Virus record (IMG/VR): IMGVR_UViG_3300025154_000065
Coordinates: 22,772-86,771 of that record
Length of the DNA: 64,000 nt
Source: a virus
Reading direction: 5' to 3' (one strand)
Shown here piece after piece: positions 1 to 64,000 of the stretch (its first letter is position 1; every line of letters starts with the position of its first letter). The notes below the pieces were generated by a model. It saw only the letters and a list, made by a program, of their open reading frames with translations, was not told the DNA's origin and did not search any database. Position numbers and translations under genes: made by a program.

Positions 1-297
1 CCAAGCTTTTGAACTTAATTCACGTTGAGTCAAATAATCAGTTTTTAAGAAATATTTACAAATTTTTATTGTAAATTTACATGTTATTTTTGCACCTAAT
101 TCCCAATGACCTTTCTTGGCATTATCATCGCTTAAATATTGTTTTCCCCAAACACCAATATCATGTAAAAATATTCCAATTATTTGCCACCATTCAGGCC
201 ATGATCCATATTCTAATTTCCACGCTCTTAATACTGCCAAACCATGCATAACGGGATTATGGCATCCAAATAAAACAGACTTAGTTCCTTCTATCAT
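1..297 (-). CDS. HD-domain phosphohydrolase-like protein (C-terminus off the left edge)
   Basis: An open frame of 99 codons starts at an ATG at 297 with an AAGGA ribosome site just upstream and runs off the window. The product shows a histidine in NPVMHGLAVL, then FLHDIGVWGK with a paired His-Asp, then a further His in KKGHWELGAK. This spacing fits the HD metal-dependent phosphohydrolase superfamily. Phage members act on nucleotides or signalling nucleotides, but the substrate cannot be told from the fragment. It is the last visible gene of the minus-strand replication cluster and follows the clamp loader by 10 bases. Confidence 0.6.
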   Translation of the reverse strand, partial: MIEGTKSVLFGCHNPVMHGLAVLRAWKLEYGSWPEWWQIIGIFLHDIGVWGKQYLSDDNAKKGHWELGAKITCKFTIKICKYFLKTDYLTQRELSSKAW

Positions 298-307
298 TTT
301 ACCATCC

Positions 308-1255
308 TTATTTTGCTACAGTGCAGGCATTTATCAACTGCATTATCAAGCCCGGTTTGCCGTTGTAGTGTAGCACTTCACGGAAGGAATCGCATATGAG
401 CCACATCCTAGAGGCTTTAGAAGGGTCATTAATTGCCACTCTTGCCATATAACCCATAATGCTTAATCGACAAGTTTCTGGTTCAATCTTAACTTTATCA
501 ATCATGGGAGCCAATTTTACCCAAAGGTCATTCCCCCCCTTCACAAGCAATCTACATACTTCCAAAATGTCTACATTTTCAATTCCACTATCCACAAGGT
601 CAATTGCTAGACTAATATCCTTAATGTCTATAATAGTTTCTAATGCAACCAAAGCATTTCTAGAACTTCCTTTACTATTGATCACAATCTTACTTTGAAC
701 CTTTCTATCAATTTCTTTTCCTTCTGCTTCAAGAATACAATCTATTAATTCGTTCATCTCTCTAGGTGCAAGAGGCTTTGTCTCATATCTTGCACATCTT
801 GATTGTATTGTATCAATAACTTTTCTTTGTTCTGTTGTAGACAAGAACCAATAAATAAAATCAGGTGGTTCTTCAAGAGGTTTTAAAAGACAGTCTTGTG
901 CTTGTGGAGTTGCTCGATGGAATTCATCAAGTATATAAACTTTTAATTTTTTGCCACCACGTTCTACTACTGGAGAAAGATACATTGTACTAACAATCTT
1001 TCTCATATCTTCGACACCATTTGTATCAGACATATTATATTCAAATATATTTTGTTCTGTACATCCAAGACTTTTCGCCATAAGTCTGCTAACACTTGTT
1101 TTGCCTGTGCCTTTTTCTCCAATTAAAAGTATAGCATGTGGCAATGCATCATCTTCTAGTTTTTGTTTAATCATAGAAACAAGTGCTTCATTGCCAAATA
1201 CTTCATCCCAATTTTGAGGGCGATATTTTCTTGCTAATGCATCAGTTGCAGCCAT
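308..1255 (-). CDS. DNA polymerase clamp loader subunit (DnaX/RFC-like AAA+ ATPase)
   Basis: This 315-residue AAA+ ATPase should load the sliding clamp onto primed DNA for the phage replisome. It starts with LARKYRPQNWDEVFGN, the typical DnaX/RFC N-terminus. It has Walker A GEKGTGKTS at about residues 46-54, Walker B VYILDEFH, a sensor-1 STTE segment, and an arginine-finger motif QSRCARYE of the SRC type. The length equals one loader core without the tau extension. The start codon lies 3 bases downstream of the MazG-like gene. The sliding clamp encoded at 2775-3833 is its expected partner. No second loader subunit is visible here. Confidence 0.9.
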   Translation of the reverse strand: MAATDALARKYRPQNWDEVFGNEALVSMIKQKLEDDALPHAILLIGEKGTGKTSVSRLMAKSLGCTEQNIFEYNMSDTNGVEDMRKIVSTMYLSPVVERGGKKLKVYILDEFHRATPQAQDCLLKPLEEPPDFIYWFLSTTEQRKVIDTIQSRCARYETKPLAPREMNELIDCILEAEGKEIDRKVQSKIVINSKGSSRNALVALETIIDIKDISLAIDLVDSGIENVDILEVCRLLVKGGNDLWVKLAPMIDKVKIEPETCRLSIMGYMARVAINDPSKASRMWLICDSFREVLHYNGKPGLIMQLINACTVAK

Positions 1256-1258
1256 ATA

Positions 1259-1480
1259 TTATTCTCCATTTAGAATTTCTTCTTTTAGGTTATTAAATGC
1301 TCTGATTAAATCTTCAAATTCATACTCTAGAATTTCTAGATTGGTTGGAGAATCTTTATCTGGATATTTATTTTGCCAACCAAATCTGTCCCCCTTACAT
1401 ACAGCTTGTATTAATTCACCGCATTCTTCTATCAATTTTATAGTATTAGAACCAATATTTACATAATTTGGATCGGCCAT
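1259..1480 (-). CDS. MazG-like NTP pyrophosphohydrolase
   Basis: The 73-residue protein matches the short phage MazG-like fold: EECGELIQAVCKGDRFGW supplies the EExxE metal site and YEFEDLIRAFNNL the downstream ExxD pair. Such enzymes hydrolyse (d)NTPs or alarmone-like nucleotides and are common in phage nucleotide-metabolism clusters. The ATG at 1480 overlaps the stop of the upstream small membrane gene (TAATG), which suggests translational coupling. Substrate specificity is unknown. Confidence 0.75.
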   Translation of the reverse strand: MADPNYVNIGSNTIKLIEECGELIQAVCKGDRFGWQNKYPDKDSPTNLEILEYEFEDLIRAFNNLKEEILNGE

Positions 1481-1644
1481 TATTCTTTTCCCTCCAATTT
1501 TCTAACTCTATTTTTAAGACTAGCAAGATCTATAAATATACAGATTATTACAAAAAGTAATGATATCAATACTGGAAATAAATCCCCAACTGTAACCATT
1601 TCAATCATCGGTCTAAAATCAAACCATAACCAAATTCTTTCCAT
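1480..1644 (-). CDS. Small single-pass membrane protein
   Basis: A 54-codon ORF begins at ATG 1644 behind an AGGAG site (GGAGTTAAATATG). It has one hydrophobic helix (LFPVLISLLFVIICIFI) followed by a basic tail (LKNRVRKLEGK). Its stop overlaps the MazG-like start as TAATG. No family is recognised. The membrane segment, ribosome site and tight packing make it a credible gene. Confidence 0.6.
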   Translation of the reverse strand: MERIWLWFDFRPMIEMVTVGDLFPVLISLLFVIICIFIDLASLKNRVRKLEGKE

Positions 1645-1653
1645 ATTTAACTC

Positions 1654-1878
1654 CTATTCACAATCAGGCCATATCTTTTTATTCTTTTCAATTATGTCAC
1701 ATTCTGTTGCCAATTTATCCATCAAATCTTCACGAAGAGATTTATAACATGCTTCTTTCTCTTTTATCGAACATTTTTGAGTAATTCCAATATCAATCCT
1801 GACAAATTCAAAACTCCCTTTGCCTAGAGAGATAGTTTTACCTATAGACATCCTTATTTCTAAATTATTTTCTTCCAT
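1654..1878 (-). CDS. Hypothetical phage protein, 74 aa
   Basis: Not recognised. An acidic, probably soluble protein with a beta-rich N-terminal half (GKGSFEFVRIDIGITQKCS) and a helical C-terminal half. It ends in TAG, so TAG works as an ordinary stop codon in this genome. The start overlaps the end of the upstream 71-aa gene by 14 bases. Confidence 0.6.
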   Translation of the reverse strand: MEENNLEIRMSIGKTISLGKGSFEFVRIDIGITQKCSIKEKEACYKSLREDLMDKLATECDIIEKNKKIWPDCE

Positions 1879-2080
1879 GAAATATTTCTTTCTTTGTTGC
1901 GTATCTTACAGAAGGTGGGCTTTTTATGAAGAATTTACCATCGTAGGTATAGGTATTCCAATAATTGTTTTCTAACAAATCAATAGAACATCCTACTCCT
2001 ACATCAAATTCGTTTAGGTTAGATTCTTCATACTCTTTAATGATATCTCTGATTCTTGCAAATAATTCTTTATTGGTCAT
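1865..2080 (-). CDS. Hypothetical phage protein, 71 aa
   Basis: Not recognised. A small soluble protein starting at ATG 2080 after AGGTAAATAAA. It begins with a charged helix (FARIRDIIKEYEESNL) followed by an aromatic-rich segment. It overlaps the next gene by 14 bases and lies 9 bases after the Mom-like gene, within the same operon. Confidence 0.55.
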   Translation of the reverse strand: MTNKELFARIRDIIKEYEESNLNEFDVGVGCSIDLLENNYWNTYTYDGKFFIKSPPSVRYATKKEIFHGRK

Positions 2081-2089
2081 TTTATTTAC

Positions 2090-2770
2090 CTATATTTTAT
2101 ATAACAAGCCTCTAGTTTTTATCTTCACGTCTTCATTGTGTCTTTTTGTTTCTCCTTTTGGATAAGGAAGGATTGAATATTTTAGCTTAGATAACATATC
2201 TTTAATTTGTTTCTTACTTCCTAAAAACTTAAAATATCTATGTTTTGAATCTTCTTCTTTAAATCTTTGTATGTATTCAGGAATTTTGTCTTTATTCCTA
2301 GTCCCATAGGAGTTAAAAACACTTCTTGGATGGATTCTTTTACCAGTTATTATATTGACATAATAATCTTGTGGTTCTGACAATCCAGTATATATCCAAT
2401 TTGTGGCTTGATAGATATATCCTACATGTCCAACTCCTGCATCTGCATAACTTAGAATACAAACAGGCTTTGGTAGCAAAGAAAGACATTTCGCAACAAA
2501 GAAAGATGATGAATTTTTTGGTAATCCTTCTGCCACACATAACCTATTCAATTCTAAGGTATTTATCTCCAATTTGTTATCAAATATTTCACCACCATTA
2601 TTAAATTTTCTGCATGGAGTAGAACCAAACGTACAAACACCCATAATTTCTTGATCTAAAGAGAATAATCCATAAGCAAATGTTATTAGTGGAATTGTTT
2701 TAGCATAGTGTCTATATAATAGCCAAGATTTACACCATTTATTAGAAATTTGTCTTACTTCAAATTCCAT
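2090..2770 (-). CDS. Mom-like DNA modification protein (GNAT-fold)
   Basis: This 226-residue protein resembles the phage Mu Mom family, GNAT-fold enzymes that modify adenine bases in phage DNA and so block host restriction. Supporting segments are GVCTFGSTPCRK, LELNRLCVAEGLPKNSSSFF and SYADAGVGHVGYIYQATNW, the last being the signature SYADP/A-GHxGxxYxAxNW block. It belongs with the two DNA methyltransferases and the ArdC-like gene as protection functions. Expected action is on phage DNA in the cytoplasm. The exact modification (methylcarbamoyl or other) is inferred from the family only. Confidence 0.75.
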   Translation of the reverse strand: MEFEVRQISNKWCKSWLLYRHYAKTIPLITFAYGLFSLDQEIMGVCTFGSTPCRKFNNGGEIFDNKLEINTLELNRLCVAEGLPKNSSSFFVAKCLSLLPKPVCILSYADAGVGHVGYIYQATNWIYTGLSEPQDYYVNIITGKRIHPRSVFNSYGTRNKDKIPEYIQRFKEEDSKHRYFKFLGSKKQIKDMLSKLKYSILPYPKGETKRHNEDVKIKTRGLLYKI

Positions 2771-2774
2771 AATA

Positions 2775-3833
2775 TCACCATTTTGACATAAGGTGTCGAA
2801 ACGCTTTCGTTTTAAAAATCATAACACTTTCATCAGCTATAGAAAAATTACGAGTGATTGAAAGGATAGTTTTAAGGAATGTGGGTGATATTTTAAAACT
2901 CATACCTTCTTCAAACATTTCTCCATCAATTTCAACACTATCTTCAACACGACCATTTGAGTTTTGTCCTTTAACAAAAAGTCTCTTACCTTTTCTATAA
3001 ATCTCTACATTCAATACAGGATCATCTTTGTCGAGAACACTGGCAAGAATACCTGCTACATCAAGACATTCTTCCAGATCTTTAGGAAATTGGTATTCTT
3101 TAAACTCTTCATCATATGAGTTGAAGATTTTGATAAGGTTTGAGATTGGAAATGATTTCATCAATTCATTGGTGCTAAATACAATACCATTGTCACACTT
3201 AAAATGTATCCATCCATCACCAACTGCATATGAGATTGGTGGATAAACCATTTTAAGAAGAGTGGTAATAGAACTTGCTGGTATTGTAAAATCAAAATCT
3301 ATAGATTCATCAAATTTATAACGAGAATTACGATAGATATCTGTAGACCATGCACAATCTTCTTTAATTGCTATTCCATTGATTTCTATTACATTTGGAT
3401 CAAGACTCATTGAATACGAACAAAGTCTAATTCCTTCCATAAAGTCCTTTGGTAGATCATGGAATATCAGATCATCAATATTGAATGAATTTACAAGTTT
3501 ACGGATTCCATCATCTTCTTGAATCAATACCATTTTAAGAGTAGTATTATCTCCAGATATCTCAAGATTGTCTGGATTTTGTTTCAGTGTAACATCTTCA
3601 GATTTCATCTTTTCAAGAATCTTTAGAGTCTCAGTAGCTTTTACTGTACAATTTACTCCTGTCTTTATTGGATATGAGAATGACATTCTATTAGAATAAG
3701 TATGTACATATTCATCAGCAAAGATAAAACTATCTGCGCCAATAAGAAGTTGATCTTTGATATCAATTGCACTAATTACAGTTTTCAATGCTGAGACAAT
3801 ATTTTTACGCTTTTGAAGAAAACCTTTTGCCAT
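2775..3833 (-). CDS. DNA polymerase sliding clamp (DnaN-like)
   Basis: A 352-residue protein, close to the 366 residues usual for bacterial beta clamps. It has a repeated pattern of beta strands with DnaN-like phrases (LKILEKMKSEDVTLKQ, FTIPASSITTLLKMV, MSFKISPTFLKTILSI). It should form the ring that tethers the phage polymerase to DNA. The identification rests on length, fold pattern and position beside the clamp loader; the similarity is remote, so it is given at moderate confidence. A strong TAAGGAG site precedes the start. Confidence 0.65.
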   Translation of the reverse strand: MAKGFLQKRKNIVSALKTVISAIDIKDQLLIGADSFIFADEYVHTYSNRMSFSYPIKTGVNCTVKATETLKILEKMKSEDVTLKQNPDNLEISGDNTTLKMVLIQEDDGIRKLVNSFNIDDLIFHDLPKDFMEGIRLCSYSMSLDPNVIEINGIAIKEDCAWSTDIYRNSRYKFDESIDFDFTIPASSITTLLKMVYPPISYAVGDGWIHFKCDNGIVFSTNELMKSFPISNLIKIFNSYDEEFKEYQFPKDLEECLDVAGILASVLDKDDPVLNVEIYRKGKRLFVKGQNSNGRVEDSVEIDGEMFEEGMSFKISPTFLKTILSITRNFSIADESVMIFKTKAFRHLMSKW

Positions 3834-3847
3834 TATTTTATATCTCC

Positions 3848-3946
3848 TTAATTAAGGAATTTAAGAACGTAAAATAATATCCATGCAATACCTAAAGAAA
3901 GATGTGTTATAATTTGAACTAAAATATATGATTCCCAAAAATTCAT
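3848..3946 (-). CDS. Tiny membrane protein, 32 aa
   Basis: An ATG at 3946 follows a strong TAAGGAGATATA ribosome site. The short product is almost wholly hydrophobic (LVQIITHLSLGIAWILFYVL), consistent with one membrane helix. It sits between the clamp gene and a hypothetical gene with about 10-base spacing. Function unknown; too short for homology calls. Confidence 0.5.
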   Translation of the reverse strand: MNFWESYILVQIITHLSLGIAWILFYVLKFLN

Positions 3947-3955
3947 TATATCTCC

Positions 3956-4246
3956 TTAATCTGCTGGTTCAAATTCAATAATGCCATTAACAACTTGTTT
4001 TGGTTTGAGGATGATAATATTATCACAATCTAATGAAGTATATATAATATTTCCTACTAATAAATCAACACTAAAGAATTTTTCATTTAATTGTTGTTTA
4101 TTAAAAATACTATCAAAAATATCTCTTCCTGGAGAATCAGAAATTCTCATATAAATTGTATTATTGTATGTATTTTTATATTTCCACACTTCTCCAACTT
4201 CAGGAATTCTGTTTTTAGATTTTGTTTCAACTGATCTACATTTCAT
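3956..4246 (-). CDS. Hypothetical protein, 96 aa
   Basis: Not recognised. The start at 4246 is chosen because TAAGGAGATATAAG precedes it; longer in-frame starts would overlap the radical-SAM gene. The protein is small and mixed alpha/beta, with GEVWKYKNTYNNTIYMRI near the N-terminus, reminiscent of short SH3-like or barrel domains, but this is only an impression. Confidence 0.55.
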   Translation of the reverse strand: MKCRSVETKSKNRIPEVGEVWKYKNTYNNTIYMRISDSPGRDIFDSIFNKQQLNEKFFSVDLLVGNIIYTSLDCDNIIILKPKQVVNGIIEFEPAD

Positions 4247-4247
4247 C

Positions 4248-5366
4248 TTATATCTCCTTAGATTTAAAATCTTCATATTTAAGATCAATGTAATGATTGA
4301 TATCTATATGTTGTAGAACATCAAATAATATTTTATTATGTTTCCATTTTTCAAAGTATTCTCGAATACTTAGTTTCTTGTAATTGCCAGGATTCATACA
4401 CCACTTAGTAAGCAATGTATAAAAATATCCCCAAGGACAATCTTTGTATTTTTCATATCTCATAAAGTATGGAATACATTGAAATTGCATCAATACTTTC
4501 ATTCTTTCAAGAGTTTCAACCAAGTCGGTTTTCCAAAAACTTAAATCATAATTACCAGTTCTATCAAATGCACATAGAACATAAAGTTTTGTACTGGATT
4601 TATTATATTCTCTCCATAGTGCTAGTTTTTTAACAATCATATTCTTGTCTTTTATATTATCAAACGCAAAGATATAATCTCCATAGTATTTTACATCAGA
4701 TAATAATTTTACATTTTCCTTATTAAGGAGGCGAATGTCTAATCCTTGTTTAAATTGGATTCGTTTACCGAAATCATACAATTCTTTGAGAATACCAATA
4801 GATCCTTTATATCCAAGAAAGTTATCATCGAGGAAACAAGAGTATTTATTTTTTGGATCATAGAATTCCATGTGTGAAGAATGTAGCTTGACTACTTTAC
4901 AATTTCTATTCACACAGAATTCACAACCTCTAAAACATCCAGTTGTCAATTTACCAATATTTACTTGATTGTAAATCTCAAAAGTATCTCTTCGATCATG
5001 ATCTATTAGATCCTGAGATGCAACAAAATCATCATAGAGATGATAATCTGGCATTATATGTTCTATTTCATCTGGTAATTGAGGAGATTTATCATAGAAA
5101 AATCCAGTACCACCATATTCTACATGTTTGAGTTGAAGTACATTCTCAGGAAATAAAGTATCTGTAAATACCTTTGTCACATATACTTTATCATATGAGT
5201 AGATATTATTGTAGTTGAGTTTAGACATGAGGTTTCGGATATCTAATTTAAGAGTGATTATATCCCCTTTTTGTTTATGATATGAAGAGATTTTCATAGC
5301 AGCAAGATTTGGGAAACGATGCCGCTTTTTATTAGTTAAATCAGCATCTATAATACATATATTCAT
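4248..5366 (-). CDS. Phage radical SAM protein (B12-binding-like N-terminus)
   Basis: A 372-residue radical SAM protein. The iron-sulfur motif is TTGCFRGCEFCVN, with CxxxCxxC cysteines at residues 144, 148 and 151. The first 130 residues (starting MNICIIDADLTNKK) resemble the Rossmann-like cobalamin-binding segment placed before many radical SAM cores, and FLDDNFLGY and RIQFKQGLDIRLL match core strands of that class. It should cleave S-adenosylmethionine to a radical for an unknown substrate, possibly a nucleic-acid or protein modification. A second, unrelated radical SAM protein is encoded at 40420-41148. Confidence 0.8.
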   Translation of the reverse strand: MNICIIDADLTNKKRHRFPNLAAMKISSYHKQKGDIITLKLDIRNLMSKLNYNNIYSYDKVYVTKVFTDTLFPENVLQLKHVEYGGTGFFYDKSPQLPDEIEHIMPDYHLYDDFVASQDLIDHDRRDTFEIYNQVNIGKLTTGCFRGCEFCVNRNCKVVKLHSSHMEFYDPKNKYSCFLDDNFLGYKGSIGILKELYDFGKRIQFKQGLDIRLLNKENVKLLSDVKYYGDYIFAFDNIKDKNMIVKKLALWREYNKSSTKLYVLCAFDRTGNYDLSFWKTDLVETLERMKVLMQFQCIPYFMRYEKYKDCPWGYFYTLLTKWCMNPGNYKKLSIREYFEKWKHNKILFDVLQHIDINHYIDLKYEDFKSKEI

Positions 5367-5378
5367 TTTTGTTCTTTC

Positions 5379-5578
5379 TTATATATTACTATTATAAGTC
5401 TGTTTATAGATATTATGTATGATTTCTTCTGGATCTATTATATATTCATTCTCGTTATGAGTAAAAATCACTAAATTTCTTGTTTTTATGGCATAAATTA
5501 TTGATTCAGAAAATCCTTTATTTAAATGAGATCCGGGTATTGCATCAATACGGATTCTTTAATTTTTATTGATTCCAT
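5379..5578 (-). pseudogene. Small conserved phage gene broken by a 1-base frameshift
   Basis: An ATG at 5578 with an AAGGATCATATA ribosome site opens a frame (MESIKIKES) that ends after 18 codons. In the next frame the sequence continues without break from RIDAIPGSHLNKGFSESI to a TAA at 5379. The phrase RIDAIPGSH is, as I recall, typical of a common small phage family that begins with exactly such an N-terminus. Restoring one base in the A-rich run near 5553 gives a single protein of about 65 residues. It is therefore either a decayed gene or a sequencing error. Confidence 0.5.
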
Positions 5579-5609
5579 TATATGATCCTTATGGTTATTT
5601 TGAGGAAGG

Positions 5610-5636
5610 AACTACCCCCCATTATGGGGGGTAGTT
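5610..5636 (-). terminator. Perfect 11-bp hairpin after the AT-hook gene
   Basis: An 11-base stem, AACTACCCCCC with its exact complement around a 5-base loop (ATTAT), lies 16 bases past the stop of the AT-hook gene on the minus strand. It lacks a clear U tract, so it may act as a 3-prime stabiliser or a weak terminator. Confidence 0.55.
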
Positions 5637-5651
5637 TATGTAGAAATGGAA

Positions 5652-6248
5652 TTAAATTACAGGTTTTATAACAAGTTGATAATTGCCAACTTCATCAATC
5701 TTCAGATATCCAAAAGGCACAAGCCAACGGATACATTGTTCAACCCAAAGTTGGGCAGCAGAAGTAGAATCATTGGCTCCAGGATTATGTTCAAGATACA
5801 ACTGATTTGACCTAAAACTAATTGCCTCAATAGTTTCATTGCCTTCGATCATTGCATCTCGCACAGAGACAGCCCGACCATAAGATTCCTTCTTCTCTTT
5901 CTTAACCTTTTCCTTCTTGGGCTTTGCTTCACCGGGTTCCTTGGGCTTCCTTCCTCTCTTTGCACCTTCCGGCTTTTCTACTTCTTCCGGAATTGTAGTA
6001 AGACTAGCATATGTTTCAATGACAAGAGAACTAAGAGCATTAGCCACTGCATCATCATCGCCAGGAACAGAATTAACAGCCGCAACAAAACAAGCCGCCA
6101 TCTCATCCTTATTCTTCAACTTTTTAACGTCAATCTTAATAACCTTATCTTCGCCATCCTTAATCTCCAGCTTATTGAAATCGTTAATAACTTCAGTAAA
6201 CTTCTTGATGGACATTTCATTAACAACTGCCTTATTCAATGCGCCCAT
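5652..6248 (-). CDS. AT-hook-containing DNA-binding protein
   Basis: A 198-residue protein of three parts: an alpha/beta N-terminal domain (about 1-85), a Lys/Pro/Glu-rich linker, and a C-terminal helical domain (about 120-198, SAAQLWVEQCIRWLVPFGYL) that could be a winged helix. The linker contains AKRGRKPKEPG, a match to AT-hook cores that bind the minor groove of AT-rich DNA. The start at 6248 is chosen because AAAGGA lies 9 bases upstream; the longer GTG start would contain that site. More G/C-rich codon use than its neighbours, its own promoter and its own hairpin suggest high expression, as for a nucleoid-like or regulatory protein. Confidence 0.5.
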   Translation of the reverse strand: MGALNKAVVNEMSIKKFTEVINDFNKLEIKDGEDKVIKIDVKKLKNKDEMAACFVAAVNSVPGDDDAVANALSSLVIETYASLTTIPEEVEKPEGAKRGRKPKEPGEAKPKKEKVKKEKKESYGRAVSVRDAMIEGNETIEAISFRSNQLYLEHNPGANDSTSAAQLWVEQCIRWLVPFGYLKIDEVGNYQLVIKPVI

Positions 6249-6283
6249 AAAAATTAATCCTTTCACTATTGTTTTTGATTAGA

Positions 6284-6306
6284 AGCGACATACCAATTAT
6301 GTCACT
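6284..6306 (-). promoter_or_regulatory. Leader hairpin or operator upstream of the AT-hook gene
   Basis: An inverted repeat (GACATA, 5-base spacer, TATGTC) extends to 9 pairs in RNA with one G-U pair. It lies between the candidate promoter near 6325 and the start codon at 6248, so it could be an operator or an mRNA 5-prime structure. Confidence 0.35.
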
Positions 6307-6321
6307 ATTGAAGACAAACAC

Positions 6322-6330
6322 ATTCTAGCA
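6322..6330 (-). promoter_or_regulatory. Extended -10 promoter for the AT-hook gene
   Basis: On the minus strand the box reads TGCTAGAAT, an extended -10 (TGnTAnAAT). No good -35 is seen. The predicted transcript start is about 70 bases before the AT-hook start codon. The same TGCTAnAAT form occurs upstream of the 15616 gene. Confidence 0.45.
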
Positions 6331-6388
6331 TACTTTGATTGATATGGTATAAAAATCTTCATTGATACTCAAAATAAATTGCTTGTTT

Positions 6389-6679
6389 TTAGGACTTGGT
6401 AAAAACTGGCTTATCTGCTGGTCCTTGTTCTCCATTTGCAATAGATATAGTATCAAATGGCTGATTCATTACAGGATAATCACTAATTACTTTCAAACGA
6501 TTTATATCAAACCAGCATTGATCCATCAATTTTCCATCTCTATCCATTCCTGGATGAACAATTGCCTGAATACATCCATAAAGATCAAAACTGATTGATG
6601 CAACAATTCCTTTAAATCCTGTTACTTTATCTTCAACTTTCATACCCAATAGACTTAGATGTTCTTCTACTTTTGTCAT
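6389..6679 (-). CDS. Conserved small phage protein, 96 aa
   Basis: The segment LGMKVEDKVTGFKGIVASI followed by SFDLYGCIQ and WFDINRLKV is typical, from memory, of a widely distributed small phage protein of unknown function with a compact beta-barrel look. A consensus ribosome site precedes it. No catalytic motif is seen. Confidence 0.65.
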   Translation of the reverse strand: MTKVEEHLSLLGMKVEDKVTGFKGIVASISFDLYGCIQAIVHPGMDRDGKLMDQCWFDINRLKVISDYPVMNQPFDTISIANGEQGPADKPVFTKS

Positions 6680-6689
6680 TTATTTCTCC

Positions 6690-6845
6690 TTATATATTAT
6701 GTTCTTTTCTAATCATTTCAAAATAAGAAATTGCGAAACTATAACCTTTCCATTTGTCAACACCTTGTTCTTCTAATGCCATTAATTTATAATAAGCAAT
6801 TTGCAATTTTTCATATTCAATCTTTGTAATTGTTACAGTTTCCAT
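6690..6845 (-). CDS. Hypothetical protein, 51 aa
   Basis: ATG at 6845 with GGGAGATAAAAGTT upstream opens a 51-codon frame, helical and charged (MALEEQGVDKWKGYSFAISY). It fills the gap between the primase and the 96-aa gene with normal spacing. Not recognised. Confidence 0.5.
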   Translation of the reverse strand: METVTITKIEYEKLQIAYYKLMALEEQGVDKWKGYSFAISYFEMIRKEHNI

Positions 6846-6850
6846 AACTT

Positions 6851-7765
6851 TTATCTCCCAAATACCTCGATCCTAACTTGTCTTGCATCTTCTATTGATA
6901 ATGATCCAGGATCACTATAGCAATTTAATTCTAATCTTTCTACATGATCAAAGGAAGATGCAAGACACATTATGCTAGCTAATTTCTGTGCTTGTTCCTG
7001 TGCTGGATTCTCTGGATCATATAAAACAAATAGATTTTTAATTCCTTTCTTTAATAAAAGAAGTAATTGTGCATTAGTAAATTTTGTTGATAATGTAGCT
7101 ACAGCTCCATCACCTATTTTCCATACATCTATTGGTCCTTCAACAATTAATACAGTATCTCCTTCTAAATGGTTAAGATTGTACACTAGCCTATCTCTAG
7201 GAATCAGATTCTCATTATCAGATGGAGAATCATATTTATTAATTGCTTGTCCTGTTATATCTCTAGCTGAGAATGATACTATTTGATTATCCATAAAGAT
7301 AGGAATGATGATTCTGAATTTGAATTTTGTCATATTGCCGCATGATATCACTCCATAGTGTTCTTGTAGATAATAAGGGTCAAATCCTCTCTTTGCAAGA
7401 TAATTAAAGTATGGTTCTGGAAGATCTTTATTGAAGAATTTGAAGTATTGTTCTAATGCTCCTTTTACTGGTTTATGTATTTTCTCTTCTGGAAAACCTA
7501 CATGGAATTTACTAATTATTTCTCTGATTTCAGAATATGGAAGTTTTGTTAGAATTTCAAGAGTTTTGATTAGAGAATGACCACCACATTTATAACAACT
7601 CGTTTTATGTGATTGTTTATGAATTCCTAAATGATTTGACCTATCCCCACAGTATGGACATTGTATATTGACGTATCCTCTAGCAACATTTTTACCACGT
7701 TCCCAATATGGTATATTATACTCTTTGAGGAATTCTTGAATTGAATTCATATTTTGGTTAAACAT
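6851..7765 (-). CDS. DnaG-like DNA primase
   Basis: A 304-residue primase. The N-terminal zinc-binding domain has CPYCGDR and CYKCGG (about residues 36-63). The catalytic TOPRIM domain has TVLIVEGPIDVWK with the conserved Glu and a later LFVLYDPE acidic pair. It should lay RNA primers for the replisome with the DnaB-like helicase. It lacks the C-terminal helicase-binding domain of host DnaG. Two ATGs are possible: 7765, or 7750, which overlaps the upstream stop as ATGA and would give translational coupling. Confidence 0.88.
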   Translation of the reverse strand: MFNQNMNSIQEFLKEYNIPYWERGKNVARGYVNIQCPYCGDRSNHLGIHKQSHKTSCYKCGGHSLIKTLEILTKLPYSEIREIISKFHVGFPEEKIHKPVKGALEQYFKFFNKDLPEPYFNYLAKRGFDPYYLQEHYGVISCGNMTKFKFRIIIPIFMDNQIVSFSARDITGQAINKYDSPSDNENLIPRDRLVYNLNHLEGDTVLIVEGPIDVWKIGDGAVATLSTKFTNAQLLLLLKKGIKNLFVLYDPENPAQEQAQKLASIMCLASSFDHVERLELNCYSDPGSLSIEDARQVRIEVFGR

Positions 7766-7929
7766 TTTAGGAGTTGATATAGTTGTTGTTGGAATGCAGA
7801 TGCCACCATGTCAAGTTCTTTTTCTGTAACTTCGCTATCTGATGATATTGTTTCAATAGTAACAGGTTTATGTTCGATAGCAATTGTATTTCTATCACTA
7901 GAAACCATAATTTTTAATGAATAGATCAT
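7747..7929 (-). CDS. Hypothetical protein, 60 aa
   Basis: Not recognised. A small acidic protein with a helical C-terminus (ELDMVASAFQQQLYQLL). It ends in TGA overlapping an ATG of the primase gene, which implies coupled translation. Confidence 0.5.
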   Translation of the reverse strand: MIYSLKIMVSSDRNTIAIEHKPVTIETISSDSEVTEKELDMVASAFQQQLYQLLKCLTKI

Positions 7930-7945
7930 TTTATTCTACCTTTCT

Positions 7946-8152
7946 TTACGCTATATTTTTGTTATATTCATTCAATGCTTTTTCTACCAAAATTCCCCAT
8001 GGTTCATTTCTATTGTGATAAATTTCCAAATGATTCAATTCTTTTGGTTTTCTAAATCTATACAAATGTTTACCGTCTTCTATATGGCCGGTATTAATCA
8101 ATGCAATTGAATCTATTTCTCTTTCATTTAAAAATACTTTTACAATCAACAT
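7946..8152 (-). CDS. Hypothetical protein, 68 aa
   Basis: A small beta-rich N-terminus (MLIVKVFLNEREIDSIALI) followed by YRFRKPKELNH and a helix at the C-terminus. The architecture is seen in unnamed short phage proteins. No function can be assigned. Confidence 0.55.
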   Translation of the reverse strand: MLIVKVFLNEREIDSIALINTGHIEDGKHLYRFRKPKELNHLEIYHNRNEPWGILVEKALNEYNKNIA

Positions 8153-8156
8153 GATA

Positions 8157-15755: not shown

Positions 15756-15980
15756 TTAGCCATAAACTCTTCTAGCTTTATGTTCATTGTCATAAAATTT
15801 ACAGCCCCAATATGTTAATCTTTCATAATTAATATATTTTGTTCTTTCATCTGGATTTTCTGAAACCCATTGACGTATAGCATCAATTAGTGAATTTGCT
15901 TCATAAGTTCCGCAGAATGTCGCTCCACAAGATTGTCCTGTTGCAATAAAACCTTCTAGCCATAGAGTTATTGTTTTCAT
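15756..15980 (-). CDS. Conserved phage protein, 74 aa
   Basis: The arrangement LWLEGFIATGQSCGATFCG ... SLIDAIRQWVSE ... WGCKFYDNEHKARRV is, from memory, a recurrent unnamed phage family. Small alpha/beta protein, function unknown. Confidence 0.6.
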   Translation of the reverse strand: MKTITLWLEGFIATGQSCGATFCGTYEANSLIDAIRQWVSENPDERTKYINYERLTYWGCKFYDNEHKARRVYG

Positions 15981-15995
15981 AATTTATTCTCCGCA

Positions 15996-16730
15996 TTAGG
16001 AACACCATCCACAATTACGACATCTATAAATACCAAGTTTTGAATCGTAATATAAATATTTATCATCACATTCACATTTTTTCATTTTATTTTTCTCCAT
16101 AAATTCTAACATTTTCCATGCATATCTAGCCACTGCTGGAACTTGTCCATTTCCAGTGGCTCTAAGTCTGTCCATCCTATAGGCCATCCCATTAGATATT
16201 CTTGATTCTCCGGGATTACTTGTCCAAAAACTTGTACATACGCACGACAGGCAGGATGTTTCTGCATTGATTTTGCTGTATAATTTCCCTTCGTTGTTGG
16301 AGTATGCACGTAACCAATATCTTTCCCGAATGTGGTCTGCACCCAAGTTTCTGAGACATTCTGCAGCATTGTTGATTGAATCATATGTAACATTTTCCGA
16401 AAAAACGTATTTTGGTTTAACTTCTTTGATAATTCTAAGCATTTCCGGCCATAAGTCTTCAGCAATAATTCTACCTGAAGACGCTTTACTGAATGGTTGA
16501 CATGGGAATCCGCCAGAAACCACATCAATAATTCCTTCCCATATGGTTCCGTCAAAGGTATGTACATCGTCCCATATAGGGAATGATGGAAGATATCCTT
16601 CATTTTGTCGCTGCATGAGTCGTCTAATGCAGAAGGGATCGTTTTCAACTGCACAGATTGTTTTCCATCCGAGTAATTGACTTGCAAGAAGTCCTCCTCC
16701 AGCGCCAGCGAAAAGTGCCAACTCATTCAT
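15996..16730 (-). CDS. C5-cytosine DNA methyltransferase with zinc-ribbon tail
   Basis: 244 residues from the ATG at 16730, chosen because GAGGAG lies just upstream. Motif I is ALFAGAGGGLLASQLLGW, motif IV GGFPCQPFS with catalytic Cys77, motif VI FSENV, motif VIII RERYWLRAY, motifs IX-X RATGNGQVPAVARYAW. It should methylate cytosine at C5. It is shorter than M.HhaI (327), with a reduced target-recognition region. The last 30 residues add CEC and CRNCGWC, a likely zinc ribbon. It overlaps the upstream gene by 8 bases. Confidence 0.9.
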   Translation of the reverse strand: MNELALFAGAGGGLLASQLLGWKTICAVENDPFCIRRLMQRQNEGYLPSFPIWDDVHTFDGTIWEGIIDVVSGGFPCQPFSKASSGRIIAEDLWPEMLRIIKEVKPKYVFSENVTYDSINNAAECLRNLGADHIRERYWLRAYSNNEGKLYSKINAETSCLSCVCTSFWTSNPGESRISNGMAYRMDRLRATGNGQVPAVARYAWKMLEFMEKNKMKKCECDDKYLYYDSKLGIYRCRNCGWCS

Positions 16731-16923
16731 CATTCTCCTCGTATAAGACTTTATGAGTTTTATAATGCCATCCATCAAACCATTTAAGATAAACATAAGA
16801 TACTTTGCCTTTTAATCTTTTATTATAATATTCCTCTGCTTCTTTTATAGTCATGCGCCCTCTTACAACCTTTATTTTATTCTTTGGCATATCTGGAGTT
16901 CTATAACAAAGATTTACATTCAT
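16723..16923 (-). CDS. Hypothetical protein, 66 aa
   Basis: The start at 16923 has GAGGA eight bases upstream. Basic protein with a helix (TIKEAEEYYNKRLKG) and a Trp/Tyr-rich end. Not recognised. Confidence 0.5.
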   Translation of the reverse strand: MNVNLCYRTPDMPKNKIKVVRGRMTIKEAEEYYNKRLKGKVSYVYLKWFDGWHYKTHKVLYEENDE

Positions 16924-16934
16924 GTTATTTATCC

Positions 16935-17201
16935 TCAAGATAGATCAATAATCTGCATTTCTTTCTTTGTGAGTTTTATTTCTAATAGATTTGGAACGTA
17001 TTTAATTCCTTCACTTCTAGCCCATTCTTTGGCTTTTTTTACTGCTTCGTTATTTGATTCATAATAATTAATTCCTCGTATAATTAATACATCATGCCTC
17101 CACCCGTATTTATCTTGTAAGATCCCCATTAATGCTGCATAATAACCAAGAATTGAATCAAAATGAATTGTTATATATTTTTTAATATATTGTTCTGGCA
17201 C
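16935..17201 (-). CDS. Hypothetical protein, 88 aa, GTG start
   Basis: The start is GTG at 17201 with AAGGAGAATAAAA upstream. Alpha/beta protein (YITIHFDSILGYYAALMG, later KKAKEWARSEGIKYVP). Not recognised. It ends in TGA three bases before a TAA. Confidence 0.5.
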   Translation of the reverse strand: MPEQYIKKYITIHFDSILGYYAALMGILQDKYGWRHDVLIIRGINYYESNNEAVKKAKEWARSEGIKYVPNLLEIKLTKKEMQIIDLS

Positions 17202-17203
17202 TT

Positions 17204-18853
17204 TTATTCTCCTTCATAATCTTTTTTGACTTCGCCATAATATTTATTTGTTATTCCTTCTTCATGAAAGAATGTGGGAATTCTTGCAGAAAAGGTTCTA
17301 TCTGATGATAACCATCCAGGTGATATTAATTTAACATCTTCATTTGCAGATATAATAATTGCTTTTATAAGCACTTCTGCCCAATAAGGTTCCTTTTTTA
17401 AGAAGAATCCAGATAATATTTTTGATCTATTTCTTTCAATAAATTCCATATACTTCTTTGAACTTAATCTAAAGCAATTTTCGTCAGACGATGAGAATTT
17501 ACAATCTAATCTACCATTTACTTTCTCGCAATAATACTTTTTGATTTGAATAGTAAGTGCAGGATATTGATCTTCAATTAAACGGATATTACCTTGTGGT
17601 ATAAGTTTTGGAGGATTTTCTAAATTAGAGATAAAATTACTTAAAGGGATTGGATATTCTAATGTTTTGTTTATTTCAATTGCATATGAATTATAAAAGA
17701 AATCTTGCATTTTAAGTTTTGCCATACTACGTTTGGTTGTTTCCTTGGTAGGAGTGTAATTTATATCAAGCGCAGCTTTATGGAAATTTTCTATTGATTG
17801 AACTATTTGTTCTTTAGTATAAATCTTTCCTTTATATGTTTCATTTAAACCTGCTTTATGATCAAAGAATATACCAGACATTATATCTTTTATAATATTT
17901 CTACAAAATTTATAATCTTCTTCTGTAAGGAATTTTAGTTTCTTTAATCTCCAAAATGATATTATTTCATCTATATCATCTTTAATTGGAGTATTGTATT
18001 CTATTCTTTTGCCGCGAGCGCCATTATTAGATTTAGAAGCAGGTTTATCACACTTTGAAAAATCTAACTCGTCCTTGGAAGGGCGTCTAAATGTCTTCCC
18101 TTCCAAGGGAGTGTTATCTTCTTTGCAAGGAGTGTTTAATTTACAAGGAGTTGATTGATTATCTTGAGTTTGATTGATATCTATATTTACTCTCTTAAAT
18201 GTTTTTGTTGTTTTAATGGACGATTCAGCCGACGGCTGTTCCGTCGGCTTTGTATTAGATGATGGAATAGACTGCGAAGCAGGATATTCTTCTTCTAATA
18301 CTGTTTTATTACTACTTGTTATACTTATATCTGTTATACCTTGATCATCCAAGCCTGTACCATCCAAGTTTGCATCATCCATACCTGCATTTGGCACACA
18401 CGGTTTTTCCGTATATGCATTTAGTACACACGGATTTTCTTCAATTAAATCACATACTTTTGTAATCGGCTTATTTCTTTTTCCAAGAGGTATTAATTTA
18501 AATCCTAAATTGGCCTTATTTGCTCTTTCAAGAGCTTCATTTTCTTCAATAGGTCTACTATAAACACAGTATAAATATCCTTCAATTACATTACCTTCTC
18601 CTCTTTTACTAAATCTATAAACATATTTAGCATCTAATAATTCATCAAGAGCAGTTCTAATTGCTCTTTCGCCATCAGTAACTCTTTTTATAATATCTTT
18701 TAAATAAAGTTTCCATCCTTCTTTTCTTGTTGTCATATATGTATGAATATATTTTGCTCTTGCTGATAATGTATGGTCATCATCTAATACATGTAGATCA
18801 AGTATCCTAAATTTTTCCATTTTTTCTTCTTGAATATATCTTAATTCGCTCAT
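17204..18853 (-). CDS. Winged-helix replication-type protein, 549 aa
   Basis: The N-terminal 110 residues form a winged helix (LSARAKYIHTYMTTRKEGW, IIKRVTDGERAIRTALDEL) of the type found in phage replication initiators and loaders. A long Ser/Thr/Pro/Asp-rich linker (about 130-290) follows, then a C-terminal helical domain (LRSW-like IISFWRLKKLKFL, EEDYKFCRNII). The two downstream genes carry paralogous winged helices. A role in origin recognition or helicase loading is inferred from architecture and from the neighbouring replisome genes. GGAGG TTTGAA ATG sets the start. Confidence 0.55.
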   Translation of the reverse strand: MSELRYIQEEKMEKFRILDLHVLDDDHTLSARAKYIHTYMTTRKEGWKLYLKDIIKRVTDGERAIRTALDELLDAKYVYRFSKRGEGNVIEGYLYCVYSRPIEENEALERANKANLGFKLIPLGKRNKPITKVCDLIEENPCVLNAYTEKPCVPNAGMDDANLDGTGLDDQGITDISITSSNKTVLEEEYPASQSIPSSNTKPTEQPSAESSIKTTKTFKRVNIDINQTQDNQSTPCKLNTPCKEDNTPLEGKTFRRPSKDELDFSKCDKPASKSNNGARGKRIEYNTPIKDDIDEIISFWRLKKLKFLTEEDYKFCRNIIKDIMSGIFFDHKAGLNETYKGKIYTKEQIVQSIENFHKAALDINYTPTKETTKRSMAKLKMQDFFYNSYAIEINKTLEYPIPLSNFISNLENPPKLIPQGNIRLIEDQYPALTIQIKKYYCEKVNGRLDCKFSSSDENCFRLSSKKYMEFIERNRSKILSGFFLKKEPYWAEVLIKAIIISANEDVKLISPGWLSSDRTFSARIPTFFHEEGITNKYYGEVKKDYEGE

Positions 18854-19116
18854 TTCAAACCTCCATTCTGTTTTAGAGAATAAGAATATCCTAAGAATTT
18901 TCTACTTGAATCTAGAATTTTTGATCTAGTTATATATCCATTTCTTATTAATTCATTAAGAGTATTTCTAATACTTTTTTCTCCTTCTTTATTTACTTCT
19001 GATAATGATTTGATACTAAATTTAAATCCTTTAGGAAGGGAAGTCATCGTAAGAAATAAACCCTTCCCTTTTAAGGAGATATTTTTATCTGTGGCTATTT
19101 TTTCATATTCAATCAT
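18850..19116 (-). CDS. Winged-helix protein, 88 aa
   Basis: The start at 19116 (MIEYEK) has GAAAGAG upstream; a GTG 15 bases earlier is the alternative. The body SLKGKGLFLTMTSLPKGF, IKSLSEVNKEGEKSIRNTL, NELIRNGYITRSK is a single winged helix, paralogous to the N-terminus of the 549-aa protein. Overlaps both neighbours by a few bases, so the three genes are coupled. Confidence 0.55.
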   Translation of the reverse strand: MIEYEKIATDKNISLKGKGLFLTMTSLPKGFKFSIKSLSEVNKEGEKSIRNTLNELIRNGYITRSKILDSSRKFLGYSYSLKQNGGLK

Positions 19117-19474
19117 ATGATTCTCTTTCACTATATAATTTGTGAGCTTCTTTTATAGCATCTTCTTCATTTGTTGGAGAATCAAAAATAACACATATAT
19201 TGCTATCAAGTTTTATATCATCAATTTTTGTGATAATATATAAATATTTAGATTTGATTAGTTCATTAAATGCTTTTATAATATCTTTCTCTTTATCTGT
19301 TGTTAATTTTGATATGGTTTCAATGCTCCATTTTTGATAACCTTCTCTTGTTTTTATATAGGCATGAATATATTTTGCTAAACCAGATAAATTATTTTCA
19401 TAATCAAAGATCCTAGTATTAATTGCTTTCATTCTAAAAAGAAAATCATATTCTTTATTATGAAAATCTTTCAT
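19109..19474 (-). CDS. Winged-helix protein, 121 aa
   Basis: Shares SGLAKYIHAYIKTREGYQKW, the DKEKDIIKAFNELIKSKYLY block and a C-terminal NEEDAIKEAHKL with the N-terminus of the 549-aa protein (SARAKYIHTYMTTRKEGW, ALDELLDAKYVY, NEALERANK). It is the first of three tandem winged-helix genes. Start at 19474 after AAAGGATAAAATAAA; the ATG overlaps the upstream stop as ATGA. Confidence 0.55.
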   Translation of the reverse strand: MKDFHNKEYDFLFRMKAINTRIFDYENNLSGLAKYIHAYIKTREGYQKWSIETISKLTTDKEKDIIKAFNELIKSKYLYIITKIDDIKLDSNICVIFDSPTNEEDAIKEAHKLYSERESYD

Positions 19475-19620
19475 TTTATTTTATCCTTTCTGAAATAATT
19501 GGTTTTTGGCGTATCCCAATATGCCGACTTACATCTAGGGCATATTCTGACCTCTCTTTTTCTAGGAAGCCATTTATGCCCACATCTTAAACATTCTATG
19601 TAAACCAAATTAACAAGCAT
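19471..19620 (-). CDS. Zinc-ribbon protein, 49 aa
   Basis: ATG at 19620 behind a strong AAGGAGATTCT site. The sequence has CLRCGHKWLPRK and CPRCKSAYWDTPK, the widespread phage and archaeal zinc ribbon often found in DNA-binding regulators. It is the first gene after the strong promoter at 19639-19666 and is coupled (ATGA) to the winged-helix genes, so it may regulate or load with them. Confidence 0.7.
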   Translation of the reverse strand: MLVNLVYIECLRCGHKWLPRKREVRICPRCKSAYWDTPKTNYFRKDKIK

Positions 19621-19638
19621 AGAATCTCCTTGTAACGT

Positions 19639-19666
19639 ATTATACATAAGTAAAATGTTTTGTCAA
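19639..19666 (-). promoter_or_regulatory. Near-consensus sigma70 promoter
   Basis: On the minus strand: TTGACA (19666-19661), 16-bp spacer, TATAAT (19644-19639). The predicted start is about 12 bases before the zinc-ribbon ATG, so the leader is very short. It probably drives the zinc-ribbon, winged-helix and following genes and is well suited to early transcription by host polymerase. Confidence 0.85.
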
Positions 19667-19744
19667 TAGGTTAAATGCTAAAAATTACCCAAATTTATGA
19701 AAAATTAGTAAAAGAAAATAAAGGAGATTTTACATTGATTAATA

Positions 19745-19785
19745 AACTCACCCTAGTAAGAGATTATACCATACTAGGGTGAGTT
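19745..19785 (-). terminator. 14-bp perfect hairpin after the exported-protein gene
   Basis: A 14-bp stem (AACTCACCCTAGTA with its exact complement, 13-base loop) starts 11 bases past the stop at 19796. No U tract follows on the minus strand. It isolates the 19.8-21.5 kb genes from the promoter at 19.65 kb. Confidence 0.6.
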
Positions 19786-19795
19786 CTATGAGGGA

Positions 19796-20173
19796 TTATT
19801 TTTTACGTTTAGATTTAATAGCGTTATTTAGATGTTCAGAACCACTGGTAAAATTATCTAAATGCATTTTCAGGAAATATTCACATTTCTCACTACCAGA
19901 CATTGGACCATTACAAAATCTCATATAGTGACCATAGGCAGCCATTGATACATCAAAATCACAGAATGCTTTGAATAGATCAATACTGGATTTCTTTGAC
20001 ATTTCATATTCTGCTTTTGCATCAGCATATAGTTCTGTACTTTTACTATATGAGACGCTATTTTCAACAGCAGATCTGAATTTTATTAGTGATTTAATAG
20101 TTGAATTTTCATCAGCAAAAGCAATTGATGAAGTCAGGATTGTCAAAATAACGATTGATATCCTTAGTTTCAT
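19796..20173 (-). CDS. Exported protein with signal peptide, 125 aa
   Basis: A clear signal peptide, MKLRISIVILTILTSSIAFA, with cleavage likely before Asp21. The mature part is helical with two or three cysteines (FCDFDVSM, FCNGPMSGSEKCEY) that could form a disulfide. It should act in the envelope of the infected cell, for instance in superinfection exclusion, but this is inference. Strong AAAGGAG site. Flanked by perfect hairpins on both sides. Confidence 0.6.
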   Translation of the reverse strand: MKLRISIVILTILTSSIAFADENSTIKSLIKFRSAVENSVSYSKSTELYADAKAEYEMSKKSSIDLFKAFCDFDVSMAAYGHYMRFCNGPMSGSEKCEYFLKMHLDNFTSGSEHLNNAIKSKRKK

Positions 20174-20190
20174 GATTCAACTCCTTTTAT

Positions 20191-20219
20191 CTACCTGATA
20201 GATTAAATCTATCAGGTAG
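20191..20219 (-). terminator. 12-bp perfect hairpin between lipoprotein and exported-protein genes
   Basis: CTACCTGATAGA, 5-base loop TTAAA, and the exact complement. It starts 13 bases past the lipoprotein stop and ends just before the AAAGGAG of the next gene. Without a U tract it may serve as an mRNA processing or stability element rather than a terminator. Confidence 0.5.
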
Positions 20220-20231
20220 ATATCAATACAT

Positions 20232-20816
20232 CTATTTCGTCATAACTGCTTTACTTTTTTCGAGTATTTTGATAGCTTCGTCTGTATTTACAATAGCCAG
20301 TCTAACAACAGGTTTTGCAAAATTCAAAGGTACTGTAGAAACAATATATTTCATATTGGTTTCAATATAAATGTCTTCAGGGGTAAATCCAAAAACACTA
20401 TCACCATTTGAACCATAACTTCCATCTTCTGCTGGCGAAGGCAGCGCAGATGATTCATAATGACCATAATTAGAACTCCATACAATTTGTTCTGTATTTG
20501 TTAGTTGACTATTAATAGAACTAACTTTATTGACCATGTAGTATCCAACAGGATCAGCAACTCCTTCAATAAATACATACATAAAGAAATTTATTGTTCT
20601 GTCATTTTGAAGTTTAAATCTCTTGATAAGATTATCTCTCTCAAGACTCCATGTAATTTTTGGAGGAGGTTGACGTTCAAGAAGTCCTCTCTGATTGTCT
20701 TCTGTCATTGATTGTTCTTGTTTGGCTGTTTTATTCTCATTCTCATCACAGCCTTTATTCCCCATCAAAATAAAGCACATCACAAAGATCAATCCTATTG
20801 AAGATATCTTTCTCAT
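20232..20816 (-). CDS. Putative lipoprotein, 194 aa
   Basis: The N-terminus MRKISSIGLIFVMCFILMG then NKGCDENE is a signal sequence with a Cys at about residue 23; the lipobox (NKGC) is imperfect. The body matches a family recalled from phages and prophages (YVFIEGVADPVGYYMV, KVSSINSQLT, SPAEDGSYGSNGDSVFGF). Expected in the cell envelope; function unknown. It ends in TAG. Confidence 0.65.
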   Translation of the reverse strand: MRKISSIGLIFVMCFILMGNKGCDENENKTAKQEQSMTEDNQRGLLERQPPPKITWSLERDNLIKRFKLQNDRTINFFMYVFIEGVADPVGYYMVNKVSSINSQLTNTEQIVWSSNYGHYESSALPSPAEDGSYGSNGDSVFGFTPEDIYIETNMKYIVSTVPLNFAKPVVRLAIVNTDEAIKILEKSKAVMTK

Positions 20817-20827
20817 TTAACTCTCCT

Positions 20828-21232
20828 TTAATAGTTTTCAAAATCATTAGTATTTAGTTGATAAGGAAGTTTGCCTGATTTCCACATAGACCTATTCCAC
20901 ATCTTACTTTTTGCATTGTATTCTTCAATCCACCTAGTCATTTGTTGCTTTTTATTGGTAATAAGAGCTTCTTTGCTGAATTGACTGAACATCTTATCTT
21001 CACTTGGAAGTGATTTAATTGTTGCCAAGTCTGAATTGATCTTAGCACAAGTGTTATAGATTTCTTGGAATTCCTCATATTTAATAATGGCATTGTCTAT
21101 AACAGTTGTTGATCTACTAAAGAACCAACCGATTCCAGACACAACAAATAAAAATGTTACAATCCAAATTAGATTTTTCTTAAAAAAGTTCACTTCTTCT
21201 CTCATTTCTTTGTCATAATTACCTTTGTACAT
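20828..21232 (-). CDS. Single-pass membrane protein, 134 aa
   Basis: The start at 21232 has AAAGGAAGGCAA upstream. One membrane helix (LIWIVTFLFVVSGIGWFF) near residue 25-45, then a helical domain ending in a characteristic block YNAKSKMWNRSMWKS, LPYQLNTNDF recalled from phage proteins of unknown function. Probably membrane-anchored with the domain outside; orientation not certain. Confidence 0.6.
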   Translation of the reverse strand: MYKGNYDKEMREEVNFFKKNLIWIVTFLFVVSGIGWFFSRSTTVIDNAIIKYEEFQEIYNTCAKINSDLATIKSLPSEDKMFSQFSKEALITNKKQQMTRWIEEYNAKSKMWNRSMWKSGKLPYQLNTNDFENY

Positions 21233-21461
21233 TTGCCTTCCTTTCTTTATAATGGACAAATAATAGAATTCCTAAAGCACTCAAAATAGTTGTTTTAATT
21301 ATCGCAATAGTTTTCCAGTCAATATCTGATTTCATAAAAAGTAGTAGAATAGGATTTGCTTCCATTAATCCTAATTCAAAAAGAAGTTTTGATTGATATA
21401 CATCTAACAAATTATAGATGCATAGAGTAAAGAATAAGAACCATCCAATAAAGCTGGACAT
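21219..21461 (-). CDS. DUF5658-like membrane protein, 80 aa
   Basis: Three hydrophobic segments: IGWFLFFTLCIYNLLDVYQ, ANPILLLFM and AIIKTTILSALGILLFV. The arrangement LLDxYQS...GLMEANP fits the DUF5658 pattern. Inner-membrane protein of unknown role. It overlaps the next gene by 14 bases. Confidence 0.6.
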   Translation of the reverse strand: MSSFIGWFLFFTLCIYNLLDVYQSKLLFELGLMEANPILLLFMKSDIDWKTIAIIKTTILSALGILLFVHYKERKANVQR

Positions 21462-21495
21462 ATAATCCTTTCTTTAATTACAATAAAATCTACTT

Positions 21496-21702
21496 TTAAA
21501 AACATCTTTTCTCTAAACGCTCTAGCAATGTTTCATTTATAAGACTACTCATTTTGAAAATAATGTACATAGCGAAGTCATCACCACCTTTTTTTTGAAT
21601 CATAGCTCCTATTAGCATCAACAAAATAGGAGCAAGAGACGATTCAGTTTCAGCTTGATCGACAATCTTTTCGAGTTCTTTTGCTATTTCAAAATCATTC
21701 AT
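21496..21702 (-). CDS. Hypothetical protein, 68 aa
   Basis: The start at 21702 is chosen because AAGGAG is seven bases upstream; an ATG two codons earlier is too close. Helical, with a mildly hydrophobic middle (LAPILLMLIGAMIQKK). Not recognised. Its start overlaps the upstream stop by 4 bases. Confidence 0.5.
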   Translation of the reverse strand: MNDFEIAKELEKIVDQAETESSLAPILLMLIGAMIQKKGGDDFAMYIIFKMSSLINETLLERLEKRCF

Positions 21703-21944
21703 ATACATTCTCCTTTAAACCAATCAGGTTTTGGAAACCTATTTGTAAATATATACTTCTCAACTTCATCATAATCTACATCACTTGCTTCGGGCCAATT
21801 TTCATAGATATGATCTACGCTATCTGCATATGCAATTACAATAGCATAATCATCGCCTTCTCCAGATATCCAATAAGGATGTCTTATAGGCCAATGAATA
21901 GGTCTTGGATCTTCCAAGTTTGCTTTGAATCTTGCTCTAATCAT
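21699..21944 (-). CDS. Conserved phage protein, 81 aa
   Basis: RARFKANLEDPRPIHWPI, HPYWISGEGDDYAIVIAYA and FTNRFPKPDWF form a pattern I recall from many phages. No named function. Strong GAAGGAG site. Confidence 0.65.
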   Translation of the reverse strand: MIRARFKANLEDPRPIHWPIRHPYWISGEGDDYAIVIAYADSVDHIYENWPEASDVDYDEVEKYIFTNRFPKPDWFKGECI

Positions 21945-22369
21945 AGATACTCTCCTTCTTCAAGAATTGGCTTAAATGCTTTTGCAATAATAACAATAGG
22001 ATTGTCCCAAGTTTCATCTGGTTCTGTTCTTTTGATTAACGCTTGTTTATACTCAACTTTTCTAATAACAAAATTAAGATTGTAATAGTTTATTCCTTTC
22101 CATCTTTTTAACATTTTAATAGCATCTTTTTTAAGAAAAACTAGACAAAATCCTTGTTTATGTGAAGTTGAATAGTCATTATTCCATTGTATTATATCAT
22201 CATTATCCTGATGATATCTTTCCTTATGATTTAACATTGGACAAAGGATTCCATCAGTATTTTTACTAAATATTTTCCATGCAGTACCACTTTCTTTAAT
22301 AGGAAATTCTTTAAAAGGTTTTTCTGGTCTGATCGCATTACATATATTTATCTCCTTATAGAGAAGCAT
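21941..22369 (-). CDS. Hypothetical protein, 142 aa
   Basis: Not recognised. The ATG at 22369 overlaps the upstream gene by 14 bases, while a fine AAGGAG lies inside the frame about 15 bases later with only an out-of-frame ATG after it, so the true start is unclear. Soluble alpha/beta protein with several Trp residues. Confidence 0.5.
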   Translation of the reverse strand: MLLYKEINICNAIRPEKPFKEFPIKESGTAWKIFSKNTDGILCPMLNHKERYHQDNDDIIQWNNDYSTSHKQGFCLVFLKKDAIKMLKRWKGINYYNLNFVIRKVEYKQALIKRTEPDETWDNPIVIIAKAFKPILEEGEYL

Positions 22370-22604
22370 TAATTACTTCATAATTAGCAAGTCTTGTTTT
22401 ATAAACAGGCCAATATTTTGGATAAACCCTTCTAATAACTCGGACTGCTAGTAAATTTTGTAGGCTATGTATTGCGTCAACAAAATCACGCATTTCATCA
22501 GGATGTTGTCTTTCCATTTCTATAAATACACCATAAGCATCCATTAGATATTGCATACATTTTTCTTCATCTTCTGTAAAACCAGAAATATTATTTATTT
22601 CCAT
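22356..22604 (-). CDS. Conserved phage protein, 82 aa
   Basis: ISGFTEDEEKCMQYLMDAY, ERQHPDEMRDFVDAIHSLQ and LLAVRVIRRVYP form a helical pattern recalled from phages and mobile elements. Function unknown. AGGAGAAAATAA precedes the ATG. Confidence 0.65.
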   Translation of the reverse strand: MEINNISGFTEDEEKCMQYLMDAYGVFIEMERQHPDEMRDFVDAIHSLQNLLAVRVIRRVYPKYWPVYKTRLANYEVINASL

Positions 22605-22614
22605 TTATTTTCTC

Positions 22615-23292
22615 CTAAATCCATCCTAAACGAGAATACGTCTGTATTCTCGACACTGTATGTTGAGAAAGATGTGGTCCAATATCAAGACAATCTCCAA
22701 TCATTGCTTGATCCTTTCCTTCAACCTTCCTCAAAGCTCTACCAGCAGCTTGTATCAATGCCATCTCACTTTCACCACCACCTGCAATAAATATTCCTCC
22801 AAGTGTTGGGATGTTAATTCCTTCTCTCCAAATTACAGAAGCAACAACTAAGTCAATATCAAAGTTGTTCAATTTAGCCTTTACTTCATCTCTAGTAACT
22901 TGGAAAGTATCTCCATGTACATATTCAACTAAAAATCCCTCTTCTTTTGCTAATGAGTAAAGTATTTCGCCATGGTCTCTCCTTGTGATAAAAATGATAG
23001 AAGTCAATCCTTTATTTGCCCATTGAATAACCTTTTCAATAATAAGTCGATTCCTTAGTTTGTTTTCAACAATTCCCTGTTGATATTCTTCCTTATAATT
23101 TCTCAATCGACTTATAGCTTTATTCTCGGGGACACAAATTAGTTCTACCCTTGGTTCTGACAAAATCCCCATATCCATTGCCTCATCAAAAGTTATAAGT
23201 GAAATAACAGGACCAAGCAATCCTTCAATGTTCAATAGCTTTGCTTGATCCGTAAAGTAGCTGTAAATCCTAATCGTACAGGCGCAAGACAT
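22615..23292 (-). CDS. SF2 helicase, C-terminal half (frameshifted from upstream gene)
   Basis: Carries helicase motifs IV-VI: SIIFITRRDHGEILY, motif V VVASVIWREGINIPTLG and motif VI IQAAGRALRK. It is the second RecA domain of the protein begun at 24044. The frames join where the N-terminal frame reads GFTATLR and this frame continues DQAKLLNIEGLLGPVI; one missing base near 23250 explains the break (TTACGG for an expected TTACCGG, giving ATLPDQ). The listed start is only the first ATG in this frame, not a real one. Confidence 0.75.
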   Translation of the reverse strand: MSCACTIRIYSYFTDQAKLLNIEGLLGPVISLITFDEAMDMGILSEPRVELICVPENKAISRLRNYKEEYQQGIVENKLRNRLIIEKVIQWANKGLTSIIFITRRDHGEILYSLAKEEGFLVEYVHGDTFQVTRDEVKAKLNNFDIDLVVASVIWREGINIPTLGGIFIAGGGESEMALIQAAGRALRKVEGKDQAMIGDCLDIGPHLSQHTVSRIQTYSRLGWI

Positions 23293-24044
23293 TTACTGAG
23301 TATCTTTTCATAGGACGAACCTTCATTTGGCATTGATTTTTTTGACTTTGATTTTTGAGGATTGGGAGAAAATGCAAGATGCGCTTCGTCGATAATAACT
23401 ACATCAAAATAATCAGCAAGTTCTATCAAATCCTGTCTAACATAGGTTTGTACATTAGACACAACTATTTTACCATAAATGTTTTTATCTCCACCTGTTA
23501 ATACACAAATGTCTTTAAAAAGGAAGCGTTTTAGCTCAGAATGCCATTGTGAGACAAGTTGAGTATTAGGACAAAGTATAAGAGTTTTATATCCTTCGAA
23601 TGCTTTTATAATAGACATTGCCAAAATTGATTTTCCACTTCCGGTCGGCTGTTGTATCACTCCCCTGATTGGGTCAGAAGTCAACACCCGATTTAAGGCC
23701 ACGAATTGGTCGTTTTGACGGAGGCTCTCGAAGCCGGGTACTTGGGGCAATAAAGCCCCTTTCGTTGGCTTCACGGCCTCATTAACGGCCTTATATGCGG
23801 GATTATAATCTATGCTGACAGTGTGCCCTTCGGCCTCTGCTTTGGCTCGAAGTTTTTGCAATAATCCAGTATAAAATATTCCTCCAGGTTTAACAATTGT
23901 CTTTCTTTTGGTTTCTGCAACTATGCGATATTGCCCTTGCCGAAATATTTCCACGGGATACGACAGGAGGATTTTTGTTTCTGAAAGCCCTTTTAGAATT
24001 TTACATTCTATAGGTGATTTGACATAGATTTTTATTTCTGCCAT
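23232..24044 (-). CDS. SF2 DEAD/DEAH-like helicase, N-terminal half (frameshifted)
   Basis: A protein of the UvsW/RadD-like SF2 group. After about 110 N-terminal residues come motif I QQPTGSGKSILAMSI, motif Ia LCPNTQLVSQWH, motif II VVIIDEAHLAF and motif III GFTATL. The frame then ends five codons later (IKQSY) because of a 1-base shift; the remainder is encoded by 22615-23292. A working phage helicase would need that base restored. AAAGGAATCTT precedes the ATG. Local GC content is higher around 23.65-23.85 kb than in neighbours. Confidence 0.8.
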   Translation of the reverse strand: MAEIKIYVKSPIECKILKGLSETKILLSYPVEIFRQGQYRIVAETKRKTIVKPGGIFYTGLLQKLRAKAEAEGHTVSIDYNPAYKAVNEAVKPTKGALLPQVPGFESLRQNDQFVALNRVLTSDPIRGVIQQPTGSGKSILAMSIIKAFEGYKTLILCPNTQLVSQWHSELKRFLFKDICVLTGGDKNIYGKIVVSNVQTYVRQDLIELADYFDVVIIDEAHLAFSPNPQKSKSKKSMPNEGSSYEKILSKCLAPVRLGFTATLRIKQSY

Positions 24045-24053
24045 AAGATTCCT

Positions 24054-24197
24054 TTATTCTGGATCGTATCCATTCGCTAATTTCCTTAATTTTTCTGCCA
24101 AATTTCTATTTTTGTATCTCTCTATTCTTCTTATAATAGATAAACTGATATCTACTATAAGGTTTATCAAGAATCTTTTTGATTCATATATTAGCAT
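24054..24197 (-). CDS. Hypothetical protein, 47 aa
   Basis: ATG at 24197 six bases after AAGGAG. Amphipathic, basic helix (VDISLSIIRRIERYKNRN). Not recognised. Confidence 0.45.
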   Translation of the reverse strand: MLIYESKRFLINLIVDISLSIIRRIERYKNRNLAEKLRKLANGYDPE

Positions 24198-24207
24198 TTC
24201 ATTCTCC

Positions 24208-24429
24208 TTATATCTTCTTTTTGCAACAAGGACAGATATCTGTTTCAGTTGTTATTCTTTTGACTCCGGCACCAAGATTATAAATTTTAAATGGAATTTT
24301 ATATTTATCCAACATAGTAATTAGCCATTGAGATGTTTTATTAAAACTAATTGTTTCATCTATCATTTTTCCTTGGAAAATGTTTCTTTGCATTTTATCA
24401 ACCCATTTTTGATTCACAGTCATCGCCAT
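24208..24429 (-). CDS. Hypothetical protein with C-terminal CxxC, 73 aa
   Basis: Ends in DICPCCKKKI, a possible metal ligand pair. Otherwise not recognised. First of a long series of Cys-containing small proteins (24-28 kb). Confidence 0.5.
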   Translation of the reverse strand: MAMTVNQKWVDKMQRNIFQGKMIDETISFNKTSQWLITMLDKYKIPFKIYNLGAGVKRITTETDICPCCKKKI

Positions 24430-24441
24430 AATATTCTCCTT

Positions 24442-24528
24442 TTACATATATGTTAATATATAAATGACTAATAGTTCAATAGCTATTAGTCCAAGTATTA
24501 TCCATAGATAATCTTCAGGTTGAAACAT
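24442..24528 (-). CDS. Tiny membrane protein, 28 aa
   Basis: ATG at 24528 after AAGGAGAATATTATA. Nearly all hydrophobic (WIILGLIAIELLVIYILTY). Fits one membrane helix; too short to name. Confidence 0.4.
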   Translation of the reverse strand: MFQPEDYLWIILGLIAIELLVIYILTYM

Positions 24529-24543
24529 TATAATATTCTCCTT

Positions 24544-25119
24544 TTACATATCTATTTCATAACAAAAAGATTTAATCTCATTAAAGAGTTTATCTATCTT
24601 ACCGGGTTTTACTTTCAATACATCAACAACTAATTTCTTAATATTCTTTTTTGTTATTCTATGTTTTGTTTTACCAATTCTTGAGTAAAGGATTTTTCCA
24701 TGCTTTCCTTGGCGCCAATCATGAGGTGTTGATTCTAATATAATCATAATGAGTTTTTTAGCATTGTCAGAAAGATTATTCCAGAGTTCTTTTTTGATTA
24801 GAAGTTGATGTTGATTTAATTTATTGCATGGAAGGATATCTATGTTTTCTTCGTTTTCGTCTATGAGTGTTTTACATGAGATGATAGGATCACATAAAGC
24901 AGTCTTCATTTTAAGGAATGGATTTTTGTCATCAGCTTCTCTTATTGTTATAAGCAATTTTTTCCAAGATAGTTCTTGTTTATTTATAAGATCTTCTAAT
25001 TCTTGATCTTCCATAGAACAAAGACGATCTCGTTTTACTCGTCTTATTTCTTGTAAAGATCTTTCCCATGATATTTTACCAGATTGGACCAATCCTTCTA
25101 TTTCGGTATAAAGACACAT
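24544..25119 (-). CDS. Hypothetical protein, 191 aa
   Basis: Not recognised. Helical protein with a repeated N-terminal pattern (SGKISWERSLQEIRR, NKQELSWKKLLITIRE) and a basic, possibly DNA-binding C-terminus (GKTKHRITKKNIKKLVV). It heads the group of Cys-rich genes below. Confidence 0.5.
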   Translation of the reverse strand: MCLYTEIEGLVQSGKISWERSLQEIRRVKRDRLCSMEDQELEDLINKQELSWKKLLITIREADDKNPFLKMKTALCDPIISCKTLIDENEENIDILPCNKLNQHQLLIKKELWNNLSDNAKKLIMIILESTPHDWRQGKHGKILYSRIGKTKHRITKKNIKKLVVDVLKVKPGKIDKLFNEIKSFCYEIDM

Positions 25120-25129
25120 AGATACCCTC

Positions 25130-25528
25130 CTATGTATTTATAATTTTTCTTCTTATTTTCTCTAAATTGCCAGAGTAGAGAAATATTATTTTACCATTCT
25201 TTTTAAGAAAATAGTTCAATATATTTTCTCCCCATAAAAAAATTATGATATCTTCAATGTCATTTACTATTTTTACATGATATGATTTTATATTTATAAT
25301 TTCATATATATCTACTTGTTTATTTGTTTGATCCATAGATATCCAGTAATTATTAGATACTTCTCGGTTTTTAACCGTGGTTATTTTAACTTTAAAATCA
25401 TCTGCTGGAGATTTATTAATATTGAAAATAGGATTATGATCAGGATATTTTTTAGTTTTAGTTATTACAATGATATTTCTACCTTTTATTAGATCGGTGA
25501 GTTTTTTAAATTCATCTTCTCGATTCAT
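25130..25528 (-). CDS. Hypothetical protein, 132 aa
   Basis: The start at 25528 is chosen for AAGGAGATAAAT directly upstream. Mixed alpha/beta with many Ile and Asn residues. Not recognised. Confidence 0.5.
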   Translation of the reverse strand: MNREDEFKKLTDLIKGRNIIVITKTKKYPDHNPIFNINKSPADDFKVKITTVKNREVSNNYWISMDQTNKQVDIYEIINIKSYHVKIVNDIEDIIIFLWGENILNYFLKKNGKIIFLYSGNLEKIRRKIINT

Positions 25529-25541
25529 ATTTATCTCCTTG

Positions 25542-25967
25542 TTATAGGGGAATAATAACAAATTTTGGTCTTTTCCATTTACATATAATAGAGTTATACC
25601 CATGAAATTCCATAACTTCTGCAATCATCCGTTCTGCTTCTTCTCGATCAATATAATCTTTAGGAGAATAGATAGTAGGCATATCTTTATAATCATTGTG
25701 AATATAGATATAGATTTTATTATTATTGATGGATTCCAAAGCATCTTCCGTTTGTTTTAGATAAGAAAGAATTCCATCTTCTTTTAATTCTAATTCAATT
25801 TGATAATTTCTCTCAAGATCATTTTTAGAACATAAACAAGGACTAAGATAGTATTTCTTTCTTCCAGGTTTATCAGTCCATGATAGATAAACATCTTCCC
25901 AAGGAGGTTGATATGTTTTATTAATACCGATAGGACCATAACATTTTACAGTGATTTTCTTAGGCAT
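25542..25967 (-). CDS. Hypothetical protein, 141 aa
   Basis: Starts MPKKITVKCYGPIGINK; the middle has SPCLCSKNDLER. Not recognised. Two bases before the next gene, clearly in the same operon. Confidence 0.5.
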   Translation of the reverse strand: MPKKITVKCYGPIGINKTYQPPWEDVYLSWTDKPGRKKYYLSPCLCSKNDLERNYQIELELKEDGILSYLKQTEDALESINNNKIYIYIHNDYKDMPTIYSPKDYIDREEAERMIAEVMEFHGYNSIICKWKRPKFVIIPL

Positions 25968-25969
25968 TT

Positions 25970-26341
25970 TTATTCCTCTGTTATTGTAATTATTTCACCT
26001 TTAACAGTGGTAGTATCAGGCCATAAAATTCCTGTACATGGAGAGATAAATTTATTCTTGTTGTAACTTATTATATCTTCTCTAAGACATTCAATAGCTT
26101 TGTTTTTATTATTGTAAGATTTTGAAATTATTAAAAGATGTCCATATTGATCATAAATTTCATATTGAAATCCTGAAAAATTATTTGCGTCAATAACTTT
26201 ATAATCTTTTATAGGAATAATTTCTGGAGTTCTAAATTCTCCTTTCCATCCACAATAGCAATATTGTTGAAGTTTGCGATCTTTAACCCATTTATCGAAT
26301 AGACGATCAGAATTACAGATAGGGCATTTATTATACCTCAT
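25970..26341 (-). CDS. Zinc-ribbon protein, 123 aa
   Basis: The N-terminus CPICNSDRLFDKW ... YCYCGWKG is a plausible zinc ribbon (CxxC, CxC). The rest is an unrecognised alpha/beta domain. Role unknown. Confidence 0.5.
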   Translation of the reverse strand: MRYNKCPICNSDRLFDKWVKDRKLQQYCYCGWKGEFRTPEIIPIKDYKVIDANNFSGFQYEIYDQYGHLLIISKSYNNKNKAIECLREDIISYNKNKFISPCTGILWPDTTTVKGEIITITEE

Positions 26342-26342
26342 T

Positions 26343-26735
26343 TTATTCCTCCGTTATTTGTACTCTTCTAAACGTCTTCTTTGCCAATTCAGCTTTATTT
26401 TTTGCAAAGATAGATTTGAGAGAATGACATTGTGCTTTATGATTCTCGCAATCTTCATATTGTTGCCGGATTTCACACATATTGAATGTAATTCTTTGAC
26501 AACAATTATCGCACCAAAAATATTTAGCTTGTTTAAAAACAATACAAGCAATTGTATCAGGATTAACCTGTTCAATAATCTCAGGACATAAACGCCAATA
26601 TCTAAATTTCTTTTTCTTTTCTTCTGACAAAGAAGGTATTTCTTCCTTTCCTCTCATTATTGCTTCTTCATAATGAAGACAATAACGACATAGTATTGCA
26701 TCAGTATCAATTCCTGTCAATTTATTCTTCGCCAT
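26343..26735 (-). CDS. Cys-rich protein, 130 aa
   Basis: Cysteine clusters CRYCLHYEE, FWCDNCCQRITFNMC, CENHKAQC suggest one or two metal sites. Function unknown. Overlaps the upstream gene by 14 bases. Confidence 0.5.
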   Translation of the reverse strand: MAKNKLTGIDTDAILCRYCLHYEEAIMRGKEEIPSLSEEKKKKFRYWRLCPEIIEQVNPDTIACIVFKQAKYFWCDNCCQRITFNMCEIRQQYEDCENHKAQCHSLKSIFAKNKAELAKKTFRRVQITEE

Positions 26736-27114
26736 CAGGATTATCCTTTTTTGCTTTTCTTCTAGCTACTTTTTGAATAGCTCTACAAATCATACATAAA
26801 CTTTTTTGATTCTTCTCAAATTTCTTTGGTTCTGTTTCTCCACATTTTTTACATAAGTAAGGTTTGGGTTGTCTACCTCTTTTCTTTTTAATCTGTTCTG
26901 GAATTACAACCTCTATTCCAGAATTAATAGAACCCTGTTTACAATTGAGACATTTGGAATAATCAATTTTAAATCCAAATGAAGATAAAGGATTCGTTCT
27001 AGGTGGATCTTTTGCGTATGATTGCATTTTAGCACATGTTTCGGGAAGAAGCTTTGCATTTAATTTATCACAATAGAATAATCTATCCACAATTTCTGGA
27101 TTACTCACAGTCAT
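26722..27114 (-). CDS. Cys-rich protein with AT-hook-like segment, 130 aa
   Basis: CLNCKQGS, CKKCGETEPKKF and CMICRAIQK are CxxC pairs; between them KKKRGRQPKPYL resembles an AT hook. A small nucleic-acid-binding protein is likely but unproven. Confidence 0.5.
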   Translation of the reverse strand: MTVSNPEIVDRLFYCDKLNAKLLPETCAKMQSYAKDPPRTNPLSSFGFKIDYSKCLNCKQGSINSGIEVVIPEQIKKKRGRQPKPYLCKKCGETEPKKFEKNQKSLCMICRAIQKVARRKAKKDNPDGEE

Positions 27115-27119
27115 ATAGT

Positions 27120-27434
27120 TTACTTTCTATTGATTAATTGTTTATATTCTTCATACATTTTTTGTACAGTTGTATGGCTGATATTCCCAATACAATCGGC
27201 GATAGAATGCCAACTTAAATTATCTTTATCTCTGAACTGAACTATCTTTTTAAGTTGTTGATCCTTTTTGGTTTTAGAGAATCCATTATTGATTAGCCGA
27301 GCCTTTCTGAATGCTCGATTTAAGGATTGTTTGATTTGACCTAGCTGATTGAAAGGAATGCTTTTGTATTTTGATAATTCTTCTTTAAATAATTCTTTGA
27401 TGAGATTTGCTTGTTTATCTGTTATGTTACTCAT
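27120..27434 (-). CDS. Helix-turn-helix protein, 104 aa
   Basis: The C-terminal half LSWHSIADCIGNISHTTVQ, KMYEEYKQL has the spacing of a helix-turn-helix that recognises DNA. The N-terminal half is helical and basic. Possible transcription regulator of the surrounding operon. Confidence 0.5.
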   Translation of the reverse strand: MSNITDKQANLIKELFKEELSKYKSIPFNQLGQIKQSLNRAFRKARLINNGFSKTKKDQQLKKIVQFRDKDNLSWHSIADCIGNISHTTVQKMYEEYKQLINRK

Positions 27435-27604
27435 CCATCTTTCTCTTCCTTTTCTGAGTTCTCAAGGGAATATTCATGAGTTCCATCCAATAAAGTTTGA
27501 AACATATTTATCATGGCTTGGAGATGAGCCTTGGGCCAATCTCGGTATGCCCAACCACAAGTACAAGGGGTGTTCCAACATTTTGGACAATCAGACATTG
27601 ACAT
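27431..27604 (-). CDS. Small CxxC protein, 57 aa
   Basis: The start at 27604 is chosen for GAGGAGAAAGAAA upstream. CPKCWNTPCTCGWAY gives several cysteines in short spacing, probably a zinc site. It overlaps the upstream gene by 14 bases. Confidence 0.5.
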   Translation of the reverse strand: MSMSDCPKCWNTPCTCGWAYRDWPKAHLQAMINMFQTLLDGTHEYSLENSEKEEKDG

Positions 27605-27920
27605 TTTCTTTCTCCTCTTTATGAAGAGTCTCGTATTCTGCCATCGTGCCAATTTTATTTCCTGTACCACATTTAATACAAACAAATCCTTTTTGCATTG
27701 CTGTAATATTATCTTGTTTTGTCGGATTCTTTGGATGTAATGCAGATAGTTTTCTAAGATTAATTACTTGAGAGAAATCTTCGCTTCCACAATTTAGACA
27801 AACCAATGCTTCGGTATCTTTTATATCAATCATAATAGTTTGATTTCCTGAATTGTCTTTATGAATTTCATACCCCATCTTCTTAGCAATTGACAAAGGA
27901 TTATTCTTTGACTGACCCAT
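27591..27920 (-). CDS. Zinc-ribbon protein, 109 aa
   Basis: The start at 27920 follows AAGGAGAATAATA. CLNCGSEDF and CIKCGTGNK pairs frame a 45-residue loop. A recurring phage zinc protein of unknown role. Confidence 0.55.
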   Translation of the reverse strand: MGQSKNNPLSIAKKMGYEIHKDNSGNQTIMIDIKDTEALVCLNCGSEDFSQVINLRKLSALHPKNPTKQDNITAMQKGFVCIKCGTGNKIGTMAEYETLHKEEKENVNV

Positions 27921-28446
27921 TATTATTCTCCTTAAATAATTTATAGCGTTCAAGTATTATATTCATAGATTGTGGATATCCATTGTGTAAATGTACTGCC
28001 ACATTATAATTTTGTGAAATTCCAAGAAAAACATCGTTGTGGTTATGCCCATGGACGTTCAAATAGAAATCACCACGGCATGGAACATGACTCAATAAAA
28101 TCTTTTGCTTTTTTCCATCAACTGGCACTTTCAATAGAATAGGATCTTTGACTACTTCATGAAATCCTGCTCGTCTATACCAATTGATTCCATGTTCGTC
28201 ATGATTGCCACATATCAAGATTTTTCTTTTACCTTTCAATCTCCTTAGTATTTTTTGTACAGAATTGATATGAGTATATTGCGATATAAAATCTCCTAAA
28301 TGATAGACTGTATCTTTTGGTTCAATAAGATAATTCCATTTTACTATATAATCATTAACCATTTCTTCCATTGAAGAATAAGGACGTTTATCAATTTTTA
28401 TGATATTCTTTTCTAATAGATGATGATCGCTTGTGAACCAGAGCAT
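27901..28446 (-). CDS. Calcineurin-like metallophosphoesterase
   Basis: 181 residues with every core motif: FTSDHHL, HLGDFI, CGNHDEHG, LLSHVP and NVHGHNH. These bind two metals and hydrolyse phosphate esters, commonly of nucleotides or RNA ends. Related phage enzymes have been linked to nucleotide metabolism. AAGGATAAATC precedes the ATG. Substrate unknown. Confidence 0.85.
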   Translation of the reverse strand: MLWFTSDHHLLEKNIIKIDKRPYSSMEEMVNDYIVKWNYLIEPKDTVYHLGDFISQYTHINSVQKILRRLKGKRKILICGNHDEHGINWYRRAGFHEVVKDPILLKVPVDGKKQKILLSHVPCRGDFYLNVHGHNHNDVFLGISQNYNVAVHLHNGYPQSMNIILERYKLFKENNNGSVKE

Positions 28447-28479
28447 GATTTATCCTTATATTAGTATCTCCCTTAGTAA

Positions 28480-28512
28480 AATCCTCTCGCCATAGATATA
28501 GACGAGAGGATT
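28480..28512 (-). terminator. Intrinsic terminator or attenuator before the phosphoesterase gene
   Basis: A 10-bp stem (AATCCTCTCG with its complement, 13-base loop) followed on the minus strand by a short U run (ATTTTAC). It lies downstream of the palindrome and the candidate promoter at 28.54 kb, so it could attenuate that transcript. Confidence 0.6.
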
Positions 28513-28525
28513 GATTTAGTCAATT

Positions 28526-28552
28526 TAATACACAATATTGTGTATTATACCA
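28526..28552 (-). promoter_or_regulatory. 22-bp perfect palindrome overlapping an extended -10 promoter
   Basis: Positions 28526-28547 form a perfect 22-bp palindrome (half-site TAATACACAAT). On the minus strand TGGTATAAT (28552-28544) is an extended -10 that overlaps its edge, placing the transcript start near the palindrome centre. This is how a dimeric repressor site would sit. Confidence 0.45.
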
Positions 28553-28568
28553 CATTTATTTACATTCT

Positions 28569-28991
28569 TTAACAATCTTTTTCGTCAACTTCTACTTCGG
28601 CAATAAATGCTATATCTGTCTCTCTTTTAAAGATTTCTTCTTTGCTGTCAAATAAAGACATTTTCATTCCATGACCATGCGCCATTATGACCGAAGGAGA
28701 GTCATAAAATCCAGCTACATATTTCTTTACCTTTCTTTTAGGCATTGGTGGATCTATGTACTCAGGTTTTGACCAGAACAATGTAGGCATACCTTGACCA
28801 TCCAGGGTATGATATCCATCTATAGTAAAAGTAAAAATATTCAGATTGGGACCGTCTGTTATAATTGTTATAGGACATGTATGATATGTATACATAACTT
28901 CAATAATAGCATTTGTTTCTCCTATTTTAACATCAGGTCCAAATGCACAAAATACTCGATCACCAATTTTTGCTTTTGAGAAATCAGCCAT
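28569..28991 (-). CDS. Hypothetical protein, 140 aa
   Basis: Starts MADFSKAKIGDRVFCAFGPD, with a small barrel-like N-terminal part and an EVDEKDC end. Similar openings occur in unnamed phage proteins. Not recognised with confidence. Confidence 0.5.
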   Translation of the reverse strand: MADFSKAKIGDRVFCAFGPDVKIGETNAIIEVMYTYHTCPITIITDGPNLNIFTFTIDGYHTLDGQGMPTLFWSKPEYIDPPMPKRKVKKYVAGFYDSPSVIMAHGHGMKMSLFDSKEEIFKRETDIAFIAEVEVDEKDC

Positions 28992-28995
28992 TGTA

Positions 28996-29442
28996 TTATT
29001 CCTTTTCTATTTCTTCGTTAATAATTTTGTTAATGATTTTATGACCAAACTTTCTTCCTCTTTCTTCTGCTTCTTCTTTAGCTGTTTCAAAACATGCTTT
29101 TTTATAAGCAATTTTTATCGTTGCAATTTCTCTTTGAGAGAATGCAAAATTATTAATAAATTCTTCATCTATAATCTTTTCAAGAATAGATTGAATGTGA
29201 GGTTGTATTAGTTTGTATAGAGAATTATTTTTATGTTCGTAAGAATACGAAAGTTCAAATTTTTTACCCCAAGTATCATATCTTAACCCTGTTTCTGCGG
29301 CTATAATTTGATTAAGTGCATCAGATCCAATAATTGTTTCCATTTGTTTACTGATTTTATCTTCCGTCATACCTGACAGAATCCTATCCCTATTGCTTTT
29401 TATCCATTTACGAATTTGATCTTCGCTAGGAATATTGCTCAT
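28996..29442 (-). CDS. Hypothetical helical protein, 148 aa
   Basis: Fully helical, charged; ends IINKIINEEIEKE. Not recognised. Confidence 0.5.
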   Translation of the reverse strand: MSNIPSEDQIRKWIKSNRDRILSGMTEDKISKQMETIIGSDALNQIIAAETGLRYDTWGKKFELSYSYEHKNNSLYKLIQPHIQSILEKIIDEEFINNFAFSQREIATIKIAYKKACFETAKEEAEERGRKFGHKIINKIINEEIEKE

Positions 29443-29443
29443 T

Positions 29444-29674
29444 TTATTCCTCCATCATATTGAGTTCATCAGTTATCTCTCTAAATACCCTAACTTTACG
29501 AATACTAATTTCTTCTAGTGATACCTCATTGAATACATTTGAAGAATAACACAATTTACCTTTACTATTTTTAAATATGTTTTCGACGAAAGTATCAAGG
29601 AAGAAGTTATCTATGAGAATATAAAATCCTCTATCCATTGCATATTGCAATTTTTTGATTTGTTCTTTAGTCAT
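29444..29674 (-). CDS. Hypothetical protein, 76 aa
   Basis: Small soluble protein (RGFYILIDNFFLDTFVENIF). Not recognised; one base from the next gene. Confidence 0.45.
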   Translation of the reverse strand: MTKEQIKKLQYAMDRGFYILIDNFFLDTFVENIFKNSKGKLCYSSNVFNEVSLEEISIRKVRVFREITDELNMMEE

Positions 29675-29675
29675 A

Positions 29676-29864
29676 TCAATCCTCCTTCAAAACATCTATA
29701 TCTGTTTTGATGTCTACATACTGTAGTGGTCCATCAAGAAATGTAATTTTTAATCGGTATTCATCTTCTCCGTAATAATTTTCTAATTCTATATGACAGT
29801 GACATAGAATTGGTTCTTTACCTTTAAGTTCGTTAATAGAAATAATAGATATTTCATTAAACAT
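29676..29864 (-). CDS. Hypothetical protein, 62 aa
   Basis: Small acidic beta-rich protein (YRLKITFLDGPLQYVDI). Not recognised. Confidence 0.45.
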   Translation of the reverse strand: MFNEISIISINELKGKEPILCHCHIELENYYGEDEYRLKITFLDGPLQYVDIKTDIDVLKED

Positions 29865-29875
29865 AATTATTTTCC

Positions 29876-31753
29876 TTAATTTATTAATTGTTTGGCATTT
29901 GTTTTTATCTTAGCCGCAAAATCACGACCACCTAAAACTGCCGCAATATCTTTTATATTTGCATTCGCAACTTCTTCAATATTGTGAAAACCAGCATTGT
30001 ATAGTAATTTGGCTCGCTTGCCGCCTATCTTTGGAATCTTTACTAATTGAACCATATTTTCGTCGATCCCATAGATAATGCGATCAGGCAATATTTTCCA
30101 TAAATCATCTTTTCCCCACCTAGAGAAGCGGGAATCTATCATGGAAATTGCTTGGACACAGCGTTCGATATCATATCTCACAGTACGCATCAATGGCGCA
30201 ATTGCTCCTTTCATTTCATCGCCTTTAAGAAGAGAGTAAGTTGCAAGAATAAAATGTCCATTGAATCCATTTGATTCTATCCCTCTATTTCTAAGCTTCC
30301 ATTGTATTTCTGAAACTTCTGCCGACAATTCCTTCGGGGTGTAGTTCCATGTATACTCTGGTCTATTCGCCAATGCCCAAGACAGCGTGTAATCATCAAG
30401 TTCTATTTCATTTTTAAAGATTTTGTTGAAATTGACGTAAAATGCATAAATATCGTAGGGAGATATGTACAACCAAGAACTGATCTGACCTAGATTTGTT
30501 ATATTATAACTAAAATTCCCGTCGGCGCTTTCAACCATTGACATTCTTTCCAAATCCGAAAACAATCCCTCTGCATCATCTAATGTAAAATCTTGATTTT
30601 GAAGGAATGCTAATGATCTTTGATACCATTGTAGCATTTGTTTTGCATTTCTAATATTCCCAGTGCTGATTTCTGCCAAGGTATGGAAGGCAAGTATTCT
30701 ATGATCGTTTAATACAGAATCAACATCTCTAGGATTTTTGAATACTTCTTCCCAATGAGATTTAGAACCATAAGGAATGATAAGATTTACAAATCCAGCA
30801 TCATCAATACCGTAGCGTCCCGCTCTGCCCGAAGCCTGCGCTATATCCATAGAATCTACTTCTTGCATACCTCTGTGAATACCTGTTATAATACAATTGC
30901 GTGCAGGTGTGTTACATCCCCACGCAAGTGTATTCGTGGATACTAATACTCTTAATCCTCCTTGTCTATTTTTAAATGAATCTTCTATTTCTTTACGATC
31001 CTCAAAATCAAGATCGGCATTATGGAATAATGCATCTTCGCCTAATTGTTTTAATTCGTGTACAATCTTTCTTCCTGTTCCTTTGTCCCAAACAAAAATA
31101 AGGTATTTTTCATCAGGTTTTTCCATAGCAGTTTGTACAGCGGTATCAATTTTTATCTTTTGAGTCGCTTGATAGTCCATTCTTCCGTAAGAAGATATTG
31201 CTGTATTATATTGAATATAATTCATTTGAAGTTGAACTGGACGCCAATTGCAATTAATAATTTCTGTCTTCTTCCCATTAAGTCGAGTTGTCCACTCTCC
31301 TAGTTCTGATACATTGGGCATGGTAGCACTGAGAAGTAATATTCTTGCATGTGGATTAATTTGAGAGAAACGCATGATTCCTACTTCTACTGCTGGACCG
31401 CGATCCATTGCAAGGATATGACTCTCATCGACAATCAGTAATCCTACATTGAGAAGCCATGTATATTTCTCTGATTTCATTTTACGAGTTACTGAATCAA
31501 GTAATTCAGATGTGGTAATGATGATATCAGAAGTTGCAGCTTCGGCCATTTGTTTTGCTCTAACTTTTTCATTGTAAAGAGTATCGCCTGTAAGCATAAG
31601 GACTTTGTGATTAGGGAAGCGTTTATCCCATTCTTGTTTCTTCTCGCTCCCGAGTGCTTTCAAAGGAGCCATATATAAACATTTATTTCTAAAATATCCA
31701 TCATCTGGTTTGTATTCTTTGAGATCTTGTTTTATAAATTCTCTTCTACTCAT
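29876..31753 (-). CDS. Hel308/Ski2-like helicase, C-terminal part (motifs Ia-VI)
   Basis: 625 residues with motif Ia LYMAPLKALGSEKK, Ib TTSELLDSV, II LLIVDESHIL, III LLLSATMPN, V STNTLAWGCNTPARN and VI QASGRAGRYG, then a winged helix and a C-terminal helix-hairpin-helix (PKIGGKRAKLLYNAGF). This is the Hel308/Ski2 family that unwinds DNA at stalled forks. It has no Walker A: the protein begins only about 25 residues before motif Ia. The missing N-terminal part, with the Q motif and Walker A, is encoded by a separate gene 4.4 kb away at 36111-37010. The two products probably assemble. Confidence 0.85.
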   Translation of the reverse strand: MSRREFIKQDLKEYKPDDGYFRNKCLYMAPLKALGSEKKQEWDKRFPNHKVLMLTGDTLYNEKVRAKQMAEAATSDIIITTSELLDSVTRKMKSEKYTWLLNVGLLIVDESHILAMDRGPAVEVGIMRFSQINPHARILLLSATMPNVSELGEWTTRLNGKKTEIINCNWRPVQLQMNYIQYNTAISSYGRMDYQATQKIKIDTAVQTAMEKPDEKYLIFVWDKGTGRKIVHELKQLGEDALFHNADLDFEDRKEIEDSFKNRQGGLRVLVSTNTLAWGCNTPARNCIITGIHRGMQEVDSMDIAQASGRAGRYGIDDAGFVNLIIPYGSKSHWEEVFKNPRDVDSVLNDHRILAFHTLAEISTGNIRNAKQMLQWYQRSLAFLQNQDFTLDDAEGLFSDLERMSMVESADGNFSYNITNLGQISSWLYISPYDIYAFYVNFNKIFKNEIELDDYTLSWALANRPEYTWNYTPKELSAEVSEIQWKLRNRGIESNGFNGHFILATYSLLKGDEMKGAIAPLMRTVRYDIERCVQAISMIDSRFSRWGKDDLWKILPDRIIYGIDENMVQLVKIPKIGGKRAKLLYNAGFHNIEEVANANIKDIAAVLGGRDFAAKIKTNAKQLIN

Positions 31754-31950
31754 AAATATCTCCTATTTTCATTAGAGATTTCATTTATAGCATCTTTAAT
31801 TGCATCTGATAAAGACTCCATTACTATTCCTGCAATCCTATTTTTAGATAGGTGTCTTTTATGCATACGCAAATATTTAAGGAATATTGATTTAATGGCA
31901 AGATAAGATTCTTCTTGTAATTGACCCACCAATCCTCTTGATTTTTCCAT
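31750..31950 (-). CDS. Hypothetical protein, 66 aa
   Basis: Helical basic protein (LAIKSIFLKYLRMHKRHL). Overlaps the helicase start by 4 bases. Not recognised. Confidence 0.45.
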   Translation of the reverse strand: MEKSRGLVGQLQEESYLAIKSIFLKYLRMHKRHLSKNRIAGIVMESLSDAIKDAINEISNENRRYL

Positions 31951-31959
31951 AGCATCTCC

Positions 31960-32592
31960 TTATACTTCAATAAATTTAATTTTCTTTCCACACCAAGGAC
32001 AAAAATTAATTTCTGCCGACCAATTAGTTGAAGTAGTCTTACCTCTATTCCCTAGAACTGGAACTTCTTTATGTGCTGAAATATATACGGCATGGTTGTC
32101 AATAGCATTCTTCATCGTTTCACAACATGTTCTCATTGATGAGATGTTGTGGCCGCAGTATCTTATAATAAATTCATCTTCATCTTGATCTTGATCATCA
32201 AGATTGATATAATCATCTGTTCTTTCATGTAGAAGATGACTTTGCAATACTCTTAATCTATCAAGAATAATATTGTATAATTTCCTATAGTTTGAATTAA
32301 CATGATGCTCGGTTCTTTGTATTTCTAATTCATTGATGATTGAATCAAGATTGATATCACCATTAACTTCTTTTTTATAATTATCCTCTACTGATTTATT
32401 CAATTCAGGATCTTTTGCCCAATAAAATCTAATACTATTTCTAGCACACGTCTCAAGGAATTCCAAAAGAGTAACATCTCCAAGTATATTGGCTTTATAG
32501 AAAGAACCACCAGCTTTTTCAAAAGCCTGTCGGAGATTTTCAGTAGTCTCAATATCCTGTTCAAAAAATTTAAGTCTCATTCTGTCATCCAT
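31960..32592 (-). CDS. Hypothetical protein with C-terminal zinc ribbon, 210 aa
   Basis: A central acidic tract (DDQDQDEDEF), then IRYCGHNISSMRTCC and a terminal FCPWCGKKI. The last 60 residues resemble small metal-binding modules seen in phage proteins. Function unknown. Confidence 0.5.
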   Translation of the reverse strand: MDDRMRLKFFEQDIETTENLRQAFEKAGGSFYKANILGDVTLLEFLETCARNSIRFYWAKDPELNKSVEDNYKKEVNGDINLDSIINELEIQRTEHHVNSNYRKLYNIILDRLRVLQSHLLHERTDDYINLDDQDQDEDEFIIRYCGHNISSMRTCCETMKNAIDNHAVYISAHKEVPVLGNRGKTTSTNWSAEINFCPWCGKKIKFIEV

Positions 32593-32593
32593 T

Positions 32594-32806
32594 TTATTTC
32601 TCCATTATATCAGTAAGATTAATAATAGATTCTTTCTTCTTCAATCCATTTATTGCAGTAATGATTCCACCTGCTGATATAAATACAGTAGCAATCAACA
32701 AAGCAAGAGTTCCTTCTATCTCATGAATAGCTGATTGCTACTGATAAAGGATTTGAAGTCCCCAATATACGTGTAAAGCACCCAATGCAAAGAATATGTA
32801 GCTCAT
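32594..32806 (-). pseudogene. Two-helix membrane protein gene with an in-frame amber codon
   Basis: From ATG 32806 the frame reads 22 codons (SYIFFALGALHVYWGLQILY) to TAG at 32740-32738, then stays open for 47 more codons (SAIHEIEGTLALLIATVFI, SAGGIITAINGL) to a TAA at 32594. The two parts join as one small membrane protein of about 70 residues. TAG is a normal stop elsewhere here, so this is a nonsense mutation, a sequence error or readthrough. Confidence 0.45.
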
Positions 32807-32807
32807 T

Positions 32808-33074
32808 TTATATCCTTTCATATTTCTTTACAAATACTCTATTTTGTCCCAAGACATTATCATCAGTAATTTCTTTAATCTCATTCAATTCTACTAAACG
32901 ATCTACACATGCCATTAATAACCAACTATCTCCAGTAGTAGCCTTGAGAGCCTTTCCCATTGTAAAAGCACCAGCAGTTTCAAGAAGATTATGAATAAAA
33001 TCTCTTACTTTAAGGAAGACTTTTTGTCCTTCATCTGTAAATATTTCATGTTTTAATTCTTCATAATTATACAT
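32808..33074 (-). CDS. Conserved phage protein, 88 aa
   Basis: FTDEGQKVFLKVRDFIHNLL, LETAGAF and MACVDRLVELNEIKEI form a helical pattern with a winged-helix look (GDSWLLMACVDRL, NRVFVKK). Reminiscent of an unnamed phage family. Function unknown. Confidence 0.55.
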   Translation of the reverse strand: MYNYEELKHEIFTDEGQKVFLKVRDFIHNLLETAGAFTMGKALKATTGDSWLLMACVDRLVELNEIKEITDDNVLGQNRVFVKKYERI

Positions 33075-33075
33075 A

Positions 33076-35288
<2,213 letters not shown>

Positions 35289-35308
<20 letters not shown>

Positions 35309-35831
35309 TGTCAGACTCCTTTGTTTTGATTACATTGATTGCTTCAATCTCAAAATTATTGAAATCATTTGTTTGTATTGTTAGAATCTTATGAGTCTCT
35401 TCATTGATTAATCCACCCGGATCATAATCCCATTCTGTACCACCTGGGGCATAATAAGTTCCAGTCTTTACAAAATGTATATTACTAACAAATCCTTCAA
35501 CATCAAGAAATCTTTCAACATATTCTATATAAATTTTTCTTTGCTTTCCTCCAAATCCTGCATTTTTACATTGAACATATGCAATAGCTTTTGCAATCTT
35601 CTCTTCACAAAAAGAATATAACCTAATATCTTCTTCAAATAATGAAAATTCATCTTGGATATTAAAGATATCTTTTAAAAACTTCTGTATATCTTTATGA
35701 TGATCTTTAAGGACTACCTTAGTTTGTTCTTTGAAATCCATAGGATATCCACAGCGAATAAAAACATCAGGTTTGATTATTTTTACATAATCACCTACAC
35801 GAATGATTTTAGGATCTTTTTTCTTAGACAT
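35289..35831 (-). CDS. Conserved phage protein, 180 aa
   Basis: The start at 35831 is chosen for GGAGAATAAT upstream. IIRVGDYVKIIKPDVFIRCG and the later TGTYYAPGGTEWDYDPGGLI look conserved and are recalled from phage proteins without a name. Possibly an SH3-like N-terminal domain. Confidence 0.55.
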
Positions 35832-35832
35832 A

Positions 35833-36108
35833 TTATTCTCCATTAATTTGATCAAAAATAAAAACTACGGCAAATATAACAATTGCAAAAAACAGAAAGA
35901 TAATGAAAGTTACAAATAGGGAAGCAATTATTTTTATATGACATATCCAAATAAAGAGATTTGTTGAAAAAGATTTTTCAATATCAAATCTATTCCATAT
36001 CATGCTAATCATTAGCATAAGCCATGAGTATGATACGGCACCTAGATTAATAAGTTGACATACTCCAAGAGATGGATATTTATCGGACAATTCTTTAATT
36101 TTACTCAT
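35833..36108 (-). CDS. Membrane protein, 91 aa
   Basis: Two hydrophobic segments (AVSYSWLMLMISMIW and IIASLFVTFIIFLFFAIVIF). Probably two membrane helices with both ends inside. Function unknown. Confidence 0.55.
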   Translation of the reverse strand: MSKIKELSDKYPSLGVCQLINLGAVSYSWLMLMISMIWNRFDIEKSFSTNLFIWICHIKIIASLFVTFIIFLFFAIVIFAVVFIFDQINGE

Positions 36109-36110
36109 TT

Positions 36111-37010
36111 TTAAACTCCATATTTTAAAACATGGTCAATTATTAGCTCGGCGCAGATAGTCTTCCCTGCACTGGTCGAAGCTGAAATTATCATATTGCA
36201 GTCTTTATCTCTAAGGGGCATCACAAGGGACTGCACCGGATTAAACTCTAAGAATTTATATTTCCAGTCGGGATATGTTTCTGTTCTGATTCTTTCAACT
36301 TCATCTCCTGTAATTGGCTCGATTTTATCATACCTCGGCCTGTCAGACACTTCTGGAATATCTTTGCCTTCCTCTGCCTTCGATTCATTCCTTTGATCTT
36401 CATTTCCTTCCTCCTCAAATAGTTTGTCAATAAATGATTGAATAGCTTCTGGATCTTCTGCCTTTACCTTTGCTTCAAAGGTAAGATATCCCTTTGGGCT
36501 TTGTTCCCCTAGAACATAAGGAAGTTGATTATCTGTCAGGCGACCAAAGCGATTGAGGTTCTCTAGGAGAGATTGTGCAAAATTACTTCTCTTTAGAACC
36601 TTTGATTCAAGAATGGCTTTTACATAGGCCGGATCAGTTTGACTCCACATTTTTACAGTAGGTTTCTTTTTGATCTCAATGTCTTTTGTATTCTGTAAAA
36701 ACTCGTTAATCCTTTGTTGAATACGATCTTTGATAAGAGTTGCGCCTTCAACTCGATTAATCCTCTTACCTTTGCCGCAGATGTTATCATTGAGTTTATC
36801 ATAGAAACAAACTCTTATTGCGTCAGTACCAATATCCCTTGTTTGATTTGTAAATTTATCAACTGAAGAATAAATACGAACAGCCAGGTTTTCTTTATCT
36901 GTATTGATTTGGTAAATATATTCTTTGCTTCTAAAATCATTAATGACTTCAAAATCTTTCGGAAGCCATTCTTCAAATTCCTGTTTTGTTACAGTGACAA
37001 AATTTGACAT
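36111..37010 (-). CDS. Hel308/Ski2-like helicase, N-terminal part (Q motif and Walker A)
   Basis: 299 residues. The last 55 contain LEFNPVQSLVMPLRDKDCN (Q-motif region) and IISASTSAGKTICAELII (Walker A), and the protein then stops within about 6 residues (LKYGV). All later helicase motifs are absent here and are found, without a Walker A, in the product of 29876-31753. The first 230 residues form an unrecognised domain plus a Glu-rich linker. The break falls in the loop between motif I and motif Ia, a place where two chains could assemble. No intein signature is seen at either end. Confidence 0.75.
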   Translation of the reverse strand: MSNFVTVTKQEFEEWLPKDFEVINDFRSKEYIYQINTDKENLAVRIYSSVDKFTNQTRDIGTDAIRVCFYDKLNDNICGKGKRINRVEGATLIKDRIQQRINEFLQNTKDIEIKKKPTVKMWSQTDPAYVKAILESKVLKRSNFAQSLLENLNRFGRLTDNQLPYVLGEQSPKGYLTFEAKVKAEDPEAIQSFIDKLFEEEGNEDQRNESKAEEGKDIPEVSDRPRYDKIEPITGDEVERIRTETYPDWKYKFLEFNPVQSLVMPLRDKDCNMIISASTSAGKTICAELIIDHVLKYGV

Positions 37011-37012
37011 AT

Positions 37013-37195
37013 CTATTCCTTTTCTAGGTCAATTTCATCCACTAATTTAATCCAGTGATGAAAATGTTTTGATTCCTTATTTAATTTCAGAATAAATTCA
37101 TCTATTTTAGATTTATCTCCTTTTATAATAGCAAAAGGTTCAGGCCATTCTTGAATTAATGTATAATTCCTTCTCATTATAATGTATTCTGACAT
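37013..37195 (-). CDS. Hypothetical protein, 60 aa
   Basis: The start at 37195 is chosen for GAGGAATAGAT upstream. Small alpha/beta protein (WPEPFAIIKGDKSKIDEF). Not recognised. Confidence 0.45.
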   Translation of the reverse strand: MSEYIIMRRNYTLIQEWPEPFAIIKGDKSKIDEFILKLNKESKHFHHWIKLVDEIDLEKE

Positions 37196-37197
37196 AT

Positions 37198-37578
37198 CTA
37201 TTCCTCTGCTATTGTATAGGTTGAATGTGGACAATTACCTATCTTATGTTTTTTGATTGTTCCATCTTCATGCCAACAATAAACATAAGTGATATCTTCA
37301 TCACATGGTCGTGTTGTAAAATGGAAGCAAACTTCTGTATAAGCTTTTTTCTTATCACAAAAACAAATTTTATGACTATATGGATCAAAAAGTTTATTAT
37401 TGGGCGGATAGCTTATATATTTATCACCTGGATTAGTTTTGTTAAATGTAATATTCTTTTCACGGCATTTATCGTAAATTTGTAATCTTAATTCAACATA
37501 TTTTTCGTATAAAGACGGCAAATTATATCTCTTTTGAATCTCTTTTGCCATAGCCAAGGTATTTATTCTCTTGTTCAT
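37198..37578 (-). CDS. Hypothetical protein with His/Cys residues, 126 aa
   Basis: Contains KICFCDKKKAYTEVCFHF and CWHEDGTIKKHKIGNCPH; the Cys/His spacing could bind metal. Not recognised. Confidence 0.45.
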   Translation of the reverse strand: MNKRINTLAMAKEIQKRYNLPSLYEKYVELRLQIYDKCREKNITFNKTNPGDKYISYPPNNKLFDPYSHKICFCDKKKAYTEVCFHFTTRPCDEDITYVYCWHEDGTIKKHKIGNCPHSTYTIAEE

Positions 37579-37580
37579 AT

Positions 37581-37859
37581 CTATCTCCTTTTTAGCATAA
37601 AAGTGATTTTGCCATCTGAAGGAATAATATAAACTTCATAATTATCCTGTTGTGTTTCTAATATGATAATTTCTTCATACTCAGGATTTTTGTTAATCAT
37701 TCTGTCAATTAAATATTCCTTCTCATCATCAATATGTGACCAAGGAACACCTTCGATTGATTCTCTACCAATCAAACTACATTCTTCCCAACACTCCCAT
37801 TCATAAATATTCCCATCTTTGTCAACAGTAATAAAATAATTCGATCTTTCTATTAACAT
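37581..37859 (-). CDS. Hypothetical protein, 92 aa
   Basis: The start at 37859 follows AAGGAGAATAAC. Beta-rich with many acidic residues (FITVDKDGNIYEWECWEE). Not recognised. Confidence 0.45.
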   Translation of the reverse strand: MLIERSNYFITVDKDGNIYEWECWEECSLIGRESIEGVPWSHIDDEKEYLIDRMINKNPEYEEIIILETQQDNYEVYIIPSDGKITFMLKRR

Positions 37860-37902
37860 GTTATTCTCCTTTTGATTGTAAGTTCCATTCAATACTTCCA
37901 TA

Positions 37903-37934
37903 CTGTCCTCCATACATAAAAATATGGAGGACAG
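37903..37934 (-). terminator. 12-bp perfect hairpin
   Basis: CTGTCCTCCATA with an exact complement and an 8-base loop, 14 bases past the stop at 37948. No U tract. Same style as the hairpins at 5.6, 19.75, 20.2 and 47.2 kb. Confidence 0.5.
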
Positions 37935-37947
37935 GAGTAAATATTGA

Positions 37948-38286
37948 TCAGATTACAAAAGTTTCTTTACCTTTCCAATTCCTTCTCATTTCTTTAAGTT
38001 GATCATTTACACATTTCAATCTATCTCCGCTCATTTTGACAAATTTAAGCTGATCCTGAAAGTCATTTTCTTCATAAAAACAATCAACTTCAAAAATACG
38101 TTGCCATACATTCTTTTTTGATCCTGTGAATAATATATCGTCTTTATTACTTAGCCATACATGTTCAGGGAAGTTGAAATATACAAGAGGAAGTTGATCT
38201 TTCTTCAATGCCATTATCTTTTTAATTCTTCTTCCTTCAACTCCGCTTGACAATACTTCTTTTCTAGTCTTTATAATAATACTCAT
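37948..38286 (-). CDS. Hypothetical protein, 112 aa
   Basis: Basic N-terminus (KTRKEVLSSGVEGRRIKK), alpha/beta core. Strong GAAGGAGAAGAAA site. Not recognised. Confidence 0.5.
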   Translation of the reverse strand: MSIIIKTRKEVLSSGVEGRRIKKIMALKKDQLPLVYFNFPEHVWLSNKDDILFTGSKKNVWQRIFEVDCFYEENDFQDQLKFVKMSGDRLKCVNDQLKEMRRNWKGKETFVI

Positions 38287-38375
38287 TTTCTTCTCCTTCG
38301 ATATCTACGCTTTTTAGGTTTTGGCCTGCCAAAGAGAAACTCAAAGAATATAGTTATGATTGTAGCAAGAATCAT
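38283..38375 (-). CDS. Small membrane protein with basic tail, 30 aa
   Basis: ATG at 38375 after AGAGGTAAA. One hydrophobic helix (MILATIITIFFEFLFG) followed by RPKPKKRRYRRRRK. Its TGA overlaps the next ATG. Short, but the composition and coupling support it. Confidence 0.45.
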   Translation of the reverse strand: MILATIITIFFEFLFGRPKPKKRRYRRRRK

Positions 38376-38410
38376 TTTACCTCTTTTCTGACCAGAAGAG
38401 AGAGGATTGT

Positions 38411-38791
38411 TTAGACTTTGGCTTTGGGCTGATTATATCTCACATAAGCGTCTTTCGGAGATTTCTTATAGGCTACTGATTTGATCTTATCAATTTGTCG
38501 TGCGGTAAGACCAGCACCTACGAGAGCCGCTTCAAGCTTTGCCTTATCAACTGTTACAGACTCAGACTCAGGATAATAAGTGCAAGATCCAAGTTTATCA
38601 TCAACAATTGCATCAAATCCTTGTGCGGTAAGGAAATCAAGAAGTTCTTTGCTAACTTCTTCCTTTTCTACTTCAAGATCAATTTCAATTGTTTTGAGTT
38701 TTCCACGTTGAGTAAGAAGTTCAATAGCCTTCTTCTTCACAGAATTCTTCATATCATCCACTTTTACTTTAACCAATTCGACTTTAGCCAT
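38411..38791 (-). CDS. Hypothetical protein, 126 aa, probably highly expressed
   Basis: Helical, Lys/Glu-rich (MAKVELVKVKVDDMKNSV ... ELLTQRGKLKTI). Uses more GC-ending codons than neighbours, as does the AT-hook gene. AAGGAGAAAAACA precedes the start. Not recognised. Confidence 0.5.
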   Translation of the reverse strand: MAKVELVKVKVDDMKNSVKKKAIELLTQRGKLKTIEIDLEVEKEEVSKELLDFLTAQGFDAIVDDKLGSCTYYPESESVTVDKAKLEAALVGAGLTARQIDKIKSVAYKKSPKDAYVRYNQPKAKV

Positions 38792-38933
38792 TGTTTTTCT
38801 CCTTCTTAGATTTTTCTGCTAGTTTTGCCTTAATAAATCTTGCAATATTGGTATTCTTTTTGAATATTGTACCATCGCAAGATACTTCGCCATTATCTTT
38901 GACTTCTACTACTAGTACAATCTTATTCTTCAC
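38784..38933 (-). CDS. Hypothetical protein, 49 aa, GTG start
   Basis: Starts at GTG 38933 behind AAGGAGATATAATTT; no ATG is available. Beta N-terminus (KIVLVVEVKDNGEVSCDGT), then a basic helix. Overlaps the next gene by 8 bases. Not recognised. Confidence 0.45.
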   Translation of the reverse strand: MKNKIVLVVEVKDNGEVSCDGTIFKKNTNIARFIKAKLAEKSKKEKNNG

Positions 38934-38936
38934 AAA

Positions 38937-39677
38937 TTATATCTCCTTTTCTGTTGCGTCTTTATACCAAAGTTCTACGAATTTAATTAGGCCGAGTTTG
39001 GGGAATGCTTTTTTGAATAGATCAAAACTTTTAACAAATGCCATCAATTCGTCATCATCCACTGTAAATATCTCTTCTTGGTCTTCTTTAACAAGTTGTT
39101 TCTTTGCATTCCTTCTTTTATCCTGGTTAAGATGTCTTTTTGAATCAACACTCATTAAATCATCCTTAGAATCTATAATCATTTCCAACGCTTCGGTATC
39201 ACTGATGACTTCTTTGATAAATGTATTTGGTGGTCGTTCTACTATCAATCCAGATACAAGAAGTAATCCTCTCACTCTACTCGGAGAGGTAAGATATTTT
39301 GATGTAAAATTACTGATATCTTTATTTAAAAATGAGTCTTTGGGCAAAGCCTTATAACATTGCCAAATCTTTTCCATCTTTCCTTTTGCTCGTGGATGCA
39401 AAGAATTGAATTTGTTTTGGTAATCTTCACTTAATCCTTCCATTACCTTTTGAAAAATTTCATTCATACTCAAACTCCTACATGGCAAGATTGGTTGTTC
39501 AGAATACGCATCAATCTTAACCTTGCATGGTTTTTTATATTTTGGTTGATATTTCTCCTCCTGGTAAACAATTCCAATACATGGATCAATTGTATTAATC
39601 GGTTCTTCAATGGTAGAAATAATTAGTGGACTTCCATTTAAATATACTCCATCAACCTTCTTTATATCCTTTCTCAT
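38937..39677 (-). CDS. Hypothetical protein, 246 aa
   Basis: The start at 39677 is chosen for GGAG ten bases upstream. Helical and charged, with a basic stretch SKRHLNQDKRRNAKKQL in the second half. Not recognised. Confidence 0.5.
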   Translation of the reverse strand: MRKDIKKVDGVYLNGSPLIISTIEEPINTIDPCIGIVYQEEKYQPKYKKPCKVKIDAYSEQPILPCRSLSMNEIFQKVMEGLSEDYQNKFNSLHPRAKGKMEKIWQCYKALPKDSFLNKDISNFTSKYLTSPSRVRGLLLVSGLIVERPPNTFIKEVISDTEALEMIIDSKDDLMSVDSKRHLNQDKRRNAKKQLVKEDQEEIFTVDDDELMAFVKSFDLFKKAFPKLGLIKFVELWYKDATEKEI

Positions 39678-39759
39678 TTTTTTTGTTCTCCACAAATAGG
39701 CAACACGTACACCACCCAATTATTACACCAAGCCAGAAAGCAACTAATATCCAATACAT
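39652..39759 (-). CDS. Small membrane protein, 35 aa (DUF3789-like shape)
   Basis: ATG at 39759 after AAAGGATAGAAG. One helix (ILVAFWLGVIIGWCTCCLF) and a charged tail. Shape and size recall short DUF3789-type phage membrane proteins. Overlaps the next gene by 26 bases. Confidence 0.45.
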   Translation of the reverse strand: MYWILVAFWLGVIIGWCTCCLFVENKKNEKGYKEG

Positions 39760-39929
39760 CTTCTTCTATCCTTTCTATAAAGGGTTACAAAATCATTAAC
39801 TGATTGTTCAGTTTCTCTGTAGAGAATTGTTACTTTATCTATTTCTTTCATTTTCTTAATAGCCTCATTGTCATCTTGTGCTTGAAAACATCCATAGGCT
39901 TGTTTATCGGCTTCATAAAAGTAAATCAT
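39744..39929 (-). CDS. Hypothetical protein, 61 aa
   Basis: The start at 39929 is chosen for GGGAGGGTTAAA. IYFYEADKQAYGCFQAQDD then EAIKKMKEID resembles small soluble phage proteins. First gene after a TATAAT promoter. Confidence 0.5.
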   Translation of the reverse strand: MIYFYEADKQAYGCFQAQDDNEAIKKMKEIDKVTILYRETEQSVNDFVTLYRKDRRRCIGY

Positions 39930-39953
39930 TTTAACCCTCCCTTTGTTTATGGT

Positions 39954-39981
39954 ATTATACAGGTGTTTTAATGTATCAATC
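39954..39981 (-). promoter_or_regulatory. Promoter with perfect TATAAT
   Basis: On the minus strand CTGTATAATACC (TATAAT at 39959-39954). The -35 is weak (TTGATA lies 14 bp upstream). The leader would be about 18 bases with a strong ribosome site. Confidence 0.55.
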
Positions 39982-40135
39982 ACATAAAACCATACACGAC
40001 ACAACAAAGCGCACAAAGTCCTTCAGATGGTCTAAAAACGACCTTATACGCTTCGCTTTGGCGTGCTCAGATTGACATTTTGAAGTGTCCGCATGGCCAC
40101 GTTTTTGTGTCTTTATCGAATTCTCCTTTAATCAT
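39980..40135 (-). pseudogene. Possible small gene interrupted by TGA
   Basis: An ATG at 40135, overlapping the upstream stop, opens MIKGEFDKDTKTWPCGHFKM then SI and TGA at 40069-40067. The frame stays open after it (SEAYKVVFRPSEGLCALCC) to a TGA at 39980. The CGH...CALCC pattern could be a zinc site. A good AAAGGAG inside the region has no normal start codon after it. The region may be decayed or wrongly sequenced. Weak evidence. Confidence 0.25.
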
Positions 40136-40418
40136 TTTGTTTTGACATAAGGCATCCTGCTAATGTAGCCTGTAAAATAGTCCCACTCATTTCTTGAGAT
40201 CTTTTTAGTCCCTCAGAAATAGATTTTCCAGTTGCTTGATTTATTTTCTTTGCATTATCTTCTATTATATTAACAAAATTTCCAAGAGTTTTGCCAACAG
40301 ATTCGTTTCCAACAACATAAAAAGAGTAAGACAATTCTTCAAGTCTTCTTGCAACATATCCCAATTCGTTAAGCGAATCATGGATATCTGTCAACCAATC
40401 TATATTTTTCTTTTCCAT
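40128..40418 (-). CDS. Hypothetical helical protein, 96 aa
   Basis: Helical (WLTDIHDSLNELGYVARRLE ...), no recognised family. One base from the radical SAM gene. Confidence 0.5.
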   Translation of the reverse strand: MEKKNIDWLTDIHDSLNELGYVARRLEELSYSFYVVGNESVGKTLGNFVNIIEDNAKKINQATGKSISEGLKRSQEMSGTILQATLAGCLMSKQND

Positions 40419-40419
40419 A

Positions 40420-41148
40420 TCACTCTCCTTTTACCGTGCGATTATATTTTGCAACCATTTTTGTAGAGAAATCCTTTACATGACAGATTTTATGTTCTTT
40501 CTTGTTTTGTGATTCATAAGACCAATCACATCCTGCAATGACATATCCATTACAATTAAGATAGATTGATTCATCCATAATACTAATTGTATCTCCATAA
40601 TGCTCAAATCTAAATTTCTCTTTCCTGTTTTCTTTTTCTCCCCATCCAGCCCTTCCTTCTCTTATAATAAAAGGTTCGTAATTATATTTTTTACTTATTC
40701 TAGGGTGAACCAAATCAGAATTACCCATCTCATATTCGGCCCATTCTTCAAGTTTATAAATATGTTTGTAGATTTGTGTCTCATGGTACTTATCATTTGA
40801 ATAACTGATATTACTTATTTCATTTTCGCTACATTGATTGTAAACATAGGTTAGAGTTTCAAGAAAAGATGGTGTGATTTTCTTTGCATTAGTGGCAATG
40901 TAAAAGTTGCTGATATCAACTCCATAATGATTTGCAGATATCATTACATTTCTGATAATGTGAGGAACAAGTGAAGGTTCACCACCTGTGAATGTTATAC
41001 AGCCAACACTATCAATCTTTGAGAAGAACTCATTTACATATTCTATCTTCATAGATTTGTTTTGCGGTTCTCCACGAAGACAATGTTTACATCTCGTATT
41101 ACATCTCCGTGTTACTTCAACAACTAATGAATCTATGTGAAGATTCAT
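40420..41148 (-). CDS. Radical SAM protein, 242 aa
   Basis: Iron-sulfur motif RRCNTRCKHCLRG (Cys16, Cys20, Cys23), followed by TFTGGEPSLVP, the SAM-binding GGE motif. Short, without the usual SPASM extension, though CNGYVIAGCDW near the end supplies two more cysteines. It should generate a SAM-derived radical; substrate unknown. The frame is compact and complete. It is not closely related to the radical SAM protein at 4248-5366. Confidence 0.85.
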   Translation of the reverse strand: MNLHIDSLVVEVTRRCNTRCKHCLRGEPQNKSMKIEYVNEFFSKIDSVGCITFTGGEPSLVPHIIRNVMISANHYGVDISNFYIATNAKKITPSFLETLTYVYNQCSENEISNISYSNDKYHETQIYKHIYKLEEWAEYEMGNSDLVHPRISKKYNYEPFIIREGRAGWGEKENRKEKFRFEHYGDTISIMDESIYLNCNGYVIAGCDWSYESQNKKEHKICHVKDFSTKMVAKYNRTVKGE

Positions 41149-41219
41149 AATTCAAACCTCCTATAAGTATTGTTGATCCGTTAAGTGAATATCGAATTGA
41201 TTGTCTCTAAGTAGATCTG

Positions 41220-41663
41220 TCAATACCGCCCTAATAGATCTTCTTTTGAGACTTTTCTACGATATTTACATGGATTCTGTTCTCGATATAATTTTTTTGC
41301 TGCTAATTCTTTACTAATTATATCGGAAGCCTTTTTGATTAGATTTTTAATTTCAAAATAACTAAGAACAATACCTTTGTCATAAAAAGTTTTAATTCTT
41401 AAAAACAAAAATTCTCCTAGATCATTTTCGTCAAATGGATATCCAAAGGGCTTGTAATGTTTGACATTATATATTTTGCCTTCTTTAAATGTTATTCTTC
41501 CATAGGTAATGCCATCAAGAACAACATGGTATGAAGCATATCCATTTCCAGCTTTGCCCAATCCAAATGTTAGCTTGGAATTAGGGTATAGTGGTTTTAA
41601 AACTGTTTCAAGTTGTTTAATTGCTTCTTTAGACATCTCTATAGATTCATAATAAGTATTCAT
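41220..41663 (-). CDS. Hypothetical protein, 147 aa
   Basis: Alpha/beta (YASYHVVLDGITYGRITF) and a basic C-terminus (NPCKYRRKVSKEDLLGRY). Not recognised. Confidence 0.5.
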   Translation of the reverse strand: MNTYYESIEMSKEAIKQLETVLKPLYPNSKLTFGLGKAGNGYASYHVVLDGITYGRITFKEGKIYNVKHYKPFGYPFDENDLGEFLFLRIKTFYDKGIVLSYFEIKNLIKKASDIISKELAAKKLYREQNPCKYRRKVSKEDLLGRY

Positions 41664-41666
41664 AAT

Positions 41667-41900
41667 TCAAACCTCCTTCCAATGATAGCGATTTATAATA
41701 CGCAATGCTTGTGTATGAACTTTAATTGCTTGTTTATGGGTTTTACATTCTGCTTCAAAGTAAGGAGAAGCGGCTGGATTGCCAGAAAAACATGCTGAAC
41801 TAATTGGAGTTTTTAGTTTAAGCAATTTTTCTTCTATTTTTTCAATATCTCTCCAATCAGCTTCATAATAGATAATTACTCTGTAAATAGTTTCTATCAT
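41667..41900 (-). CDS. Hypothetical protein, 77 aa
   Basis: Ferredoxin-like alternation of strand and helix (YRVIIYYEADWRDIEKIEEK). Not recognised. Confidence 0.45.
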   Translation of the reverse strand: MIETIYRVIIYYEADWRDIEKIEEKLLKLKTPISSACFSGNPAASPYFEAECKTHKQAIKVHTQALRIINRYHWKEV

Positions 41901-41911
41901 AATACCCTCCC

Positions 41912-42325
41912 TTATAAATATTTTCTACATTCTGGACCAAATCCGCTCAAAACTGACTCAGGCACGGTAAGTAGTTTTGAACATTTTCCACATCTGCCAT
42001 GATGATAAACTTTTACCTTATCTGGCAATCCTCCATTGTTTATCTTCTTTACCATCCAATCGAAAACTTGGAAACTCTGAGCTTTTTCTGTTACTTGTGA
42101 TTTTGTAGTATGTTTGAACTTGCCATTGATAACGGCGCCAATATACATATAATCCTTAGTATTATCAGGACCACGCAATACATTCACAAAATACACATTC
42201 TTCGTCTCATCTTTTAGACGGACTACTCGGAATGTAAAACGATTACCAGTAGATTCATTTTTGATGGTGAATAAGGCTTTCCCACCAAAAACAAATCCTT
42301 TTATATCAGATATTTCTTTCTCCAT
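41912..42325 (-). CDS. DUF6011-like protein with C-terminal zinc motif, 137 aa
   Basis: The start at 42325 follows GGGAGATATTTTG. The C-terminus GRCGKCSKLLTVPESVLSG, FGPEC is the DUF6011 signature with four cysteines. The N-terminal part is beta-rich. Common in phages; function unknown. Overlaps the previous gene by 1 base. Confidence 0.65.
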   Translation of the reverse strand: MEKEISDIKGFVFGGKALFTIKNESTGNRFTFRVVRLKDETKNVYFVNVLRGPDNTKDYMYIGAVINGKFKHTTKSQVTEKAQSFQVFDWMVKKINNGGLPDKVKVYHHGRCGKCSKLLTVPESVLSGFGPECRKYL

Positions 42326-42618
42326 CAAAATATCTCCCATGAATAGAAGTTACCTGTCAAAAATTTATAGAATTCTTTATTCGGAAGATTTGGATATTGT
42401 TTATAAGTCTCAATTACTTGAGGAAGCATATAAATAAGATTCTTTTTAAATTGACACCTACGGACAGCAGTCAATCCAGTAGGGATATAAGTAAGAGAAT
42501 ATGTTTTTGGATTGCCATTTTCTTCCCAGGTTTTATGAATAGCCCAGTCTCCTTTTGTTTCTGCTTGGATTTCTTTATCTCCATCAGTTGTTTTAATTAC
42601 AATTATTTGTTTCTTCAC
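42325..42618 (-). CDS. Hypothetical protein, 97 aa
   Basis: KTYSLTYIPTGLTAVRRCQF, then a helical end. Not recognised with confidence. Confidence 0.5.
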   Translation of the reverse strand: MKKQIIVIKTTDGDKEIQAETKGDWAIHKTWEENGNPKTYSLTYIPTGLTAVRRCQFKKNLIYMLPQVIETYKQYPNLPNKEFYKFLTGNFYSWEIF

Positions 42619-42619
42619 C

Positions 42620-42925
42620 TTATTCTCCTTTCATTGGATCAATGGTTTTAACAGATCTAAATTCTACCCAATGTCTTTCATAGAAATGAAGTTTTTTGCC
42701 GTTGTAGTATTCATAATTCCTAAATCCAATTACATAACCAACTCTTTTAGAACCTTCTGGAGAATCTACATACATATTTTGACGTTTTGATTTGCCATAT
42801 TCCTCTCTTAGCCATTCTCTTGCTGCTTTAAGATCAGTGAAGTATTTTGTTACTGTATCATATCTAGTTGGAGTATCATTCTTTCCATAACCACTTGATC
42901 TTTTAGTGATATGAAGTTCTATCAT
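42620..42925 (-). CDS. Hypothetical protein, 101 aa
   Basis: The start at 42925 follows GAAGGAGAATAAG; an in-frame TTG five codons earlier overlaps that site. Basic alpha/beta protein (FTDLKAAREWLREEYGKSKR). Not recognised. Confidence 0.5.
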   Translation of the reverse strand: MIELHITKRSSGYGKNDTPTRYDTVTKYFTDLKAAREWLREEYGKSKRQNMYVDSPEGSKRVGYVIGFRNYEYYNGKKLHFYERHWVEFRSVKTIDPMKGE

Positions 42926-42936
42926 CTTATTCTCCT

Positions 42937-43323
42937 TCAACTAAATTCTCCGATGATTAAATCCCATGTTCCTTCACCATGACCAATACAATGAATTCCA
43001 TCTATTTTATGTCTTAGTAGATTATTTGGCCCTCTTTCTGTGTATTTGTCCATGTATTCGGTCAAATCAATTCCACCTGGATGAGATCTTTCAGTTATTT
43101 CTGAAATCAACTCAGTCAGCAATATTTCTTCTCTGTATTCATTAAATATCTTTTTATCTTTTAGATAATTTATCCAATCATTAAGGTTATTCAATCCTCT
43201 TTCAGGAATTACATGAAGAGAAAAACACCATCCAGCAGATGATTTCCCTATATGAAGATCTTCATAAAGTCTTCCGCGATATTCATATAATTCTTGTTCT
43301 TCTACATAATAATTTGTACCCAT
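42937..43323 (-). CDS. Conserved phage protein, 128 aa
   Basis: Begins MGTNYYVEEQ and has DLHIGKSSAGWCFSLHV, a pattern I recall from many phages and some bacteria. No named function. Confidence 0.7.
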   Translation of the reverse strand: MGTNYYVEEQELYEYRGRLYEDLHIGKSSAGWCFSLHVIPERGLNNLNDWINYLKDKKIFNEYREEILLTELISEITERSHPGGIDLTEYMDKYTERGPNNLLRHKIDGIHCIGHGEGTWDLIIGEFS

Positions 43324-43354
43324 TTTATTCTCCTTTGTTAATTATTTACCTCTC

Positions 43355-43411
43355 TTGATAATCCATTCCTACATACGAATATCCAACTCGCATGTAGGCA
43401 AAGATCATCAA
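43355..43411 (-). ncRNA. Repeated intergenic RNA element, family B, copy 1
   Basis: Minus strand: outer arm TTGATGAT, then TTTGCC, inner stem CTACAT.../...ATGTAG, then GGAATGG, outer arm ATTATCAA. The outer arms pair through 8 positions with one G-U. Copy 2 at 44805-44860 has the same flanks but a wholly different, still paired inner stem. The TGA stop of the upstream gene is inside the outer arm. Confidence 0.6.
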
Positions 43412-43611
43412 TAAGAATATAAATCTACCAAATCCAGACAGTGTTCATCAAGATAATCGTAAGTATACAAACCATATTTCAATGGTACGCGAACACGATT
43501 TGGATTTCGTTTCCATGTTTTAACTTTTCCATTGACCTTATATTTCTTTCCACGTCGGTCAATGACATAATCACCATATTGAAGATTCTTAGCTTGTTCT
43601 AGCGTAATCAT
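43408..43611 (-). CDS. Conserved phage protein, 67 aa
   Basis: TLEQAKNLQYGDYVIDRRG and VNGKVKTWKRNPNRVRVPL are typical of a common small phage family with an SH3-like look. Start coupled (ATGA) to the upstream gene. Followed by a family B RNA element that includes its stop codon. Confidence 0.65.
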   Translation of the reverse strand: MITLEQAKNLQYGDYVIDRRGKKYKVNGKVKTWKRNPNRVRVPLKYGLYTYDYLDEHCLDLVDLYSY

Positions 43612-44273
43612 TCTTCAATCTCCTTCCTTACATAAGCAGTCCAATGAATGTCAAATTGGCCTATATCTGTAATCACAAAGATAATTTTCCAATCCTTTGA
43701 ATCTTTTATGATCTCATCATACACTTTCTTTGGATCATCATTCTGGCCGCGATGAAATCCAATCTCATAAACCTTACAACTATCTCTTTCTTGCCAACAC
43801 ATAAATCCCAAATCATCAAGGAATGTAATGAAGTCAGAATGTAATGCTCTGTTTTTGAATCCATACTTAGTTTCAGAAAGATAATACTCAACAATATCAT
43901 CTATATTATCTTTGTAGCATTCATGACAAACCATTTCTGTGTCAGAAACCCATGCCCATGATGGACTCCATCCATAGGAATCAGGACTGGTACGAACTGC
44001 TTTCCCACAGTCATTACATCTAGCCCATTCATCAGACCATTCAAGAGACACATGTTCAAGTTTATCGATAAGGATGCTAAGTTTTGAAAGACGATTGTGC
44101 TTCAATCCACCTTCTTGGAATTCAAAACTATCTGGATTCCAGTTAGCAGCAATCACAGGTTTATCATCATACCCGTACTCTGCACATCCTGGATAATAAT
44201 CCATATCCAGATTGTGACGATCAGCATAGTCAAGAATTCTACGAACTAATTTCATCTCTTTTTTCTCTTCCAT
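43608..44273 (-). CDS. Conserved phage protein with zinc motif, 221 aa
   Basis: Contains CNDCGKAVRTSPDSYGW and VCHECYKDN, a zinc-ribbon pair split by about 25 residues, and GFMCWQERDSC. Part of an unnamed phage family as I recall. Function unknown. Confidence 0.6.
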   Translation of the reverse strand: MEEKKEMKLVRRILDYADRHNLDMDYYPGCAEYGYDDKPVIAANWNPDSFEFQEGGLKHNRLSKLSILIDKLEHVSLEWSDEWARCNDCGKAVRTSPDSYGWSPSWAWVSDTEMVCHECYKDNIDDIVEYYLSETKYGFKNRALHSDFITFLDDLGFMCWQERDSCKVYEIGFHRGQNDDPKKVYDEIIKDSKDWKIIFVITDIGQFDIHWTAYVRKEIEE

Positions 44274-44275
44274 AA

Positions 44276-44431
44276 CTATCTCCTTTCTATAAACATCATA
44301 ACAATAGATGCAATTATTAAGAAAGACCCTGCAACCAATTGTTGTAGAGGAACCGGGTTTATAATTTCAAGATAAGTCATCACGGATACAATGATAGATT
44401 CCGTTCCCATACCAAAAAGGATTTTACTCAT
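44276..44431 (-). CDS. Small membrane protein, 51 aa
   Basis: ATG at 44431 behind a strong AGGAGGAATAAAA site. Hydrophobic C-terminal helix (LVAGSFLIIASIVMMFI) and a moderately hydrophobic N-terminal one. Ends AGGAGATAG, so the stop overlaps the next ribosome site. Confidence 0.5.
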   Translation of the reverse strand: MSKILFGMGTESIIVSVMTYLEIINPVPLQQLVAGSFLIIASIVMMFIERR

Positions 44432-44523
44432 TTTTATTCCTCCTTTTCTCTTTTCCTGATAAGCATTGCGCTTCCAAGGATTTCTTCACAAAGTTTGATA
44501 CCCGTATCACAAAATCCATCAGG

Positions 44524-44760
44524 TCAATTATCAATACGACCATATTTATTGACAGATAATATCTGATCTTTGAATTTGAATTGGATTTCAGTATGTTTGA
44601 TCTCTCCTCTCAAAATCAAAACTCTTGCTGCATCAACAGCGATAGCAGATGCTACTTTGACCTCAAAATTCAATGGACATCCTTTGATAAATCTCTGATA
44701 CATTTCAATTTCAAAATCAGAAATTACATGACCTTCTTTACAGTATTCAATTGTAATCAT
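44524..44760 (-). CDS. Phage protein, 78 aa, apparently truncated by TGA
   Basis: The frame ends YGRIDN then TGA at 44526-44524. Past it the same frame continues to 44434 as PDGFCDTGIKLCEEILGSAM and a basic end. The junction GRIDN-x-PDGFCDT strongly suggests that TGA replaces a Trp codon (NWPDGF). A 108-residue protein is thus expected in relatives. N-terminal part: YCKEGHVISDFEIEMYQRF. Confidence 0.6.
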   Translation of the reverse strand: MITIEYCKEGHVISDFEIEMYQRFIKGCPLNFEVKVASAIAVDAARVLILRGEIKHTEIQFKFKDQILSVNKYGRIDN

Positions 44761-44804
44761 TTCAATCTCCTTTTAATTAAAAGTTTTAAATACCTATCCT
44801 TTGT

Positions 44805-44860
44805 TTGATAATCCATTCCTGGATATGATTTCTCAATCATATCCAGGCAAAAATTATCAA
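44805..44860 (-). ncRNA. Repeated intergenic RNA element, family B, copy 2
   Basis: Minus strand: TTGATAAT, TTTTGCC, inner stem CTGGATATGATT/AATCATATCCAG around a tetraloop-size loop, GGAATGG, ATTATCAA. Outer arms pair 8 of 8. Compared with copy 1 the inner stem has changed at many positions while pairing is kept, evidence for a selected RNA structure. Confidence 0.6.
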
Positions 44861-44864
44861 CTCT

Positions 44865-45212
44865 TTATTTAAATGGACAATTCAACATATTTGCAAAAAT
44901 ATTATTACTTTCTTTTATTTCAAATCCCATTTCAAGATCAGGATCAAAATCAATATTTATTAAAACACCTTTTTTGATCATTTCAATAATTTTTGTAAAT
45001 GCTTCATGGTAAATTTTATTTCTGTCCTTCCTGCTTCTAAGAGAACGATTGAAAAGTTCTTTTTTATTTATACAATAAAGAGGACTATCATTGTCATCGT
45101 GGATTGTTATCCCAATCTCGCGATCAACACTTACAACATATCCCGCGTATTTTATTTTATTATCATTAACAATACACTCTACACCTTTGTATTCTTTCAT
45201 TTCTGTATTCAT
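44865..45212 (-). CDS. Hypothetical protein, 115 aa
   Basis: Begins MNTEMKEYKGVECIVNDNK, SH3-like N-terminus, helical C-terminus. Not recognised. Confidence 0.5.
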   Translation of the reverse strand: MNTEMKEYKGVECIVNDNKIKYAGYVVSVDREIGITIHDDNDSPLYCINKKELFNRSLRSRKDRNKIYHEAFTKIIEMIKKGVLINIDFDPDLEMGFEIKESNNIFANMLNCPFK

Positions 45213-45225
45213 TCTTATTCTCCTT

Positions 45226-45486
45226 TTATTCTGCCGGCAAACAAGGAACTTTACGGATAGAATCTCTTACATACTGATAAGCTTGGGCGCACGACCACAT
45301 AGGACTTATTCTTTGACCAGATACTAAAGTATATCCATCAGGTTCTTCATTAGTTATCTTAATTCCTCCTCTTTTGAAGTAAAGATAGTAATTCTCAAAT
45401 GGATTATTACATTGGTCGATAAACCATTGTTCGACTGCATCCAAAGATATCTTATGTATCCACAATTCCATTTCTTTAAGATCCAT
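45226..45486 (-). CDS. Hypothetical protein, 86 aa
   Basis: The start at 45486 follows AAAAGGAGTAATAAA. ELWIHKISLDAVEQWFIDQC then an aromatic-rich end. Not recognised. Confidence 0.5.
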   Translation of the reverse strand: MDLKEMELWIHKISLDAVEQWFIDQCNNPFENYYLYFKRGGIKITNEEPDGYTLVSGQRISPMWSCAQAYQYVRDSIRKVPCLPAE

Positions 45487-45490
45487 TTTA

Positions 45491-46255
45491 TTACTCCTTT
45501 TCAAAATAGCCAATGATTTTAGATGCCGTTTTAAGGACTCTCTGACCAAATCCTTTCAATATTACAGCATTAACTTTCCATACACCTAGATATAATGCAG
45601 ACTTTTTGTTTTCTATTCCAAAGGTTCTACATACCAGAAACGATACGGCTTCAGCTTCCATTTCCATAATCTCAGGAATAGATCGAGAACCATTTTGGTG
45701 CATTTCGCAATGGGCTATCTCATGAAACAGTGTAGCACACATTGCTGTTTCATTTGGTCGTTTTGCAATATTTATCTTCTTACCATCCGTACTACCATTC
45801 TCAAGACCACCATCTTGGACATTGATAGGATAAGGACATTTATTAGCGAATGACTGAAAACTTGAGTTTCCTTTTACCATCCTACAATGTCCCATGTCAA
45901 TTGGTTCGCCATCTGTTTGAGAGATATCAAAGACCGGAACCAATTTAAATCCAGTTCTTCCAATACTCTTCTCTTCTCCATTTTCATCAACAATTTGTTT
46001 CTTCCATGTGATCGGTGCATATACATAAATTGCCCGTTCGCCCTTCTTTACATTCCTCTTCTCTTTATTCCATTTGTTATAGGACGCTAACATTGAAACA
46101 TCTTTCTTTTGTGTCAATGCTACCATCCAGTTATACATGGAATACCGATGAAATCCTCTCGACCATGAATTAACAAATTCTTCCAATCTCTCAGGATCAG
46201 AGACTATAGAATCTGCTAATTCATCAAGGTTTTGTTTGAGTATCTTCTCGTCCAT
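45491..46255 (-). CDS. ArdC-like antirestriction protein with metallopeptidase domain
   Basis: 254 residues. The N-terminal ArdC domain (SMYNWMVALTQKKDVSML, YNKWNKEKRNVKKGERAIYV) is a ssDNA-binding module of antirestriction proteins. The C-terminal half has a zinc-peptidase motif LFHEIAHCEM with a downstream Glu-rich helix (EIMEMEAEAVSFLV). ArdC proteins protect incoming DNA from restriction. It completes the set of defence-evasion genes with three DNA modification enzymes. Confidence 0.8.
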   Translation of the reverse strand: MDEKILKQNLDELADSIVSDPERLEEFVNSWSRGFHRYSMYNWMVALTQKKDVSMLASYNKWNKEKRNVKKGERAIYVYAPITWKKQIVDENGEEKSIGRTGFKLVPVFDISQTDGEPIDMGHCRMVKGNSSFQSFANKCPYPINVQDGGLENGSTDGKKINIAKRPNETAMCATLFHEIAHCEMHQNGSRSIPEIMEMEAEAVSFLVCRTFGIENKKSALYLGVWKVNAVILKGFGQRVLKTASKIIGYFEKE

Positions 46256-46257
46256 AT

Positions 46258-46557
46258 CTACTCCTTTGTTTTAATCCTAATAGAAACATAATACCAAATT
46301 TCGTTATTTTCTCCCATTAACTTGGCAGGGATTTTATCCTTTTTATTAATTCCTCTAGGTCTGGAAGGAAATATTGAAGTATCCCATCCTGACATTGCTA
46401 TTTGATCTAAACAATCTTCATATGCTTCTTTTGCATTAATTCCAATTCCAGTAGAACAAAAATCATACTCTGTAAATGAAACCCCACAACCTTGAAAATA
46501 TTGACTGTGTTCGTAGCCATGATTGATAATCTCATATTTTTCAATTTTCATTTTCAT
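46258..46557 (-). CDS. Conserved phage protein, 99 aa
   Basis: KYEIINHGYEHSQYFQGCG then FTEYDFCSTGIGINAKEAY is a pattern recalled from many phages and bacteria. Function unknown. Confidence 0.65.
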   Translation of the reverse strand: MKMKIEKYEIINHGYEHSQYFQGCGVSFTEYDFCSTGIGINAKEAYEDCLDQIAMSGWDTSIFPSRPRGINKKDKIPAKLMGENNEIWYYVSIRIKTKE

Positions 46558-46560
46558 AAT

Positions 46561-46779
46561 CTACTCCTTTCTAAATAAAATCTTTCCACCACGATTTGTT
46601 ACATTGTGAAATGCACAAGATTTACACATGAAATACGATCTATCATCTTTTTTATGATAGATAACAAATGTAGCTTTATCTCCACATGGAAGATATTTTT
46701 CTTTTGAGAATATGGAAGCTTCTTCGCATAATTGATCTTTCCAGATAATTTCTTTCATCTCTCTTTTTTGTCCAATCAT
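46561..46779 (-). CDS. Small Cys-containing protein, 72 aa
   Basis: LPCGDKATFVIYHKKDDR then FMCKSCAFHN is a likely zinc knuckle. Start at 46779 behind AAGGAATAGAT. Function unknown. Confidence 0.5.
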   Translation of the reverse strand: MIGQKREMKEIIWKDQLCEEASIFSKEKYLPCGDKATFVIYHKKDDRSYFMCKSCAFHNVTNRGGKILFRKE

Positions 46780-46781
46780 AT

Positions 46782-47046
46782 CTATTCCTTTTTAAATAGA
46801 AGACTGAAAGATTCTACATAATCAATGACATTCATACGTTCAGCTATTTTAATTTCAATGAAAGATTCACATTCTTCTAAGGTATCAAAACAGATTCCTT
46901 TGTAACTTTTATGCCAAAATTTTCCCTCACTTGTTTTTTTGAATACCTTTTATTGATAGAATTCTAATGTTTTCAAAATTCTTGATAAATTGCAGAGTTA
47001 CAAGACTTTTGGGACTAAGAAAATCTATCATTCTGTCTTTATTCAT
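46782..47046 (-). pseudogene. Small gene broken by a frameshift in an A run
   Basis: ATG 47046 opens MNKDRMIDFLSPKSLVTLQF and ends after 39 codons just past a run of seven A. In another frame SEGKFWHKSYKGICFDTLEE continues to a TAG at 46782. Removing one A from the run joins them into a protein of about 87 residues. A homopolymer miscall or real decay. Confidence 0.5.
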
Positions 47047-47102
47047 ATTCTTTCTCCTTTAAATTAATTATTTATAGATAGTATCCCAAGCCAACAACAA
47101 AA

Positions 47103-47131
47103 GTCATTAATCCAAAATTAAGACTAATGAC
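47103..47131 (-). terminator. Hairpin followed by a U-rich stretch
   Basis: Minus strand: GTCATTA, 15-base loop, TAATGAC, then TTTTGTTGTTGG. A plausible intrinsic terminator for transcripts ending near 47219. Confidence 0.5.
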
Positions 47132-47165
47132 CTTTGTCCTTGCCTCGTAACATCTATTTTAAGGC

Positions 47166-47202
47166 CCCTGGAAGGCCCTACAATGCGACGAACCTTCCAG
47201 GG
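47166..47202 (-). terminator. 10-bp GC-rich hairpin after the coiled-coil gene
   Basis: CCCTGGAAGG pairs with CCTTCCAGGG across a 17-base loop, 17 bases past the stop at 47219. No U tract directly after it; works with or without the neighbouring hairpin at 47103. Confidence 0.5.
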
Positions 47203-47218
47203 TATGTCTCAATACCTA

Positions 47219-47665
47219 CTAGCTAGCTTTCTTCAGTTTGGCAATAGGCTTGCCCGTTATTGCTTCGATTTTTGCCTTAATCTCATTCACTCTTTCTGTA
47301 GCAATGCGAATGAGATTCTTGGCAACCTCAACGTCATGCTTGGATTCTGCAAGTTGCCGAGTGATTCTTTCAATCAATGGAGCATTCTTTGCCTTCTCTT
47401 GTTCTTCACGTTCTTTTTCTTCCTTTACGGCAGCTTCATATTCTGCTTTAAGTCTTGCAACTTCTGCTTTCTTTTGAGCAAGAGTATCAACTTGGACTCT
47501 CTTGAAAGGAAGCACTTTTACTTCTTCTATCTTACATTCTTCCTTAACTACTTTGGATTCTTCTACTGTTGTTTCCATGACTTCCTCCACCTTGGTTTCT
47601 TCGATTTTAGATTCTTCTACTTTAGCCTTTGCTTTCTTCTTGCTTTTCTTTACTTCTTTTTCCAT
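47219..47665 (-). CDS. Lys/Glu-rich coiled-coil protein, 148 aa
   Basis: A disordered, repetitive N-terminus (KVEESKIEETKVEEVMETT) then a long coiled coil (LAQKKAEVARLKAEYEAAVK). GC-richer codons than neighbours and two following hairpins suggest an abundant product. Function unknown. Confidence 0.5.
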   Translation of the reverse strand: MEKEVKKSKKKAKAKVEESKIEETKVEEVMETTVEESKVVKEECKIEEVKVLPFKRVQVDTLAQKKAEVARLKAEYEAAVKEEKEREEQEKAKNAPLIERITRQLAESKHDVEVAKNLIRIATERVNEIKAKIEAITGKPIAKLKKAS

Positions 47666-47677
47666 TTGGTTCTCCTT

Positions 47678-47833
47678 TTAAAAAATGAATGGATCACTGA
47701 TGTTTGGATGAGATTCTTTAATTACTTCAATCATTTCTTGACGACAATATCTATTAAGATCGAGATATTTCCAGATTTTAGCAGCGTCCTCATCGCTTAG
47801 TGATTGAAGGAATTCTCTTAATTCTTTATTCAT
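47678..47833 (-). CDS. Hypothetical protein, 51 aa
   Basis: ATG at 47833 after AAGGAGAAGTAA. Helical (ELREFLQSLSDEDAAKIWKY). Not recognised. Confidence 0.5.
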   Translation of the reverse strand: MNKELREFLQSLSDEDAAKIWKYLDLNRYCRQEMIEVIKESHPNISDPFIF

Positions 47834-47845
47834 TTACTTCTCCTT

Positions 47846-48235
47846 TCAATGTTTAATGTAATCGAGTGCTCTTTCTCTGTCATGTTGAGATAGATCAATA
47901 AATTCCTTCAATTGTCTTGCAAATGTACTCATAATATCTTTTACTATTCCATCTTCCTCATGTTTCAATGAAAGAATCAAATCATCTGGAAGAGATCTTA
48001 TAATTTGATTGATATTCTCCCAAATCCCTTCGTTTACAAAATAAGTAATAGCCTTAGCAATCGCTTCATTCTTATCAATAATAATCCGAGATTCATAATG
48101 TCTTACCAACCGCAATAGAGCATCTTCTAGGGGATCTTTGTCTGTAAATTTATCCTCCTGAATAAACTCTTCAATTATTCTAGCAAGATTCCCATGACAT
48201 TCAGCAATTCTATTCAGCTTTTCTTGTTTGTTCAT
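47846..48235 (-). CDS. Hypothetical helical protein, 129 aa
   Basis: All-helical, charged. Not recognised. GGAGGAG upstream. Confidence 0.5.
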   Translation of the reverse strand: MNKQEKLNRIAECHGNLARIIEEFIQEDKFTDKDPLEDALLRLVRHYESRIIIDKNEAIAKAITYFVNEGIWENINQIIRSLPDDLILSLKHEEDGIVKDIMSTFARQLKEFIDLSQHDRERALDYIKH

Positions 48236-48246
48236 AATCTCCTCCT

Positions 48247-48438
48247 TTAAATGTTTAATAATGCAATAATATGTTTACATTTTACTTTACGGATACGATG
48301 ATGCTCGCAAGAACATCTATTCTTATCTGGTATTACATGATACGGTTCTTCCTTCGTATTCTCATCCCATAAGGAGTATCCTTCGTCAAATCTTTTAACT
48401 AAGAGATATTCCTTGCCATCAAGAATGAATTCTTTCAT
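48247..48438 (-). CDS. SWIM zinc-finger protein, 63 aa
   Basis: The start at 48438 follows AAAGGAGAG. CSCEHHRIRKVKCKHIIAL is a SWIM-type zinc finger (CxC...CxH), usually a DNA- or protein-binding module. The rest (EYLLVKRFDEGYSLWDE) is a short beta domain. Confidence 0.7.
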   Translation of the reverse strand: MKEFILDGKEYLLVKRFDEGYSLWDENTKEEPYHVIPDKNRCSCEHHRIRKVKCKHIIALLNI

Positions 48439-48526
48439 CTCTCCTTTCTTCATGATTTTCCTTCATAGATTTTAAGACATAGATATCCACCGGATTTATG
48501 GTATTGCAAGAAGATATTTGAATTCT

Positions 48527-48769
48527 TTAAGCATATTCTACAGTAAACGGTCTTAGAAATCTTCCTCTTCTTTCTCTCTGCTGTTCTATCTGACTTTGCG
48601 TTCTCTTAAACAGAGAAATCCTCTCTCTGACCACTATGTCAAGATAATCAAAGCGATTATCTCCTGGAAGAGAGTAGATATCTCTCATTGCAGATTTCGC
48701 CTGTTCTTGAGAGATAGGATAAGGAATACCCTTACTCTCAAACATTTGTTGGATTTCGTTTATACTCAT
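48527..48769 (-). CDS. Hypothetical protein, 80 aa
   Basis: Helical, ending in an Arg-rich stretch (QQRERRGRFLRPFTV). Not recognised. Preceded by family A RNA element copy 1. Confidence 0.5.
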   Translation of the reverse strand: MSINEIQQMFESKGIPYPISQEQAKSAMRDIYSLPGDNRFDYLDIVVRERISLFKRTQSQIEQQRERRGRFLRPFTVEYA

Positions 48770-48806
48770 AATAATCTCCTTCTAAGTTAGGTATCAATAC
48801 CAGACT

Positions 48807-48878
48807 TCTACATACACAATTAAGGCTATGATATCTATAAAAGCCTATCATAGCTAAAATTCTACATGTAGATATCTA
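48807..48878 (-). ncRNA. Repeated intergenic RNA element, family A, copy 1
   Basis: Minus strand begins at the TAG stop of the upstream gene: TAGATATCTACATGTAGA, a variable hairpin (GCTATGATA/TATCATAGC), then AATTGTGTATGTAGA. TCTACATGTA pairs with TGTATGTAGA (10 bp with G-U), and AATT with AATT. Two further copies lie at 49826 and 50520. Confidence 0.65.
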
Positions 48879-49040
48879 TCGCTTAATAAATTGACATATT
48901 TCTGAATTAGGTCCAATCTTTTTGTTAAAGAAAAAACTATCAGGACATGAACATATACACTTTTTGCGTTTATCTTTATTTAATTTCTTAAAGTACTGAC
49001 AGATTTTACATGTAGGATATGTTGTACCATGTTTCTCCAT
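48876..49040 (-). CDS. Cys-rich protein, 54 aa
   Basis: ATG at 49040 after AAGGAGAAGAT. TCKICQYFKKLN, CICSCPDSF and EICQFIKR give at least six cysteines; a metal site is likely. Its TAG stop is the first codon of an RNA element. Confidence 0.55.
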   Translation of the reverse strand: MEKHGTTYPTCKICQYFKKLNKDKRKKCICSCPDSFFFNKKIGPNSEICQFIKR

Positions 49041-49052
49041 ATCTTCTCCTTC

Positions 49053-49463
49053 TTAAATCCGATGATAGGTTACTTTGTTTGTGATAAAACCACTTTTAGA
49101 ATCATATACTTCCATAATCCTATCCCAAGAAGCATATTCAAGATCCCATCCTCCAGGTTTGTGTAGATATCTATCTTTGCTTACACAAACGGCGGTATGG
49201 ATCAGATCCATTCTCTTACTCTTTCCATTAAAGCAGTGGTCATCACCCCACATAGCGACAATATCACCGGGCTGTGGTTCTTCAACTTTTTTAGTCTTCT
49301 TTAGATATCCTTTCATCTCTTCCGAATAAATCCATTGAATTCTATCATACAATCCTGTAGTGTAAGCAGCGAAACAATAACAGTTGTAATCGCCTTGAGG
49401 AAGTTTTCTATTACTAACCTTCCTCATATTCCTAGACAATGTACTGCGATTTTTTGATACCAT
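49053..49463 (-). CDS. NlpC/P60- or CHAP-like cysteine hydrolase
   Basis: 136 residues. NCYCFAAYTTGLYD supplies a candidate nucleophile Cys at a helix start, EPQPGDIVAMWGDDHC a typical strand, and LIHTAVCVSKDRYLHKPGG the His. The order and spacing match papain-like NlpC/P60 or CHAP hydrolases, which cut peptidoglycan peptides or other amides. No signal peptide; it may act in the cytoplasm. Confidence 0.6.
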   Translation of the reverse strand: MVSKNRSTLSRNMRKVSNRKLPQGDYNCYCFAAYTTGLYDRIQWIYSEEMKGYLKKTKKVEEPQPGDIVAMWGDDHCFNGKSKRMDLIHTAVCVSKDRYLHKPGGWDLEYASWDRIMEVYDSKSGFITNKVTYHRI

Positions 49464-49472
49464 ATCTTCTCC

Positions 49473-49793
49473 TTATTTAAATTGTTCAAATGGAATAGAC
49501 GCATAATCCCTATGGAATACTACTTGATCGTACAATTCCAAAACCATCTCTTCAGGAACTTCAAAAGAGACAAGACGGCTTGACTTATCCCATTCAAAGG
49601 AATAACTATTCTCTGAGTCTTTAAGCAGTTGTTCTTTAGTAAATCCAAAATACCACTTGGATGGATATCTATTAATCTCTTCATGGTCTCTGAACTCATC
49701 ATACTCAAATGGTCCGTTCAACAGAGTCACTACTTTATGTTGATATGAACCTTGTAATGTAGCTGCTCTGCCAGTGTAACGATATACCTTCAT
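49473..49793 (-). CDS. Hypothetical protein, 106 aa
   Basis: KVYRYTGRAATLQGSYQHKV, later FGFTKEQLLKDSENS. Not recognised. Preceded by family A RNA element copy 2. Confidence 0.5.
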   Translation of the reverse strand: MKVYRYTGRAATLQGSYQHKVVTLLNGPFEYDEFRDHEEINRYPSKWYFGFTKEQLLKDSENSYSFEWDKSSRLVSFEVPEEMVLELYDQVVFHRDYASIPFEQFK

Positions 49794-49825
49794 AAATCAA
49801 ACCTCCTTTCTTTCAGTTGAAGTTC

Positions 49826-49897
49826 TCTACATACACAATTAAAAAGAGGAAGATAATAAATACTCTTCCTCTCTAAAACTCTACATGTAGATATCTA
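49826..49897 (-). ncRNA. Repeated intergenic RNA element, family A, copy 2
   Basis: Same flanks as copy 1 (TAGATATCTACATGTAGA at the upstream stop; TGTGTATGTAGA at the end). The inner hairpin is different in sequence (AGAGGAAGA/TCTTCCTCT) but paired, which supports RNA structure rather than a protein or DNA signal. Confidence 0.65.
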
Positions 49898-50230
49898 TTT
49901 TAAACTCATCCAATGGTCGTACTCTTCCTGAGATATTAAACCTTCATCTAAGGAAACTTTCAATCCAACTTCGGAAAGTTTGTTATTACTCCAAAAGTAA
50001 TACTTTTCAATTTCCGCTTTGAAATTCTCAAATGCCTTATGAGTGTACTCAATAAAAGCATCACTCCTTTCTTTCCCCCAATCATCACCACCGCTCATCT
50101 TAAACAAAGCAGTAAGAACGTTCTCTGCACCATACTCTCGAATCATCTTTTGCATCTCACCATTGATCTTATAATACATATTAATTTCCTTAATCATCTT
50201 TTGCATTTTATCATTGATTTCACACTTCAT
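49895..50230 (-). CDS. Hypothetical protein, 111 aa
   Basis: An N-terminal internal repeat (INDKMQKMIKEI, INGEMQKMIREY) and a helical body. Ends in a TAG that begins an RNA element. Not recognised. Confidence 0.5.
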   Translation of the reverse strand: MKCEINDKMQKMIKEINMYYKINGEMQKMIREYGAENVLTALFKMSGGDDWGKERSDAFIEYTHKAFENFKAEIEKYYFWSNNKLSEVGLKVSLDEGLISQEEYDHWMSLK

Positions 50231-50242
50231 AACTTTCTCCTT

Positions 50243-50488
50243 TTAAGTTAGAATTTTACAACAACACACACACTTCATCACACTAGATATCTTAGTGTAT
50301 GCACTATGCCGACAATAAGGACACTCCATAAGAAAGTATCCAGCTTTTAACATCTCCTCCTCTTTTTGGTAAGATTTCTGTTTGATTTTTTCCATAACAA
50401 ATTTTGGAACGTAACGAGAAGGTCTTAAACTTCTTTCTAAAGATCTTCCCTCCTCACAATGCTTACATTTACAATAAGCTTTATGCAT
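50243..50488 (-). CDS. Zinc-finger protein, 81 aa
   Basis: AYCKCKHCEEG at the N-terminus and MECPYCRHSAYTK with MKCVCCCK at the C-terminus suggest two metal sites. Function unknown. Preceded by family A RNA element copy 3. Confidence 0.5.
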   Translation of the reverse strand: MHKAYCKCKHCEEGRSLERSLRPSRYVPKFVMEKIKQKSYQKEEEMLKAGYFLMECPYCRHSAYTKISSVMKCVCCCKILT

Positions 50489-50519
50489 TTGTTCATACCT
50501 CCAATTTTAAAAGTTAAAA

Positions 50520-50593
50520 TCTACATACACGATCAATGCTATGAAAGATAATCTCTAAGCCCTCATAGCAAAGACTCTACATGTAGATATCTA
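50520..50593 (-). ncRNA. Repeated intergenic RNA element, family A, copy 3
   Basis: Starts at the TAG stop of the upstream gene. Outer pairs as in copies 1 and 2; a pair in the second helix has changed from T-A to C-G with both sides altered (GTC opposite GAT-C). Inner hairpin GCTATGA/TCATAGC with a larger loop. Confidence 0.65.
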
Positions 50594-50809
50594 CTCTTCC
50601 TTAAAAGAGCATTTAAAACCCATCGGTCCCCAAAGTCTTTGAATTGCATCAATGAAGTCCTCATGGCAACAACACTCCATTTTAGCAAACCAAAGAGCAT
50701 CAATTGTCTTATCCACATCCTGATAGAGATAATACCATAAAACTTCTACTAAATCCAAACCTTCCAATTTTTCACTTAATCCATTAAATCCATCTTTATG
50801 TTCTTCCAA
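50591..50809 (-). CDS. Hypothetical protein, 72 aa, TTG start
   Basis: The start is TTG at 50809 behind AAGGAGAAGATT. Helical, acidic (EKLEGLDLVEVLWYYLY), with a CC pair. Ends in a TAG that starts an RNA element. Not recognised. Confidence 0.5.
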   Translation of the reverse strand: MEEHKDGFNGLSEKLEGLDLVEVLWYYLYQDVDKTIDALWFAKMECCCHEDFIDAIQRLWGPMGFKCSFKEE

Positions 50810-50824
50810 AATCTTCTCCTTTGG

Positions 50825-51094
50825 CTATTTGTTCAAACTCATTAATTGTTCAAAAGATATCAAGTCCTTACCATAAAGTTCCAAAATCTTCATTCTTGAC
50901 ATTTTGGAAACGTCAATATTGCTTTTAATCTTTTTAGGACAAAGAAGATTATTTAATTCTTCTTTGGCTTCTTTTATACTATTAACGGGGATTAGTATCC
51001 CATTGCCTATTACATACAAACCATCGCTCTTTCTAACAATTTGAGGTTTACAATCTGTATTAAATTTTACTCCGTCAGTAAATGTAATGTTCAT
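50825..51094 (-). CDS. Hypothetical protein, 89 aa
   Basis: MNITFTDGVKFNTDCKPQIV, then a beta-rich segment and a helical end. Not recognised. Confidence 0.5.
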   Translation of the reverse strand: MNITFTDGVKFNTDCKPQIVRKSDGLYVIGNGILIPVNSIKEAKEELNNLLCPKKIKSNIDVSKMSRMKILELYGKDLISFEQLMSLNK

Positions 51095-51116
51095 AATCTT
51101 CTCCTATTCAAATAAA

Positions 51117-51830
51117 AAAGTTCTTCCCTAACTACTCTTTAATCTCCACTATAGAGACAAAAGAACACTACAAGAAAGAACTTTACTTGTATATACAAGT
51201 AAAAAAGTATCTCTTCCTTTGAATAAGACTTCATATAAAGACAGTCCCATTCAAAGGAAGAGATATCAATAACAGTAACACAAAAATCTGTATTCTTATG
51301 ATAACTTTAATCAAAAATTGATCAAAGACTCTCAAGTATTTACTAGGTTTCTCATTAGTGACAAAACATGAGAAAGTCTTCAATACTTCTCAATCCTAAT
51401 AATAGATTGAGACTTTTGAAGTACAAAATTTATAGTCCAATAAAACAAAGTATTAAATTAATACTAATGTTCTCAGATATAAATCTGCTTCAATTGGTGA
51501 GAGATTTTAACACGTATTATCTAGGAAGTGCTAAAACCTAACCTGTAATAAACAACAGGATTTTAGAAGAACAATTTTACCGGAAGTTAATGTGTATAGA
51601 GTGCTAATCTATACTCTGAAGTGAGAACCTTTATTGACCCGGTGATTTGTCAATCTAGATCTTCAGTCTTAAACTTATATAAGCTTTTGTACTCCTTTGC
51701 ATACATGGTGTTAGAAGTCAATGTTAAGGGTTTTTAAGTTTACCAAAGTTTGCTAGACTTTTCTTTGGGTAGCTTTTAGTCTCCAATCGTCTAAGGGTTA
51801 AGTCACTAGGTCAGTATGCAAACTCTACAT
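51117..51830. ncRNA. Gene-free, hairpin-dense region: candidate large structured RNA
   Basis: About 710 bases without a gene contain many nested helices: 51117-51125 with 51176-51184 (9 bp); 51208-51224 with 51249-51265 (17 bp, perfect); 51182-51203 (22-bp palindrome); 51334-51340 with 51382-51388 enclosing 51348-51355 with 51368-51375; 51389-51395 with 51405-51411; CAGAT/ATCTG at 51474; CTAAAA..CCTGT / ACAGG..TTTTAG near 51530-51566; ACCGG/CCGGT (51579-51643) enclosing GTATAGA/TCTATAC. The nesting is what large ornate phage RNAs (GOLLD, ROOL type) show, but I cannot match a named family. The strand is not decided. Confidence 0.5.
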
Positions 51831-51836
51831 ACTCAG

Positions 51837-52310
51837 CTAATGACTTAAAGAGTAGTGAACCTCACCTGTTTTCTTACATGCTTTAGGTTTACTAGTCTTC
51901 GGTCTACAAACCTGGACATAACTACCATGAGTGCTAAAAGAGACGGTAAAAGGTCTGTATTGCATAGGTACAGTAAGAGCTAATCGTTGAAGGGAGGTTA
52001 GGCAAAAGTCTCTCAAACGGCCAATTTGAGACCTTAAAAGGGCGGGTAACACGTAAGGCTCATGGTAGATGCTAAGGTCTGATTGCACCTCTAAGCTACA
52101 CTCTACAGGACCATGAGGACCAGCAAGGGCAAAGGACAAAACCCTGCCTGCAGTCCGTTGGTCAAGCTGGTATGCAATCGAAGCAAGGTCAAGAGTAGTA
52201 GTAATGCCTTCCAACGTCCATACGTGCCACTCAGAGGCCGGATTTTGGCTCTCATTAGCATGTAAAGGCTTTGGATTGCTAGGAAGTGAAGGTCTGACTA
52301 AACGCCTCAT
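51837..52310 (-). CDS. Hypothetical protein, 157 aa (GC-rich island)
   Basis: Basic protein using GC-rich codons (about 50% GC against about 30% around it). GAAGGGG precedes the ATG. Not recognised. With the next two genes it forms an island that looks foreign to the rest of the window. Confidence 0.45.
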   Translation of the reverse strand: MRRLVRPSLPSNPKPLHANESQNPASEWHVWTLEGITTTLDLASIAYQLDQRTAGRVLSFALAGPHGPVECSLEVQSDLSIYHEPYVLPALLRSQIGRLRDFCLTSLQRLALTVPMQYRPFTVSFSTHGSYVQVCRPKTSKPKACKKTGEVHYSLSH

Positions 52311-52418
52311 AAAACCCCTTCAAAACGCAAAAAGGCCGTCAATCCTCAAATTAGAGGACTAACGGCCTATGCAGTGCTTTACTAACCTAGTGAGGGTCAG
52401 CTATGCCATACGGTGGCC

Positions 52419-52595
52419 TTAAATGAGCTTCAAGAGCTTGCCAAAACTGACCACGAGCTTATGGTCAAGTCTCAAACGCTCTTCGATTTGACGGCGTAAC
52501 CTTGCCAAGTCAACAAACGAGTCTGGTATGTTGTCCGATGCAACGTGGACTACCTCACCTGTCTCACGGTCGTAAAAAAGACTAAGCTTCGCCAT
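52419..52595 (-). CDS. Hypothetical protein, 58 aa (GC-rich island)
   Basis: The start at 52595 is set by GGGAGGCAAACA. AKLSLFYDRETGEVVHVAS then a basic helix (RRQIEERLRLDHKL). Not recognised. Confidence 0.5.
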   Translation of the reverse strand: MAKLSLFYDRETGEVVHVASDNIPDSFVDLARLRRQIEERLRLDHKLVVSFGKLLKLI

Positions 52596-52606
52596 TGTTT
52601 GCCTCC

Positions 52607-53236
52607 CTATGCCAAGCTCAAGGTTTTGCCAGTTTTGACCAAAAATCCTGCCAAAATCATGCGCTCCACAAGTCTGTATTGCGGATGTATTTGACCACAA
52701 TCTCTCAATGCCTCTGCCATCGTGCAAGGGCCAATCGAAGCGATGGATTGCATGAAGGCACTCTCGTTACCTACCAGCCCAAACCTGTCTGCATCTTCTT
52801 TGTTACGGGAAGTGGTCCTGGCAATGGTCGTGTTACCCTTGGGAGCCTTTTGTCCCGTCAGTTTAGCAAGCTCGCTCTGAAGGAAGGCAACGTTAGCCAA
52901 AGCATCCTGGAGGACAAGCTGCACAGCCACAAGGTCGGCCTTTGCTACCTCAAGAGCTTGCTGGTATGTCCCAATCAGCGGGTTAACACAAAGTTTGTCC
53001 AGGGAGCGAAGCTCGATTGCTACCCAATGCGCCGTCCGTCGCTCTTCAAGCTCTTCTTTGCGGGCAACGTCAAGGGCCAGTTTGATGCTCTGCACTTTGC
53101 TGAGCTTCACGACCTTGCGCCGGTCAATAACCAGCCCGGTAAAATCAGGGTTGTCAAGAGGATTAAAGGGAGCCTCAACGGTCTGCACTTCAACCGGAGC
53201 CTCGATGATTGCCGTAACTGCCTTTTTGTCCTTCAT
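52607..53236 (-). CDS. Coiled-coil protein, 209 aa (GC-rich island)
   Basis: AAGGATGAAACA precedes the ATG. N-terminal half helical, middle coiled coil (LQDALANVAFLQSELAKL), C-terminal region SIGPCTMAEALRDCG ... RLVERMILAGFLVKTG resembles a small winged helix. Not recognised. Codon use differs strongly from neighbours, suggesting transfer. Confidence 0.5.
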   Translation of the reverse strand: MKDKKAVTAIIEAPVEVQTVEAPFNPLDNPDFTGLVIDRRKVVKLSKVQSIKLALDVARKEELEERRTAHWVAIELRSLDKLCVNPLIGTYQQALEVAKADLVAVQLVLQDALANVAFLQSELAKLTGQKAPKGNTTIARTTSRNKEDADRFGLVGNESAFMQSIASIGPCTMAEALRDCGQIHPQYRLVERMILAGFLVKTGKTLSLA

Positions 53237-53269
53237 TGTTTCATCCTTCTGTCTAAGGGTTAGCTTCTC

Positions 53270-53290
53270 CAGGGAGCAACTCGCTCCCTG
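53270..53290 (-). promoter_or_regulatory. 8-bp GC-rich hairpin in the leader of the island
   Basis: CAGGGAGC, loop AACTC, GCTCCCTG, 34 bases upstream of the start at 53236. Could be an operator, attenuator or terminator of incoming transcription. Confidence 0.4.
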
Positions 53291-53303
53291 TCTGTCTTCT
53301 TAG

Positions 53304-54436
53304 TACCCTTAAATGATGATTGCAAGGACAAAATGCAAAATACCCAATAACATCCCCATTTTGTTTTAGCACTCGCACTAAAGGATACTATTGCAATGAT
53401 TAGGCCATTTTGGTTTATTTTGGGTGTTTTTTAGTCTAATTGGGTGTTTTTGTATATATATGGTTTATTTTGGTAGATCAATGGTTGTTTTGGCTACGTC
53501 AATCAATAAAACCTTTGTGTATATAGGTTTTAATTATACGTCTATAGCAAAGGCTGTATAATAGCTCTGGTAGCCAATCTACAGACTATAGCATTAGTAT
53601 GAGCTAACTATGGATATCCATATGATGCTTTATTAAATAGACAATGTTTTATATGGCAATCAATTGTTTTATTAGGAGAACCAATGTTAGGCTAGTTAAA
53701 CTATATTTTATATGGCAATCAATTGTTTTATTAGGAGAACCAATGTTAGGCTAGTTAAACTATATTTTATATGGACTTCCAAACTTAGGCAATGGTATCC
53801 ATAGTATGGAAGGGTAGACTAAGTATGGTATGAAGTGACAAAGTAGGGAGGGGGTATCAAAAGTTAGGGATAGGTTGACTAATTTGTGGTGCGTAGCAAT
53901 CCATAGTATATCTGGAATTCTGATGAAATCACTATTACTTATTGATATCTTAGATTATGTTAATAATAACACAACCAGATAATATATCTATGAAAATTTA
54001 AAGAATGCATAATATTTACAGATATCTATAAATTATAGATATAAAGTGCCAAATAATATATCTGAAATTCAGAGAGAATTGCCTATTGATTGATATCATA
54101 TTTCAATTCAAACCTCTTCTCCACACTCTAATCACTTTTTGCCGTAAGTCGTAACACAAAGAACATTTATACTTTCTATTGCTAATATACTCTACTAATT
54201 CTTCATCAGTCATTTTATAGATATCCTTAAAAATTTAAATTGTTATATTTTATATAAACCATAGAATATATTATCTTCAAAACTCTCTACAAGAAAAGTC
54301 TTATTTTGAAGGATCTTTTGTAGTATTTATAAGGAGGTAGTATTTTACAGATATCATAGTAAATTTACTACTTCCTTATAAATATTGATTAAGATACTTT
54401 TATTGTCTTAATCGCCTACAGGGAGAAGTGATCAAT
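53304..54436. other. Gene-free, AT-rich, repeat-rich region
   Basis: About 1.1 kb with no credible gene. It holds paired short repeats near 53.40-53.47 kb (GGTTTATTTTGG twice, TTGGGTGTTTTT twice), a 59-bp tandem repeat (53647-53774), and several dispersed units with GATATC and TATATCT. Such features suit a replication origin or regulatory region. Nothing in the sequence proves it. Confidence 0.5.
53647..53774. repeat. 59-bp tandem direct repeat (two full copies and a partial)
   Basis: Copies start at 53647 and 53706, with the first 10 bases repeated again at 53765. Each unit contains TTAGGAGAACCAATG, i.e. a ribosome-site-like AGGAG before an ATG, but the frame after it is only three codons. 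Confidence 0.85.
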
Positions 54437-54601
54437 TTATAGATATCTATTATCTAGGTAGAGACTAATTGTTATAGGAATTATTGTTAATACACAAAAG
54501 AAGGGATATAAAAATATTCCTAAATTATTACATTCCTTAGATACTTCTTCTTGATAGAATTCCCTAACTATTCTTAGATTATTTATAAATATAGATATCA
54601 T
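54437..54601 (-). CDS. Small membrane protein, 54 aa
   Basis: The start at 54601 follows AAGGAGTAAATCTA. C-terminal hydrophobic helix (GIFLYPFFCVLTIIPITISL). Function unknown. Confidence 0.5.
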   Translation of the reverse strand: MISIFINNLRIVREFYQEEVSKECNNLGIFLYPFFCVLTIIPITISLYLDNRYL

Positions 54602-54606
54602 TAGAT

Positions 54607-54792
54607 TTACTCCTTGCAATAAACACATATTGGATTATCTTTGTCTTCTTGAGAGAACCAAGTAAACATTCCACACTTAATACAACCTAAATAAATTTGA
54701 TTCTTTAGATTGATACATTTAGGATTATTACGATTTCTTTCATTTACTTCATAGATATCTGTTTCTTTGAATATATTAGTATCTTCTTCCAT
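54607..54792 (-). CDS. Zinc-ribbon protein, 61 aa
   Basis: CIKCGMFTWFSQEDKDNPIC, then VYCKE, forms a CxxC...CxxC ribbon. Function unknown. Confidence 0.55.
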   Translation of the reverse strand: MEEDTNIFKETDIYEVNERNRNNPKCINLKNQIYLGCIKCGMFTWFSQEDKDNPICVYCKE

Positions 54793-54862
54793 TTATTTTA
54801 TTCCTTATCTAAATAATAATGATATCTTTTTAGATTATTGATATCTACTCTTTTTTGCATTT

Positions 54863-54982
54863 CTATCTCAAATATAAAAGTAGTCCAATTATTTCTATAT
54901 TTTTATATTTTTGAACATTTCCATCAAACCAATTCCATTCAAAGTCTAACCATATTAATTCTGCTAATCTTATCCAGAACAT
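54863..54982 (-). CDS. Hypothetical protein, 39 aa
   Basis: ATG at 54982 after AAGGAGTTCTAAAA. Trp-rich amphipathic sequence (IRLAELIWLDFEWNWFDG) and a hydrophobic end. Short; moderate support from the ribosome site. The 80 bases downstream hold no clear gene. Confidence 0.4.
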   Translation of the reverse strand: MFWIRLAELIWLDFEWNWFDGNVQKYKNIEIIGLLLYLR

Positions 54983-54994
54983 TTTTAGAACTCC

Positions 54995-55201
54995 TTATGA
55001 TTTATATTCAAAACATAATCTCAATGCTTGTTCATCATTAAAACCGGCTGCTTTGAATGCATCAAATTTTATCTTTGTTATTTGAGCAGTTACTTTGAAT
55101 AATTCTACTTGATTCTGTAAATTTGCTTTAAATATATTGATATCATCTTGTAATTTATTTGGTCCTTCTGGTGCTTTATTGATATCCTTACTTTTGCTCA
55201 T
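54995..55201 (-). CDS. Hypothetical protein, 68 aa
   Basis: Helical; KAAGFNDEQALRLCFEY at the C-terminus is a pattern seen at the end of many small phage proteins. Overlaps the previous gene by 14 bases. Confidence 0.5.
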   Translation of the reverse strand: MSKSKDINKAPEGPNKLQDDINIFKANLQNQVELFKVTAQITKIKFDAFKAAGFNDEQALRLCFEYKS

Positions 55202-55379
55202 CTTTGAATCCTTTGCAATGAATAAGCCAATAATCTACTGCTTGGATAATAGCGTCGTTGTAAGAAACAATTTCTTTATCTTCTCTTAATTTATCAAATG
55301 CATCTTTATATTCTATAGGAAGTTGTGTCGCATACTTGAATCTAATTTCTGACAATCTTTCATCTTTTCTATTAGCCAT
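55188..55379 (-). CDS. Hypothetical protein, 63 aa
   Basis: Helical, charged (IEYKDAFDKLREDKEIVSY then DAIIQAVDYWL), perhaps a ribbon-helix-helix-like fold. First gene after a near-consensus promoter. Confidence 0.5.
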   Translation of the reverse strand: MANRKDERLSEIRFKYATQLPIEYKDAFDKLREDKEIVSYNDAIIQAVDYWLIHCKGFKDEQK

Positions 55380-55430
55380 CTTTATATAATCTCCTATAAT
55401 GTTTTATTATTTTATACAAACTCATAGAAG

Positions 55431-55458
55431 ATTATACAATATTATAAGACCATGTCAA
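55431..55458 (-). promoter_or_regulatory. Near-consensus sigma70 promoter
   Basis: Minus strand: TTGACA (55458-55453), 16-bp spacer, TATAAT (55436-55431). Same geometry as the 19.65 kb promoter. The predicted leader is about 45 bases to the 55379 start. Confidence 0.85.
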
Positions 55459-55467
55459 TAAAATATT

Positions 55468-55839
55468 TTATTCATCATCCCAATATTTTTCTATCATATC
55501 ACAAACTTTATTCCTGGCAGATGGTATTAATGAAGCGATGCAAGTTTGATTGATATCACCATCTATAATTGCAATCTCTTCTCTTAGCAAATACCACATC
55601 TCTCCATAGATAATACCATCACAAAAGAATGTCTCTCTTACTGATAGGCAGGTATTGCAAGTTCTATGGACGTTAAATCCTTCAAAGATAAATACTTCTT
55701 TTCTGTAGGATTCTCCTAGATTTATTACTTGTCTACACTCATCACATTTATGATTCTTTCTTGATCTTTTGATAATTTGATCACTGGACACTGTAACAAA
55801 TCCATCTTCTGGTTCAACGTAAATGCAAGAACAGTCCAT
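55468..55839 (-). CDS. Conserved phage protein with zinc motif, 123 aa
   Basis: RSRKNHKCDECRQVINLGES then HRTCNTCLSVR is the pattern of a recurrent small phage zinc protein. Function unknown. Its last codons lie just before the promoter at 55.45 kb. Confidence 0.6.
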   Translation of the reverse strand: MDCSCIYVEPEDGFVTVSSDQIIKRSRKNHKCDECRQVINLGESYRKEVFIFEGFNVHRTCNTCLSVRETFFCDGIIYGEMWYLLREEIAIIDGDINQTCIASLIPSARNKVCDMIEKYWDDE

Positions 55840-56177
55840 TATTCAATCCTTCTTTTGTTGAGATTTACTTGAAGTCGTTTTATTGATATCTTTAAGTCTA
55901 TTTCTTTTCTGAACAAATAATATCCGACAATTTCTTCAATAATATTTGGTTCTTCTTTTAAAACATCATTATTTGCATAATAGACAAGTTTTAATATATC
56001 ATTAATATCTTCAATTTTCTTTTCAAATCTTAAAAGAGTATAATTGGTATGGTCTTGATTGATATCTTCGCTAAATACACTACGGCCAACTCCAGTTAAA
56101 AACCAACCATCTTTGAATTCTATTCTACAAAATGGATTATTTGGATGATTTTCAAATTCATCAATATATTTTTGCAT
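55839..56177 (-). CDS. Hypothetical protein, 112 aa
   Basis: Alpha/beta (CRIEFKDGWFLTGVGRSVF) with a basic helical end. Overlaps the next gene by one base. Not recognised. Confidence 0.5.
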   Translation of the reverse strand: MQKYIDEFENHPNNPFCRIEFKDGWFLTGVGRSVFSEDINQDHTNYTLLRFEKKIEDINDILKLVYYANNDVLKEEPNIIEEIVGYYLFRKEIDLKISIKRLQVNLNKRRIE

Positions 56178-56184
56178 TTTTGCC

Positions 56185-56475
56185 TCATATAAAAGTATAA
56201 AGAATAGTTATATCTTCTTTATACTTTTTTAACTTATTTGTTAAACACGCCTGAGATTCTTCTAATTCTTCAATTTCTCTCAGTAATCTATTAATTTCGA
56301 TATACTTATCTTTAATCCTGTCTTCAAGAATATTAAGATTATCTTCACTTGAATCAATATTGTATTGATAATCTATATCTTCCAATTCTGATGTATAATT
56401 ACCATTTAAAGGACAGAAATGGAACCATAAATCATCATAAAGATCAGTAAAACCACATAAGGGACACATTCTCAT
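56185..56475 (-). CDS. Zinc-finger plus coiled-coil protein, 96 aa
   Basis: The start at 56475 is set by AAGGAATAAGTG and overlaps the upstream stop as TGATG. CPLCGFTDLYDDLWFHFC is a C2HC-like finger; the C-terminal half is a coiled coil (DKYIEINRLLREIEELEES). Confidence 0.5.
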   Translation of the reverse strand: MRMCPLCGFTDLYDDLWFHFCPLNGNYTSELEDIDYQYNIDSSEDNLNILEDRIKDKYIEINRLLREIEELEESQACLTNKLKKYKEDITILYTFI

Positions 56476-56687
56476 CACTTATTCCTTCTTAAACGGGCTT
56501 TAATTTGCCTATTTCTATCTATTCTTCTAAACTCTGCCCATAGTCTAAAATTGAGTGACATCCATACTAGAATAGAACCAATAATCCAGATTGCAAAATC
56601 TACCCAAGTTAATTCTTTCCATCTATCACTTGTGGTTATATTGACTCCTAAAACTGTTAAAGAAAGTACAACGAATAGAAATGTCAT
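56475..56687 (-). CDS. Membrane protein, 70 aa
   Basis: Two helices (FLFVVLSLTVLGVNI and FAIWIIGSILVWMSLNF) and a very basic tail (RRIDRNRQIKARLRRNK), expected on the cytoplasmic side. Function unknown. Confidence 0.55.
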   Translation of the reverse strand: MTFLFVVLSLTVLGVNITTSDRWKELTWVDFAIWIIGSILVWMSLNFRLWAEFRRIDRNRQIKARLRRNK

Positions 56688-57199
56688 TTTATTCTATCCT
56701 TCATGAGTTCTTGAATTCTATCTGCTGCATCATCTATCTCTTTTATATAAAAATTTTCTGGATTTATTTTTATTCTTTGAATTGATTCATTTGATAATGC
56801 AATTCTAACATTATAAGGAAATCCATCTATTTGGATAGTCAATTCTACGTGATCAATTTCATCAAAAGGCTTTGTTTCCTTAAATTGATTACATTTACAA
56901 TCGCCACATTCAATACACCTTCCACACTTATTACAAGCTATACAATCTGAACCATCCCCATATTTTTCATCCATTGTAGTCATTTTAGATTCCTCTATAT
57001 TATCATTACTTAAATCATTCCACATATATAACGCACCATTAATAGCACTATATGGTCTTATTGATTCAGTCATTTCAAACTCTTTAGATTCTAATCTTTC
57101 TATTGTATTAATAAATGATATTATTCCTTTAGGTTCTTTTGTATTAGTTTCCATTTCGTTGATTAAAGGACTTGTCCAATCATTCCAGAATTCAATCAT
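56684..57199 (-). CDS. Cys-rich protein, 171 aa
   Basis: A central cluster CIACNKCGRCIECGDCKC of eight cysteines could hold iron-sulfur or zinc. N-terminal half has GALYMWNDLSNDN. The rest is a beta domain. Not recognised. Confidence 0.5.
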   Translation of the reverse strand: MIEFWNDWTSPLINEMETNTKEPKGIISFINTIERLESKEFEMTESIRPYSAINGALYMWNDLSNDNIEESKMTTMDEKYGDGSDCIACNKCGRCIECGDCKCNQFKETKPFDEIDHVELTIQIDGFPYNVRIALSNESIQRIKINPENFYIKEIDDAADRIQELMKDRIK

Positions 57200-57769
57200 T
57201 TAACAAAACTCCTCATAGAATGCTTTTATTATCAATGCGCCACCAATTTGTTTTGATATGGCAGTCTTTGAAAATTTTCCATCACTTGTGTATTTACCTG
57301 AAGTATAATGATTGCTACCAGACCATAAATAAGGAGATAGAACGTCGGGATGATGCTTTCTATACCCCCATCCGTTGTATTCTTCCAGTTTATAGAGCAT
57401 CCCTGAGATGGTCCAATTTGACCAAGAATCAAGCTTTTTGAGTTGAAGCGCATCTAAGGCCGAATCTTCCCAAGAATACGGAGGATTGCCAATTTTGGGC
57501 CTTCCTTGGGGTACGTGTATGGTTTTTCGGTCTAGCGAGTCGCCATTATGAAGGTGACAATTAAAACTGAGAGATGCTTCCATTGAATGTATTGTTGCTA
57601 TAAAGTACCAAGGAATATTATTTAGTTTTAAAGAGACTTTTAGATATCTATATTTATTTGCTGATATTTTAGCTACTATTTTATTGAGTTCGGAATTGAA
57701 ACTATCTCTTATAATGCAAGAGTCAAATAAAATTTTATATTCTTTTTCTAATTCTTCTGTTAGATTCAT
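57200..57769 (-). CDS. Putative endolysin (lysozyme-family protein)
   Basis: 189 residues with PWYFIATIHSMEASLSF (candidate catalytic Glu), LHNGDSLDRKTIHVPQGRP, SWEDSALDAL, KLEEYNGWGYR and LWSGSNHYTSGKY. From memory these blocks belong to lysozyme-family proteins of phages and bacteria that cut peptidoglycan glycans. No signal peptide, so release would need a holin. It overlaps the upstream gene as ATGA. Confidence 0.65.
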   Translation of the reverse strand: MNLTEELEKEYKILFDSCIIRDSFNSELNKIVAKISANKYRYLKVSLKLNNIPWYFIATIHSMEASLSFNCHLHNGDSLDRKTIHVPQGRPKIGNPPYSWEDSALDALQLKKLDSWSNWTISGMLYKLEEYNGWGYRKHHPDVLSPYLWSGSNHYTSGKYTSDGKFSKTAISKQIGGALIIKAFYEEFC

Positions 57770-57945
57770 TGATCTATCCTTTTTATATTGTAATCTATTC
57801 CATTAGCAGATACTATTGCATTGAAATCACCAATATTAACCGAGAGATTTGGAGTATTTGAGAAGAATTTGTAAACTGCTTCAACGATTGATCTTGCATT
57901 TGTTTGTCCTAAAATTTTACCATCTGAAGAACATGAGAATAGCAT
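57766..57945 (-). CDS. Hypothetical protein, 59 aa
   Basis: ATG at 57945 after AGGAGGAAATTTT. Begins MLFSCSSDGKILGQTNARS; small alpha/beta protein. Stop overlaps the endolysin start (ATGA). Not recognised. Confidence 0.5.
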   Translation of the reverse strand: MLFSCSSDGKILGQTNARSIVEAVYKFFSNTPNLSVNIGDFNAIVSANGIDYNIKRIDQ

Positions 57946-57957
57946 AAAATTTCCTCC

Positions 57958-58140
57958 TTATTTTTTATATTTTGTTGACTTAATCATCTTTTTAGTATCA
58001 ATTACACAGCAAGAATGACAAACAATTCTTCCATCTTCTAATTCCCATCCATCTAATGGTCCGTTATCTTGACCAATTTTATTACCACAATCAGCGCAAT
58101 ATTTTTGTTCACGACTTTTTACCAAATTCTGATCTAACAT
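57958..58140 (-). CDS. Zinc-ribbon protein, 60 aa
   Basis: YCADCGNKIGQDNGPLDGW then VCHSCCVIDTKK: two CxxC pairs. Function unknown. Confidence 0.55.
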   Translation of the reverse strand: MLDQNLVKSREQKYCADCGNKIGQDNGPLDGWELEDGRIVCHSCCVIDTKKMIKSTKYKK

Positions 58141-58190
58141 TTTATTTTCTCCATCCCTAAAGGATATATTTGCAAATTGTATGCCAAAAA

Positions 58191-64000: not shown

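What the first reader, a model, noticed from the sequence alone, without database searches (positions are those of the whole stretch)
51117..51830. Gene-free 0.7 kb with many nested hairpins: candidate large structured RNA
At least ten helices, several nested (a 17-bp perfect stem, ACCGG/CCGGT around GTATAGA/TCTATAC, CTAAAA/TTTTAG around CCTGT/ACAGG), fill a stretch without genes in an otherwise tightly packed genome. Phages carry giant ornate RNAs such as GOLLD and ROOL of this size. The region could be such an RNA or a new class.
Basis: partly seen in the sequence, partly recalled or inferred. Interest (0 to 1): 0.72.

Follow-up and report, generated by a model that had tools for sequence, protein, structure and literature searches.

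The report
Phage non-coding stretch with double terminator
A 0.74-kb stretch of a phage genome really has no genes and ends in two strong transcription stop signals, so it is probably transcribed as untranslated RNA, but apart from those stop signals its folding is little better than other parts of the same phage and it matches no known giant RNA.

Summary
Window 51095-51836 (742 nt) holds no ORF of 60 aa or more, and the hairpins exist. The whole stretch folds better than shuffles (z -7.9 minus strand, -6.2 plus). Most of that signal comes from two hairpin-plus-U-tract elements at the 3' end of a minus-strand transcript: T1 (51208-51265) and T2 (51118-51183), the two most stable terminator-like hairpins found on either strand of the 64-kb window. 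With them removed, the body (51269-51850, minus) scores z -4.2, or -3.1 without the 5' hairpin that overlaps the preceding stop codon. That is only the top few percent of equal windows of this phage, and one coding stretch scores better. GOLLD, ROOL and all other Rfam models are silent. No relative was found in phage or plasmid records, in IMG/VR, or in terminase relatives, so covariation could not be tested. Best reading: an untranslated minus-strand RNA closed by a tandem intrinsic terminator that insulates, or conditionally controls, the operon starting 24 nt later. A new large ornate RNA is not excluded but rests on weak evidence. More unusual is the neighbouring GC-rich cassette (51.84-53.3 kb), bounded by a 12-nt direct repeat.

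The parts
51095..51836 (-). gene-free stretch between two minus-strand ORFs
51798..51848 (-). 5' hairpin (21-nt arms, imperfect) overlapping the last codons and stop of ORF 51837-52310
51269..51797 (-). body: scattered moderate hairpins, no fixed global fold predicted (ensemble diversity 159 for the 771 nt folded)
51208..51265 (-). T1, 23-bp stem followed by UUUUUU: intrinsic-terminator-like, -34.3 kcal/mol
51118..51183 (-). T2, 66-nt stem-loop followed by a U-rich tract: intrinsic-terminator-like, -25.9 kcal/mol
50825..51094 (-). first ORF of the downstream operon (89 aa, unknown); its Shine-Dalgarno sequence follows T2 directly
51837..52310 (-). upstream ORF (157 aa, unknown), last of the GC-rich cassette

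Best explanation
The stretch is the untranslated end of a minus-strand transcription unit. Transcription that arrives from the upstream GC-rich cassette (or starts near 51850) runs through about 570 nt of non-coding RNA with scattered hairpins and is stopped by a tandem intrinsic terminator, T1 then T2. The pair separates the cassette from the operon that begins 24 nt after the T2 stem. The strand and the double terminator are read from sequence; transcription, termination and any separate function of the 570 nt are inferred.
For: No genes. T1 and T2 are the two strongest terminator-like hairpins on either strand of 64 kb, and both face the minus strand. All neighbouring genes are on the minus strand. 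The body folds somewhat better on the minus strand (z -4.15) than on the plus strand (-2.96). The plus-strand G-over-C skew is about -0.15 to -0.47 over the minus-strand genes at 48.0-51.2 kb but near zero in 51.2-51.8 kb, as expected of non-coding DNA.
Against: A 570-nt tail without genes is long for so packed a genome and invites a function of its own. No promoter or transcript has been shown. The terminator calls are pattern and energy only.
Confidence: 0.45

Rival explanations
1. A separate large structured phage RNA of a new class, working like GOLLD or ROOL (for example as an assembled RNA particle), about 570-740 nt, minus strand.
For: Gene-free stretch of the right size in a packed phage genome; own strong 3' ends; stem number about twice that of shuffles; z -4.15 for the body.
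Against: No Rfam match. Body folding not exceptional for this phage. Ensemble diffuse, with no stable multi-branched core. No tRNA island nearby: the tRNA genes of the window are about 40 kb away. No relatives, so no covariation.
Confidence: 0.15
2. A cis-acting leader of the downstream operon (51094 onwards): T1 and T2 act as attenuators, and a promoter or antitermination signal lies inside the stretch.
For: T2's U tract ends about 10 nt before the Shine-Dalgarno sequence, leaving no room for a promoter after it. The T1 5' arm UUUGAAUGGGA resembles the ribosome-binding region UUUGAAUAGGA, so the T1 3' arm could pair with that region instead (repeat D6).
Against: A 23-bp T1 stem is hard to open. 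No regulator, no ligand, and no convincing promoter on the minus strand here (only 9-of-12 matches). The arm resemblance was noticed after the fact.
Confidence: 0.2
3. Spacer or decayed DNA at the edge of an inserted GC-rich cassette, with nothing functional in it except the terminators.
For: The GC-rich island 51837-53300 is bracketed by the exact 12-nt direct repeat GTCTAAGGGTTA at 51789-51800 and 53251-53262.
Against: No trace of decayed genes in the frames tested. Stem number about twofold above shuffles. The repeat was noticed after the fact, and no empty site is known.
Confidence: 0.2

Closest known systems
Tandem rho-independent (intrinsic) terminators of phages and bacteria
   Same: stable stem followed at once by a U tract, twice in a row, facing the minus-strand transcription
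   Different: T1's stem (23 bp) and T2's 66-nt element are larger than usual; activity untested
GOLLD RNA (Rfam RF02032)
   Same: phage-borne, gene-free stretch of similar size
   Different: no match to the model; not near tRNA genes; body folding weak
ROOL RNA (Rfam RF03087)
   Same: phage-borne, similar size
   Different: no match to the model; not near tRNA genes; no stable multi-branched core predicted

Membership tests
GOLLD (RF02032) | match to the covariance model | tested here: not met
   no hit at gathering in the window, none at E up to 10 in 50400-55000, none in the whole 86.8-kb record
GOLLD (RF02032) | often encoded near tRNA islands (PMC12286853; habit rather than definition) | tested here: not met
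   tRNA genes of the window at 10.5 and 11.7 kb, about 40 kb away; a third lies in the rest of the record
ROOL (RF03087) | match to the covariance model | tested here: not met
   no control genome rang either, so that negative is weaker
Large ornate RNA in general | helices supported by covariation across relatives | not testable with these tools
   no relative found
Large ornate RNA in general | folding clearly above the genome's own background apart from terminators | tested here: inconclusive
   body z -4.15 (120 shuffles) against a tile mean of -1.2, sd 1.7 (20 shuffles each); one coding stretch reaches -5.55
Intrinsic terminator | stable stem directly followed by a U-rich tract | tested here: met
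   T1 -34.3 kcal/mol then UUUUUU; T2 -25.9 kcal/mol then UUUUAUUU
Intrinsic terminator | transcripts end there | not testable with these tools
   no RNA data

The most novel reading that the evidence does not exclude
An orphan class of large structured phage RNA, unrelated to GOLLD and ROOL, transcribed on the minus strand and ending in a tandem terminator.
Probability: 0.15. Interest if true: 0.65.

Novelty: new member of a known kind. Interest (0 to 1): 0.27.

Why it matters
If the body proved to be a conserved RNA, it would add a further case to the few known giant phage RNAs and could help explain why phages carry them. As it stands it is mainly a lesson in controls: two strong terminators can give a 0.7-kb stretch a striking folding z-score.

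Tried and rejected
Rfam at gathering and at E up to 10 and GOLLD and ROOL alone: nothing. BLASTN of the stretch in phages and plasmids: nothing beyond a 25-nt chance match. Flanking genes in IMG/VR and a 25-nt exact pattern: nothing. The clamp-loader gene brought an identical fragment of the same phage (G004), which does not reach the region. Terminase relatives were searched for the RNA by nhmmer and BLAST and for gene-free structured gaps: L041 and L043 gaps unstructured; L028 is a prophage end with tRNA genes and an integrase-like ORF; L027 holds ordinary terminator-like hairpins. The 835-nt gap of G002 looked like small genes; the 314-nt part of it that was folded is unstructured. Recoded genes (TAG as sense) rejected. 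Counting G-U pairs on helices predicted for the minus strand favours the minus strand by construction and is not used as evidence. An early estimate of z -5.3 for the body (30 shuffles) was replaced by -4.15 (120 shuffles).

Full report
Setting. The window is part of an 86.8-kb virus record, a tailed phage by its terminase, clamp loader, sliding clamp, DnaB-like helicase and NAD-dependent ligase, GC 0.33. Around 51 kb all likely genes run on the minus strand.

The observation. Between ORFs 50825-51094 and 51837-52310 lie 742 nt with no ORF of 60 aa or more; the stop-to-stop frames tested match no PHROG. Stems of 6 bp or more are about twice as frequent as in dinucleotide shuffles and reach the top 5% of equal tiles of the phage. 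Two of its nested helices are present as letters but are not what the ensemble prefers.

Folding with controls. The whole stretch gives z -7.9 (minus) and -6.2 (plus) with 20 shuffles. Split up, T1 alone gives -9.8 on the minus strand. The remainder, 51269-51850, gives -4.15 minus and -2.96 plus with 120 shuffles, and -3.06 after the 5' hairpin is left out. In 99 tiles of 582 nt over the window (minus strand, 20 shuffles each) the mean is -1.2, sd 1.7; with 120 shuffles a coding stretch at 18020-18601 reaches -5.55 and a stretch at 19940-20521 reaches -4.24. The body is thus in the top few percent but not an outlier.

Strand and ends. A scan of both strands for stable hairpins followed by a U tract finds T1 (-34.3 kcal/mol, UUUUUU) and T2 (-25.9 kcal/mol) as the two strongest in the window, both on the minus strand; a third, at 52334-52367 (-25.8), lies inside the GC-rich cassette. 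T2's U tract ends just before the Shine-Dalgarno sequence of the next gene. This makes a minus-strand transcript ending here the simplest reading. It also leaves the downstream operon without room for its own promoter after T2, which keeps an attenuation model open.

Relatives. None were found for the stretch or the three neighbouring proteins tried. A wider set of phages with related terminases holds no detectable copy, no Rfam family at gathering in the ten loci scanned, and no comparable structured gap once a prophage end and ordinary terminators are set aside. Covariation therefore could not be tested. Records of very near kin may be left out of these collections, as the tools warn.

Known families. 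GOLLD and ROOL form RNA nanocages and are often found near tRNA islands in phages (PMC12286853, read). Here the models do not match and the tRNA genes of the window are about 40 kb away. The stretch is not filed under either.

Conclusion. Most likely an untranslated minus-strand RNA tail closed by a tandem terminator, with a lesser chance of an attenuating leader, of leftover DNA beside an inserted cassette, or of a new large RNA.

Noticed in passing
51837-53300: GC-rich island (0.45-0.54 in a 0.33 phage) with three minus-strand ORFs (157, about 55 and 209 aa) without relatives or families, bracketed by an exact 12-nt direct repeat GTCTAAGGGTTA (51789-51800, 53251-53262): possibly an inserted cassette.
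   Followed up: partly
48400-57700: Motif TATAGATATC (one mismatch allowed) occurs 53 times in the window against 12 expected, clustered at 48.4-50.6 and 53.6-57.7 kb, several copies overlapping stop codons of minus-strand genes: perhaps a regulatory or intercistronic element.
   Followed up: partly
53304-54436: Second gene-free stretch, AT-rich, with a 59-bp perfect tandem repeat (53647-53774), a 21-bp imperfect tandem (53437-53493) and a near-palindrome at 54324-54384.
   Followed up: no
18020-18601: Coding stretch with strong folding on the minus strand (z -5.55), stronger than the body of the reported region.
   Followed up: no
L028:372-4779: Terminase relative that looks like a prophage end: terminase, tyrosine-integrase-like ORF, then two tRNA genes.
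   Followed up: no
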